A stretch of 64,000 nt of DNA from Perkinsus olseni. Its lineage: Eukaryota > Perkinsozoa > Perkinsida > Perkinsidae. Location: NCBI GenBank assembly GCA_013115135.1, contig JABANP010000155.1, positions 40,345-104,344 of the forward strand, given 5' to 3'. The position numbers were made by a program, and so were the translations under genes. Under the pieces are notes generated by a model. The model worked only from the letters and a program-made list of their open reading frames with translations. It searched no databases and was not told the origin of the DNA. Positions 1-64,000 of this stretch are shown here, one piece after another. The number at the start of each line of letters is the position of its first letter. Position 1 is the first letter of the stretch.

Positions 1-744
1 CAGCCTGCTGTTTCCGTCAGAGTCACGCGTTCCCGTCCGCGTTCACTCCGAGTGTTTCACTGGAGAGGTTCTACACAGCATGAAGTAAGACTTCGCGTTT
101 GATGTTGCTGTTGCTCACTTATGCTTGTTAACCAGATGTGATTGTGGTGACCAGCTACTACATTTCTTGGTCTCCCTCGACGACGAAGAGAGAGGTGTCC
201 TGCTTTATATAAGGGGCCAAGAAGGTCGAGGTAGGGCTACCCAGGGTCACCCTCATAGTGGTATCTTTGACTTCAGGCATTGGTCTCGCTAACAAGATCA
301 AGGCCTATGATCTACAGGACCATGGACTTGACACAGTGGAGTCTAACATCAAGCTTGGATACGCCCCTGATTGTCGGGACTTCACCGATGCGAGACTGGT
401 AGCAGCCCCTTGGTTGCTGTCTTTCCTATTCCGTTTACATAGGTACTTGAAGACCTCGGTGTTAACAGTGTAATGTTGTACACTAATAATCCTATGAAAG
501 TGGCAGCCTTGGGAGAGCTGGTCGCGGAAGTGAAGCCCGTCCCAGCCACCCCGAACCACTACAATATTGATTACTTGAGAACCAAGCAGAAGAAGTTCCA
601 TCATCTCACTGTAAGACGACACTCTGCGTTTGCTCTCAGAGAAGGGGTTTCGTGTCTGTCAGGTCCTTCCCAAGTCTTGTAATGACGACGAGAGTGAGGA
701 GTCAACTTCGGTGACTACAGCTAGCGAGGAGGAGTGTGTCTAGA
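1..744 (+). CDS. ribA: GTP cyclohydrolase II (RibA domain), 3' part of gene
   Basis: Catalyses the first step of riboflavin synthesis, GTP to 2,5-diamino-6-ribosylamino-pyrimidinone 5'-phosphate, in a Zn-dependent reaction. The 5' end lies off the left edge. Exons read by eye: 21-84, 136-230, 277-398, 443-610 and 663-744, with GT-AG introns of 51, 46, 44 and 52 nt. Joined exons give the family landmarks in order: VRVHSEC, Zn-ligand motif CDCG just after the first junction, [27 protein letters not shown] and LYTNNPMKV. The last exon adds an acidic tail rich in E, S and T before TAG at 742-744. The missing 5' part may carry a RibB domain, as in fused RibBA proteins; this cannot be seen. Two other riboflavin genes follow, so the call is also supported by context. 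Family is very secure; splice sites are inferred from frame and phase. Confidence 0.9.
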
Positions 745-2202
745 TGTACAATAGGTGATAAGAAAACAGTTCCTCCAGTTCCTTGTCCATTGAGCTTAGC
801 CGAATGTACCTGTTCATTATTGAACTTCGTCCCTAACCAGTGTTGTAGAGTTTTATGAAAGGGGGGGGACCAGAAGGGCGGTTCTGCACGACAGGGCTTC
901 TTCGGATGGGTGAATAGTATTGCTTTTTAGTGTCGTGAAGAGGCTCCTTGCTGAGTCTTACGCCTAGTAACTCTGAAGGCCCCTTGACGCTATTCCCCAG
1001 CGGTGCGCAGCTACGGTGTATTATGTTAGGGAATCACAGTCAGCCTCGAAGTATCCTCTCAGGCCCATTGATAGAAGCAGATGCGACGTCTGTCCCCCTT
1101 ATTAGACAATGGGGCCGCTCTTCTGGTCCGGCACAGTTCGGGACTGCCGAGCAGCTCCGTACCAACGGGCGCTGTGTACAAGCCTGAACCAAGGCTACTG
1201 GTGTCTGGGACGAATGTAATGCCATTTGTAAATGGGGTGGGAGGGAGTTTGACACAATGATCGTCTTTCCACAGCTGAGAGTGTCAAGTTGATTGAACCA
1301 TTAGTTCATTCTGAGTACGTCCACTACGTCGGCATTCGCTATACCGACGAGGGTGTGTCCGGTGAGCCTGAAGGTTTCTTCCCAACAAACAAAGTGAGGC
1401 GAAGAGCAAAGCAGTGGAAAGGCGACTCCGGAACGCCACCCGACTCACCTCTCGCCAGTACTTGCCATGGGCTCCCCAATCCTCACGGCTGTTCCGGAAT
1501 GCCGCTCCCACTATCCAATGAGCGGAGGATGAAGAATGAAGCCTTTCCTGAAATAGGATCGGTCGTACAGGCCGCACTCGTCCTGATCAGCGCCAAATTA
1601 TATACAAGCTCGTCCACTCGGTTTGAGTTGAAGTTGCGTAACCTCTAACGGCAGCGGGTGCTGCGACTCTCCACACATTTCTATCGTCAACTGAGAGAGA
1701 ACGTCGTTGCCCGCTGTGAGGCCCCCTTCCGAGAGCGCTATGAAGGACGGTCACAGAGTCGGCCTTTTGCCTCTATTTTAGCATACCGGGAGGTTAGCCC
1801 CTGTGCCGGGTAATTCGCGGAGCTCCGCATCACACTTGATCTCACCTGCGAAGGATTCAATGGCGATAGGGAGAGCCACCCCCCCGACAGAATTGGGATA
1901 AGTCCTTCATCTTGCCTTCACTAGGGCCCGAGCAAGGGGCGTTCGCCTAGTTTCATACACTTGGCGATGGTAATAGAGCCGACCTGATGATATCACATAT
2001 AATAAGTCGGACTCTCCCGCGAAGCCACGAGAAAGCCCTTAGCAATCGTGGACAGCAACTCGCATTCGCGCTCAACGGAGAGAGGAGTAATAGCGCTCCC
2101 TTTTGAGTGCACTACAACCATACGCCAACTTAACAACGAAAACAACAGCCAAGCTTATTTGAACCTCTTTCTTAGCGACTGTCTACAACGGAAAAGAGAG
2201 CT
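745..2202. other. Intergenic stretch, no recognised gene
   Basis: About 1.46 kb between the convergent 3' ends of ribA and ribE. Open frames occur (for example + 1289-1648), but none shows a known motif, a credible splice pattern or agreement between strands. I see no RNA gene here. Confidence 0.5.
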
Positions 2203-4037
2203 TTATTTTCTAGCAAGGGCGCGGACCAGAGCGCCTCCAACCACTCCACCGACCAAAGCAGACACGAAGGCGGTCCCCACAAAGAGAGGCATACCACAAG
2301 TGGGGCTTCCTGTCCGGGCCGCAGCTACGTACTTGGCCAAGCAATCAACCTCAAGATTCACTCGATCTCCGACGGTCTTGTGGGGGAGGGTGATCACTGA
2401 CTGCGTGTGGGGGACTAGCATGATGGTGAAGGTGCAGGTCTTCGGATTTACTTCGCAGACGGTCAGAGAAACACCTGCGGAAGTACCAAAGCTGCCAGAC
2501 TCGGATACTGTCGATTAATCCCGCCGAACGTCATCTCCGATGCGCTGAGATCATCCGTCACGCTGTAACGGCTGCAAATCAGTCGACAGTAATTACTACT
2601 ATCGATATTCTTTTCCCAACCCCTGTGGGTTCTTGGGTCACCATGCCCACCCCCAAAGATCTGTAGAAGCACCCGAGAAGATAGATTTCATAGCACAGCT
2701 GCGGAAGTGGCACAAAATCGAACGTTCTAGTTGCTAAGATGTGAATCGGGAATTTCTCGAAACTTTCGAGTTCGGAATAACGTCAGCGAAGCGACATTTC
2801 GTTCATTCGCGTATGTCTGATTGTTCCCGACGGACAAGAGACGGATCCTCATAGGCCTCGCCAAGTTGCTGGTTCAACTCAAGATCTTCTGTATCTTCGA
2901 ACCACAAACCCTCCTCAGGGTGCCCTACAGTCCTAGTAGCCCTCCCCCCTTACCATCAATAGCGATGAAACCCTTCGGCACTATGTAGGCTGGCAGCACC
3001 TCCGGGAACGCTCGTATTCTCACCTGCAGTTGACACAGTTACTATTCAACGGGTGACCGACAATAACTCACTCGAATACTCTCTCCATCTCTCCACATCT
3101 TCTCAATGACCCCCGTCCCATCAATGTGCCCTTGAACCACATGCCCTGAGTTGCGGGCGTCGGCCGCCAAAGCCCTCTCGACGTTTACCTGAAAGCACGC
3201 TGTCCCGCACCCCGTTCAATGAAGTAAGTCTGAAACTCAGAATCGATTCTGGAGTCAATTTTTACACGTGAAATGCGGCTCCAGAGACTAAGTTTCAGAA
3301 TTGGTTTATTGAAGGACCCCACAAACGGCAGGAGCGTATCGAACCTTGGAGCCCTTGGTCAAGTCTTTCAAGTTGGTCTTGATGAGAGTCTCAGGACTGA
3401 TGCCGACAGTGAAGACTTCTGCATTGATCTCAGTGGCGGTGAGGCACACTCCTTCAACCGCTATAGAACAACCGATGTAGGCGTCGCTGCAGGCCACTTT
3501 GCTGCGTATCTGAGGATCGCGACTGAACTTCGTAAACGCTACCAACATTGAGGCAGGAGCACGGTCAACTGTTCAAATGTACCCCTGAGGGACGCTCGTC
3601 GACGATCCGTCAAATTGTACTGCTTATCAACGCTACAAAAAAACCCAGACTGAGCACATCGGCTTCGAGTCTAACTAAGCCGGAACAACCGTAAGCGTTG
3701 GACTATAAACTCACTCACGCACGATGAAGCCGGCTTATCAGAGAACGCTAGGGGTTCACTAACGTAGGGCAAAGCCCTCGACCAGGCCACGGGCCATGGC
3801 CCATTTCGTAGTTCGAGATATGTCGATCATGTCGATGCTCGATACGGACGGAAAGCAAGGTAATTCAAAGGCGTTATTGAGGTGATGTTAAGACGTTTCC
3901 CACAGGGGGCGCTCTTTCTACTCTAAGGCACATCACAGTCTTACATCAACAGTGATGCCATCATCAGGCTTGCCCTCTACCATAGGTCTCACACCCACTA
4001 CTTCTCCTTGATCCTCGACTATGCCGCTGAAGACCAT
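2203..4037 (-). CDS. ribE: Riboflavin synthase, alpha-chain type
   Basis: Final step of the pathway: two 6,7-dimethyl-8-ribityllumazine molecules dismutate to riboflavin. Exons on the minus strand: 4037-3945 (begins MVFSGIVEDQGEV, the usual MFTGIVE start), about 3527-3345 (SIAVEGVCLTATEIN and PETLIKTNLKDL), 3188-3072 (VNVERALAADARNSGH and QGHIDGTG), 3023-2954 (IVPKGFIAIDG) and 2474-2203 (VSLTVCEVN, MLVPHTQS, GDRVNLEVDCLAKYV). These form the two internally homologous lumazine-binding domains of the family. Introns are about 417, 156, 48 and 479 nt; the 156-nt one holds a MITE. The 3' splice site of intron 1 is uncertain (several AGs near 3520-3530). Odd: after the normal end at KYV the protein runs on about 37 residues, with a hydrophobic glycine/valine-rich segment followed by R and K, possibly a membrane anchor. 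Divergent from ribD. Confidence 0.88.
3210..3320. mobile_element. Short MITE in ribE intron 2
   Basis: Imperfect terminal inverted repeats of about 28 bp: the left end reads towards TCTGAAACTCAGAAT and the right end, reverse complemented, towards TTCTGAAACT. Total about 111 bp. A clearly related copy lies at 49229-49348 inside an ispG intron, with the same order of TIR, inner CAGAATCGATTCTG-type motif and spacer. No coding capacity. Confidence 0.7.
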
Positions 4038-4532
4038 TGAAACAACAACAAGTTACTGCTCAAAAGAGACTGCTTAGGATCGGGCTATCATCTCCAATCA
4101 CGACGCCATGTAGTTCAGTATCATCATCCGCAGCAGTAGGGCGAAGCCACGCCAACTACTCTCTCGCGATACTAGGTTAGGCGAAACTAATCTCATTTTC
4201 TTGTGGTGCTTTTCGTACTCATTTACTTTTGAGCCGCTAGTTGAGTCGGTTAAGCTTCTTACTTGTCGCACGAGTGACGCGGGTTCGATTCTCCCCGAGA
4301 CTATTCATATATAATTTCAGAATTATGGAGAGGGTTTAACTTCTAGCAGATAATGGCATGCCGGGAGAATCGCTTTACGATATATGAGACTACATGTCGA
4401 AAGCGGGATATCGTCATCATACCTACTCGCTGGTTTTGTCCAGTAACCATGCCCACGATGTTTCCTCAACAAAGTGATGGAGTTGTTGTTAATGCGATAA
4501 TAATGAATGAGAGGAAGGAAATTGGTTTTATA
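4038..4532. promoter_or_regulatory. Divergent intergenic region between ribE and ribD, with a tRNA-like stretch
   Basis: The ribE and ribD starts face away from each other across about 495 bp, so this stretch should hold both promoters. No clear TATA or initiator was seen. At about 4233-4300 there is a tRNA-like stretch: an A-box-like TAGTTGAGTCGG (about 4238-4249) and a B-box-like GGTTCGATTCT (about 4281-4291). No good acceptor stem could be paired, so it is probably a decayed tRNA or a tRNA-derived SINE fragment. Confidence 0.4.
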
Positions 4533-6403
4533 ATGTCTGAGCACGCCGACGCGGAGACGGACGATGAGACGTTCATGAGGATGGCCTTAGCAGAGGCAGA
4601 GATGGGAAGGATGACTACTCCCCCAAGTAGTATAGAGGGCGGCGGGGCTCGCCAACTGCTACGACATACCAAGGCTGAACGGTTGATATACGGATAGGAT
4701 TGTTGGCAGCTAGGCACCGCTGTTGTATTTGAATTTCCTCCTGTGGCTTTACTGGATAATAATGCCGTATCGCACCATCGTGCGAGTGATACTTACCGGT
4801 AGAATCGTCTCATTTTCATAGTCGCGGACCACAAGTATGTTGCCGAATCCTGGAAGCATGCTGTTTCGACGTTCTGATGATTTCAGATCCGTGGGTGGGC
4901 TGCGTTCTGGTGCAAAAAGGCAAAGTAGTTGGTAAGGGGCATCATGTCAGAAAGGGTGGACCGCATGCTGAGATTAATGCATTGAGGGACATGGAGGAGA
5001 GGGGTAGGCAAGATAATACGGCCTTGGTGGGACTTCTCTTCGCTAGTGGGAGGCGCATGGCACGCCGTACCGTCGGTACATTTGTCATTCGGTAGAACTT
5101 GCGTGTGGAGTGCAAGCTATTGCTCTTGGTACATAAGGCAGTCGTAGCTGCGTGCAATACGTGCTGGAAAGTTCATATTTCATAGTTAGTTTAACTTTAT
5201 AGTTGAAGTGTGTTGTGCACTGTAGGCTATGTAAATTCTACTGTGTGCAGTGTACTACATTTACTTCCGCTCCACGGTTTACTTGTATTATCGAACCAGT
5301 GATTCAAGTTCGTATTCCCAGCGGGTTAGAGGAAGTCTGAAATTCATCTTCCCGATTGTAGGTGAGAGTATAGAAGGGTCGGCGTTGACGGCGTACGTTA
5401 CCTTGGAGCCCTGTTCTCATTATGGGAGTACTCCACCATGCTGCGAGAAACTGATTAAAGTTGGTGTTGGACGAGTGGTGGTTGGTCTGGAAGACCCGGA
5501 CCCGAAGGTGTCCGGTCGAGGGCTACGACGGTTGAGGCAAGAAGGAGTAATGGGGGCGGGGTCTTGGGGTCTTGGGGGGGGGCCAAGCCTCTCTGCGTAT
5601 TGAACACTGCTTGGTGGCCTATGAAGTGACCGCTTGGGCCTTTTTCATCCGCAACGCGCGAGCGAGCTTCATTATGATCTGGTGAAATTTACGTAGCTGC
5701 TGCCAAATCGCTGCTCGTGTGGGATAGGCTGGAAAGATGGGCGATCCGTAAATCTTACTCTGGGTTCCCTCGGATGTTGAATTTAATAAGCCAATCGTAT
5801 CAGGTTGACGTCAAGACTGGATGTTTAGCCGATGAAATAAGAGAGTCACTTCGGGCGTACCTGAAGCATAGAACCGCTGGGCTTCCCTTAGTGGTGGGCA
5901 AAGTTGCGGCGTCACTGAATGGCATGGTGTGCTGTGAGGATGGTAGTAGCCAGTGGATAACCGGTAGTGGGGCGAGAGAGAATAGCCATCGTACTTTGCG
6001 GGCGCTGTCGCAAGCCATATTGGTCGGCGTGGGCACCGTTTTAGCGGATGATTGCTCGTTGACAGTAAGAGGGGTTGAAGGGGTGGAAAAGCAGCCATTA
6101 CGGGTAGTCTTGGATCCGAGGGGACGTATCTTGCGCACGGCGAAGATTTTGAGAACGGAAGAGGCGCCCACGTTGATAGTGGTCGGACCGGGAGCTGACA
6201 AAACGGGCCTGGAGGGTGTCGAAGTATTGGAGGTTGAAGTGGATGAGAATGGCGGGTTGGATTTGACGGCGGTTTTGAAGGATCTTGCTGGCCGCGGTAT
6301 TTTTCAAGTATTGGTTGAAGGCGGAGCGAAGACGCTGACTAATTTTATCGAAAACCAACTGGTGGATGAACTAGTGGTGAGTTGTTCGGCTTCGAGTGTT
6401 TGA
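4533..6403 (+). CDS. ribD: Bifunctional riboflavin deaminase/reductase (RibD type)
   Basis: Catalyses steps 2 and 3 of the pathway: Zn-dependent pyrimidine deamination (N-terminal) and NADPH reduction of the ribosyl side chain (C-terminal). Exons: 4533-4626, 4887-5003, 5362-5546 and 5804 onward. The joined protein shows NPWVGCVLV, the Zn motif PHAEINAL, TLEPCSHYGSTPPCC with the remaining Zn ligands, and EDPDPKVSGRGL, then the reductase domain with KVAASLNGM, WITGSGARE, GVGTVLADD and LVEGGAKTL. The frame can extend upstream to 4353; Met at 4533 fits the family length best. The third intron begins in a very G-rich run. Exon 4 stops being family-like at 6376 (DELV then GTGAGT, a good donor); a plain read-through ends at TGA 6401-6403 with an unrelated tail. 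No exon for the last 30-40 residues was found, and a MITE lies at 6451-6918, so the 3' end is unresolved. Confidence 0.85.
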
Positions 6404-6450
6404 CGTCTGCTTCGGGCGGGAGCGAATCTTGGTGCGGTGATACGAAAGTA

Positions 6451-6918
6451 AAGGGTGTTTCAAAACCTCGTGAGCACTTTTGAGTACACAGAAGTCAGTG
6501 CCGCGTGAGAGTTAGGGGTTAAAATTTTCGGTCATTAGGGCCAGCGTCCCCATCAATCGGCATGCCAGATCTCATCGAATTAGGCGCCACGTGTCTACAG
6601 ATATGAACGTCTAACGCTCTCACGAAGGATGCTGGCTCAGACGACTTTCGATTCGCGATTCACGCTGAGTTACAAAATGTTCTCGACCCCGACATGGGCG
6701 TTTCGGCCCTGGGTGAATGGGAAGTCGTCTGAGCCAACCTCCTCCAAGAGCGTGTTGAACGGGTATTCCTTGTGGCACGCTCCATGTAAACCGATGAGAT
6801 TTGGCACGCCGATGGACCAGGATGCTGGTAAGATTTCCCCAAAATTTTAATCCCTAACTCTCACGCGGCACTGACTTCGGTTTACTTAAAGATGCTCACG
6901 AGGTTTTGAAACACCCTT
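6451..6918. mobile_element. Foldback MITE, Tc1/mariner-like ends
   Basis: A 468-bp element flanked by TA on both sides (6449-6450 and 6919-6920). The outer arms begin AAGGGTGTTTCAAAACC and match in inverted orientation over roughly 75 bp. A second inverted pair lies inside (GGCTCAGACGACTT near 6629 against AAGTCGTCTGAGCC near 6722), and the stretch between pairs imperfectly, so nearly the whole element can fold on itself. No transposase frame. It sits directly after the last recognisable ribD exon. Confidence 0.85.
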
Positions 6919-7542
6919 TATAGCTTACAGTCTGTGAGCTCGCACGCGTTTTCAGCTCGCTTCGTAGTGTGACACTATGTAAAGAACTCAATGCGCGTAC
7001 AAGGTTGTGAGCTCTACGAGGTTGCCGTAGTGAAGGCGCTTCTTCGGTTTTGTTAGGTTTATTACGGCCCTGTACTACTAGGTCGAGGCGGCTCTCCCTT
7101 CTACCTCTCACCCTCCCCTTTCACCATATCAGAAGCTCACCCTTGGCGGCTGCATTCTGTACAGCGGATTGCAGATGATGTACGCTGTGAGTACCGTAAA
7201 GCAGATTGTTGAGTGTTCTCGATGTTTCTAGTCGTTGCGTGGGCACATTGAGCTCAGTTGCGGTAGGGAGCGAGCTGCATGGCGAGAGGATAGCCGATAT
7301 GCCGTTATTGTGGGTTTGCTCGGCTCTCAGTTTTTTCTCTCGCACTTTGCCTGCGACTCCGACTTTGGACCCATGCATGCTCGATTTGTTCCACCCCGAC
7401 TCGGGGCCCCGAACGAAATCTATGACCTGTTCGCGTCGCCGCGACTACGTTGTAAAGATCGCGCGGTTCTCGTCCAGATACTGCGTACGTAAAGGATGCC
7501 AAGCTTCATGGAGCACGAGACTCCTACCTTACCGGGTTGAGT

Positions 7543-7632
7543 GAAGCTTTCCTTATACATCGTGCTGTACATGGTATAATCGCCACGTCTCTCAGCACAA
7601 AAGGCGCCGCCGGCTGTCCCGCCAATTTTACA
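7543..7632 (+). repeat. Dispersed repeat, copy 1
   Basis: About 90 bp starting AGCTTTCCTTATACATCG and running through CACGTCTCTCAGCACAAA to GCCGCCGGCTGTC. Close copies lie at 10238-10343 and 10723-10812, and a diverged one at about 20187-20275. The TATACATCGTGCTGTACATGGTATA part is an imperfect palindrome. Coding is unlikely; it could be a short non-autonomous element. Confidence 0.75.
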
Positions 7633-7902
7633 CAATTGTGGTCTTCAACTCTTCAGCTCTATGGACGGGTTAGTAGAGGACGGCGAAAGGGCAGCAGCGC
7701 GGAGGAGCTTGGTGGGCAGTAAGGGAATCACCCAGGTTGCTCGCTCGGCTGTTGCTGCTCTCCATGGCGATGACGGAGGTGAGGCTGTTTGAGCCGCCCG
7801 TTAGTTTATGAATATGATGGGCACAATTAAAGTACGGTTATGAGGTGGCAGTAGAGGTGGGTAGCCTTACAATTCTGCGATTGATGGCGTGAAAGATGCG
7901 CA

Positions 7903-7928
7903 AGTGTTCTACCCCCGGGTAGAACACT
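7903..7928. repeat. Perfect 12-bp-arm palindrome
   Basis: Left arm AGTGTTCTACCC, 2-nt centre CC, right arm GGGTAGAACACT. It is the longest perfect hairpin in the 7.9-8.7 kb cluster. Confidence 0.85.
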
Positions 7929-8741
7929 AACGAATCACAATACCTAGCAGAGAGTAGTGTGAGTTAGGTCAAACATAAGTATAGTCGTGGTACTCGAGTG
8001 AAGTTCAAGGGCCTTGAATCAAGGCTAGAGCTACCACGATGCTAGCCTTTGATACAGCAGTGACACTGCAATCCTCGTGACTACGGCACATCCGAGTTGG
8101 ACCCAGCCCACCGCTCCCTGAATGTAGGGTACTAGAGACTGCTGATTCAACCCGGACTGGGTCCGGGATCGGGCAGCTCAGTCTGAGCTGCTCAGAGCTC
8201 GGCCCGTGCTGTTCACACTCATTTACAGTAAATGCAGCTCAAATTACAGTAAATGATTTACTACGTCAACTGACGTCGAAGTCGGTCCGATTTGGAAACA
8301 GCAGTAACGTAGGAAGACCGATTCAGCAGATCGGCACCTCCTAGCAACAGCGACTGGATGGACTGGATTACAACTGAATGGCCTCAACAGCAGCTGACGC
8401 GCTGTTGTTGCGTTGTGGTGCTTCAGTTGATTGATTCGCTTCAGTTGGGATTAAGGGTGAATCACGACGCGTGCGACCCTGCACTCGCCCCATTACAGGA
8501 CCTAGATTCAACTTCCTTCAACCCACCGGGATCCACCCACGGATCAAGATCACTCCGACTCGGAGAGCCGAAAATTTCCACCTCGGGGCGGCGTAATCGC
8601 TCGCCTTCTGCACGGGCCTCGCTCGCCTGAGACGAGCGACAATCCCGACTGTCGAGCGTTGTCTGATTCCTCCACCGCCCGTCGTCACATTGATAGTTGA
8701 ACAGTGAAGGCACAGCCTTCATGCAGCTTTGAATCACTCAA

Positions 8742-9478
8742 ATGTCGACTAGACAGGTCATCGTCGCCGCTGCGGCTGCCGCCTTGGTCCCTTTCGCCTC
8801 CGCTGGGGTAAGTACATATCCGTCGGTCGCTGCCTTTTGTCGGAGGCTTAACCGGGCAACGCACACATGTCCACAGACGTCGTTATACGCTGAATACTTT
8901 GAGGAGCGAGTCGCTTTGCCACTGTTATATGAACGACCCATAGCTGGTCTTCTCCCAGGGATTCCCTCCGCTCCACACAGCATATTTGCAGCTGGAGGAC
9001 TATGGTTCCACGTGCTCTATCAGTGATGGCAGGGCCGGACAGCAGGGTCATGAATCTTTGGAGTTTGTAATTGCAGCGGGCACGGTGCCACATATACGCG
9101 ACATTGTCTGTCGTGGGGGTGAACGCCTGAACGGGCGCGGATAGTAAGTCATTAGCGTCGAGTAAACATTCATCCCAGTTTTTCTTCCTCTATTGTAGTC
9201 CACACAAGATTCCTCTCAGAAGGCTTGATAGTTCGGCTCTATCTGGGCCCTTAGATGAACTGAATGCGGCCGCCACGAGGTTGAACCCGCGGAGCTTTAC
9301 TACGTTCAGAGTACTCAAGACATTCGGGGATGCCACCTATAGTCCACAGTATGACTTGAGGACCTACACGGGTGGGTCAGAAACGGTTGTGAAATCGGAA
9401 GGGGCCTGCCGGGCTGCTGCGAAGGCTCTAGAGAAGGCATACGGTTCACTTGAGAAGCTCTGTAAGGAGGTTTTTTAA
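8742..9478 (+). CDS. Small secreted or targeted hypothetical protein, two exons
   Basis: Not recognised. Exon 1 (8742-8807) encodes MSTRQVIVAAAAAALVPFAS followed by AG, a typical signal-peptide or targeting leader, and ends at a GTAAGT donor. Exon 2 probably starts at 9209, after a pyrimidine-rich tract and an AG that restores phase, and runs to TAA at 9476-9478. The product is about 111 residues: an alanine-rich helix region (DELNAAATRLNP), a tyrosine-rich middle (YSPQYDLRTYTGG) and a C-terminal helix (ACRAAAKALEKAYGSLEKLC). The alternative of reading straight through exon 1 to 9026 is less likely because it ignores a strong donor. The long 3' stretch to about 9740 is AT-rich and looks like a UTR. 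Function unknown. Confidence 0.55.
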
Positions 9479-10237
9479 AGCCTCTCTGAAGCTGCTAAGA
9501 ACGAAGTACGACCATTGTGAGTAGGTTGCCGATGGTTCTTAGTGAGATTAATTACCGTGGGCAGCAGCCATTATTTATTAATTTGCTACTACACTATTAT
9601 GTTGGGATGAATTATTCTATCTATCCTCTCTATTATTCTTTTCTATACTATATTATGCGTGAAAGAGACGTTGTCGATTGTTATCCCCGCATGTCAAAAC
9701 GAAAGAAACCTGCCGAGATAGTCCATTTTGCGTGTGCGTGACGGTCGAGAACTCTCGGGGAGAAGAATGCTATTCATTTTCATATTTGTTGTGCATTGTG
9801 TCTTGCTGAAGAGACATCCTAGTAATTTTCCTTTTTGTGTGTACGAACGAGAGAGATGCATTTTTGCCTGTGGTGTGTGTAGCAGACGTTGTGTGGATAT
9901 TCTTGCTTCCGCGTTCGAGTCAGTAATTGCCGGGTGATTCATTGTCAGAAGTCCACAAAGTCTCCCGTCTTGGATTAAGATTCTTGGTGCTTCACGGTCC
10001 ACACTTGCGTATTGGCCAGTTGCCTCTCCCAGGCTTCTACTACTGAGTGCCGAGGAGTTCCAAGGGAACGAGAGAGGCGTTGCTGTCAATACTGGAAGCT
10101 ATCTGCCCCGTGCGCGTCGTAGGTAAGTTCTTAGATCTGATAGGGAGGCGCCGCCTCCGAGGCGGGAAAGCCCCGTTGCAAACCTTGTCGTAGAAGGCTT
10201 TCGCTCGAGAAAGCTTGTATGAGGCCTAGGCCAATGG

Positions 10238-10343
10238 GAGCTTTCCTTATACATCGTGCTGTACATGGTATAAATTATATCGTATAATCGCCACGTCTCT
10301 CAGCACAAAGGGCGCCGCCGGCTGTCACGCCGATTTTACACCA
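10238..10343 (+). repeat. Dispersed repeat, copy 2
   Basis: Same module as 7543-7632, with a duplicated or inserted AATTATATCGTAT segment after GGTATA that makes it about 106 bp. It is preceded by the palindrome GGCCTAGGCC (about 10222-10231). Confidence 0.75.
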
Positions 10344-10670
10344 TAGTGAATCACCGAATTGAGCCGAGGGATAGTCTATTCCCCTGAATCTACTCGTGTT
10401 CGATCATCTACCTGCAACTTATTTTCTTGAGCATGGAAAGGTGAGATTTTGGCGCCACGAATCGCTGTGATTTAATCGCGGTCGAATAGCCTTTTGTAGG
10501 AGGGTTGGGATCTGTCACAGATCATCTGTGGCAAAACTCGAATGTATAGACACTTCTACCGTGAAGATGCGGCCATTTTAGGGGACCATTTGATATGCAG
10601 CTGCAATCCTTGCTCCGGGATAGAGTCCACACTTCGCTGTCAGGTCTTGTTTCAGACATTGCCGTGATAC

Positions 10671-10713
10671 CAGGTTTTTCACCCTTGTCTCGGAGACACG
10701 GGTGAGAAACCTG
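10671..10713. repeat. 43-bp inverted repeat
   Basis: Arms of about 20 bp, CAGGTTTTTCACCCTTGTCT against AGACACGGGTGAGAAACCTG, pair with two mismatches around a short centre. It directly precedes the third dispersed-repeat copy. Confidence 0.8.
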
Positions 10714-10722
10714 TCATTGGAT

Positions 10723-10812
10723 TGAAGCTTTCCTTATACATCGTGTTGTACATGGTATAATCGCCACGTCTCTCAGCACAAAGGTTGCCGCCGGCTGTCA
10801 CGCCAAAGTTTG
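10723..10812 (+). repeat. Dispersed repeat, copy 3
   Basis: Nearly identical to copy 1 over about 85 bp (TTGAAGCTTTCCTTATACAT through GCCGCCGGCTGTCACGCC). Confidence 0.75.
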
Positions 10813-12427
10813 GCGGCCAAACATAAGTATGGCCAAACCTACCACCCTGCCCAACGGCTGTCATCGAGAAACCAGTGTAGGAGACACTGGGGTAACTGTG
10901 CGCAAGGGCCCTGCTGGCTGTGTGAGATGACCGGTTCAGGGCGTAATCTCCCCACACCACAGGTGAGAACCGTCGCTCGGAGGTACACGTGCTCAAGACG
11001 AATTTTCGATGAAAATTTTTCATGGGTAGTCAAGCGACCAAGAGTAAGAGATTAGCTCGCTGAGCTAATAGATGACTCTGAGAGTTAAATTCAACAGCTC
11101 AACTGGAATTTCCAGGCTGGAAAACTGTACAATTCGATCTTTGTCAAGCACTGCCGTTATCATTCCAGCTTGATACTTCGAAGGGCTCAGGGTACATGAC
11201 CTGCGCGCCTTCTTCGGGCTCGGATGACTTTCGGAACCTCCGGGCTGGTCGAGGGAGCTATTCGGCGGCCGCTTCACCCGATTTAATCGGGCCGATTATG
11301 AGATTATCCGGTGCGAGCGGTGTTGTGAATATGATAATCATATAGATTGCTGTCAATTTGATGATGCTTGGTATGAACATCAAAGTTTGATGATCAAACT
11401 ATCAGGACCACATGAACTGTGGTCCCGACGGCGGGACAATTGCCTCGTGGAGTCTTCCTGTGAGATGGGCAAGTAGAAGATGAGCTCAGCTGCTCTTCTT
11501 CCGGAACGAATCGTTCCCCATGTTAATTAACAACATCTTCATCTCGGTCTGCGACGAGCAGAAGGTTGTGAGGAGTCTTGTGATGAGCCTGGTTCAGTAA
11601 GGCGTCACGAAGCCTCTGATGACGCTGCAGCCCAGCTGAAATTCGCCGTCACAGCGACAGAGTCGCTTCATCCATAAAGGAGGCGCAGTTGTCGAACGTT
11701 ACCTGCGTAAACTGCGAGCATGCGAAGATTGAGGCTGTGAAGCGTTACGGTGATGCCGTTCTCCGAAACTCGGCGGCCCACCGCCGATGCGTTTCGGTAT
11801 CCTATTCTGGAGGTCCTCCTGGTGACGCTAGAATTCCCGGGGCCTTGAGGTCAAGTCACGAAAAGTGGAAGATTTTAACCTGAAAGTTCGAACGTGAATT
11901 TGGATTTTGTAATCACGAGACACTGTTCCGTGCTATGATATGACTGTCATATTATGACCAAACAAGATTATACTATCATCTATGAACATAGATGATATCA
12001 TCATGATAGACCATGAATTTCATCGGGAGGGAACCCATGAAGGGAAAAGTTTGGAGATCTTAGGTTTTCACAGTAATTTAAAGATCTACGGGCAAAGCAG
12101 TTATGCCTCCTTCAGGTACGGACCTCTACGATGGAAGCTCTATTTTCGTCCGCTGCAGGCTTCCACCGGCACTATTGACTTCCATGGTTGGACTTGTGAA
12201 CTAGATAATCATGTTTTGGTTCGGCTGCAATCTGAGTTTCGTTCCAGTTCAAGGGGGAAGTGCAGTGTCAGGAAGTGAAGACGATTCACGTCGACGGTGA
12301 CGCGTGAAACATCAAAATGCTCTTCGTTAACTTCTCGGATCTCTCATCGGTGTGTTTCCCTTTCAGCCTTGTTTACGTTCTTGTTTGTTCGCATCGGCTG
12401 CAACCTCTCTTGAGGGCCGGAGAGAGT

Positions 12428-15400
12428 ATGGGAATATCTAATCTCAACATCGATGGGTTGAGGGTTATGTTCCCTTACGATGCAATCTATCCGGAGCAGG
12501 TATTATGGAGAGCCTTAGGAATACAACCAGGGGTGCTGCGGCTCGGCATGTGGTTAGCCCTTGATAGTATTTGTTAATACTCAAGACAGGACATAGTTTA
12601 TTTGTTTTCGAAGCTCCGAGGGGTGCCGTGATCTCCGAAAATCGAAAGCGCTCTTTGAACAACGGGCATCATTCGTGACTGACACTGCTAGCCTATCTAC
12701 CATTCTCGAATGTGCATCGTCGTAGAACCAAAGGGTGGTGGTATTTGCGTGAAGTATATCAAAAAACCTGGGCGCAGGAAATACTCACATAATGCACAGC
12801 AGAATGCGTTTTCGAAGCAAAGGTATGATTCGCTGCTGTTGACGTCGGTACTACACGCGTGGATGGCATGGTCTGCCACGCAGCAAACAATCCACGAGCG
12901 TTGGAATAATAACAAATTCGCCCTTGATGGTCGTGATAGTAGTGAATAGGGCGATAGACTTTCGGTCACAAGATTATTATTGAAAAGAACTTGTTAGTGA
13001 TACTAAGAACATACTACTTCTACTCGTAGCAGTACTGCGGAGGAATCGTCGCGTGAAATACGGTGATGATTGCTCAGGTACAGTATATGCACTACTTGAA
13101 GCAAGCGTTGGATGCTTCGCACGGTCAAGGCCTGATCGAAATGCCTACCGGGACGGGGAAAACTGTAACCATTATGAGCTTGGTCACGAGCTACCAACTA
13201 GAGCATCCTGAGGTGAATACGTCCCGCCTGTTCGCTCCTGGATGCCCTCCTTGCGCTGGTTAGATGGGGAAGCTAGTGTATTGCACTAGAACTGTTCCGG
13301 AGATGAACCAGGCGATTCGAGAGCTCAAGTTGGTGATCGAGTATCGCGACAGAATCCTCGCAGGAGAGAAGCCAGATGAACCTCCGAAGGTGTGTGGTGA
13401 GCTGAGGGTTCACAATGAGGAGCTCGTGATGAGCTGGGGTTAGAAATCGTAAATATTTAATAACGAGGTATAGATGGTGATACTATAGATTATAGGCTTG
13501 CTTATATTTATAGTAGTGGGTTTGGATATCAAAACGTGTCGACGTGTTGCTACTGGTGAGTACTAGGGCATATGATTAGACGTGCTGTTTTGGGTGCCCC
13601 CCCTTTGGTGGGCACATAGAAGGATAAGATGATGTCATTGTTTGCTTTGCGCCGCCGCCGCAATGATGATCCGAAAGTTGTTGGGATCTCTTCCTAAGGG
13701 CTTCCATACCACGTGAAACCGTGCCTCCGAAACACATGAAGCATATACACTCCTATAGGATAATACTATTATAACTAGACATCGCCAGAAAGCAAATTTT
13801 GGACGGGAGGGAAAGCAGGTCTCTGAGTTTTGATCGGCTGTCCTAGGACTGGGGTGCTGATAGCAAGGTCCCCATTCAATTGTGATTGCTAGTACTGCTT
13901 TCGGTGAGGGGAAGTAGGCTCCGTCCTTCAACTCGGTTTGTTAATTCTCAGCGCTTCTTGGGTATTGGTTTATCGGCCCGCCGTAACATGTGTATCCACC
14001 CTGATGTGGCGGGGCAAGCTGATCGGGACAAGATAGATATCATGTGCCGAGAGATGACCAGCAATTTCATAAAGAAGAGGTCGGTAGTTTGGCGAGCCCT
14101 TTCGTGCGTTTTCACACTCGCTATACGAGAGCACTTACTGTGCCGCCGGGGATCGCTGGTGAAGGGCAACTCCATGGTACGGAGTTTAGAGTACCGAGTA
14201 GAGGGAAAGAAGAAGTCCGCAATCTCTCTGATCTCTCTTTCTTTACACGACTTTTGCGGATATAGACTGCCATTTTAGTTCAAGCTCCTCGTCGTCGTCA
14301 TCGAGTGCCGGCCGATGTTCGTTCTTCGAACAGTATGATGAACTTATCGGTGGTGTTGGTAGCCGGTATAACAACGACATCGAGTCCTCAGCCAACGGCC
14401 AAAAGAAGAAGTTTGCGGTCCGTTATTCTTACCGTCGTCGTGCGGCCATTTCCGGCTTCATCAGATACCCTCGGGCGTGTATACGTTAGAAGACCTTCGA
14501 GTGGCCGGCGGGGCCGAGGGGTGGTGTCCCTACTATATGACCAAACGCCTCCTACGACACGCTGATGTCATCGTTTTCAATTATCAGTAAGCAGCTTCTA
14601 ACGCCACTTGGGCGAAACTGCATCGCTCCGCTGTGATTTTAGGTACGTATTGGACCCTCGTGTGTCGGCGTCAGCGTTGATCGCAGGGGAAGCCTCACGA
14701 GGGGCGATGAGCCACGGGGCGCTGGCCAAGGAAGGGGAGGAAAGGCCGGCGGCTCTGGCTATTGATTCTGATGAGGAACAGCAGTAGGTCGACGGTCGTG
14801 GTGATGCGCAGCTGGTCGCATGGCAACATGCCAGGTTCGAACCCGCGGTGGTGATCTTTGACGAGGCCCATAATATCGATGATATCTGCATGGACGCCCT
14901 CACGGTTACTGTCGACAGGAAGTAAGCATTGCAGTCTTCGCTCTGCTGCCGTTGAGCCCAGGCCATTTTATTTTCTGGGGTGTTGCTCTGCATAGCCGAG
15001 AGTACGGGGAATCGATCGATAAAGAATTCCGCGACATCCTCAACCTCCTTCGTTGCTTTAACGAAGTCACTTCTGGCGAGCTTGATGAGAGCGTTTTCAT
15101 GAATATGCGCGGGAGCTCGTGGTGGCTGGTGGGATGGTCTTCTGTCTAGAAGTGATAGTATGTGAGGGAATATATTCCTATGATATGAGCTGCCTTGGCA
15201 AAGGAGTCTTTACTGGATGCTCCGTGATTACTGATGTCTAACAATTATGACCCTAGCTGATGAAGATCTGCGAAGGATTTATCGTTATTCTATTCAGGAC
15301 GATTGAGCGAGCTACAAGTAACGTCAAAAGACTCCAACGAGAGGTGAGGATTCTCGATCATGATCAACCTAGGATTCTCCCGACTCGCCAGGTTACAGAA

Positions 15401-18400
15401 CTGAAGAAGGTTGATGAAGCTCGATTGAAGGCCGAAGTCGAGAACCTCATGAGGGGCTTGGCACCGGCGTCGGGGATGTCCGAGGAGGATGAGTAGGTCT
15501 CTCGATTTTACATGCATGAAACGTTATTCCTATCTGCTGCTCCCCAACATTCTCTCCACACTTATTCTCTGCTCGTGTCGAATTTGGCCTGTTCACTAGC
15601 AAAGCATGCTCGGGAAATAGCATTAGCTACCACATGCCATTTGTAGAACTAACGGTGCAGTAATTCTCCCTGCTGAATGGCATTGTTGCGTGGACGGGCT
15701 TAGGCAGCCCGCACGGCCTGGAAGAGCGCCAACTGATGCGCTCACAGTGCTCGGCGGCTCAAGCCGATCGTGTGAAGCGGAGGTTATTTTACTGTAGAGG
15801 TGGGCGACAGTACGGGTACGGTCTAGTACGGAGTACGGTACGGGTAGTACGAGTACGGCTCCGTACCCATACTACCCGTCGAAGCCGTTCCCAAATACCG
15901 TACTAGCACACCGTACTTGAAGTACGGCGTAATTTGATGCACGTATGCGTTTTTTAATATAGTTAATACGTACTGATTCTGCGTACCCGTACTAGGTTGA
16001 CAGTTTGGAACGTATTTCGTACCGTACCCTCCTCGAGCCCAGTACGGTTGCGCAGCTCTGTTTTACTGTGTATCTCAGGTCGATTGGTGCCCTGAAGTTT
16101 GGCCCTCAAGAATTGAAGAGTGCGGTTTCCGGCGTCTCCCATCTGGTTATCCCCGGCAACGTACGACAAGCTGAGCATTTTCTGGGGATACTACAGCAGG
16201 TCTGCGCCTTCCTTAGGGCCTACATCAGGTGAGCTCTCCCGTGAGATATTCGGTTCAGTTGTGGACATCGAATTGGCTTTAAGGAAGGGACTATCATCTA
16301 GTGGGGCTAGGAGGGAATTCAAGTATGATAGCCATTTCTAGCTGTCAGTAATTCTCTCCGTACAATAACTGTTCGCCATTGGTCTATCGTAGCAGTCCGC
16401 GAGCTTTCGATGAGATGTGCTGTTCTTCTGTAGAGTGGACAAGGCCCGAGCAGAAGGACCATTGATGTTTTTACATGACTTGGAGTCACAGCAGTACATC
16501 GAGGCGAGAACGATGAAGGCGTTTGATGCTCGGCTGAGGAGCCTCATGAACACGCTGAAGATAACCGACATCGATGAGTAGGCCTTTCTGACACCTCTAG
16601 CTGTTGGACGAGATCATCGTGGCCATCCATAGCAGCGACCCTTCATCCTTCCGGAATTTTTTCTCATAGCCTGGGGTTGGTGACACGATGAGCTCGCTAC
16701 CACTGTGCTCGAGCTAGCTCTGTTGTAGCTGATGGTTCATTTACAGGTTCTCTCCCCTTACGAAGATCTGCGACCTGTGCACTCTGGCGTCCTTGCACTC
16801 TAAAGGTTTCGCTGTGCTCACGGATCCTTGTCCAGAGGCTGAAGGTGAGCTGGTATTCTGGCGTCGAGAGATGTGGCCACCTCTTGCCGCACGCAGAGAT
16901 AACTTCAATCGAATGATTATAGGAATCTTGGGTTGACCCTAAAAAGATCCAATCATAGTCCGCATTGGAACCTGGGACAACATGATGCATACTATGGCTT
17001 GTTTCGTTCAGGTATCTATGATCCTCAACTCGAACTGTCGTGCTTGGATGCAGCCATCGCGATGAGACCTGTTGTTAGGCGTTACAAGAACGTGGTGAGC
17101 ATCGTTCTCACAATTATCCTACGGCGGAGGGTTTATCGAAGCTCGGCCGTTTAGTTATCTATTAGTATATCTATATGAGGAATTGATCAAGTGCTGTTAG
17201 CCATACTATGTTCATAATACTCTATTTAATAATAGTTTTCATTACTTACAGATAATGAAGGATCAAATCAATAGTGAAAGGCATTCATATTTAGACCATC
17301 TGAATTCGAAGAACCGCGATTTGCTTGCTATGAGAAGAAATCATGTCTACTGCGCTTCCTCAGTTATGGTCGCGGTCTGTTGTTGCAGGTGCTCACCTCC
17401 GGTACGCTCTCTCCCTTATCGATGTACCCCAAACTACTGGGCTTGGACAGAGTTGTTGTGAGCGAGGCGTTGGACATATCCCTTGAAAGGGACTGCATCC
17501 GGCCCTTGATCGTCACTAGGAGCAACGACATCGTCCTCAGCAGCAGCTTTCAGTCTCGGAAGTAGGACCGTAGCGGTGAGAGTAGGAACCCTGCATGATC
17601 GGTGGTTGTTATAGGGATGAGGAGGTGTCCAAGTGTTACGGCACTTTGCTCGAGGAGCTGGTGCAGGTCGTTCCAGATGGAGTCGTTTGCTTCTTCACAT
17701 CGAAGGTCTTCATGCAGCAGGTGAGATCTTACCCCTCTGGCATCCTCCCGGGAAACCCTCTAAACACGCCCAGTAGAAGTGCTACAGAAGAGATAAACCG
17801 GCATGATAGCCGAGGACCGAACCAATGATTTGATCAACCTTTCGAAGGTTTTTCCCCTTCCCTTCGGGGAGTCTCAGATCGGAGAAAATCTCGGCGTCCC
17901 GCTCCGGCACACTGTACCCTCAGGTCGTTCGCGTATGGTACGACTCTGGAACACTAGCAAGATTGAGTACTCACAAAGTGGTCTTCTTCGAGACTGATGA
18001 TGTTGTATCGACTACCATCGCCCTGAGTAACTATCGTGAAGCCTGTGACCAGGGCCGGGGTGGACTCTTCCTGGCCGTCGCGCGAGGGAAGGTTAGCGAG
18101 GGCATCGATTTCGATAGGCATTACGGGTAAGGGGATCAGGGATGCCCATCGGATATGATCGCTGTCATCACTCAGCCGTGCTGTGGTGCTATTTGGCGTA
18201 CCCTTCCAGTACAGCTTGTCGCGGCGGCTTCGGGCGAGACTAGCGTGAGTCGACTGACCGCCGATTGCCTTGTTGCTGACCATCCGCGGCAGATACATCC
18301 GAGACACTCATGGCATTTCGGAGGGGGAGTTTTTGACGTTCGACGCGATGCGTGCTGCGGCTCAGTGTGTTGGACGAGTTCTGCGAAGCAAGCAGGACTA

Positions 18401-18635
18401 CGGGTTGATGGTCCTGGCCGATGTGAGTGTTCATAGCAATAGTGGTGATGGTGGTGGTGACACCTTCGGACGACAGGCACGATATGCTAGGGCGGATAAG
18501 AGGAAGAAGCTGCCGCCGTGGATAGGGAAGTTCCTCATACCTGCATTCTCGAACCTGACTGTGGACATGGCGGTAGGTTGGGGACCGGTGCGGGCGCTGC
18601 TAGACCATTACACTATCATGGAAATCTTAGAGTAA
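12428..18635 (+). CDS. ERCC2: XPD/Rad3-type DNA helicase (ERCC2), TFIIH subunit
   Basis: 5'-3' superfamily 2 Fe-S helicase of TFIIH, for nucleotide excision repair and transcription initiation. Exons by eye: 12428-12499, 13078-13212, 13264-13389, 13952-14079, 14306-14417, 14465-14586, 14643-14661, 14812-14921, 15298-15343, 15392-15492, 16079-16228, 16434-16577, 16747-16844, 17012-17094, 17389-17561, 17615-17720, 17924-18126, 18176-18244, 18293-18422 and 18477-18635. All phases agree, giving about 761 residues, the usual family length. Motifs: Walker [20 protein letters not shown] and CSFFEQYDE with GWCPYY (Fe-S cysteines), DEAH box [43 protein letters not shown], and [11 protein letters not shown] near the end. 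The in-frame TAG at 14785 falls inside the proposed 150-nt intron 14662-14811. Intron 15493-16078 carries a GTACGG-rich repeat. Some donors are minimal (GTCCGT, GTCGGT). Confidence 0.93.
15796..16035. repeat. Degenerate GTACGG/CCGTAC repeat tract in an XPD intron
   Basis: Within intron 15493-16078 the words GTACGG, GTACGGG and their complements CCGTAC and CCCGTAC recur about 20 times in both orientations, so the tract can fold on itself. It is densest at about 15810-15930, with scattered copies to 16035. Confidence 0.7.
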
Positions 18636-18836
18636 TGAAGTACAATCAACTACAGAGTAGATAAAAATATCAAATCGAAATGGTGCTCAGCCGAGCAACG
18701 GCGTCGCCGTTTAGTCGTGGTGAAGTCTATGTATGTAGAGTGAATAAATATAATATCATGCTACGGTACAATAACAATATTCAATATCATGTTACGGCGG
18801 TCCCGAGGGCACACAGCGTTGTGTGGCTCTAGAATC

Positions 18837-19236
18837 ATGGATGTGGCATCTTCGTCTGAGGTCCGCGGTTCAGGTTTCCTCAGCAAGGGAGTTCCTATTG
18901 TCGATGTCACAGCCAATGAAGCATCAAGGTGGTGGGGAGCCCACACGCCTGGTGGGGGCCGCGGAAGCCGAGCAATGGTAAGTCAAACTGTCACTTCCAC
19001 CGCAGCCCAAAGTCTCCCCTGCTGTCCGACGGATCGCACACTAGTCGCCCTCGACAAAGCGTTCATCCCGATTGTTGGGGTTGCAAGCTTTTTGGAAGCC
19101 TCAGCCTGTGTTCCGACTCCTGATCGCTGCCAATAGTTCATCAAGGCTTCCCAACTCGTCTGATGTACTTCATGTTAACCCTCCTAAGGTACCTCCGAGA
19201 ACGAGGCAAGCGTGGACTGGCAGACCAGAAGGGTGA
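18837..19236 (+). CDS. Hypothetical protein, two possible exons
   Basis: Not recognised. Possible exon 1, 18837-18977, encodes 47 residues starting MDVASSSEVRGSG and ends at a GTAAGT donor. A phase-compatible exon 2 after a pyrimidine-rich AG at 19104 runs 19105-19236 (PVFRLLIAANSSS to TGA) and ends in a proline/arginine-rich tail. It lies between the XPD stop and the rhomboid gene on the same strand. There is no family support, only an initiation codon, a good donor and an open continuation. Confidence 0.3.
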
Positions 19237-19695
19237 TGGTGCTCCTGATCCACAGCATATGCGATTCACAGATCCCACATTTGCCGCTTCTTAATAACGT
19301 TACACTGGTTTCTCAACGTCCGAGATGGTTGTGTTCTATTTTCGTTCCAATCCGATCTCAGATTGTCTTGCTCTGATGGACGATGATGAAGCCGGTTTTG
19401 GGTGAGCTAAGGCTGCAGCAATTTGTACGAGTGACGCGGGTAGCCTCGGGAGTCAGATTGGAGACCTACACGAGTCGTGTGCTGTACAGTGGAGGTGACG
19501 ACTGCACCGCTGCGGCCTCTCTGCCGGTGATTGGGTTTCTCTCGTCAGGTCGACGGAGTTTTCTGAAAGATACTCAGGACAGAATCAATCGGTTTGCTCG
19601 GGACTCCTCCCGTTGGGGTTCTTTTCCTGAAGGAGATGGCCGTTACCCGGGCAGCCCCTTCGACCCGCGGAAGAGAGGTCAGGATCGTTCGTGTG

Positions 19696-21065
19696 ATGTC
19701 ATCTAAAGCGTGGAGGCTCTTAGGCGGCCTCTTGAAGCGAATAAATGAGTTTGTCGATCGAAGTTTCGAGAGACTTGAAGTGTTCATGGAGAAGCCGCCA
19801 TCACGGAGTACCATGGAGAAAGTTGATAAGTTGGAGCTTCACCGAGCGGTGAGTCTGAATTGGCCCGGACGACGGTCGAGGGTTGTCGTCTTCTGCAGGC
19901 TGCCGCCCGACGGCTTCAACCGGTCTTGCGATCTCCCATGGGACAGAGGGCGTACGAGTGGCGATATCGATACAAGCGCTGGGTTGACGACAGTAAGGAA
20001 GGATCTCCGGGTGCAGCGACAGACGAATCGTCAAACCATACTCAGGGACGCCGTACCCAGTCACGTTCACGATGCTGGCGTTGGCTGGTATGACCTATCT
20101 TTTATGGGGTTTCGCTCCGCCCAAATTTATGTAAGTTTAGCACACTTTCGATAACCATCCCTCCACGGTGGAGTTGATTGATTGGAACGTTCCTTTATAC
20201 ATCGAGCGGTACTCGGTACCATTAGCAACGTGTCCCCGATCAGAGGCCACCGCCGCCGGCCTGTGCGCCGGAAACCAATGGCGTATCCCGTTCTTGCTCT
20301 TGGGTTTTACGTCAGACGTTGAAACGCCTTAATCAGACGGCCTTCCCTCTGCTTGAACAATGGTGTCTATCGACGGGTCATCCTCAGGAATCGGAACTTC
20401 ACCGTCAGTCGAGAGAACCTCATGCATGGACGACTGCACACCCTGCTGACGGCCAGCCTGTCCCATACTAGTTTCATGCACCTCCTCGTGAACTCGGTAG
20501 CCGGCTCCCTCCGGTGGCGACCAGTGCTATCATTCATGCCTCAGTTGGTGGTTTTCGTCTACGGTTCTCAACTAGAGAAGCTCCTCGGCGGTCCGGCGCT
20601 GTTGAGAATAGCCGTTACAAGTGCCATCGCTGGCAGCCTCGGACACGTAGGCCTCCATCGCAGCCGGCATGGGCATCCTTTTCGCTGTTCAGGTCCTCAC
20701 GGCCACTGATAGGCGTGACGCTGCGGTAGGGGGAAGCGGCGTCGCCTTCGGTCTCCTCACAGCAGCGTGCCTGCTCGAGCCCAATCTGATGGTGTATGTG
20801 TGGGGAATGTGGCCCATATCTCAGAAGAAGCTCCTTGCAGGGGTAGGTTCTGATCGGGGTTTGCCGACCTTTCTGTATCTTCCTAGCGATGACCTAAGAT
20901 TCATCCGACTGTTCCGACGGGAAAGGTGGGGTCTCTCAGGTTCTCGCACTCGAAGGCATATGGGCGTTCGCGTCGCTCGGAGACGATCAAGCTGGAGCGT
21001 TGGTCAGCCATTCGCCTGGGGTCTCCCACTCGGCCCACCTCCTCGGTGCAGCCTCGGCCCTCTAG
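19696..21065 (+). CDS. Rhomboid-family intramembrane serine protease, PARL-like (mitochondrial)
   Basis: Cleaves transmembrane substrates within the membrane. Exons with matching phases: 19696-19848, 19899-19992, 20061-20130, 20388-20496, 20545-20646, 20693-20842 and 20940-21065; about 267 residues. The N-terminus (MSSKAWRLLGGLLKRINEF) is basic and amphipathic, like a mitochondrial presequence. Then comes a hydrophobic segment (TFTMLALAGMTYLLWGF), LTASLSHTSFMHLLVN (rhomboid H-x-x-x-N region), the catalytic-serine motif GGSGVAFGLL (Ser near 20735) and the catalytic-histidine segment SHSAHLLGAASAL. The layout of one extra N-terminal segment before the core is PARL-like. Odd: the frame stops at TAG 21063-21065, earlier than a full last helix; the neighbouring frame continues LALYWLRWFSKIR to TAA at 21101-21103, so a one-base error or frameshift is possible. 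A diverged dispersed repeat lies in the intron 20131-20387. Confidence 0.82.
20187..20275 (+). repeat. Dispersed repeat, diverged copy 4
   Basis: Shares the pattern TTCCTTTATACATCGAGC, then GGTAC and CACCGCCGCCGGCCTG, with the three closer copies, but with many substitutions. Located inside a rhomboid intron. Confidence 0.5.
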
Positions 21066-21414
21066 CATTATACTGGCTCCGGTGGTTCTCTAAGATTCGA
21101 TAAACTGTTGAAAACTCCGACTAATATTTGTTTCTCGATGCCTGTTCACTCGATGGGTTGTCAATTGAAATCGGTGTCCCCCTTTTTGTGTCGCAGCAGC
21201 CTGCTAGCGGTGGTAGTGAACGGTCGAATGTCGTTCCTCGGCGTCGTACGATGCCGTGTGAGTCTATGGTCCAACGCCGGTAGTTCCAGCCTAGTCGGAC
21301 CTTCGCCGACGTGCTCGGTTCTGCCGGGCTCTATGCGCGAGTCAACGCCGTGTACAGGCATGTTAGGACCGAGAAAAATCTCGAAGGCAATTGTGTCGTT
21401 AGTTTTCTGATTCT

Positions 21415-23602
21415 ATGCTAACTTCCTTATTACTCTCGCTCCTAGCCGTAGCAGCTGCATCTGACCCGACTGCTGCTGACCTTCATCGTGTCACCCATCT
21501 CCCCGGTTATGGTGAAGTTAACGGTGTCTACGCTGGACACGTAAGGAGCACTGCCTCTAGGGCCTCGTGTCCGACATCCCCGGTCTAGGTCCTGGCGAAT
21601 AAGACGTCTAACGGCTATTTGTGGTACATGCTGTTCGAACATGATGATGACGATGATGAAGAGACCCCCCTGCTTATCTGGCTCAACGGTGGCCCCGGGG
21701 CGAGTAACGGTATTGCATCCGTGACTACCGCCCACCGGTGGTCATTTTCAGGCAGTTCGCTCGGCAATCTCCTCGAGAACGGTCCCTACCGCCTTCAGCC
21801 AAACATGACTCTCACTGAGAATCCATCATCATGGGCCAGACTGGGCCACTGTGTCTATTTCGATCAGCCTGTTGGTAACACTGGAGGACTCCTCACTTCT
21901 CGAGGAAGATATATGGAAGCTCCCCGTTAGGATGATTGACCATTTCCACGCTCCGAAAATCCGAACGGTTTTCAGATTTTTTTCCGACGGCGTAAGCATC
22001 ATCATCACCGTCCTTCTTCTCAGGCACTGGGTTTTCCTACAGTGATGCGGGTGGAGTACGTCACGGACTTCCACCAACTAGCCTCGCAGTTTCTAACGGC
22101 ATTGGAAAACTTTTCGAGATCCATCCCAACCTGCGGAATGCTCGAACGTAAGCCCTCGGACTAGTTCCGGTTCGGTCACCCGTCGTTGTAGGTTCATCAC
22201 GGGAGAGTCTTTCGCTGGCGTCTACATACCAGTGATAACTTCCTATTTATTGGAGGAGAGCAAACAGCTGCCTGAGGAGGAGAGAATCAATCTGCAGGGG
22301 CATGATAATCGGCAACCCTGGCAACTTACACTGGAAACAGTACGACTACTGAATTGCTGCCAACTTCACGACTGTTGCCAAAAGTCTTGAAGCTATTACT
22401 GCTCCTACTACCACAGCCACCACGGCTGTGATTCTGTCGGGATTCGTCTTCCTGATTGATCACCCTTCGATCCAGACGATGGTCGTTTGCCTGTGAGGTA
22501 CCACGCGTCAATTGAATACTACTACGTCCAAGGCCTCATTGGCAAGGACGAGAGGCCCACGCTGAAGGCATGTGGAGATCGGTAAGGTCATACTAGGTGT
22601 TTGTACATCAACGCTGCTCTCACTAGGTGGAATCCCTCATGTCCGAGGGTCGCGAGTTCGAGGCCTTCCGAAGTGCCGAGGGGATGCAGGAGTACCTGCA
22701 GAGTGCTGCCGGTCACCCATTCCTGTCGGTCAGCGGCTAGGTGGATGCCTCAGACATTCCACGCTGGCAGGTACGATACTCGTCAGTGGGGTGACACCTT
22801 TAACAACATCTACTCGGCAGCAATGAAGAAGTATTTCGCGAGGGCTGATGTAGCCGCTGCACTCCACACTGGAGGCGTCAAGTGGCAAAATGGCGACGGT
22901 ACCGCCGCTCCAAACCCAGTAGTTATGAACCTACAGAAGGAGCTTATGAAGCCGGTAGTAGTAGTAGTTACAGCAAGATGGCGGGATGGAAGGTCACTAA
23001 ATTGGTACAGGTTCTGAAGGAGGTTCAGACGGTGCTGTCCGCTGCGATACCGACGATGATATACACTGGAGTATTTGATGGCAGTTCATGTGAGCTAGTG
23101 TTGGAGCTATCACAGTTTGGGGCACTCGCTTTGGGACAGGTGGACACCTTAGCGTGATGGAAGCACTCCATATGCTCGGCTATGAACCTTTCGAAACGGC
23201 GTCAAGGGAACTCTGGGAGGGTCCGAATCACCCCTTCGGATTTGTTCAATCGGGTAGGGCCGAAGCACGGGGAGAGAGCACCCTTACCGTGGCAGGTGGT
23301 GCTTTAACGTTCGTATGGGTCTCCAACTCGGGTCATATGGTACCAACGGACCAGCCAGAGGCGGCGCTCGACATGATGGACAGATTCGTAAGGGCTTCTA
23401 GGGCGAGGGATCGGATCCAGGTTTCGCGTCCTCACCTCTGTTACTTCAGATCCATAACCGATCGCTCGCTGGGAAGAACGAAGTTCCGTGGAGGCCCGCT
23501 GCTGATGCGGAGAAGGTGGGCAACGACCGTCTCAACCCGAGTCAATCTTGGGCTGCCAGATTCGATTGTAAGACGGCGTTATTGTTTCAGGTCATGTTGT
23601 AG
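21415..23602 (+). CDS. Serine carboxypeptidase, family S10, secreted or lysosomal
   Basis: Removes C-terminal residues from peptides. Exon 1 (21415-21540) starts with a signal peptide MLTSLLLSLLAVAAASDP. Following exons: 21589-21709, 21752-21874, 22024-22147 and 22192 onward, then 3' exons around 22500, 22600-23160 and 23160-23600. Landmarks: NGYLWYMLFE with an acidic insert, LLIWLNGGPGAS, FDQPVG then TGFSYSD, catalytic-serine motif GESFAGVYIP (Ser at 22208-22210), ALHTGGVKWQ, MIYTGVFDGS (Asp region near 23080) and catalytic-histidine SNSGHMVPTDQPE (His at 23334-23336). Three one-base frame changes interrupt it: one G too many at GCGGG (about 22046-22050), one T too few near 22114, and one G too many at GGGG (about 22298). 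The first two cancel. All are in homopolymers, so sequencing error is as likely as decay. TAG at 23600-23602 ends a basic/aromatic tail; exons between 22300 and 22900 are only approximate. Confidence 0.8.
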
Positions 23603-23794
23603 TCATTCTGTCCGACCGCTGCTTATTTAGCAATTATAGTTTTTTGGTCGAGATGTTTCTATAGTGCACCGGTTTGACTTGAGTCAGGAGATCTCTGGAT
23701 TCGCTACTGGCCAAAGTTAGCTAAATAGCACAATATCTATACATCCCTCACTGTGAGGGCCTCACAAAAGCTGCCGCTTCCTACCGCCACATGA

Positions 23795-23876
23795 CGACAC
23801 CTGAGGGATTCGAACCCTCGCGGGCAGAGCCCAACGGCTTAGCAGGCCGCCGCCTTAACCACTCGGCCAAAGTGTC
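23795..23876 (-). tRNA. tRNA-Ser(GCU), array copy 1
   Basis: 82-nt class II tRNA on the minus strand. Acceptor GACACTT pairs with AGGTGTC, discriminator G. Anticodon stem GCGGC/GCCGT, loop CTGCTAA, so anticodon GCT. Long variable arm; T-arm GAGGGTTCGAATCCCTC. No intron, no encoded CCA. First unit of a 186-bp tandem array. Confidence 0.93.
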
Positions 23877-23980
23877 CATATCAACTGATTTCTGAAGACC
23901 TACGAGAAACTCTGGTTCGAACCCTGCATCAAGTAGCTACACAGCCCTCAAGAAAGCCGCCGCTTCCTACTGACATATGA

Positions 23981-24062
23981 CGACACCTGAGGGATTCGAA
24001 CCCTCGCGGGCATAGCCCAACGGCTTAGCAGGCCGCCGCCTTAACCACTCGGCCAAAGTGTC
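23981..24062 (-). tRNA. tRNA-Ser(GCU), array copy 2
   Basis: Same 82-nt gene as copy 1 except one change in the variable arm (CATAGCCC against CAGAGCCC on the plus strand). Anticodon GCT and all stems kept. 186 bp from copy 1. Confidence 0.92.
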
Positions 24063-24166
24063 CATATCAACTGTTTTCTGACGACCTACGAGAAACTCCG
24101 GTTCGAACCCCGCATCAAGTAGCTATACAGTCCTCACAAAAGCTGCCGCTTCCTACCGCCACATGA

Positions 24167-24248
24167 CGACACCTGAGGGATTCGAACCCTCGCGGGCAGA
24201 GCCCAACGGCTTAGCAGGCCGCCGCCTTAACCACTCGGCCAAAGTGTC
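24167..24248 (-). tRNA. tRNA-Ser(GCU), array copy 3
   Basis: Identical in the mature region to copy 1; 186 bp further on. Confidence 0.93.
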
Positions 24249-24352
24249 CACATCAACTGTTTTCTGACGACCTACGAGGAACTCCGGTTCGAACCCCGCA
24301 TCAAGTAGCTATACAGTCCTCACAAAAGCTGCCGCTTCCTACCGCCACATGA

Positions 24353-24434
24353 CGACACCTGAGGGATTCGAACCCTCGCGGGCAGAGCCCAACGGCTTAG
24401 CAGGCCGCCGCCTTAACCACTCGGCCAAAGTGTC
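24353..24434 (-). tRNA. tRNA-Ser(GCU), array copy 4
   Basis: Identical in the mature region to copy 1; 186 bp further on. Confidence 0.93.
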
Positions 24435-24537
24435 CATATTAACTGTTTTCTGCCGACCTACGAGAAACTCCGGTTCGAACCCCGCACAAGTAGCTATAGA
24501 GTCCTCACAAAAGCTGCCGCTTCCTACCGCCACATGA

Positions 24538-24619
24538 CGACACCTGAGGGATTCGAACCCTCGCGGGCAGAGCCCAACGGCTTAGCAGGCCGCCGCCTTA
24601 ACCACTCGGCCAAAGTGTC
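24538..24619 (-). tRNA. tRNA-Ser(GCU), array copy 5
   Basis: Identical in the mature region to copy 1; 185 bp further on. Confidence 0.93.
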
Positions 24620-24723
24620 CACATCAACGGTTTTCTGACGACCTACGAGAGACTCCGGTTCGAACACCGCATCAAGTAGCTACACAGCCCTCGCAAGAGC
24701 TGCCGCTTCCCACTGCCATACGA

Positions 24724-24805
24724 CGACACCTGAGGGATTCGAACCCTCGCGGGCAGAGCCCAACGGCTTAGCAGGCCGCCGCCTTAACCACTCGGCCAAA
24801 GTGTC
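24724..24805 (-). tRNA. tRNA-Ser(GCU), array copy 6
   Basis: Mature region as copy 1. Its spacer is more diverged than those of copies 2-5; after this copy the array decays. Confidence 0.92.
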
Positions 24806-24911
24806 CACATCAACGTTTTTCTGACTACCAGCCAAAGACTCCGGTTCGAACCCCGCATCAAGTAGCTACACAGCCCTCACAAAAGAGCTGCCGCTTCCCA
24901 CTGCCATATGA

Positions 24912-24987
24912 CGACACCTGAGGGATTCGAACCCTCGCGGGCAGAGCCCAACGGCTTAGCCTGCCTTAACCACTCGGCTAAAGGGTC
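24912..24987 (-). pseudogene. tRNA-Ser pseudogene, array copy 7
   Basis: Acceptor 3' side, variable and T arms intact, but about 6 nt of the anticodon arm are missing (CGGCTTAGCCTGCC on the plus strand) and the 5' acceptor reads GACCCTT. It cannot form a normal anticodon stem. Confidence 0.85.
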
Positions 24988-25074
24988 AATGTCAACGGCT
25001 TTTGAATACCTACAGAAGACTCCGGGGAGGGCGAATCCAGCACTAGGCAGCCATGCCGCGCCCCACTGCAACAT

Positions 25075-25157
25075 GACGACACCTGGAGGACTGAAGCCCT
25101 CGTGAGTACAACTAGACGGCTTGACAGACCGCCGTCTCGGCCACACGGCCATAGAGT
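25075..25157 (-). pseudogene. tRNA-Ser pseudogene, array copy 8
   Basis: Recognisable as the array unit but with many substitutions: the T-loop has lost TTCGAA and the anticodon loop reads CTGTCAA instead of CTGCTAA. Confidence 0.75.
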
Positions 25158-25265
25158 CCACGGTAATAATTCATTGACTAGCTACCCAAGCCCTCGGAAT
25201 ACGTGAGACGGTAGCACAGGAAGGCGCGCCCAGGCGCCCATGAATGTTGCTTCAACGTTGTTAAT

Positions 25266-25350
25266 GACGACACCTGAGGAGTTGGAACCCCCGCGAGGAG
25301 AGCCAACAGCTTGCAAAAAGCCGCCCTAACCACTCAGCCAGGGTATCTAT
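25266..25350 (-). pseudogene. tRNA-Ser pseudogene, array copy 9 (most decayed)
   Basis: Starts with CGACACCTGAGG as the others on the plus strand, then diverges: the B-box is lost and the anticodon region is A-rich. Marks the end of the array. Confidence 0.65.
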
Positions 25351-25757
25351 TCCAACGGCTCCCTGGTTAGCTTCAGGGTTAGCGGAATTCGTCACTGCAG
25401 ATCCAGCAGACCTCAGCATGGCCGAGCAGCCACGCCTTACTCAAGAGGCACATCTCCCCTTCATCCATCACGGTGCCCAAATTCTCGACAAAAGTCTCAC
25501 AACTAAACGCGACTCCACGCAGCAAGCATACAATTACTACCACATTACTCAATAACCTATTTACAACACATAATCAAATACATCTGCGGTCCCTCCGGCA
25601 GGACCCAGATAGCAATTCCGGAGCAAAGTGGTAGACCCTGCAAAGTGTGGAAGGCATTAGAGCGAGAAACATCTCGAGCGAAACAGTTACGAGGTGGACA
25701 TAAATTCGACTTAGTACGGAAAGTCTGTACGGCCGTACGTAATAGTAGTAATAGAGG

Positions 25758-28577
25758 TCAAACGGCGTAGGATATACGCTCGGTTCCCGGCTGGGCAGTA
25801 CTTGCTTCCGTGGTGTCTGACTGACTATCCGAGCTATCACTCGATGAGCTCGACGTCAGATCATTCCCAGATGATGACTTCTTCTCTTCTATCTCTTTGT
25901 TATCATGGCTCCGGGCGTCTTTCACCACGGGGTTGAATTTACCGTTGAAATAGTCAATCAAATGAGCCAACCAGGGCAGCATCGAATCGAGGCCATCTCT
26001 ACGATATTTAACTATTATTTGGAGCCAAGCCAGAGTAAACAACCTCCAGATAAGGCCCATACCAAAGAGTATGCAAAAGTCACGGAGAACATAGTAGGAA
26101 GTGCCATATTTAAGGCTGTGGACGGTCTCCGCCACATCATCCAGATCCAAGATGTTCGAAGGTAAAGCAGTGAACTCCGCCATAGTGAGGAGCTCCGTCG
26201 CATAATACCCGCAGCCAAAATAAGTCGCAGCCTTCTGGAAGAAGCCATCGGAGCTAATGGGAGGCGACACACCACCAAACATAGTCACAAACTCCACCGG
26301 CACGATGACAGCCAACAGCAATGATATTGCCAAGGGAAAGACCACCGTCATAAGCTGCCCGAAGCCTGTAACCCACCAGGCGAAGACAAAGAATATACAG
26401 TAAGCATAGGCGCCGTTGTAATTAGCTTGAATGATGAGCACCCAAGTAGCAGTGAATATCAAAGTGAATAGGAAAGTATCGAGAAGGTGGCACAACGTCT
26501 TCGACGCCCAATAGGCCAAAACAGAAGTACCAGCAGAAGCGTCTCGCTCGAAAGCGAGGAACTCGAAACCGTAGACCTGTAATGAGCCAGAACCAATCAT
26601 AATGGCGAAAAACATCAAACCCATCATATTGTTGTTGGCCATCATATCATAACCGTTGGTTCGCTGAACAGTCGTACCGATAATAACAGCAGACAAGAAA
26701 TTGAGACAAAGATCGAGGAAGACCTGACCGAGCGAGATCAGCGCCACATTCCGGGATACGAAATGCCCCAACTGTTGACCAACGGTGGCGATCTGCCGAT
26801 CTTTTAATCGACTAAGATCGGGTAAAACCTGCCGACTCTCAAGATGAACTTGCTCTGTTGCACCTCCATGTATCATAGCAGCGAAGCTCTCACAGGTAAC
26901 CTCACCCTGCTCAGCTTTCAACACTCGGTAGAGCTCGCGTGCCTCCGATAAGTCACACTCGATCTCGAACAGCCTCGCCAGACGGTATATTTGCTGGGGG
27001 GTCAGATCCTCATCGGGTTCGGCATCCAACAGCTCACAGAGTCTGTTCCTCAGTTCATCTTGACTTTGGAAAATGCCGCTATTCTCGGAGTTGGTTGCGC
27101 CGAGCGACCGAACAGACACCGTTCGTGAAAAGCTAGGCACAGGCCGGGCGTTCTGGGGGTTCTCAGCTTGCTGCATTTGATAATCCGTCCAGTAATCGAA
27201 TAGATCTTCTTTCTTAAAGTCCCTATCGACTGAACCATCGGGTAAGTGATGATCAACGCCACCGGAGATAATGTCGATGAACCAATCCGCAACGTTCTCC
27301 CCTCTGGGTATGCGGAAGCCGTGACTGACGAAGTAGTCCTCGGCCTGACTGGTCTTGCCGACATATACTGTCCGGCCACCCTTGCCGAGTAGTAGACAAT
27401 GAGTGAACTGTCTGAAGATGGCGTAGCGTGGCTGATGAATGACACAAACGACGGTAATACCCAAAGTCCTCATTCTTGCCAAACATTTAGTAACGGCCAT
27501 ACTGGCAGCAGAATCCAAACCAGAGGTTGGCTCATCCAAGAATAATACACGGGGATAAGCCACCAATTCGATACCGATATTAACACGCTTCTTCTGACCA
27601 CCGGATATTCCCCTCCTCCCAGGCGACCCCACGATGGTGTGTCGAACTTGCTCAAGATCCAAGACTTGAATAACATCCTCGATGATCTTCAACTTCTTCT
27701 CCCGGGGCATATCTTCGGGTAACCGGACCATAGCCGAGTAATAAAGATTTTGATACACAGTGAGCCGGTCAAACATGATATCATCCTGCGGTACGAAGCC
27801 GAGTTGTTTCGGATACTCTCCAAAGTTTCCTTCGAAACCGTTGACCCAAATCTTTCCAGTCACATCTCCATATGGTGCTCGATTCGATAGGGCGTTCATG
27901 AAGGTTGTCTTACCACCTCCAGACGGTCCCATCACTGCTGATAGCGAGCCTGCTGGGAATTCACCCGTAACATCCTGGAGAATCCGCCGTCGGGTGCCCC
28001 ACTTGAGCGTCATCGACAAGTGCTCAAACCGAATGTCCACTGGAGTGTACTTTATATCATTAGTAAACCCCTGCATCCTCTGAGACTGTAGGTATACGCC
28101 AGTGAGAGCTTGGACGACACTGTTGTAGATCTCAGTCGTACGTTGATGCGCTGCTCCCTGGGAAGTAGCATTCTTCTCCTTCTGGCGCCTATATAACCAG
28201 AGCCAAATACTGAATGCTGCAACGATAATACCAATCACAACGATAATGAAGATCGCTCCCCAGGTGGGGATTTGATTAGTTGCCCCTCGCGGGCATTGGG
28301 AATACCAAGGGCAGGACACAGGCTCCGCGAAGCCTTGTTTGCAGAAATATCCCTCCGGACAAGGGATGGGACCGGACGTACCCGCGATCGGACAGAAGTA
28401 CCCCGGCGGGCAGATTGAACTCGTCCCGTTAGCACAGTAGTACCCTGCTTTAACCACGTCCAGCCCGCAGCTCCGGCATACTCCCGCTTGATTGGACTGC
28501 TCGAAGATCGAGCCTTCAGCACAGTATTCTGGATTGTTGCATTTACCACCAATGGGGCAGTAACCGCCGTTCGACAT
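25758..28577 (-). CDS. ABC transporter, ABCG half-size, Cys-rich N-terminal domain (copy 1)
   Basis: Membrane exporter of the ABCG/White type, probably working as a dimer; substrate unknown. Single exon. The frame is open to 28604 (948 aa), but the middle paralogue agrees only from the Met at 28577, chosen here. Order (948-aa numbering): extracellular Cys-rich domain 10-110 with CxxG and GYxC repeats, transmembrane helix about 115-138, then the ATPase with Walker A GPSGGGKT (226-233), Q-loop QDD (273), signature ISGGQKKR (333-340), Walker B VLFLDEPTSGLD (353-364) and H-loop HQPR (390). After a linker with a CLxx-helix/EF-hand-like stretch (LCELLDAEPDEDLTPQQ) come about six membrane helices and a Ser/Asp-rich tail. 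The intron-free state contrasts with most neighbours. The ATPase block is nearly identical to the two other copies. Confidence 0.92.
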   Translation of the reverse strand: MSNGGYCPIGGKCNNPEYCAEGSIFEQSNQAGVCRSCGLDVVKAGYYCANGTSSICPPGYFCPIAGTSGPIPCPEGYFCKQGFAEPVSCPWYSQCPRGATNQIPTWGAIFIIVVIGIIVAAFSIWLWLYRRQKEKNATSQGAAHQRTTEIYNSVVQALTGVYLQSQRMQGFTNDIKYTPVDIRFEHLSMTLKWGTRRRILQDVTGEFPAGSLSAVMGPSGGGKTTFMNALSNRAPYGDVTGKIWVNGFEGNFGEYPKQLGFVPQDDIMFDRLTVYQNLYYSAMVRLPEDMPREKKLKIIEDVIQVLDLEQVRHTIVGSPGRRGISGGQKKRVNIGIELVAYPRVLFLDEPTSGLDSAASMAVTKCLARMRTLGITVVCVIHQPRYAIFRQFTHCLLLGKGGRTVYVGKTSQAEDYFVSHGFRIPRGENVADWFIDIISGGVDHHLPDGSVDRDFKKEDLFDYWTDYQMQQAENPQNARPVPSFSRTVSVRSLGATNSENSGIFQSQDELRNRLCELLDAEPDEDLTPQQIYRLARLFEIECDLSEARELYRVLKAEQGEVTCESFAAMIHGGATEQVHLESRQVLPDLSRLKDRQIATVGQQLGHFVSRNVALISLGQVFLDLCLNFLSAVIIGTTVQRTNGYDMMANNNMMGLMFFAIMIGSGSLQVYGFEFLAFERDASAGTSVLAYWASKTLCHLLDTFLFTLIFTATWVLIIQANYNGAYAYCIFFVFAWWVTGFGQLMTVVFPLAISLLLAVIVPVEFVTMFGGVSPPISSDGFFQKAATYFGCGYYATELLTMAEFTALPSNILDLDDVAETVHSLKYGTSYYVLRDFCILFGMGLIWRLFTLAWLQIIVKYRRDGLDSMLPWLAHLIDYFNGKFNPVVKDARSHDNKEIEEKKSSSGNDLTSSSSSDSSDSQSDTTEASTAQPGTERISYAV

Positions 28578-28604
28578 GCTAGAATAATAGGTATATTTGG
28601 ACAA

Positions 28605-31600
28605 TGATATATTATAGAGGAGTAGAACGGAATGGAGTAGTGTTAACTGATTGAAGAATCAGTGAATTCCGAGTTGGCAACGCTCACTTCATGCTGTGGA
28701 ACCCAGTCCATTCCGGAACACAACTTGACCGCCGATTTCGCCCCAACCCCGACGCTTTTTCCCGAGAAAACCTCGACTACAAGACGCAGGATTCGCCTCG
28801 GCCCCGGGCCGAAGGCCCGACCTTACGTACTCAGTAGTTCAATACGCCGAGAAATTCTGACCCTGGGTCACGCACCCCGTGCTACTGAGCATAATCGATT
28901 GCTGTGGCGCGCGCTTGGCGGAAAACGCGAAACGCGACCCACATGTAAACGTTTTAACGACAACCTTACGTCCACCGCCCATATTGCGACAGCCATGTAC
29001 AAGATATAGGTGCCGTTTGATCGCTTCTTGAGAAGACTCCTCTCCTGACTCTGGACTCTAGAGCGTTGCTTCAATGCTTCAATAACATGCCCATCTCTCC
29101 TGTACTGTAGAGCTAGATTCGATCATCTACGAACTTAACTCTAGATTCCATGACCGTTGACTCAACGTTCACGAAGTCTCGACGTCGTCGAGTAGTCTAA
29201 GTCCTGCAGTCTAACATTCAACCGTACAGTCCGTAAATTACGGGGTTTCGGGTTGCGGGTGGAAAAAGGTAAGCTCGTAGTAAAGGGTCCGGGTCATTCT
29301 CGACCCGAACTCGAACTACGGATCGTAATTTGGACTGAGTCCAATGGACTCTCATACTTCAAAGAATGCCTTCGGACTCCGGAATACCTTTCGGAGCTGT
29401 GAGAGAGTAACACGAACTTCGCAAACAGTGTTTTCCAAACACAACCCTCTGGATGATCAGATACAAACGGTCATTAACAGGGCATGTATCATGCCGAATG
29501 TTTTCTGGGCCGTAATTTGCCAAGAATGTCACGATCCTTACCATGTGTCATGGCCATGGTCCAGTGGACCATGTCCATCACGGACCATCCATGACATGGA
29601 TTCCATGACGGGGATAGGCCCTCGGCATGAGGTACAACTATGGCATGACCTGTGAGAGTACATACCTTAAAGTCGTGGCCTAGCCCACGCGGAGAAAACA
29701 TGTAAGTGAGCATCAACGAGCTCGGCTCCGCCCAGCACCTGGGCTCAAGCTTAAGCGCGTTGAGCTCTTATCACCGTTGCCGACGGTCCGTCGGCTGCGT
29801 GCCTGTCAACCACCGCCGGCTGCGCGGCTCCGTCAACTACGTCTCCCTGATTAGCTGTGCAAATGCCATGCTATTCGGGCAGCATCGACCTCGCAAAACC
29901 GTGGACTGCCTCTTGTATAACCGCCGCAGGATGAGCATTATCAGCTTGCTGTTCTGAGTAACAGCAGTTGCCTGACGTTGGCTATTCCCTCCCAATTGAT
30001 ATTACCTTGTTGATCTTCGTTTCCGGCTTGCTCCAATAAGTTGCGCTGCTAAGACCTCAGCTGTCAAGTGGTCAGCCTTACGAAATATCCTACTATTCAT
30101 TTCTCACACGCGCGTCGCAACAGTGCTGCTACAGTACTACCGTGCCACGAGCAATTCAAACACCTCAACCAACAGGAGTGCTTGCTGAAAACTCGCCGAT
30201 CTCGTAGAAGTAGGTGAGTGCAGATGTAGGCGACTGTCAGTAGCGCCTCGCCACTCCTCCTGCCACCTTCCGAACTACGTGCTGCCTTCTCTAAGAGAAT
30301 GACCCACACAACAAAGCAGAAAATGAGTCCCAGGCCTGATTCGAGACGGAAAGATAGGTCTTTGTGTTCTTCGCCACCGCCCATCATTCGGACTCCGAAT
30401 TTCAAAGCCTTGTGGGGCATTCCTCACTATCAAGCTGGAGAAAACGAGCCTCGTTGCTGAGTTGTGAGATGAACCAAGTTGCACTGCGGTCACCTTAGCC
30501 GGGCAGAGCACACACTTGCATTACACAAGTCGTGTGCTGTGCCGGGCAGGTAACGAGACGCACAGTTTGACAGTGTAAGTTACTCACCTCGCCTCCCCAG
30601 TGATCCAATAGCAAAGTGACTTTACTATTGGAGCAGACTTTACTAGAGTATCAGAAACGCCGCCCGCGGTCAGAGGGAAGTCGTGTCCGTCGAGCACGAG
30701 TGTAAGTCCTGCAGCTAAACACTCTAACGAACAGTTCCAACTTTGGGCTCTCTCGCAGGTCCTTGAAGGATTTGAAATCCCGCATTTCGCACTCCGAAAT
30801 TCCCATCGGAGCCGTGAGAAGCACTCATAGGTTTGCACTGCTGAACGATGCATCTCAGTGAGATTACCTCACGGCGAGGCCCTCACCTATGAATTCCATT
30901 GCATTGGTTCCTGACGGCCATCGTGGTCAGATCATGGACCGTGGACTCTAGTAGAGCCATACCACTCAGTGGAGCGCTACTTCTATTTGGGGGAACATCG
31001 AGAATGACTCATTCTCATGACTGCTGACCACTGATCGGTTCCTGATTGCCGCCCATTCGGTCAGAGCGAATGCGTGGTTGGCACGCAGCGGCTGAGCCGC
31101 TGAGCTTTTCCCAAATGTCCTAGGGTGCACCGAACCCTTTCGAGACGAGACTGGACTTTTGTGGCTGCAGCGTCGGATGGCCGGAATTCAACTACCATGC
31201 TTCAATATATTATACAGTTTAGTATACGGCTGGAACGTTGGCAAAGGCAAATCGCCTCAGGCGAGAACCAACTAGCAACACGTGTGCGGCCTCGGGAACC
31301 AAGCGTGAGCAGTACGATGAATCGCCTCCTCAGAAAAGGCTGATGAGCGGCGAACTTCGAAATATACATTGAACGTATTACATTCTCGGAGAACGTATCA
31401 CATTATCCGAAATGATTCTCGAAGACTTCCAGTTTGATCACTTTCCAATGTTGAGTTGAGAGTTCTTTGTCATCTGCCTTCTCACTTTATCATTTCCAAT
31501 ACATCCTTCACTGCGAACTGCCAGTATCACTCATTTCTCAACAAGAAACTCCTTTTACTGCTAATGATACTTGAACTCTCGCACAGTGATTGGTGTTACT

Positions 31601-32187
31601 CTACGAACTGACAGGCAACGATAGCCCTCCTGGCCCAGGATATGATATGCGCGTTTTACATCCCCGCTCGTAACGGACCTTCTCCACACAACTCGTTAAT
31701 ATAGTGATAATCGGAAGATTGGGTACATGAATGATTCAAGTTGAATTGCACTGGTGTAGGCTACTAGGGAATGAAGAGCTCCTTGAGACTTTTACAACGA
31801 AACTACAAAGGACAACAAACGTTTACATGGTTTTCCGAGCTACAGATTCGAACTTCGAATTTGTTCGAAACTTCGAATTTCGAAGTGTTCTACAGAACGA
31901 GTATTACGAGCACTGCGAGGAGCCCAATACTCTTGTGTAAAAAGTATTCTCAGAAAGTTAATTGGTCGGATGGCCTTTGATCAGGGTACCGATGCTATGG
32001 CGACTGTTCGTGCGATGCTGCTCCTACGAACTTTCATGCAGTTCGCTCGTCGAGCTTCAAACATGATAATAGATCACAATTGTACGAAGAATATAGCAAC
32101 CGCACTGTACAGGAGAACACCATGACAACGCATCCATTTCTCACTCCATCGACAAGCACCACACATCTGGTCGGATGGCTTAGGGCA
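28605..32187. other. Intergenic region with hairpins and decayed repeats
   Basis: No gene recognised in about 3.6 kb. It holds many short inverted repeats: 28646-28663, 29555-29573, 29779-29795, 30507-30538, 30604-30632, 31000-31016, 31054-31072 and 31086-31102. A GACTCCGGAAT...TCGGAGCTGTGAG type motif recurs at about 29376 and 30790, suggesting a decayed repeat family. A GGGTTTCGGGT/ACCCGAA-rich tract lies at 29238-29320. Confidence 0.45.
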
Positions 32188-35100
32188 CTAGTCGTCGCGG
32201 GAGTCGATCACGAGCTCAGACTCATGTGATGCACTGATTTCCTTCAACTGCATGTTGACTTGCTGCTTCTTCAGCTGCCTGTAGTGCTCATTCTGCCGGG
32301 CTTCAGATTCTTCCCACTCATAATATCTGAAGTTGGTAGTGAGCATGGACTCCGAGTCAAGCTCTTCGCTCACGCATTCAATCCCGGCTCGACCGAGACA
32401 CCAGCATACACGGATTCGTGATAGTTCAGATACCTGAGAAAGGCACAGACATAGAAGGAGACAAGGGCTAGCATTCGCCGCCATCTCACTCTCTGAAAGC
32501 AGCGAATGAGAGGCTAGCCTGGCCGCCCCCTGTAACGGCATTCTCGTGCGCATTGAGATTCCCCCAGAGCCCATCCAGGCATTGCTGCAGTCGGTGGTCT
32601 ACCGTACTATGGTACTGAGAGATGAAGACGAGTGACTAGTAAGGGCCTTACTGTAAGGCTTTGCTTCATCACTAAAAGGTCATGCTAAGCGCGGGAGGTC
32701 ACACTGTCGGACAGAGTGACCTCCCGCGCTTAGCATGAAACTTAACCAAACTTTACAGAATCTGTCCCGCGGCGATATACCAACCTCGATGAAAGCAAGC
32801 TTTTGTTGATATTGTTTGTCCTTCTTCTCCTTCTCTTGTTTCGCGGAGAACTTCTCGTGAACAATTTCTTCCCGAGCCTCGTATCTGGAGGTTCACGCGC
32901 CGCGACTCACGGCCCGTGAGACACACAGGAGAATATCTTACTCGATAAAAGCATCTGTGTTGGCTAGGAATCCGACCACCGTTCCAAATGCTCTCGTGTG
33001 CTTCAGAACATGGGGCAGTGCGATGCCTGAGTGTCGAACCAACACCAAAAGTCTGGGGTCAGCTGAACACAGAAGAGACGAGGAACTCACGGCCTTCCGG
33101 ATTCGATTCGTCGTCTGCCACAACCAGCAGGTCGTAGATCTCAGACACGAGTGTTTCCACCGGCGGCGGCCCGTTCGGTCCGCATATTCCCGGCATTGAG
33201 TCTGATACAGGCAGATCCTTATGCCCAATCCAAGCACACTAGGTTATGAAGTTAGCTAACCCACCGACAACATTGAGAATGGCTTGGGCAAGCTCCGACA
33301 GATCATCTCTATCGATCCATCCACGACCCCGCCAGTCCAAAATTCGCCAGAAGTACTTCGCCCCCTGGGGTGTATCGCGGTTCTCCCAGGCTATGCAGAA
33401 ATCGAGAAACGTCCCTGAAAGGTCCAGCACCGGGCCGGAATTGCTCAGGGCTAGACAGAAGGGCGACGACGCACTGTAGTCCATTATACGTTGCACCGGA
33501 TTATACCGCTTCACTAGCCTAGAGGTGAATAAGGGATTCATGTAACCACGGTTGAAAATGTTGAGAGATGCTTGGCCGTTGGCGACAACTGTATCCGACT
33601 GGCGCCGTCCCGAAGACGAAAAAGGAGTCGTAATATGATATGCTACCTGAGGCAAACTGTCAGAATCAAGCACTCACTAGAGGTCTCGGATAGACAGGAG
33701 CAAGAACGAAAGGTCCAGGAAAGAATGGAACGGTAGAGACTTACGAAAGCGGGAGAAGAGATTGTTCGTCATATCTTCGACGTACACTCGTCGTAGCGAC
33801 ATTAGCGGATCGATGACATGCTCTATACCCTTCTCGGACAGGATTCGCTCTATGGCTGATGGAAATCGCACCCAACGGGTGCCGAGCTTCTTATAGAGGG
33901 ATCGAGCCTTACAGATCCTGGGGCCATCTCTGCAACTAGCTGCCAAACCGCTGCCCAGGAGGAATCCTATGGTGTGAGCTGCCGTGAAAACCCAGAGCGG
34001 TAGGAACTGTTCTGGTGTCTTGCGAACTTGGGGCTGATCGAAGAGGAACACCTTAGGTAGACAAATGAGTCACATTCATGTACTCTACCGCAAAATTAAC
34101 ACACCGGAAGCCGTCACACTAATACGCAAGCTAGTAGCAAGCTGCTACTAGCAGTGAAAACCGACGGAAACATCCGGACTTCCGATGACCAATTACACGT
34201 TGGAGAACAAAGCGGGTAGCCGCCGACTAATGGAAATTCCTCAACCCGAAACTAGCAGGTCTACCGACATTAGAATCAAGGGGTTCCTACCAAGTGCTTG
34301 GAGATCTCGAAAAGCCAGTCCTCCAACGCGTCGCCAGTGAGGTAACCCCTCCCATCGACGTCGTGACGATGCAGAGACGTTAGAATATTGTGCAGATTGG
34401 CCATCCTACAGGCGTACGCTAATCTGAAGGGTAAGGTGGCATGTATTTCAGCGAATCCATGAGGCATACACGTCCGATGAAGGCTCTATGCAATAGTCGC
34501 TACCCGGATTTGAACCGGGGTTGTCACGGCCACAACGTGACGTCCTAACCACTAGACGATAGCGACACGAATGGCAAACGAATCTGCCGCTGGGAGAGAT
34601 ACAAAGGACCGCTTCACCTACAGTCGCATTCCAGAGACCGTCCCCTCTCCAGCCGCACTCTGCGGTAATTGGAGGAACACGACTGGAGTCAACAGGTGTC
34701 GTACTCGCTCTCTGAGACAAACAAGAGAAAGCCCCCTAAAAACCTAGCCCTCACGATGGCGCAATACAACAAGCCTAACCGGATAAAAGTCAAATATGGC
34801 CTTCAGCCTGAAGGCCGACTGGAGCGGCCATACAAGTCCCACGCTAGTTGCTCGAAGGAGTGACTGACTCGAGTGCAAGTCACAGACCACCCGCGGATCA
34901 CTGCCCATCGCATGTCATACGTTGACGAGCTTACGATAATCTCTCATCATCAACGACCTTCCGGTAGTCGTCATATGTGAGTACCAGGTCGGTTGCCCAA
35001 GAACCATGAGGAGTGCTCTCGATCGATCCCACCTCCTTTACAATCAGCATCAGCGTTACCTTCAAAACGGCGAATTTCTCAGACTCATTCGCAAGCCAAC

Positions 35101-35533
35101 AGAGACTGACATGTGTACGGACAGGAAAGTACGATGGTAGCCGCTACCGGGTGGCGACGGTAGCGATGGAGGTCATCGGCTAAGAATTCCATATCTCACC
35201 AAATCGTCTCGTGTTGGCACTTTCTCCGCAGCTCCCTGAGCGCATCGATAGGTCTCTTCTTGCCTCAGCTGGCAACAAACAAATTTCAAGATCAACATGA
35301 CAAAAGGCGTTCCTCTTGCGAACTAGGAAATCGTCGAATATACCCTCCCTCGCTCGAGCATCGACGCGACAATCTTCAATCGGGAGCCATCCCACTCTCA
35401 CTAGCTGCTCCTGAGGCGTTTCAACAATATAAAATCGTGGAATCACACCTTCCGAGGGAGCCGTCGACGTCATCGCTGTCATGTTTTTGAGCCAATAATC
35501 TAGCAAAGACGTGAGTCCCCCGCAAAGCCACAT
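32188..35533 (-). CDS. PP2A regulatory subunit B''-gamma-like EF-hand protein (PPP2R3C/TON2 type)
   Basis: Scaffold/targeting subunit of protein phosphatase 2A; homologues act at centrosomes or basal bodies and the cortex. Exons on the minus strand, approximate: 35500-35400 (LLDYWLKNM to GVIPRFYIVETP), further exons to about 35180, about 35110-35050, 35000-34934 (LTYDDYRKVVDDERLS), an unclear exon near 34830-34600, 34427-34276 (RMANLHNILTSLHRHDVDGRGYLTGDALEDW in register with the family), 34051-33677, 33673-33239 (DYSASSPFCLALSN; FLDFCIAWENRDTPQGAKYF), about 33190-33080 (VETLVSEIYDLLVVADDE), 33060-32944 (DPRLLVLVRHSGIALP), 32890-32790 (YEAREEIVHEKF with many K, E and Q) and 32340-32188 (YYEWEESEARQNEHY) to the stop. 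The K/E/Q-rich coiled tail is longer than in animals. The 5' end may be incomplete. The identification rests on ordered resemblance to PPP2R3C; a tRNA-His lies in one intron. Confidence 0.7.
32680..32738. repeat. Long perfect hairpin, 23-bp arms, in an intron
   Basis: Left arm 32680-32702 (starts TCATGCTAAGCGCGGGAGG) and right arm 32716-32738 are exact reverse complements. The 13-nt centre adds a short CTGT/ACAG pairing, so almost all of the 59 nt can pair. It lies between the last two exons of the B''-gamma-like gene, so it would be transcribed as intron RNA. Confidence 0.9.
34495..34566 (-). tRNA. tRNA-His(GUG)
   Basis: Minus strand, about 72 nt. Acceptor GTCGCTA/TAGCGAC, D-arm GTCTAGTGGTTAGGAC, anticodon stem TCACG/CGTGA with loop TTGTGGC (anticodon GTG), T-arm CCCGG-TTCAAAT-CCGGG. 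All four stems pair. The same-strand exons on both sides place it inside an intron of the PP2A B''-gamma-like gene. Confidence 0.93.
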
Positions 35534-35990
35534 ATGAGTCTGGAACCGTGATATCTCACGCGCTCAGGCTGTAAGATGCCTGGGATACCACTCAGTACTA
35601 CTGACTCAGTAATATTCTATCTGACCAATACTGGTCAAACTCGTGCCGCAAGAGTCTTGCGCATCCACTCCCTAGGGCGGCCAAGAAGAGTGAAGCTCAA
35701 GCGAAGAAAGAAGGATCGTAAGGTTCCGCTCTGGGGGTCCATTGCGCGAGTCGCTGGCCCGGCGAACAAACTTCGAATACGTTTAGGACCGGGATCTGTC
35801 ACGCAAAATGAGGGTTCACTGTTCTAAGGGGTCACCAACTCGCCATTCTTTTGTCGGCGACCAATATTCTCAGTGACCGCGCCCGACCCCCCATTCAGGT
35901 CCTGCATCTCAGGATTCACCGAACGACAAGGGATGGAATCAGGCTAATCCTCGAATCTCGTATGGATGTTCATTCCAAAGACTCTGTTGT

Positions 35991-36935
35991 ACACTGCGAA
36001 CCAAACCGTCACGCAAATCACCTTTTCAAAGATAACTTGCTCAATTAGGAGAGTTCTTTCAGGAGCTTTGGAAAATGTAATGATTGTAACAGTAAAAATC
36101 GAATGAGAACGTTTCGGAACCGTTTCATCATCTATTGTCATGCTATGGGCGAGCGAAAATTTCCGGACCCTTCTGACCGAGCCAAATCGTTATGCAACTC
36201 GGTCTTTTTGCGCACAAATGAGCCGCGGAAGCCACCTGGACAACCCTGAACGTGCTCAGATAGTAAAGTTGCTCGCTGCTGGGAAAACTGCGTTGGAAAT
36301 TTCGAAGATCTTGAGGCGAGATCATCGTACGACCAAGACCTTCGTAGCTAGCGGCTAACCTCCAGAAACTGCTTGAGAGAAGACCGGACTGTAGCGTGCG
36401 ATGGCCATGCAACCATTGGGGACCAGCAAGGATATATTCAAAGCGACTGGCTACTGGAGCCTTTTAAAGAGGTAATTGAGTCTCCTGCGCTGCTCTATAG
36501 ACTTCTCCTTTCATTTTAGAGCGATATATCGTCATGACTCTCAGTTCGACACCACGGATAAACCGTGGTGTGCGGTCCAGAAGGCGGCGAAGGAGGCGAC
36601 GGCAGAGGATGTCCGAAAGCTAACACGTTCCATGGATAGACGTGCTGAAAGGCTCCTCCATTTTCGTGGCGACCATGTTGGCTCATGAATGTGAATCAAC
36701 GGTAGGTCCCAGAATAGCCCAGCATGATTGAGTTGTATAACGGTTTGGGTCGGCCAGCAGGGTCCGCAAATTATCGCTTGCCCATAGCAATGGATCATGA
36801 AACGGTTCTGAAACGTTTCCAATCGCATTTTTACTGTTTTCATCATAATATTTTGAAAATCTCGTAAATAAAGCCTCCTGATTGACCAAATTTTCTCCAA
36901 AAGTGAAAAATACGTAACGGTTTGGTTCACACTGT
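35991..36935. mobile_element. Decayed Tc1/mariner-like DNA transposon with long inverted repeats
   Basis: Left arm about 35991-36215 and right arm about 36700-36935 are inverted copies of each other (GAACCAAACCGT; ACCGTTTCATCATCTATTG against the same motif reversed; GACCGAGCCAAATCGTTATG). The arms are about 80 per cent alike by eye over some 220 bp. The middle holds a transposase remnant (36218-36358). Confidence 0.8.
36218..36358 (+). pseudogene. Transposase N-terminal fragment (Tc1-like helix-turn-helix)
   Basis: Reads MSRGSHLDNPERAQIVKLLA, then AGKTALEISKILRRDHRTT, the DNA-binding helix-turn-helix start of Tc1-type transposases, and stops after about 46 codons. The catalytic DDE part is absent; the remaining inner 340 bp contain only scattered frames. 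Inactive. Confidence 0.7.
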
Positions 36936-37430
36936 GAGTAGTTCAACTACTGCAGTTGCGGAGCTCGCAACTATCCACATCTCAGAGGCACTCCTATATA
37001 TACCCGTTAGCATGATAACAACTCTGATACGTACTCTCGGCATATCTCTCAGGGAGAGAGTGGCAATTAATAATATTGATAGAAACATACACATCATACA
37101 GCTTCAAAATCATTGGTAATAGCAACGGTACTGCCTCACAAACGGTGGGATCTACCAGGACAAGAGCAGTGATGGCAGCGGCCCACTCAAAGCACAAAAC
37201 ATGGTGCCCAGATCACTCAGCAGCTGCCGCTTGCTCCGACAATCATAACGAGCGCTCTCCGATCGCCCGGCACCCGCCAGCATGAAATTCAATGTGACAG
37301 AGCGATTGCTCGTAGGAGCTTGCGAAAGCTCATTTCTTGAATCGATGGAAGTTAACACACTCAGTGTGAATGAGCAATAAGACAAAGACAGGTAATACTA
37401 TAAATGGACGTCTTCAAGACAGAGGACCAT

Positions 37431-40277
37431 CTATACCGCGCTGGATATCTGGCTGCTGGTCGCACGTCTCGTCCGCACACCGCCGGCGCTGATACTCCTC
37501 GAGAACGAGGAACTCCCGCTCGTCTCACTGGTAGTTTCGCCTCCAGTTTCCGATGTATTAGTCTCTCGGTGTTGAGATGGCTTAGGGGGGGCGCTCGGTC
37601 TGTGACTATCTGGATCAGTCACAACAGGGTTGAACTTGGTGTTGAAGTAATCGATCAAATGAGCAACCAAGGGCAACATTGAATCCAGACCATCTCTACG
37701 ATACTTGACTATGATCTCCAGCCAGGCCAAGAGTGAACAACCTCCATATGAGGCCCATGCCGAATAATATGCAAAAGTCACGGAGAACATAGTAGGAAGT
37801 GCCATATTTAAGGCTGTGGACGGTCTCCGAGACATCATCCAGATCCAAGATGTTCGAAGGTAAAGCAGTGAACTCCGCCATGGTGAGAAGCTCCGTCGCA
37901 TAATAACCGCAGCCAAAATAAGTCGCAGCCTTCTGGAAGAAGCCATCGGAGCTAATGGGAGGCGACACACCACCAAACATAGTCACAAACTCCACCGGCA
38001 CGATGACAGCCAACAGCAATGATATTGCAAAGGGAAAGACCACCGTCATAAGCTGACCGAAGCCTGTAACCCACCATGCAAAGATAAAGAATATACAGTA
38101 CCCGTATGCACTGTCATAGTTGGCCTGAATGGTGAGATACCATGTAGCAGTGAATATCAAAGTGAATAGGAAAGTATCGAGAAGGTGGCACAACGTCTTC
38201 GACGCCCAATAGGCCAAAACAGAAGTACCAGCAGAAGCGTCTCGCTCGAAAGCGAGGAACTCAAAACCGTAGACCTGTAAGGAGCCAGAACCAATCATAA
38301 TGGCGAAGAACATCAAACCCATCATGTTGTTGTTGGCCATCATATCATAACCGTTGGTTCGTTGGACAGTGGTACCGATAATAACAGCAGCCAAGAAGTT
38401 AAGACAAAGATCGAGGAAAGACCTGACCGAGCGAGATCAGCGCCACATTCCGGGATACGAAATGCCCCAACTGTTGACCAACGGTGGCGATCTGCCGATC
38501 TTTTAATCGACTAAGATCGGGTAAAACCTGCCGACTCTCAAGATGAACTTGCTCTGTTGCACCTCCATGTATCATAGCAGCGAAGCTCTCACAGGTAACC
38601 TCGCCCTGCTCAGCCTTCAACACTCTGTACAGCTCGCGTGCCTCAGACATGTCGCATTCGATTTCGAACAGCCTCGCCAAACGGTATAGTTGTTGGGGGG
38701 TCAGATCGTCATCAGGCTCGGCATCCAACAGCTCACAGAGTCTGTTCCTGAGGTCTACCGAGCTCTCGTTGGCTCCCGCTACTCTCGGAAGTCGTAGCGC
38801 CAAGTTGCCGAACAGAGATTGTCCGAGAGAATAGAGGCTCTGGCCGAAGTTCTTCAGGATGCTCGGCCAGCTGCGCCTGATAATCCGTCCAGTAATCGAA
38901 TAGATCTTCTTTCTTAAAGTCCCTATCGACTGAACCATCGGGTAAATGATGATCAACGCCACCGGAGATAATGTCGATGAACCAATCCGCAACGTTCTCC
39001 CCTCTGGGTATGCGGAAGCCGTGACTGACGAAGTAGTCCTCGGCCTGACTGGTCTTGCCGACGTATACTGTCCGACCACCCTTGCCGAGTAGTAGACAAT
39101 GAGTGAACTGTCTGAAGATGGCGTAGCGTGGCTGATGAATGACACAAACGACGGTAATACCCAAAGTCCTCATTCTTGCCAAACATTTAGTAACGGCCAT
39201 ACTGGCAGCAGAATCCAAACCAGAGGTTGGCTCATCCAAGAATAATACACGGGGATAAGCCACCAATTCGATACCGATATTAACACGCTTCTTCTGACCA
39301 CCGGATATTCCCCTCCTCCCAGGCGACCCCACGATGGTGTGTCGAACTTGCTCAAGATCCAAGACTTGAATAACATCCTCGATGATCTTCAACTTCTTCT
39401 CCCGGGGCATATCTTCGGGCAACCGGACCATAGCCGAGTAATAAAGATTTTGATACACAGTGAGCCGGTCAAACATGATATCATCCTGCGGTACGAAGCC
39501 GAGTTGTTTCGGATACTCTCCAAAGTTTCCTTCGAAACCGTTGACCCAAATCTTTCCAGTCACATCTCCGTATGGTGCTCGATTCGACAGGGCGTTCATG
39601 AAGGTTGTCTTACCACCTCCAGACGGTCCCATCACTGCTGATAGCGAGCCTGCCGGGAATTCACCCGTAACATCCTGGAGAATCCGCCGTCGGGTGCCCC
39701 ATTTGAGCGTCATCGACAAGTGCTCAAACCGAATGTCCACTGGAGTGTACTTTATATCATTAGTAAACCCCTGCATCCTCTGAGACTGTAGGTACACGCC
39801 AGTGAGAGCTTGGACGACACTGTTGTAGATCTCCGTGGTGCTCTGATGCGCTACTCCTTGTGAAGTGGCATTTCTTTCCTTCCGACGGCGATAGAACCAA
39901 AGCCAGACACTAAGTGCCCCGACGATAACACCAATCACAACGATAATGAAGATCGCTCCCCAGGTGGGGATTTGATTAGTTGCCCCTCGCGGGCATTGGG
40001 AATACCAAGGGCAAGACACAGGCTCCGCGAAGCCTTGTTTGCAGAAGTATCCCTTGGGACAAGGGATGGGACCGGACGTACCCGCAATCGGACAGAAGTA
40101 CCCCGGCGGGCAGATTGAACTCGTCCCGTTAGCACAGTAGTACCCTGCTTTAACCACGTCCAGCCCGCAGCTCCGGCATACTCCCGCTTGATTGGACTGC
40201 TCGAAGATCGAGCCTTCAGCACAGTATTCTGGATTGTTGCATTTACCACCAATGGGGCAGTAACCGCCGTTAGACAT
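37431..40277 (-). pseudogene. ABCG half-transporter, copy 2, with three frameshifts
   Basis: Paralogue of the 25758-28577 gene, intron-free, same domain order: Cys-rich domain, transmembrane helix, ATPase (Walker A, ISGGQ, Walker B all present in 38733-40277), linker, membrane domain. The frame breaks near 38755-38785, at about 38418 (one extra A: GAGGAAAGACC where copy 1 has GAGGAAGACC) and near 37724-37735 (one extra base). The pieces 38733-40277, 38399-39145, 37696-38394 and 37431-37976 follow each other in the right order. The C-terminal tail differs from copy 1 (proline and Thr/Ser-rich). Either a young pseudogene or a functional gene with homopolymer sequencing errors. Start chosen at the Met shared with copy 1; the upstream frame to 40550 is not conserved. 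Confidence 0.8.
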
Positions 40278-42005
40278 TCGAAACACTGAGGGCTTGAAAT
40301 CAAACAACCCTGGGAAGGACAAATCCTCTGTGGGCATCAGTTCCCATGACGACGAAATAATCCGAGAATTCCGACTGCGATCTCGCAAACTCGCGCTGGG
40401 AACAGGGGGAAGCGACGCTAGCAAACAAGCTCCGCAGACAGCGGGGAGGGCGGAACGACGACGGCTGCCCAAGAAGACACCAACCTCAGGACGCACAGTC
40501 CATCGAGATTTCGAGGTTCTTGTCCCATAGTTAACACAATACAGTGCCATAGAGCCGAAGATAACTCTCGTGTTAACTCATCGGGTCACAGGCAGAGTGT
40601 CTCGGAGTGGGCGAGCGATAGAGATGAATCTTTGGATGAGTGCAGCGACTTCGCATGCGCCAGTCCTGTATGAGTGCAGCATGCGGACATGTTCGTGAGC
40701 GTATCAGCGATTCAATGTACCTTTGTCGAAACCGCCACAAAATACTCGGCCTGAAAGACTAACTAATCAAACTATTTAGTTTTCTGCTCACGTTGATTGT
40801 GGCTCTTGAGTCAACCAGTATCCCGACCGAAGCTCTTAACGGAACAATCCTCTTGAGGATCCCGAGGTCCCCTAGCTGTACGTGCATCGCGAGGCGAGAT
40901 CGCGCACGTTTAACACCGAGAAGCAAAGTTTATCGGAATACATAAATGTTAAATTCGACGTTTCCGCCATGACGGGATGGGCGTGAGGACTGCCTAGTAA
41001 TTCTGTATGCACGGGCGCATCTTCATTGACGTCATGGACATCAATCGAAAACGAATTTGTTAGTAAGCATAACGGTTGCCTACTCATCAACTTTCTTCGG
41101 ACGACGGTAAACCTCGCATAGTGAATCCAACACATCCAGACTGCGTCGTGCAGTACGTGAGTATGTGCAGCCTGCACGTTTGTGTGGCCAGAGAGACTAC
41201 ACGGCGCCATCTCGCTGGCGTCAGAGACTCAGGTACGACCACAAAGGCCCACTCTTCGACATACTGGCCTCAGAGACTCAGGTACTACTATAAAGGCCCA
41301 CTCTTCGACATACTGGCCTCGAAAAACCCTGGAACTCCGACAAAGGTCGAACTGCATGTAAGCAAGTACGTGCAGCCTCTTTGGCATAATGGCCTTGGAA
41401 ATTCTGAGTTCCCCATAAAATCCCACGCATTCTCGCAATGAGACCAAAACAGTCGAATTCACCATGTAAAACCGCAGAGAAATTTCCGGGAAAAAATGAA
41501 CGACTGCCACTGGGCAAGAATTCAGTTCGATAACATCCACTCCGTTCAGACGCCCAGCCATAGGACGGCGACTACTACGAATGACCCTCAGTCTTATAAT
41601 AACCCGCAGGCTGCGGGCCGCAGCACATCTTCCCACCGCCCCACGTTATTCTACTGAACACAACAATTGTAGCCCGGCTATGTGAGAGGGTACCGACTCC
41701 AAGGTTAACTTAATGAGTGCAGCGGGGGAACAATTATAGCGATTTGCGGGCGCGGGATCATCTAGTTCACTCGCCTGATAGAGGCCACTCCACCACAGCC
41801 ACCGACAAGCAAAATCAAGATATAGCTAATATGAAAGTCAAAGGTCAAATAACACTACGTACAGAAATACTACCGGAAGATCAATCATCATTATTTGCTA
41901 CAATAATACTAACATACGCGGCATCCCGACCACGACTGCCTTCAACGACAGATAACAGCGGTTGGGAATATAATCGGCGGGCGTGATGACCCGGTACAAA
42001 AGAGC
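40278..42005. other. Intergenic region between ABCG copies 2 and 3
   Basis: No gene recognised. It contains a 49-bp direct repeat (listed separately) and AT-rich stretches; several open frames on both strands carry no motif. Confidence 0.5.
41222..41319. repeat. 49-bp tandem direct repeat, two copies
   Basis: Unit starts CAGAGACTCAGGTAC and ends CGACATACTGGCCT; 41222-41270 and 41271-41319 differ at only a few positions. A decayed third unit may follow to about 41360. Confidence 0.8.
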
Positions 42006-44765
42006 TTATCGGGAAGGAGCTGATCCATCACCATTCTCACCGGGAGTGGTCACCCCAGGAGATTCCTCCTTTGGAACGGGCAGCGTCTCCAGCGCTACAC
42101 CCCTGGGAATGTCTTCGTCCGACGACGACGATACCGCAGATTTACGGCACTTGAACTTGTTGGTGATCCAGCGTAAATCAGCCTGGCCCCACCAGAGCAT
42201 GAACTCTAGCCAGGCGAGAGTGAGCAGCCTCCATGCAAGTCCAACAAAAACAAGGACCAAGAAATTGCGAGGAATATGGTCAGTCGAGTAATCCAGCTCC
42301 TCGAAAAGCTCCAAAACTTCATCGATCTCCAGCACATTATCGGGCAACGATGTGAACTCCGCCAAGCTGAGTAGCTCCACCGAGTAAATCCCCACACCAA
42401 AATAAGTAGCCCACAACTGGAACGTCTTTAACGTAGTCACAGGCGGGGATACACCGCCGAACATCGTCACGAATTGAGTCGGCACAATCACCGACAGCAA
42501 GAGCGCGATCTCCGTAGGGAAAACCACCGTCACTAGGTGGGCAAATCCAGTGACCCACCAGGTGAAGCAGAGGAAGATTCCATAGCCATGGGCGATGTGA
42601 TAGGAGGGCGTGGTGACAAGGTACCATGTCGAGGTAAAGATCAAGGTCACCAGAATGTTATCAAATAAGTTCACGAAACTTTTGGACAACCAGTAGGCGA
42701 AGACAGAGATACCCGTCGAAGACTCTCGACTGAATATCAACTTCTCTTTACCGTACACTTGAAGGGCCCCCGCTCCCACCATGATACCGAAGAACATGAG
42801 CCCAACCATCTGGTTATTCGGCACCAGCACGTAATCAGACTGGCCGCTGACAGTCGCTCCAATGATGACCGCCGCCATGAACGTCAGGGACAGATCCAGG
42901 AAGAGCTGAGGAATCGAGATGAGCTCGATATTCCTGTTAGTGAAAATCAAAAATTGGCGCCACACCGAAGAGATCTCACGATCCTTCAATCGACTGCAGT
43001 CCGGTAGAACCATATGACTGAGGATAGACACCTCCTCGGACGCTTCGCCATACATAGCGGCGGCGAAGCTCGCGCAAGTGAGTATCTCATTCTCAGCAGC
43101 CATGACTCTGTGAAGCCCCTGAGCTTCCTCGATAGTGCACTCGATTTCTAGAATACGACAGAGTCGGAAGATGTCATGGCCAGTAAGGAGATGATCGCAT
43201 TGAACTTTGAGGATCTCCGACAGCCTCTCACCCAGCTCATCCGCAGATTGCACTCGGTCGCCGTCGGTGGAGTCACCAAAGGACCCCAGTGTGATGGTCA
43301 TCGTTCCATTCAGTCTCTTATGGGTCAACTTGGGGGCTCTTCCCCCGTCTCGGAAGGGGTCCGACATCCTGTCCGTATGATCTCGCCAAGCTTCGAAGAG
43401 AGCCTCAGCGTCGAAATGTCGATCGACTGTTCCGTCAGGATTGCAGCGGGGAAGGGCACCGGTGACGATATCTATGAACCAATCAGCTACGTTCTCGCCC
43501 GGGGGGAGAGAAAACCCGAGATTTGTGAAGTACTCTTGAATGACATTAGTACGGCCAAGATACACCGTCTTACCACCCTTGCCGAGTAGTAGACAATGAG
43601 TGAACTGTCTGAAGATGGCGTAGCGTGGCTGATGAATGACACAAACGACGGTAATACCCAAAGTCCTCATTCTTGCCAAACATTTAGTAACGGCCATACT
43701 GGCAGCAGAATCCAAACCAGAGGTTGGCTCATCCAAGAATAATACACGGGGATAAGCCACCAATTCGATACCGATATTAACACGCTTCTTCTGACCACCG
43801 GATATTCCCCTCCTCCCAGGCGACCCCACGATGGTGTGTCGAACTTGCTCAAGATCCAAGACTTGAATAACATCCTCGATGATCTTCAACTTCTTCTCCC
43901 GGGGCATATCTTCGGGCAACCGGACCATAGCCGAGTAATAAAGATTTTGATACACAGTGAGCCGGTCAAACATGATATCATCCTGCGGTACAAAGCCGAG
44001 TTGTTTCGGATACTCTCCAAAGTTTCCTTCGAAACCGTTGACCCAAATCTTTCCAGTCACATCTCCGTATGGTGCTCGATTCGAAAGGGCGTTCATGAAG
44101 GTTGTCTTACCACCTCCAGACGGCCCCATCACTGCCACCAACGACCCCGGCGGGAACAAACCACTGACATCGTCCAGGATCTTCTTACCTCCTTTCTTCA
44201 ACCTCATAGTAAGCCCTTCAAAGCGGATATCCACAGGAGAATATCTAATATCGTTAGTAAACCCCTGCATCTTCTGAGCTTGCAAATACACCCCCGTCAA
44301 CGACTGTACCACACTATTATAAACCTCAGTGGTCCTCTGATGAGCCTTACCATATCTATCGGATCTCATCATACGCCACTTCCGGTAGTAATGGATGCCC
44401 AGAGTCAACGCTGTCACCACAAGGCCAATAACCACTACTATCAGAATTCCAAACCAAGTAGGTATGACCCTATACGACCCCGCCGGACAGTACGACGACC
44501 ACCCACATTTCTTAGGTTCGGCGAACCCAGATTGACAGAAGTATCCTTCCGGACACCTCACCGGCGTCGCTCCGTCGGTCCACGGGCAGTAATATGACTT
44601 CGGGCACAAAGTCTCTTCGCCTTCAAAGCAATAGTACCCTTCCCTTATGTTCTCGGGGCCACACAGGACGCATGTCCCGCTCAGGATAGCCTTGTCGAAG
44701 AGCAACCCGTTCTGGCAGAGGTCGGGGTATGTACAGTTGCTGTTGACAGGGCAGGTGCCAGCCAT
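42006..44765 (-). CDS. ABC transporter, ABCG half-size, Cys-rich N-terminal domain (copy 3)
   Basis: Single-exon 919-residue exporter with the same architecture as copy 1: an N-terminal Cys-rich ectodomain (TYPDLCQNG, GYYCFEG, GYFCQSGFAEP), a transmembrane helix, an ABC ATPase and about six C-terminal helices. Outside the ATPase it is clearly diverged from copies 1 and 2, but from about 43576 to 44132 its DNA is almost identical to them, covering Walker A through the H-loop and GKGG. This points to recent gene conversion. The linker keeps the same helix pairs (LSEILKVQCDHLLTGHDIF). It ends in an acidic/Ser/Pro tail. Start MAGTCPVNSN is the only Met before the Cys-rich domain. Confidence 0.93.
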   Translation of the reverse strand: MAGTCPVNSNCTYPDLCQNGLLFDKAILSGTCVLCGPENIREGYYCFEGEETLCPKSYYCPWTDGATPVRCPEGYFCQSGFAEPKKCGWSSYCPAGSYRVIPTWFGILIVVVIGLVVTALTLGIHYYRKWRMMRSDRYGKAHQRTTEVYNSVVQSLTGVYLQAQKMQGFTNDIRYSPVDIRFEGLTMRLKKGGKKILDDVSGLFPPGSLVAVMGPSGGGKTTFMNALSNRAPYGDVTGKIWVNGFEGNFGEYPKQLGFVPQDDIMFDRLTVYQNLYYSAMVRLPEDMPREKKLKIIEDVIQVLDLEQVRHTIVGSPGRRGISGGQKKRVNIGIELVAYPRVLFLDEPTSGLDSAASMAVTKCLARMRTLGITVVCVIHQPRYAIFRQFTHCLLLGKGGKTVYLGRTNVIQEYFTNLGFSLPPGENVADWFIDIVTGALPRCNPDGTVDRHFDAEALFEAWRDHTDRMSDPFRDGGRAPKLTHKRLNGTMTITLGSFGDSTDGDRVQSADELGERLSEILKVQCDHLLTGHDIFRLCRILEIECTIEEAQGLHRVMAAENEILTCASFAAAMYGEASEEVSILSHMVLPDCSRLKDREISSVWRQFLIFTNRNIELISIPQLFLDLSLTFMAAVIIGATVSGQSDYVLVPNNQMVGLMFFGIMVGAGALQVYGKEKLIFSRESSTGISVFAYWLSKSFVNLFDNILVTLIFTSTWYLVTTPSYHIAHGYGIFLCFTWWVTGFAHLVTVVFPTEIALLLSVIVPTQFVTMFGGVSPPVTTLKTFQLWATYFGVGIYSVELLSLAEFTSLPDNVLEIDEVLELFEELDYSTDHIPRNFLVLVFVGLAWRLLTLAWLEFMLWWGQADLRWITNKFKCRKSAVSSSSDEDIPRGVALETLPVPKEESPGVTTPGENGDGSAPSR

Positions 44766-44979
44766 TCAAAATACGCTGAAACCGTCGCCGTTGAAGAACC
44801 GACACTGATGCCCATCCCCTCGTCCACAACCATCACACCCTTTTCAAGTGGACAGATACCCCGACACCAACCCGTCCATTGTCCCACTCAAAAAACAACA
44901 AAACTGTCATCGATACGCTCGATCGGAAAGTAGGACGCGAGAAAAAACTGGAACTTAGCGCAACAGCATTGAGGCCTCC

Positions 44980-47900
44980 TCAATTGGTCTCAGGCTCCGG
45001 AGGGTCCACCCACATGCCCTCCGACTTGATCAGCTCTACCAGAACCTGAGAAGATCGCCTCCTCGCTGATGTTAAGAGTTGCATAGAAAACCACTGAAAC
45101 GCCTTTGGGCGGTTTTAAAGCTGCTGCCCTGACCCGTCTGGACTGTACCGAAAGTACTCCGGAATTGCGACCCGAACTCGAGCCTGGTTTCTCCGAACCC
45201 GAACCTCGTCCGACTTGGGGCGGGGTCCCCAATTTACCAGACCTTCAGAACTGGATACCGAGTATTATTATACACCCATCCGAAGCCTCAGCAGCGCGTT
45301 CGATATGCCCCCTGCCGTCCCTATTTATTACATCCTCCGCTACGTCATAATCCACTGCTCTCCTCACACACTCCTTACCTACACACAGGACCAAGTAATC
45401 AAGTACAAGGCAGCATCTGTCGTGGCCCATCGAGAGACCCCTCCGAAGCCCGACCACCATGGCACGGAGCAACCGAGACTGCAGTTACGAAGGTTCCTTC
45501 ACGGTTGATAATAACACCAACTAGAGACAGCCGGAAAGAAGACGTACAACCCGAGCCACACAGCCACTACCGATCCTATCATTATTACCAACGTAAAGAT
45601 CGACCTTCCCAGGCAGACTTCCGACATATCCAAAGTCAGCATCAGCCATCTCACCCGGACCATTCACCACACAGCCCATAACGGCAATGCGCAGTCCCGA
45701 GAGATGTCCCGTCCTGCGATAGAGATATCATGCAGCTGTCTTCGATCAAACACACAGCGAAGGTGTACCGCACAGGTCGAATCCAAGGCATGCCATCATA
45801 CACCCGCCGTCACGCTTGCTAGGCCGCAGTTATTACTTCTTTCGGATCCTCTCGGTGGTGTCTTGGAGGTCGAACAAAGTCCTCCCACAACTCGGACAAG
45901 ATATAAACTCCGTCTTACTCAATCGCATTCTCGAACCCTACCAAATAATTTCGTGGCGCGCGGTCAATGACAGTCCGCATCACCCATTCCCTACCTGCAT
46001 CAGATTAAGACTCAAGTCCCTCGCCTCTTCCGTGGTCAGCCCCCGGTCGTCCCAGAAGACCCCATCACCCAGGCCATCCACGAATAAGCCGCCGAACTCC
46101 GAGGCTCCAAGAATGACAGCAGAATCAGAACCAGCCTCTGAGGCAAGCGAAGCCATGTCAACCGGTCGCAATGCCCGCCGAACCCTACTCGCTTGAGAAG
46201 CCCCCTCGGGGTATGTGAACCAGAGTAGTAGAGGTATCCTACACTTCCTCACGGCCTTGGCTACTTGACGACCAGCGTGCACTCGGCACGACGACTCCGG
46301 TTTGAATATGAAGAACCGTACTGCTGCCTGCAACCAGAGGCTTCAACTCAGCTTCAACAAGCAAGGTTTCCAAGTCGGTGAGTGGTCAGAAATGAATCCT
46401 TCACAGCGCGGGCAATACTAACAGAGGTACTTACCTTATTAGGATGCGCCAAGATCTTCTCAACATCTTCTGCGCTCCTCACGATGCATGCGCATCCACC
46501 CGCCCGACCAAGATTGACCGAGTCGAGCTCTGATGGCTCAGCCACTAGTAGCTGCCACACAACAGCATCGTCACTGCGCCACGAAATTCCCCTCACCCGT
46601 ACCGTGCTCCCCGGCAAGATCTCCTCAGTGCCGAGTATGACCACCCCGCTATCCTGTATTGCTCTTATAGCATCCATGGCAGTATCGGCAGCATCCTCAT
46701 CGACCAACAGCACATCAACCGACCCGACATCCTTCTGATACCGGCCGTCTTGCCGAGCCTTCAACCCCAAGCCCTTCGCTGAAAATATCCAACGACCATG
46801 CAGAAGGTCGCGGGTTCTATCCCAGCACTACTCATATATTCCTTCATATTCTCCGCGGCGGCCTTGGGATCGTATCGAAGTATCAAGCTGCCGTCCTTGT
46901 GAAGAGGTGCCTTACAAAAATCAAATAAAAAATTCACCCCATAAAGCGACTCCGAAGCTACGGCAGACAGACCGTCTACTGTTACAGCGTCAAATTCCAA
47001 GGACGTCGTAACAGTAGAAATTCTAAGGAACGGGAGCTGTAAGCGGACTCCAAACCGAACCCTCCAAGTATTGAACCCGCGCCGGTGGAGCCTCAGCAAC
47101 GATAGTACATCTATAGCGCTCGTGTCGATCTCCCGCTTAGCGAAATGGTAAGGGTCAATCTGGGCAGCGGCAGCCCCAGCAGCAGCAGGACCCTTCACTC
47201 CAGTACGCTCTGGTGAGGCCTCCAAAGACTTCTCATAGACATCACGCAGAGCCGAGCATGGTCCGACCTAACACGACCGAGTCAGGTAACCAGACTACCG
47301 CTCCTTGGCTACCTCATGCCATGGGTCTTCTGTGAGGCTAACTCTGACGGTATCACCGAGGCCATCCTGCAGCAGGGCCCCGATGCCGATACCAGACTTA
47401 ATCTGAGATAACAACAGTCCATACGCCGCCGAATCTTCTCTCAGCTGAATCGATATGCCTTGATAAACCAAGAAACACTATGTGATTCGAGCGACATGCA
47501 GTGGAAGGCCGCGGAAGAACGCTTAGGCGATATCTTTCGACCTCGGAATGTCACCGCATCAACCTCAGATACCGAAGGAGATAGTCAATCAGTTTCCAAC
47601 CAGACGACCAAGCCTCTCTCCCCTCACTCACCCGTCCATCAGAGCCTCCGCCAGCCTCAGTGACTCCAAGATGTAACGGATAGTCCCAACCACGTCTCTG
47701 ACGAACGACAACCACTAGCGATGATGACACTATAAACACTGTCACAGACTCACCGCCATTTCCGCAGCCAGCAGCCTGTACGCTGCAACCATCACACGGG
47801 TATTGGACGACTGAGAGAGAGAACGGTGCTGCTAGTAATTACCGACCAAACCCATCCAAAGCTACGCATCAAGGCTGCGCTCCAGTAGTAGTATGGCGGT

Positions 47901-50805
47901 ATTACCTTCATGCTGAATATGATATCGTGGAAGTCCAAAGCACGGCACATGAGCCCAACCTCTATAGCGCTAGCCACCATGCCCTGACAACGACGAACGG
48001 CTGAATTGAGGCGAGCCGCCAGAGACGAACGCTGCGACGTAATTATTAGACGACAATGCGGTGACAACGAGAATGGTAACAGCGACATTAAAATCCCGTC
48101 CTGTACGAACGGCAGTTTTCCGCCGGGTGAAACCACCGAAAAAGTCGCGGTATAATACCAAGCGAGTTCGCTTCACCACGATCAGACGAAGGACCCCGGA
48201 TGCCGGGTAGCACATCACTAAACTACTTCATCATCATCAAGTAATCCTCGACGGCTAAATCTCCTAGTAGAACCACGCGTCACAAATGCGCGGCACAGTG
48301 GTATTTCTCAAACGACGGCCGAATATCCGATGAGCTCGGAGAATGTTCAATCCCAGCTACTACCTCAGGAGTGTCACCATACTGAGTGAGGATACGCTCC
48401 GATAGGCTTCCATGATTGACGCCGATCCTCATACACTTGCCTTGGCGCTTCAGAGACTGATCAAAAACAGCCGTGTCGTGAACTATGACAAGCAGTAAGA
48501 TTCCCGATTTCCACCGACTCTCCCAAACTGCTGTTGCGGTATTACCTCTACAAGAGGGGTTAATTTATTGAACATCTCTTCCTGCCACTGAGCTGCAATC
48601 TCTGGGGTAACCTGAACGGACGTGACAATATCAGACGGCGAGGAATCTTGGGGCTGAGCCATAATGGAACAGCTTACGAACACACTTAGACTGTCTAAGT
48701 TAGACATATGCCGTAACCAATGAGCGAACAGTCACCTCGTTGAGTCTCAACGGTTGAGAAGCGCATTAAGTTCAGCGGGAATTTTCAACTGGCTCGACTA
48801 AGTGAATCGGGCAAGAAATTCTCACTACATTGGACACCCATATGAAATGAAGTATTCATTTGATCGAGAGAAGTCACGGATGGGTTTTATACAGTACGCA
48901 GCAGTCCCGGGTTGCCGACGATGACTAACTACCTCAGTGACCTTCCCGAACGTCTTCATGCCATCTATGAAGTTACCAGGATTAATACGTATCTTATCGC
49001 ACCCCTCAGCAGCCAGCATTGCAACCTAAAGTCGACCTAAGATACTCTTCCTTCCGGCAAAGCACTCTACCTTAGGTTTAAAATGTATGTCAGCTACGAT
49101 TGGAGTGGTATAGCCATCCTTCAACAATCTCTCCTTAATCAACTCTGAAAGATACCACAACCGTTTCTGATGCTTCGATAGCTCATTCCGACAACGATAC
49201 GAAGCTCGACACATTCTAAAGGATACGTCCCCCCGTTCAGTAGGGCAACTCTGAAACTTAGAATCGATTCTGGAATTGTTTCTTACTCGTAAATTGCGGT
49301 TACAGAATCGATTCTGAGTTTCAGATTTGGCTCCATTTAACGACCCCTGAAATTCCGGGAATTATTAGTATTACTAGTTGCACGAGCCTCCTTGATGCCC
49401 TGTACTGTAACTCGGACGATATCGATACCAGCATCAGCACACCTGAGGCGAAGCAGTTTTACTGGTTTGCGACAACTACTATAGGAGCTCACCGTTCGAT
49501 CTGCTCTACTGTCGCATCCACATCATCAGTACCTAGGGCATATCCAAGGTTGAAGCGTGCAAGATACGTGATAGGTTGAGCCTTACTGCTATTGGTCATG
49601 GTCTGCAACGCTAGTCGATGCTCACTGCCAACTGGCACATTTCCAACCTAGAAGATACGACTCAAACCTTCCGCGTGCGTAAGATACTCTTACCATAACA
49701 GTACGAGTCTTCCGTCGTATAGGGTGGTCAACCCCTTTGCAGTAAGGCAAGTCCGCGGCGGCCATAATCGGACCTGAATACCGTTGACAATGCCGGGCGT
49801 TGGGATCGAACCCGGGTGTTCCGCCCAACGCAACAGATCCCAGCATCCTCACCAGGATCGAATCTTCCACCTGCAGTTCCCTGAGCAACAGCGCGGCGCG
49901 CCAAGGATCTCCTTTCGAGAGCCTTGCCCTTCCTCCTATGCACTGATGCTGCCAATACTGACGCCAAAGGCCATACCAGCCACCAGCACTCCTAAAGGCT
50001 GGTAGTCGATCTGAGCAGGCCGAGGTGAAGCGCCGGCTGGGATGCCCGATCGAAGCATCGTAGAGGACCTGACAGCAGTCTACTCAGCCGGCAGAACGCC
50101 GTCAAAATAATGCAGAGCAATTCCGCCTATTATTGGCATGGCAACGCGGTGCAATGCACCACAGCCGTAGCCAGTCAAGGGTGTTATGCGAAAAGAACAC
50201 ATGTGCGCGGAAGAAACACCGCGGCGTGAACACGGACGCCGTACACGATTGCTACGTAGCATCTCGGACAAAGATGAATCAGACTAACACTGAAGTGCTT
50301 CCCTCGGCGACGGGCGCTACTACGTCATCTAATTAGTCTTTTTTCAGTTGGATGCAAAGCACTGTTCCGACTTCGCAGCCAGAAAGATATGCCACTCTGA
50401 GTTGACCGGAGATAGTTTTCTAACCGACTGTCGTTCAGCTAGATGAAACACAAGTTGATAAGCTGATGGTGAAGTTAGCGGAGCACACGGCTCACGCCAT
50501 CAGTGGTGCGTCGACGGAAAGAACAGAAACGTAGTTACAGGGTATGACCGCTAGACGAGCATACCAGCCTACCTGCTAAGTCCAGACTGATAGGTGGTCT
50601 CATTACCCGATGGTAGTAGGAACGCAATAGTGTAGTTGGCCAAGACCATCAAGGCAGCTGCCATGGACATCAGCACCCACACCCCGCGGGACTTGTGCTG
50701 ACGACGGCCCCTCTCCGCAGGCATATCGAAATGAGGAGGAGAAGCCCTGCAGGGTGATGATCGAATGCAGCCATCATGATTAACATGCCAGCTCAGGGGT
50801 AGCAT
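44980..50805 (-). CDS. ispG: 4-hydroxy-3-methylbut-2-enyl diphosphate synthase, plant-type IspG (GcpE)
   Basis: [4Fe-4S] enzyme of the MEP isoprenoid pathway: MEcPP to HMBPP, in the plastid. Leader exon 50805 (or Met 50724) to about 50569 encodes a basic stretch and a hydrophobic helix ([20 protein letters not shown]), like a signal anchor for a relict plastid. Exons then include one ending at 49694, 49647-49587 ([20 protein letters not shown]), 49532-49493 (DATVEQIER), 49442 to about 49397 ([18 protein letters not shown]), then [16 protein letters not shown] (about 49140), [12 protein letters not shown] (49019), [14 protein letters not shown] (48440), [10 protein letters not shown] (47920), [14 protein letters not shown] (47690), [13 protein letters not shown] (47370), and the plant-type insert 47225-45980 ([20 protein letters not shown]). 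The Fe-S ligand segments are [10 protein letters not shown] (about 45880) and [10 protein letters not shown] (about 45670). The end, [15 protein letters not shown], stops with TGA at 44980-44982. Exon borders outside the ones given as exact are approximate. Confidence 0.88.
49229..49348. mobile_element. Short MITE in an ispG intron
   Basis: About 120 bp with inverted ends: left CCCCGTTCAGTAGGGCAACT, then CTGAAACTTAGAATCGATTC; right end mirrors it as CAGAATCGATTCTGAGTTTC followed by a CGACCCC end. Same family as 3210-3320. Confidence 0.78.
49785..49830 (-). other. tRNA 3'-half-like sequence
   Basis: On the minus strand CCCGGGTTCGATCCC with CGCCCGGCA behind it resembles a tRNA T-arm plus acceptor. 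No matching 5' half was found; a 7-bp hairpin (CGTTGGG/CCCAACG) may explain part of it. It lies in or next to an ispG exon/intron. Confidence 0.25.
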
Positions 50806-53488
50806 TTTCCTCGAAAATTCTTTACCACACTTTGGTAGACACTAAACTCACTACGGTTGTTGAACAAGAAGATAAGCATCTGCGATCAGGCAATCAGGAC
50901 ACGAGCAAGCGATGTACCAGAGTGGTAATATCACAGTCAACAAGGTCCTCACCGGTCTTAGAGAAGGATGCTTACCGAAATACTCCCATTTCCGTGCACG
51001 CAGGCTTCCTACGTGCGAGCCTAACTGAAACTCAACTCAATTGAAGCGGAAGCGTATAGTAACTGATACATACTGAGAGCACACCTCACCGCATGGATGG
51101 GATCAAAACAAAAAGGTTAATCGGACGAAGGCAATACCGCCCAAATCTCTCTTCTCCATCCGGAGTTCACCTATTATCGCAGAAGGCACTCCGCAGTTTA
51201 ACAACCAAGTTTGTGTGGTTTCTCGTCAGATTGAGATGTGGCCCACATTTGTCACGGACGACTCCTTTTGAGCGGAAACGGAATCATACACGTCTGACAC
51301 GATAGATTATACGGGTCACTAGTGAAACGTTTATCAGCCTTCACCAGCCAAACAGACGGACCAACAACAAGGCCCGCAAACACAGGCCAGTCTATAGTAG
51401 GCTACTCACTTACTGCTGAGAAATTTTAGGGGCCTATTTCACAAGAAAGGCTCCTCACGGAGTACCTTACGGATAGGTGCAAGGAGCAAGGAGCCTTATG
51501 ACGTAAGGAGACTCCTTTCACAAGAAATCGCTCCTTGCACCTCATGCACCTATCCGTAAGGTGCACCTTATGAAGGGTCCCTTACGATGGCTATCAAGCA
51601 AAATACAGCAGTGAAGACAAGCAGCTTTGAGAAAAAATTCAGTATAATTGGGGAATGTCTTGCTATCTTAGCATATCTCAAGCAAAACGGCGATTGAAAG
51701 TGGGAGACTGAGGTAATTTCTCCAAGTCCGAAATGCCCGAGAAAGTTCGTGGAGCGAGAATTGAACTTTCCCAGGGAATTCCGCTGCGGATCAAGCCATG
51801 AGTGGAGCGAAACCGCAAAAAATCCGTAAGGCGCACGTGGTAAGTCCGCGTAGGGAACCCCCGGAGGTACCCTATGGCACCTTACGTAAGGTCCGTAAGG
51901 AGGCATGCCAGAAGGCCTTTTGTGAAATAGCCTTACGTTAGGAGCGCTTCCTTACTCCTACTTATGTAAGGAGCCTTACGGTAAGGTGCCTTATGGTGAG
52001 GAGCCTCATGGCACCTTACACTTACGCCTCAAATCGTAAGGATGTGAAAGCGACTTACGAGAAAACCGTAAGGTACCTTGCAATTTTTGCTCCTTAAGAG
52101 GGCGAAAATCTAAAGAAGGAGAAAAACTAAAGAGAAAAAGACCTAGTGGAGTACTGACCGTAACCCCCGTCAACCCGAAACCCGACTCAGGTCGCCCTTC
52201 GGGCGACCATCACCTCAAACCCGAAGGCCTAGGGTTATAGGTCATAGGTTATCCGAGAGTCAAAAGCGTAATCCCAATCCTCTCCCGGGCGAGCGAGAAA
52301 CTTCTTTAGAAAATGGCAACTTTCTTTAGAAATATGGTTTTTCCCGAAACGCACGCAGTAAATCGATCAGAGCGGCGCGCGCGAGGTGCAGAACCCGATT
52401 GTACCCAACATCGTCGCAAATGCGAGGATGCATTCTTGAGGATCTACAGTATATCATTAAGAAGTCTATTTGCCTAGCGACGCGACCGATCAGGCGCTTG
52501 ATTACATTAGCGAGCAGAGACTGCGAATGGACGGCAGGGTCGAACTAGGGGCATCATACAAGTTGGCGAATGAAGAAGTCGTTTTAGCCAATTTGCTGTC
52601 GCAACTCGTTGATGTGATATCCGTTGGTTACAGGGTGCTAGTACGCGCATCAAATCAGGTCAAAAGTGCAGAAATTGTGAGCAGGCTGTAGGCAAGACCG
52701 ATATCACGAAGGCAGACCACAAGACGACGTCAGAGAGTTCCCGGCACGAGAACCCATGCGTGCACTGCTGCTGCCTTGTTCTTTTTTGCGCCTCCTGGTT
52801 TCTTCTCAACTGTCGCGGTATAATGATAAGGATCTTATTAACCTTCGTATTTCCATAATGCTGAGTCTATCGGCGTTCACTGTGCCGATCTCAACTGCTA
52901 TGCTTCACTCGGTAGGATGGACGTTGAAGAGGAAAGTACTTCCGGCTACTCGCCAACAATAGTGCTCATGTGCCACCCTAACGTCCCGGATAACCTACAA
53001 CCCTTTCCTTACCCATACACTCGCGTGAGATGCGGACTTCAAGGCGAGGTCACTGTAGGCAAAACGCCTGTAGACCTAATGGGAGGCTGTTATAGTGCTG
53101 TTTCATGTTGTTGTCATTATCGCGCTCAGTGTTGTGTTATCAGTTGACTATCGTCATAGTGATAGCGACCGTTGCATGCTTGGAAACTCTGTTGAGCTTC
53201 TCCGGTCTCCAAGTTAGATCCAGATCATCTCCGCACTTTCGTCTTCCCGGACACAGCGGCCAAGATCGCTCAGTATTGATGAGCATGTGATGTATCGCTC
53301 TGCTGTTTCTGAAGAGCATACATTGATGTGTCAGTGTTGAGGGTGACCCGTGGCCAACAAGTCAGCAAAAATTCGACCTTGTAAATAGGTGCGCGAGGAT
53401 GAAGTGCGCCATTGTCTGGTGGATTGTAGAAACAGCTTTTTGGCCCTTCCCTCGCGTATCGCCTTCTCTGTTCAGTATTTTCTGAGCA
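50806..53488. other. Intergenic region, repeat block plus unrecognised open frames
   Basis: Apart from the CCTTACG block, open frames at 52470-52691 and 52917-53147 show no known motif; the latter follows a plausible 3' splice site (CGGTAG at about 52911-52916). A CCCGAAACCCGA-type tract lies at 52155-52235, with GGTCGCCCTTCGGGCGACC, a perfect hairpin, at about 52191-52209. Confidence 0.45.
51430..52090. repeat. Foldback block rich in CCTTACG / CGTAAGG
   Basis: Outer inverted ends: GGCCTATTTCACAAGAAAGG at about 51432 against CCTTTTGTGAAATAGCC at about 51918. Left arm ACCTTACGGATAGGTGCAAG pairs with CTCCTTGCACC and ACCTATCCGTAAGGT at 51528-51564. The word CCTTACG or its complement, often as CTTACGTAAGG, occurs well over 15 times, also beyond the right end to 52080. 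Confidence 0.75.
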
Positions 53489-55142
53489 ATGGAAAAATAC
53501 ACAGCATTCGCGGACCCCAGCTCCGGTGTGAACCCCTTCATACCCCCTTGGCTGGCAAACCCACCCAGAGACTCCAAGGCCCTCAAGCTGCTCCGGCCTC
53601 TTCTACTCTGCCTTCCTCTGGTCGTCTTGCGCCTGCCATTTCTCATACTAGGGATGCTACTACTGGCAGTCTCCCAGCTGTTAGTGACGGTTTTTACGCT
53701 ACTATCGGTCCCAGTCGGCCGAGGCCTGTGTTGGCTACTTTACCCAGTGAGTGCCAGACTGGCCCTATTGGGAGTAGGGGTTGTTCGATACCATAAGGAT
53801 CTTGCCGATAGTAGACGGCTGAAGGTAGTAGGAGAGGGAAGAGCTATCGTGATGGGGAGGGGCATTCGGCGAGTCGTCCTTATGCCGGATTCCATGACCT
53901 ATGAACCCATCATAGGTCATGAGTAGTCACGGTTCCGAGTAGCCGTCGTCATGCCGTAACTCCTCGTCACCTGCGGCAGCTGTCGTTCACAGCAACTGGA
54001 TTGCTCTATTAGCCCTATTCTATTGCTTTATGTGACGCGGGAGTTAGCGACATTGAATAGTGATACCTCGATCCATGAATCTCTCAAGGCGAACTCAGTG
54101 CGCTCGAGGGTGATGGTGTACGGTGGAGTATCCTAGCTTGTTGCATGGACTTCGGGCTTTCTAAAGATACGCCCAATCGTCGACCCAGCGTCGTTCGGTT
54201 CATCGGATATAATCCTCTCCAACTACCAAAGCCTCACGGACGTTTTGCTGCTCTTGGCCTGCTGGGCCCCCAGGAAGTTCATTTTCGTCAACTCCGCGGG
54301 TCAAGCTCGGATACTCGGCCCGATTGGTGCTCTACTGGAAGCCTGCTCCAAGAACCCCGGCCAGTGGGGGACCTCAGGTCGCCGGTCTCCCCGACTCGGA
54401 GCAGATCCTGGACGAGGGAGCCGGCCCGTACGTGATCTTCGCTGAAGGCGCGCGTAAGCGTTCCGGGGGAGTGACTATTGACCAGGAGGCTAGGCCTTGC
54501 TATGGATATTCAGGCACCAATGGCACCGGAATCCTGCGGTTCCCAAAGAAGGTTGACGCCTTTGTCGAAGCAGCTCGGAAGTCAGGGCGACTTGGAGCCG
54601 CGGGCATTCACTACTCTTCCAAGAACAACTGTGGACACTATAGTCCATCTCATACTCGTAGGCTGTGGGCTGCTTGCAACAAGTCAGCACGTCCTGTTAG
54701 TACCGATTCCCGGGGCATTGCACACGCTGTACCAGATGGCGCAGCTCTATCAACCAGCAACCGTCACTTGGCTGCCATGCAAGGATACTAAAGCCAGTAC
54801 GGCGATACAGGTGAACAACAGCGAATAATAACGTGCTTCAGTCCACTAGACAAACCGATTGAGGCTGCCTCGGTTCTTCGGCTTGAGAGAGCGTACTGCC
54901 ATTCGCTTCGGATTAGTGATTATAATCTTTCTCGGGTTTTTATGCATTTTGAAATTTTGACTCGCCCCTCCTCTTGGTTTCGCCGCACGCTTCGCATTGA
55001 TGTTCTTCAGACAACCACACTGCTGAGTCGGTTGGTCGGCAGGGAATGCGTCGACATGTCCGAGAAGGTGGACGCGCGGACAGCTGAAGCCTTCCGGAAC
55101 TATTATTCGCAGTACTCCGTTGTTTCCAAGAAGGCAGAATAA
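53489..55142 (+). CDS. PlsC-family lysophospholipid acyltransferase (LOA1/LPCAT-like), membrane protein
   Basis: Probably transfers acyl chains to a lysophospholipid at the ER. Exon 1 (53489 to about 53926 or a little less) starts MEKYTAFADPSSGVNPFIPP, then a long hydrophobic segment (residues about 35-95, two helices), then GVVRYHK. The next exon, from about 54190, holds ILSNYQSLTDVLLLLACW, aligning with the NHxxxxD motif I of the family but with Y in place of the catalytic H; the pattern NYQS...D is known in LOA1-like proteins. A later exon holds VIFAEGARKRSGG and GILRFPKK, matching the (F/V)PEGxxxxxxxxLxFxK motif. The following exon has a hydrophobic stretch and IPGALHTLYQMAQLYQPATV, typical of this group. 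The last exon (about 55011-55142) ends FRNYYSQYSVVSKKAE. Exon joins are approximate. Confidence 0.68.
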
Positions 55143-56103
55143 GTATCAACTTTGTGAATCTTCCAGGGACTTGTGTTAGCAGTGGCATCGAAGGGCGCGG
55201 GCTCCCAAGTAGGTAAAGGCAATACCACCGCCTTCGATGGGCATTCGAGAAGGGGATATTCTTGCCACAATGGGACTAAAAGCCAGCCCAGTAGCTTACT
55301 CGTTGTGAATCGTAACGCTATCGTACACGCTTGGGCACTTTGTAGATGCACAATTGACGCGGTTTCGTACGGTGCCGAAACACTGCTAACAGCAGTGGGA
55401 TGCTCCGAGCCAGAAGAGGACCCGAGAAGTCTGGCATTAGCGATAACGGCCCGTTGTTTCAGGACGTTGGGCCCGCTATACGCTGCAATTGCTTCGGAAT
55501 GCACGTGTGCTTGGAGGTACAGTTCGAGCCGGAGTCGTTACTTCACGTTGCTCGTCCCCTATATTGTATATTGTCGATTTTTGCGATGAAGTGTCCAATA
55601 ACGACGTAGAAAATTGAGAAGGTCGCGTGGTAGAGAATTTTATGTAGATTCAGAATCTGTCATTATTTTTGTTTTATTATTCTGCAAATGGTGACAGAAA
55701 TCGGTCACACGTGTTGTGTTCGGCACACAACTTTGTCGATCTCAGCTAGCTGGAAGTATCAGCCTTCGCAGGACTCTTGTGCGCGGTCTGAGCTTTTGTC
55801 AATAAGCTGTACTGTATAAAATGGGACCGGCGGTGAAAATCTCTTGCGATGACACTACAGAAGCGCGTAGCTCAAGTGCTCAGCTCATCACCTACCGTGA
55901 GGTTTCGCCGAAGATCCCTACTCCCGATCATCGGCTTATCTCCCGCGTCGTGCTCAGTCCCGATCATGTGAAGGTCTCGAGCACAATTGCTCGGCTGAGC
56001 GCTCCTCTATTGAGCGCTCTGTGCATTTCCACATGTCCGGAATATTAAGTTTCCGCACAGCCCCCTCCTCAATTCGAAGGAATTCCCAACCCACAAGGAC
56101 GTC
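55143..56103. other. Intergenic region, overlapping unrecognised frames
   Basis: Open frames on both strands overlap at 55103-55589, neither with motifs; the frame 55821-56048 (MGPAVKISCDD) is also unrecognised. AT-rich at 55610-55690. Nothing else seen. Confidence 0.4.
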
Positions 56104-56592
56104 ATGACTCCAACCTTTGTCAGAGCGATACACGGGCTGCTCCTGATCCACTTGGCCAACGGTGGATATCTCCAGCCTCGTCATCGAATGTCAAGTCCGT
56201 TACCGAATAGCTTCTATCAGGGCTTTATCGGGAACGAACGGGAGATCTCCTACCATTTCTTGCAGGAGGATGGACAGCTCACTGTGGAAATCACAGTAAG
56301 TTCTCTGAACAACCGCGGAGCAGCTGAAGACCACCGAGAGACGAGAGCGGACGCCTCAGTTGTTCATATGAACCCTGGTAACAACTTCGGAGTTATTTTT
56401 CGGAGTGGCTACGAGAACTTCACCCGCTCATTGCAGAGGAACTTCCCTGAACTGAGTCTGGAACGCCGAGACTTCGAGAGAATTTTCGTTGTAGATCACA
56501 GCAGGATCTTCGTCCAGGTGGAAGGCCGCCACGCTGATTTATCCTTGACTTGGTCGGACTTGGGAGGCGAGGAGAGCTCTGATGGTGACTGA
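56104..56592 (+). CDS. Small secreted protein, unknown function
   Basis: Not recognised. One exon, 162 residues. The N-terminus MTPTFVRAIHGLLLIHLANG is a plausible signal peptide. The mature part alternates polar and beta-type stretches (QLTVEITVSSLNNR, FGVIFRSGYENF, RIFVQVEGRHADLSLTW) and ends in an acidic tail EESSDGD before TGA. No cysteine, no membrane helix after the signal. The pattern suggests a small beta-rich extracellular protein. Lineage-specific secreted proteins of this kind are expected in parasitic alveolates, but there is no direct support. Confidence 0.55.
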   Translation: MTPTFVRAIHGLLLIHLANGGYLQPRHRMSSPLPNSFYQGFIGNEREISYHFLQEDGQLTVEITVSSLNNRGAAEDHRETRADASVVHMNPGNNFGVIFRSGYENFTRSLQRNFPELSLERRDFERIFVVDHSRIFVQVEGRHADLSLTWSDLGGEESSDGD

Positions 56593-57438
56593 GGTGACTG
56601 AAGTGGTCCCCGAGACAGTTGCCCATATCAATGTTCGGGATGTTTGTATGATGTGTGGAATGATCTGCTCCGATGGGTGTTGCGCTTGCTGAGTATACCA
56701 ACTCAAACGAGGCCTAGCTAGCAGTCTTCGCACAGTGTCAGTACCGAACGGTCAATATAGAGCCGCTTTTGGTCATCTAAGGGTACGTATAGGATAAGGC
56801 AGCGATGGAAGTCGTCTTTTCACAGTTGTACCAAGCATGACGCAAAGCATCACAACTATGTCCGAGAAATCAGCACTTCTGAAGTCATGCAAAGGTCGAC
56901 TGTACCGCTCACTCGCCCATCCTCTTGAAACGACATGTGGGACCCACAGTGTGGACCATCCATCACAATCGATTCCACCTAGTCGAGGAGGACGACCGAG
57001 GCGCTGATGTTCGCCTGATTAACTTCAGCTAAAGCTGTCATTCTGTTACTTGAAGTTGAGTGTTGAGGTAACGGTCCGTCACAGACAGAAGTTGTGCTGG
57101 TGATGTTTGCGCTCAGAGGAGAACGATAAGAACTCGATCCCTTGGATAGCTCGATGCTATCTTCACCCACTACTGGGATATCAGGTACGCTGTGTTGGCA
57201 GCTCTGAGTAGGGTTCCAAGAACGTTCGGTTCGAGCCGACCCGGAACGCCTTCTATGCAGCTCACCCAGTCCGCTAGAACTGCCGTGGACCTCAGAATGC
57301 TTAATCGTGTTGGGCCCCCGTCAGGGAAGTCATCAGGGCACGTTATGATCACGCTTGCCAAGACTGCGTGCGCTTCTCCAGCTGTGAGTGCGAGTGCAAA
57401 GTCCAAAAATGCAGCAATCTTCGCCTGCACACTAGCAC

Positions 57439-57469
57439 TGAATCTGAGTGAACCGTTCACTCAGATTCA
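57439..57469. repeat. Perfect 15-bp-arm palindrome
   Basis: TGAATCTGAGTGAAC, one base C, then its exact reverse complement. Located 92 bp left of the retrotransposon. Confidence 0.9.
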
Positions 57470-57561
57470 ATGCTGCTGTGCGAGCAGAGTGTCGAGTTGC
57501 TCAGTTGGCTCAGATGATGCCACACCGGATGGACCAAACTGACCGGAGCATCTAATTCCCC

Positions 57562-57890
57562 TGATGAGACCGAAGACTGTCTCATAGATGACCCGCTTCC
57601 CTCTCGTGTAGGGATGCGCATCTCTGTTGCTACTGGTGTCTCAGCTGGTGTTCGACGTCCCCGCCGTTACTGGTCGTCAGGTAGGGTCTGTGGCGTGCGC
57701 AGGTCTGGCGCCCTGGATATCCTATGGGACGGTTCCGAAACGGCTGGCTGCGAAACTGTCCGAGTTGATGATGCCGAATTTAAAGTGTTGCGATGAGTTG
57801 CATGCTCAGTATTATTCCGTATATAAACCGTAGCCATCTTGGCTCAAGACCTTAGTTGGGTTTTTGCGTTTCCCCAATTAGGATCTAACA
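57562..57890 (+). repeat. 5' LTR
   Basis: 329 bp, TG...CA. Contains GTATATAAA at 57819-57827 followed at once by a full 22-nt spliced-leader match (57827-57848), so the presumed transcript start (R region) lies there. An open frame 57614-57796 inside the LTR matches the C-terminal extension of pol. Confidence 0.93.
57827..57848 (+). promoter_or_regulatory. Spliced-leader sequence inside the LTR
   Basis: 22 nt beginning ACCGTAGCC and ending TTGGCTCAAG, identical (from memory) to the Perkinsus spliced leader and one base from the dinoflagellate one. It is followed by ACCTTAG rather than a GT donor, so it is not an SL RNA gene but a copy of a trans-spliced 5' end. It sits right behind TATAAA. 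Confidence 0.85.
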
Positions 57891-57901
57891 TGGCGACACC
57901 T
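57891..57901 (+). promoter_or_regulatory. Primer-binding site for tRNA-Ser(GCU)
   Basis: TGGCGACACCT directly follows the LTR. It is the exact complement of the last 8 nt of the tRNA-Ser(GCU) encoded at 23.8-24.8 kb (AGGTGTCG) plus the added CCA: 11 consecutive pairs. The gag start codon overlaps the LTR/PBS border (ATG at 57890-57892). Confidence 0.85.
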
Positions 57902-59257
57902 TCCGACGAACTCCAAGCGGCAAGAAGCCAAATCCGTCAATCCAAGCGTGCACTCCGTGACACTCGTGAGAAGTTGAAGAACATCCTCGACGACGAGACC
58001 GACGACACCAAGAAGATTATCAATGACCTTCAGGTTAAAGAAGTCAACCTGACCAAGTGCATCGAGGAACTCGAGTCCCGCATCGCTGAACTCGAGCTGT
58101 CCATCGACAACGAGCGTTCACAGATCGCTCGACAAGAAGGCCGGTCGAGAGTTGCGCTTCCGACATCCCCAACAGCTGAGAAGCAAAACAAGCATGCTAT
58201 TTCATTATTCATGTCCGCCAGCGAGCATGAGCAAGACGACAAACGTGACGACGACATCGACAACCACGAGACTCCCTCGAAGATACTCTCGTCCGCCTCC
58301 TCCGACCAGCTTACCGCGGCTGACCTTGGCGCTCTCTCGGTACCGTCGCTTCAGACTCCGTCATGCATTGGTGCCCATCTGTCCTTGCTGGAACAGCTCT
58401 TCCAGGAGGCCGGTGCTGGTACGATCAGCTCTGGTGTGTTCATACCCTCATGGACATCTGCGCATCACTGTGTACAACAAACTGCTCGAGAGCGTCCAGT
58501 CCTGCGAGTTGGTATCGAGTGTCATTCACGACATCGCCCAGAACAGCGAGTACAAATGGTCCGTGATCAAGGCTGAACTACAGCAGGAGTTTGCCCGTCG
58601 AGACCTTCTCAAGGCTGAGTACAACGCGGTCATGAGGTCTCTCTCCTTCTCTGGCCTTGGCACTGTGGAAACCTTCTTGCGAAAGGCCCTGGCTGCCTTT
58701 CGCATGTACCGTACTGTGTACGGCTCTGACCGGGCTGAACTGCGGTCCATGACTAGATCCGTGGTCATGAAACTGCCAGAGAAGCTCCGGATATGTGTGG
58801 TTCAGAGTCTGCAGAGTGAGAAGGTTGGTAGTGGTGACTGGGAACTTGCCTTGCCGTTTGATGATACCAGTGGTCGTCCGTCTGTGATCTCTGTCATCAG
58901 ATCTAACTGTCGTACCTTCCGAGATGCTGGTGTCTCTCTCGACAGTCATCATGGTTCCAACAACAACAACAGCAACCGTAACCACAACAACGGCAAAGGC
59001 TACCACAACTCTACCGACCGAGTAGCTCAAGTATCTGACGGTAAAGGTGGTCGTGGCGAGTCTCTCTCCAAATGGGCTGGCCGCTTCGCGGCTGTATTTG
59101 TCGTTACTGGTCCCGGAGTCGCAGGCTCTCCCGAGAATCACGTCCAGTACGACGATGCTCGACACTACCCCCGGAAAGATGGTAACGGCGTCATCTGGTT
59201 TCTGGCCTATAAGGATGAGGAGAATGGTTCCAAGATCATCGGCGACCTCTCCAGTGA

Positions 59258-62200
59258 CCAGTTCGAGACCAGGAGGTTCGAGTTCCGTACCAGACGCCTC
59301 ACATCTACCCCGGCACCGTCAAAAAACTAAGTAGGCCTGATGCTGAGGTTCGCGAAACACCTCTGCATCCTGCCGGCCTATCCACTGAAGTTTCGCAATC
59401 CGTCTCTCCTCCAGTTAGCGAGGATAGTGTCCTTGCTCTCTCGTCTGCTACCATTCCGCCCGAGATTCTGCTGCGTGGTGCCCTTCGTTCCACATCGTCT
59501 AGCACTTGGGACTCTGCCGTTGACGTTCCCGTTCTCGTGGACTCTGGCGCTGGTGGCAACTATTTACTTGTGTGTGATACCGATGCTGACTCTCTCATTC
59601 ATAGTTCAGGCGCTCTATTCACCCCGTCCAAGAGCTCCGGCCCAGTGAAGTCAGTGTCCCTTGCCGATGGCTCCCGTCGTACCATCAGCAAGTCCGTTGA
59701 TGTCACTATCGGTATCTACCCAGTCGGCTCGTGTGGTCGCGAATCCCTCGTCGGTCAGCAGCAGGTGACTCTTAGCGTGCTCCCCGTCTCACCTTGTCCT
59801 TTTCTCCGTCCAGGATCTTGGTGTACGCTCGCTGGTCGCAGTCTGCTGGCGCTCTGGGATCTGACTACCAAAGGCTCGACTTATGCTACCATAGGCGACG
59901 TATGTGTCTTCCGTACAAGCTCTCCCGATGACCGTGCTTCGGAGACTCATACCCCCTGTCTGGCACTCTGTGACGATTCTGACGGCCCCGACCTGTCATC
60001 GACTGGCGTGGAGATCCAGCCTTCCTGCGAGTCGACTCCTAGCTCCATCAGTGTTGTGCCGTCCGATGACATCGTCCACCGTATTGAGCAGCTTCTTCAG
60101 CAGCTCTGTGATCAAGGATGGCGCCCTCTTGTGCGATGCCCGAGTGAAGCTCTCCGTGTCAAGCTCCGTCGTCTAGCTCCTCATGAACCCCATGACACCG
60201 ATATCCAAGCCTTCTGTTTCACCGTCGACCTCTCCGCCTTCGACAAGTCGAAGGTTGGTCCACAGCGAGGCTACGCACGAGGGCTTTATAACCGTCTATC
60301 GAGCGCGGATAGGGAGACCTATGCGCGGCTCATAAAGGACTACTTGGACCGAGGATGGTGGTCTTCCGTTGAGAAGTGTCAGCTGAACCGTATCGCTGAC
60401 ATCTCGCCGCCAATTCCCGTTTTCATGATCGGTGGTTCGTCATCAAAGTCTTCTGCGACCGTGAAGAAGCCCAGATTAGTCTTGGATTGCCGAGCCATCA
60501 ACGAAGGACTCCCGTCAACCAGTAGTGAGAACCCTAGTGGCTCACTGATCATCAATGCTCTCCGCTGGTCTTCCCCCGTCGCCATAGCGAGCATTGATGC
60601 ACAGCAGGCGTTTTATCGCCTGCAGGTAAGTGGTCTCACACTGCTGCTGGTGAGTGCCCTCGGATGCTATACCAGCCGTCGCATCTGCTTTGGTCTCTCC
60701 CCAGGAACGTCTTCCCTACAATCCTCGTTGGGAACCCTCTTCTTCCTTGTGACCTACCTCTACATCAGTGGTTTCTGGAGCCTATATGTTGACGATGGCA
60801 TACTGTCCGGGTCCGTCCGTCACCTCGTCTACAACCTCACTGTGCTGGTCTATGCCATGCTCCTCTGCGGCTTCGCGGTGCAGTTGGCCAAGTTCGCATG
60901 CATATGCGAGCCCTCTCATGCAGCAGAACTGAGTGAGTCTCTCAAGCCTCTCGGAACCGTGCCTTCAGAGTCTCTCTCGCTCCTGCGTACTTCGCTCTGC
61001 TACCGCCCTGGCTCTCTCGTACTCCACTGCTGTCGTGAAGAACGTCTCGACCGTGTGTACAAGTTTGCCTGCTCTGATACCATCTATCAGCTCTCCAAGT
61101 CCGCGGCATTTTCCTATGCTGGTGCCCTCTCGTATGATGTGGGAAGAGTCCATCCAGAATGCCGAAGCTGTTCGGATGGCATCCGATCGTTGCTGGGTCG
61201 CTGCTTGGCAAAGCAAGGGTGGCAGACCGTGGTCAATCTCCGGTGTCAGCTGACCGCTCCTCAACTAGCCGCCTACGACTACTTCATCCGATGGATGAAA
61301 GAGCTCTCCTCACCGTCTGCTGCCAAGTGCTCGCACTCTACCCCATGCCCGTCAAATGGTGAACTACCCGACCTTACCCTCGTGACCGACGCCTCTCGTT
61401 CCGGTGGTGGTTTCCTGATACTTCGCGGCTCAGTGGAGGGCGGGAGCGAGACTGGTCTCGCAGATCTTCCGATGCTCTGCGCTGATGGGTTCCGGTGGAG
61501 TAGAGTACAGAGGCACTACCACTCCAACCGTCGAGAACTACTGTCATTGGTGGTTGGACTCCGCGCCTGTGCCGACTTGGTGTGCCACTACTTCACCAAC
61601 TCGAAGGACTCATCTGCTTGTGGTTCTCGCCGCCGACCCAAGGTGCATGTCCTCTCTGACAACAAGGCCGTCATCCACTGGTCTCGTGAGGATGCCCCCG
61701 CCTTGTTCAACAGTGGCCAAGCGCTGGAGAAACGAGCTCTCACTCGCCTTGTCCTGGTGGCAATGGACGAGCTGAAGGCTCTAAAACGTCATGCAGATAT
61801 CGAGGTGAGACACGTTGAGGGTCGTATTAATGTCCTGGCTGATAGACTGTCACGTTTATACGATAGTGTGATAGCTCCCGGGATTACTTTGAGTGACGTT
61901 CTCTGTGACGATCTTCCGAACTCTACTCCCGTGTGGCCAGAGGAATCCGATGATGACATCCGTTTCCTCTCTGTGGAGTCGTCAGTCGAGCCGCTCACTC
62001 ATTGCTGTGATCCTTACACCCGTGATCGCCTGCTTCTCTTCCGTCACTGCGAGCAGAACGCCGGTGATGTCTCACTCGATCTGCGAACTGATTTTATTGG
62101 TCTTGTAGCTAGCTCTCCTTTCGAAGTATCGCCGTGCTTCGTGGAACATATAGCTACTCAGTGTTATGATTACTCGACCGCGTTGTCGCGTGTCCGCTGT

Positions 62201-64000
62201 CTCCGTTTCATCCTTCGCCTTCTCCGTGCGAATGCTGTAGGAGCGGACCTATCGGTCATCGAGTATTCAGGGGTGCCTTGCGACGCCGACAAGCGTGCCC
62301 TGGTCTGCGCTGCTCAGCGACACGACGAGTTCTGTTCTTCCACCCGGTCTCGCGGCCCTCCACCATGTGGCCCTTATGTGGTGTCTGATGACAGTGACCT
62401 CGATATTCCCTTGGTCTTGTTCCGATCCGGCAGTCCTTTCGGCAGCGAAGTCTTCCAGTACGTACTCCCCAAGTCGGTGCCCAAGCTCCGTGAGAAGGTA
62501 CTGAAGGACGCCCACCTCCGTTCGGAACATCTGACCGTGAGGCCTACTCTGTCACTGGTGGTCGATTACCATCTCCCTGGTGCCACCCGTCAATGTCGTG
62601 ATCTTCTGAGCAAGTGCATTACCTGTAAAACTCTCCGAGCTCGGCGGTCGTGGTCCTCGCTTCCATCGGTCCGCAGCGAGGCAGCAGCTCTCGCTCACCT
62701 ACCTCCGTACTGGCATGTCTCGGTGGACTTCCTGGCCGTTGGCAACCACGTCAAGCTGTTCAGTGCGGTGTGCATGTTCACACGTCACATCACACTCTTC
62801 CGTGCCAAGTCGGAGACGAGCGCGGAGGCGTTGCGGCTGCTGAAGCTCCTCAAGGCGAAGACTGGCTCTGTTCGCATTGTGACTTGTGACCGAGCCGCCT
62901 ACTTCAGGTCGACCGATCAGTTCGTTCGACGCGTCGAGTCGGAGCTCGAGGCTAGTGTTTGCTTAGCCTCAAGCAGATCCCCGTGGGAGATCTGCTCGGA
63001 ATCACACAATGCAATTGTGATCGACCGTCTTCGATGTATGCTTCGACACAGTTCTGGTAAGTGGCCTTCTGACCGTGATGATGAAGACCTGCTGCTAGAG
63101 CGTCTAATGTCAATCATCAATTGTCGTCCGCTTGGCACCTTCCTGATCAGTCAAGGTTCTGCCGAAGTCGTCACTCCCGACAGCCTCTACTTCGGCCGGA
63201 CGAGAGACGGTGGTGGTTCTCTGAGTGGTTCGAGGCCCACTTCAACTGATCACTCCCATCTCATGCCGAACCGACTGAAGACCTTCCGTAACGTCTTCCT
63301 CAGCTCGGTGTGGTCAGAGCTCAAGAAGCGGTCTCTCACCAATGTGTCTTCCAAATGTAAGAACGGTCACGCCAAGCCTCAGGTATTCTATCCTGGTGAT
63401 GCGGTGTTGGTCCACATGACTGGCCGCAAGTGCGGTATGGCTTTCCGCATGGGCCATGTGGTCCGTGTCTTCTCTCCTAGGCGTGTCCAAGTCCGATTCC
63501 CTGGTGGCCTCTTGACATACGAGAACGCCTTCAACTTGGTCATTCTACGTCCCTTCCCAAGGCTTGACTCCGACGTTCCTGTGGTGTCACGTGAAGGACT
63601 CCGTCTACGAGTACGGGATGACCAGGCGGTTGGTCAGTGGCGTTCTGGCGTCGTTACTCATGATCCTTGTGATCTTGATGACGACCGGGTTTGGGTACAG
63701 TTCGACAATGGTGATGCTCCGAAGTTCATCTCCTTCAGCACTTGTCGATGGCAACCCTTAGACGAGAACATCAACAACAAGGCCGATGATGATGATGGTG
63801 CTCGCGTGCCCTCGCAAGGGGGGCGTGATGAGACCGAAGACTGTCTCATAGATGATCCGCTTCCCTCTCGTGTAGGGATGCGCATCTCTGTTGCTACTGG
63901 TGTCTCAGCTGGTGTTCGACGTCCCCGCCGTTACTGGTCGTCAGGTAGGGTCTGTGGCGTGCGCAGGTCTGGCGCCCTGGATATCCTATGGGACGGCTCC
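59258..64000 (+). CDS. pol: Pol polyprotein: protease, reverse transcriptase, RNase H, integrase
   Basis: Open without a stop for 1581 codons to the window edge. Protease: VLVDSGAGGN near 59525-59560 (DSG active site). Reverse transcriptase: KPRLVLDCRAINEG near 60468, IDAQQAFYRLQV (60592) and active site SLYVDDGILSG (60780-60810). RNase H: LVTDASRSGGG (61381), HSNRRELLSLVVGL (61520), VHVLSDNKAVIHWS and VEGRINVLADRLS. Integrase: zinc region HLRSEHLTV...CITCKT (62510-62640), then the core with D in VDFLAVGN (62725), D in CDRAAYF (62888) and E in ESHNAIVIDRLR (63000). The C-terminal part (PGDAVLVHM, MGHVVRVFSPRRVQVRF) resembles a small beta-barrel binding domain. It is probably translated by -1 frameshift from gag. 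The frame continues into the 3' LTR; judged from the 5' LTR it should end about 60 bp beyond the window. Confidence 0.93.
59321..59327 (+). promoter_or_regulatory. Programmed -1 frameshift site, gag to pol
   Basis: Heptamer A AAA AAC in gag frame (codons TCA AAA AAC), directly followed by the gag stop TAA 59328-59330. A -1 slip gives AAA AAA CTA, which is the pol frame. It is the canonical retroviral slippery pattern X XXY YYZ. A downstream stimulatory structure was not evaluated. Confidence 0.82.
63815..63825 (+). promoter_or_regulatory. Polypurine tract
   Basis: CAAGGGGGGCG immediately before the 3' LTR; the place where plus-strand DNA synthesis should start. It is also coding (pol frame). 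Confidence 0.75.
63826..64000 (+). repeat. 3' LTR, first 175 bp
   Basis: Matches 57562-57736 with two substitutions (GATGATCCG against GATGACCCG; GACGGCTCC against GACGGTTCC). Continues beyond the window. Confidence 0.93.

Follow-up and report, generated by a model that had tools for sequence, protein, structure and literature searches.

Why should the long terminal repeat (LTR) of a retrotransposon contain the spliced leader (SL) that Perkinsus adds to its mRNAs by trans-splicing? This question is raised by one locus of the window analysed here, a stretch of 64,000 nucleotides at the end of contig C63, and was followed genome-wide in searches of the 61.5-Mb assembly. Queried with the dinoflagellate 18-mer, the window returned one place at up to three mismatches, the leader at 57827 with a single mismatch (0.05 expected). 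The initial annotation had recognised 22 nt at 57827-57848 as the trans-spliced leader, and this sequence (ACCGTAGCCATCTTGGCTCAAG), lying 41 nt before the first ATG, is identical to the 22-nt leader of P. marinus given in the available part of the published account (PMC9399869). The 22-nt extent is exact at this locus, but the part constant among families comprises only 21 nt (CCG...AAG): the base preceding CCG is A in the window and in two other copies read of the same family (family A), T in most of its copies, and T, G, A and C at 38, 6, 4 and 1, respectively, of the 49 exact sites described below that were not assigned to SL RNA gene contexts. As had also been remarked, the window leader runs on into ACCTTAG and not into a splice donor, whereas GTAAA stands at this point in 20 of the 20 SL RNA gene sites read, which sets the window copy apart from an SL RNA gene. 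A GT does follow the leader in families C, D and J, yet never as GTAAA.

Placement of the leader inside an LTR was confirmed by a direct repeat, with positions 57562-57736, the first 175 bases of the 5' LTR, recurring at 63826-64000 with 99% identity. All features of the element lie on the plus strand. From this repeat, together with family alignment, primer binding site and flanks, the 5' LTR was placed at 57562..57890 (TGATGAGACC...GATCTAACA), comprising U3 upstream of the leader (57562..57826), the leader copy as the proposed start of R (57827..57848), and, by family alignment, the remaining R plus U5 (57849..57890). A probable primer binding site (PBS), TGGCGACACC, overlaps the first ATG at 57891..57900, and the same or nearly the same motif is found behind the LTR in families A, B, D, F and G and in leader-less relatives. 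At the other end, the polypurine tract AAGGGGGGCG (63816..63825), which resembles tracts at other 3' LTRs, precedes a 3' LTR (63826..64000) in which the contig ends within U3, before the leader. The TATA-like element that had been linked to the leader is present in the window's family, where TATATAA (57820..57826) directly abuts it, but the link is not general: by eye, no TATA-like box at a common distance was seen in the 60 nt before the leader of the other groups, some of which have AT-rich sequence there (e.g. TATATGAT in family F and ATATAAAAG in family C).

Downstream of the 5' LTR, a frame in the position of gag (57890..58573) takes the first base of its ATG from the last base of the LTR; it is interrupted after 228 codons in the window copy, extends over 478 codons in another copy, and has no gag domain match. 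The pol frame (59258..64000), open to the contig end and assigned from Pfam matches and reverse transcriptase (RT) relatives, contains an RT with a YVDDG motif upstream of a zinc-binding region (~62480-62635; Pfam H2C2, 3.5e-5) and an integrase core (~62705-62935; rve, 3.6e-4), both matches falling below the curated cut-offs. In family D, a protease (4e-7, above cut-off) is followed by RT (0.003) and then integrase (0.0017), the latter two below cut-offs. The protease-RT-integrase order of family D, to which the integrase behind RT in the window conforms, the paired, TG...CA-bounded LTRs (in family A, those of the window, C584 and C856), and a PBS and polypurine tract identified by position and by sharing between families are features of Ty3/gypsy elements, and on these grounds the elements are probably Ty3-like LTR retrotransposons bearing pol. 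They would depart from Ty3/gypsy elements in that R appears to begin with a host leader and in that target duplications, three pairs of which were read by eye, look 3 bp long (C856 CTT, which could be 4 bp; C156 CTA; C249 TTA), compared to 4-6 bp in Ty3/gypsy. Short RT pieces are 25-65% identical to the window RT. Among the 8000 candidates with the most shared words, which were scored, the closest outside relatives of the RT part were proteins of P. chesapeaki (64% identity, covering 64% of the query) and P. marinus (41% identity over the whole query), which makes Perkinsus the likely host; a PDB sequence search with pol returned nothing useful.

Genome-wide, the 21-mer CCGTAGCCATCTTGGCTCAAG was found at 85 places exactly and at 199 places with up to three mismatches, both counts including SL RNA genes, compared to 0 and 2 places for the reversed control; this search resolved 100 of the 199 places individually. 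SL RNA gene contexts account for 36 exact sites (C268 20, C41 5, C270 4, C586 3, C871 3, C16 1), of which the 20 read all continue into GTAAA and 16 (C268 11, C270 3, C871 2) were assigned by spacing. The remaining 49, every one of which was read, are spread over many contigs and fall by blast into 11 clusters (A 12; B 12; C 3 with F 2; D 6; E 4; J 3; G 2; I 2; and the single sites H, K and L). Families C, D and F are partly similar and were therefore pooled, such that 46 of the 49 sites belong to seven or more LTR/retroelement groups that cannot be aligned with one another (A, B, C/D/F, E, G, I, J), outside of which lie H, K and L. An exact leader occupies both LTRs of pairs on C856, C584, C156, C249, C438 and C714, and both LTRs of a pair carry the leader in families A, D, E, F and G. 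Some family B copies are preceded by a polypurine tract and followed by a PBS, families C and I have the preceding polypurine tract, and in family J the leader comes after a frame that matches integrase weakly. The leader is in sense orientation wherever direction could be judged. Leader copies in LTRs thus exceed chance and are spread more widely than the window locus alone.

In copies of six families (A, B, D, E, F and G) the first ATG lies 23-69 nt past the leader, and it opens 176-499 codons in the copies L045, L066, L040, L017, L019 and L020, some of these frames running off the stretch read. Short frames are opened in the one copy tested from each of families C (25 codons), I (22) and J (136), and also in L002 of family B (36), L039 of family D (67) and L054 of family E (31).

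Several further loci were encountered in the same survey. On C289:1-7473 (L034, minus strand), two leaders lie 46 bp apart, a slightly altered one at the position typical of family E and an exact one at the head of a 798-aa frame whose RT match falls short of the Pfam cut-off; this is perhaps a non-LTR element or a stacked leader. Two lone exact leaders (L041:1501, and L058 on the minus strand at 572) are tied to no known LTR family and are possible retrogenes; the former is followed by CCATCT, which resembles the leader's inner part in decayed form. An SL RNA-like sequence with one leader base changed and GTAAA behind the leader is present at both C113:350-560 (L104) and C131:49420-49640 (L105); these may be variant or defunct SL RNA genes. 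Finally, a frame resembling FAE1/type III polyketide synthase (2.6e-49) adjoins a family D LTR at L007 (2-1174, minus strand).

Given that families were found through exact leaders, retention of the leader was examined in searches from which it was omitted. With the window U3 alone as query, 33 matches were obtained in the genome, 12 of which (including L078 and L079) do not reach the U3 end and were excluded. Among the 21 family A copies reaching the last five U3 bases, 20 keep the leader, so that the refuting outcome named in the initial annotation, other family members lacking it at this place, did not come about: 12 are exact, seven have 1-3 mismatches and one has a 1-nt deletion, while in the remaining copy (L075 on C251) the leader has gone together with part of R. 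The family B U3 gave 34 matches; six fall short of the U3 end and were excluded, and the 28 copies read (27 reaching the U3 end plus C48) retain the leader at up to three mismatches in 24 cases (12 exact, 12 with 1-3) and in decayed or broken form in four. For family D the query was the sequence after the leader, and 8 of the 9 matches reaching its start have a recognisable leader, the other 11 of 20 matches covering only the far end and being excluded. In family E, where 18 of 20 U3 matches reach the U3 end and two were excluded, the leader follows U3 in 17 of 18, the exception being an inverted U3 fragment on C228 (L117) with no leader at its end; family C keeps it in 3 of 3 copies.

The window RT, used as query, gave 114 matches in the genome, and six of these loci were sampled upstream on contigs without a listed exact leader, a choice that yields no fraction of leader-less elements. 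Three (C267, C952 and C43) have the PBS motif, preceded by 299, 415 and 576 nt, respectively, in which no leader occurs; on C685, 71 nt are visible before the PBS, and on C468 and C551 the PBS motif was not found upstream of RT. As three related RT elements are without it, the leader is not obligatory. The coexistence of leader-bearing and leader-less RT lineages also means that the leader may have been taken up several times.

Decay of the leader takes various forms, including a deletion within it (L115), loss of six bases (L094), breaks inside it (L095 and L098), five mismatches (L097), and a merely degenerate leader in L103 of family D. Outside family E, changes were recorded at base 1 in 5 loci, at base 2 in 2 and at base 13 in 6, three of these last sharing flanking sequence. 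A clustering of changes at the first leader bases, where RT might fail to read the cap end, was considered and rejected, the changes outside E showing no clear concentration there and being spread along the leader. Likewise rejected was a heritable CTCGAG variant in L081 and L090, whose shared flanks make segmental duplication likelier, L084 being separate. One family A locus (L069, C291:40230-40380) has a leader that lacks one base and is identical to the published 21-nt P. marinus leader from its second base on. This LTR is the single exact place in the genome for the 21-nt short leader, and the assembly therefore contains no SL RNA gene encoding it; as evidence of a second leader type the locus was set aside, a 1-nt deletion being equally likely.

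While the U3/leader border is fixed, the border between leader and R moves. Family B usually has the order leader-TTCTGAATTG...CCCTCAAGGGAG-CGGAACACC (leader|TTCTG..GGGAG|CGGAAC), and in L057 the leader is joined straight to CGGAACACC (leader|CGGAAC), a junction found once in the genome. Similarly, the usual leader|GTCTCAG|TGTACG of family D is replaced by leader|TGTACG in both LTRs of L040 and in L059. Every shift ends directly after an AG, although an AG precedes only 3 of the 65 break points possible in B and 6 of the 88 in D. The shifts amount to two or three events in all, L057 being a single LTR. L059 has a base in common with three GTCTCAG-bearing copies, while L040 has that of the other four, which suggests, from one site and a weakly supported tree, two separate events. 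Such AG-exact shifts are the expected trace, after reverse transcription, of another round of trans-splicing at a later AG. Deletions at AG microhomology are an alternative way to read them; the R of family B, however, holds a CTCAAG repeat, unused in the L057 shift, which would have been the likelier site of a repeat-mediated deletion. A deletion in R of the family E copy L116 neither starts at the leader end nor ends in AG.

Two readings had been offered at the outset, namely that trans-spliced element RNA was copied into the LTR, or that the element starts transcripts mimicking trans-spliced mRNA. The AG-exact shifts favour fixation of the leader through trans-spliced RNA. We hold it marginally more probable than its negation that RNA of these Ty3-like elements is SL trans-spliced by the host and that the leader is preserved as DNA in the LTR, where it forms the start of R, which suggests that the elements may use host RNA splicing in their copying cycle. 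Starting from the position, spread and exactness of the leader, the AG-exact shifts beneath an unchanged U3 and the position of the first ATG, we infer trans-splicing of element RNA, docking and strand transfer on the leader, and a benefit in capping and translation. RNA would be transcribed from U3 or upstream, and the host would join its leader at the AG ending the LTR-borne copy, leaving the product unchanged, or sometimes at a later AG instead. The capped RNA would be translated from the first ATG past the leader. Minus-strand strong-stop DNA, ending in the complement of the leader, would then land on the leader copy of the 3' LTR in the first strand transfer and be extended through U3, such that the leader would be rewritten into both LTRs in each cycle and a shifted splice site would give a shifted LTR. 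Weighing this trans-splicing cycle down are a leader variant shared by 13 of 17 family E LTRs, the lack of tandem relics, the three leader-less RT relatives, the short frames opened by the first ATG in some copies and, outside family E, the lack of a clear concentration of changes at the first leader bases. More tentatively, and with somewhat less than even probability, the host spliceosome may itself supply R: each genomic RNA would receive a fresh leader, the 3' LTR leader would serve as a universal landing site and any downstream AG could found a new LTR, so that a host-renewed leader would remain identical across otherwise unrelated LTRs. Small inverted repeats were seen by eye exactly between U3 and leader in four family A and B loci (L077, L093, L094 and L096); they may mark where strong-stop DNA ends and is transferred.

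Direct initiation at the LTR-borne leader, which would have been introduced on one or a few occasions through reverse transcription and then maintained by selection, is a serious rival, if on the whole an unlikely one. The leader sits where R should begin, and family E is more readily accommodated by it: the leader starts with CCG in 4 of 17 LTRs and with CTG in 13, a C-to-T change at the second base of the 21-mer (one of the 13 is cut by a contig end and one has an inner deletion), which is the only leader change common to many insertions. Paired E LTRs share CTG; base 2 therefore stems from the LTR rather than from the cellular leader, and this requires that strong-stop DNA stops before the RNA end is reached or that RNA starts within the LTR. 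Also in favour of direct initiation, tandem leaders, sought as products of inner-AG use of the kind known from dinoflagellates, occur at 0 places in the genome at up to two mismatches. On the other hand, initiation at the leader does not predict leaders at downstream AGs (L057, L040, L059), and no common promoter spacing was seen among the groups. Nor did the proposed alignment of U3 with sequence upstream of SL RNA genes yield any likeness beyond shuffles, the best of 17 comparisons (L040 of family D) being unconvincing since 10 of 200 shuffles equalled it.

It is improbable that the leader is a passive relic, fixed in ancestral elements by reverse transcription of trans-spliced RNA and inherited without function. 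SL relics in reinserted dinoflagellate cDNAs are known, as described in the available parts of two reports (PMC3229502, PMC6050394), and the lone sites L041 and L058 may be of this kind; exact leaders, however, are present in every group though the LTRs have diverged beyond alignment, an argument weakened by the groups themselves having been found by exact-leader search. Less probable still is that the leader DNA holds a promoter motif aiding transcription of the insertion, as the accessible text of one report proposes for the TTT(G) motif of DinoSL relicts in dinoflagellate retrogenes (PMC6050394), given that the sequence here is TCTTGG and not TTTTGG and that the AG-exact shifts would be left unexplained. 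Assembly artefact or chance, to which the truncation of the window's 3' LTR by the contig end might point, has a negligible probability in view of the exact 21-mer at 49 non-SL-gene places on many contigs, the empty reversed control and the leaders in both LTRs of pairs.

Known systems resemble the present elements in part. Cassandra elements of plants, according to the sections available of PMC10853983, likewise have a host non-coding RNA sequence in the LTR that is kept matched to the host copy, but this is 5S rDNA sequence with an internal promoter in a non-autonomous element; here, a spliced leader exon without donor occupies that place in the LTR of elements in which pol is present. Dinoflagellate SL retrogenes similarly hold a trans-spliced leader brought into DNA by reverse transcription, and differ, in the available portions of the reports, in that the leader heads dispersed gene copies and tandem relics are truncated at an inner AG (PMC3229502, PMC6050394, PMC12014239). 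The leader described here is instead found in both LTRs of mobile elements, with 0 tandem relics, and that of the window lies in an LTR ahead of a pol-bearing element and does not tag a retrogene. In Echinococcus, solo LTRs of TRIM elements also interact with SL trans-splicing, in this case through an LTR-started transcript cis-spliced to a former SL acceptor, and the part of the report available mentions no leader in the LTR (PMC4558846). A published spliced leader inside an LTR was not found among the matches listed in searches of freely accessible journal papers.

If the favoured reading is true, SL trans-splicing would be an integral step in the replication of a mobile element. It would provide the terminal homology that usually comes from the LTR element's own sequence, and element RNA would gain a host cap together with the leader. 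Because host mRNAs would then share their 5' end with the element, this arrangement could also help to explain how RT comes to copy host mRNAs into retrogenes in protists that use spliced leaders.
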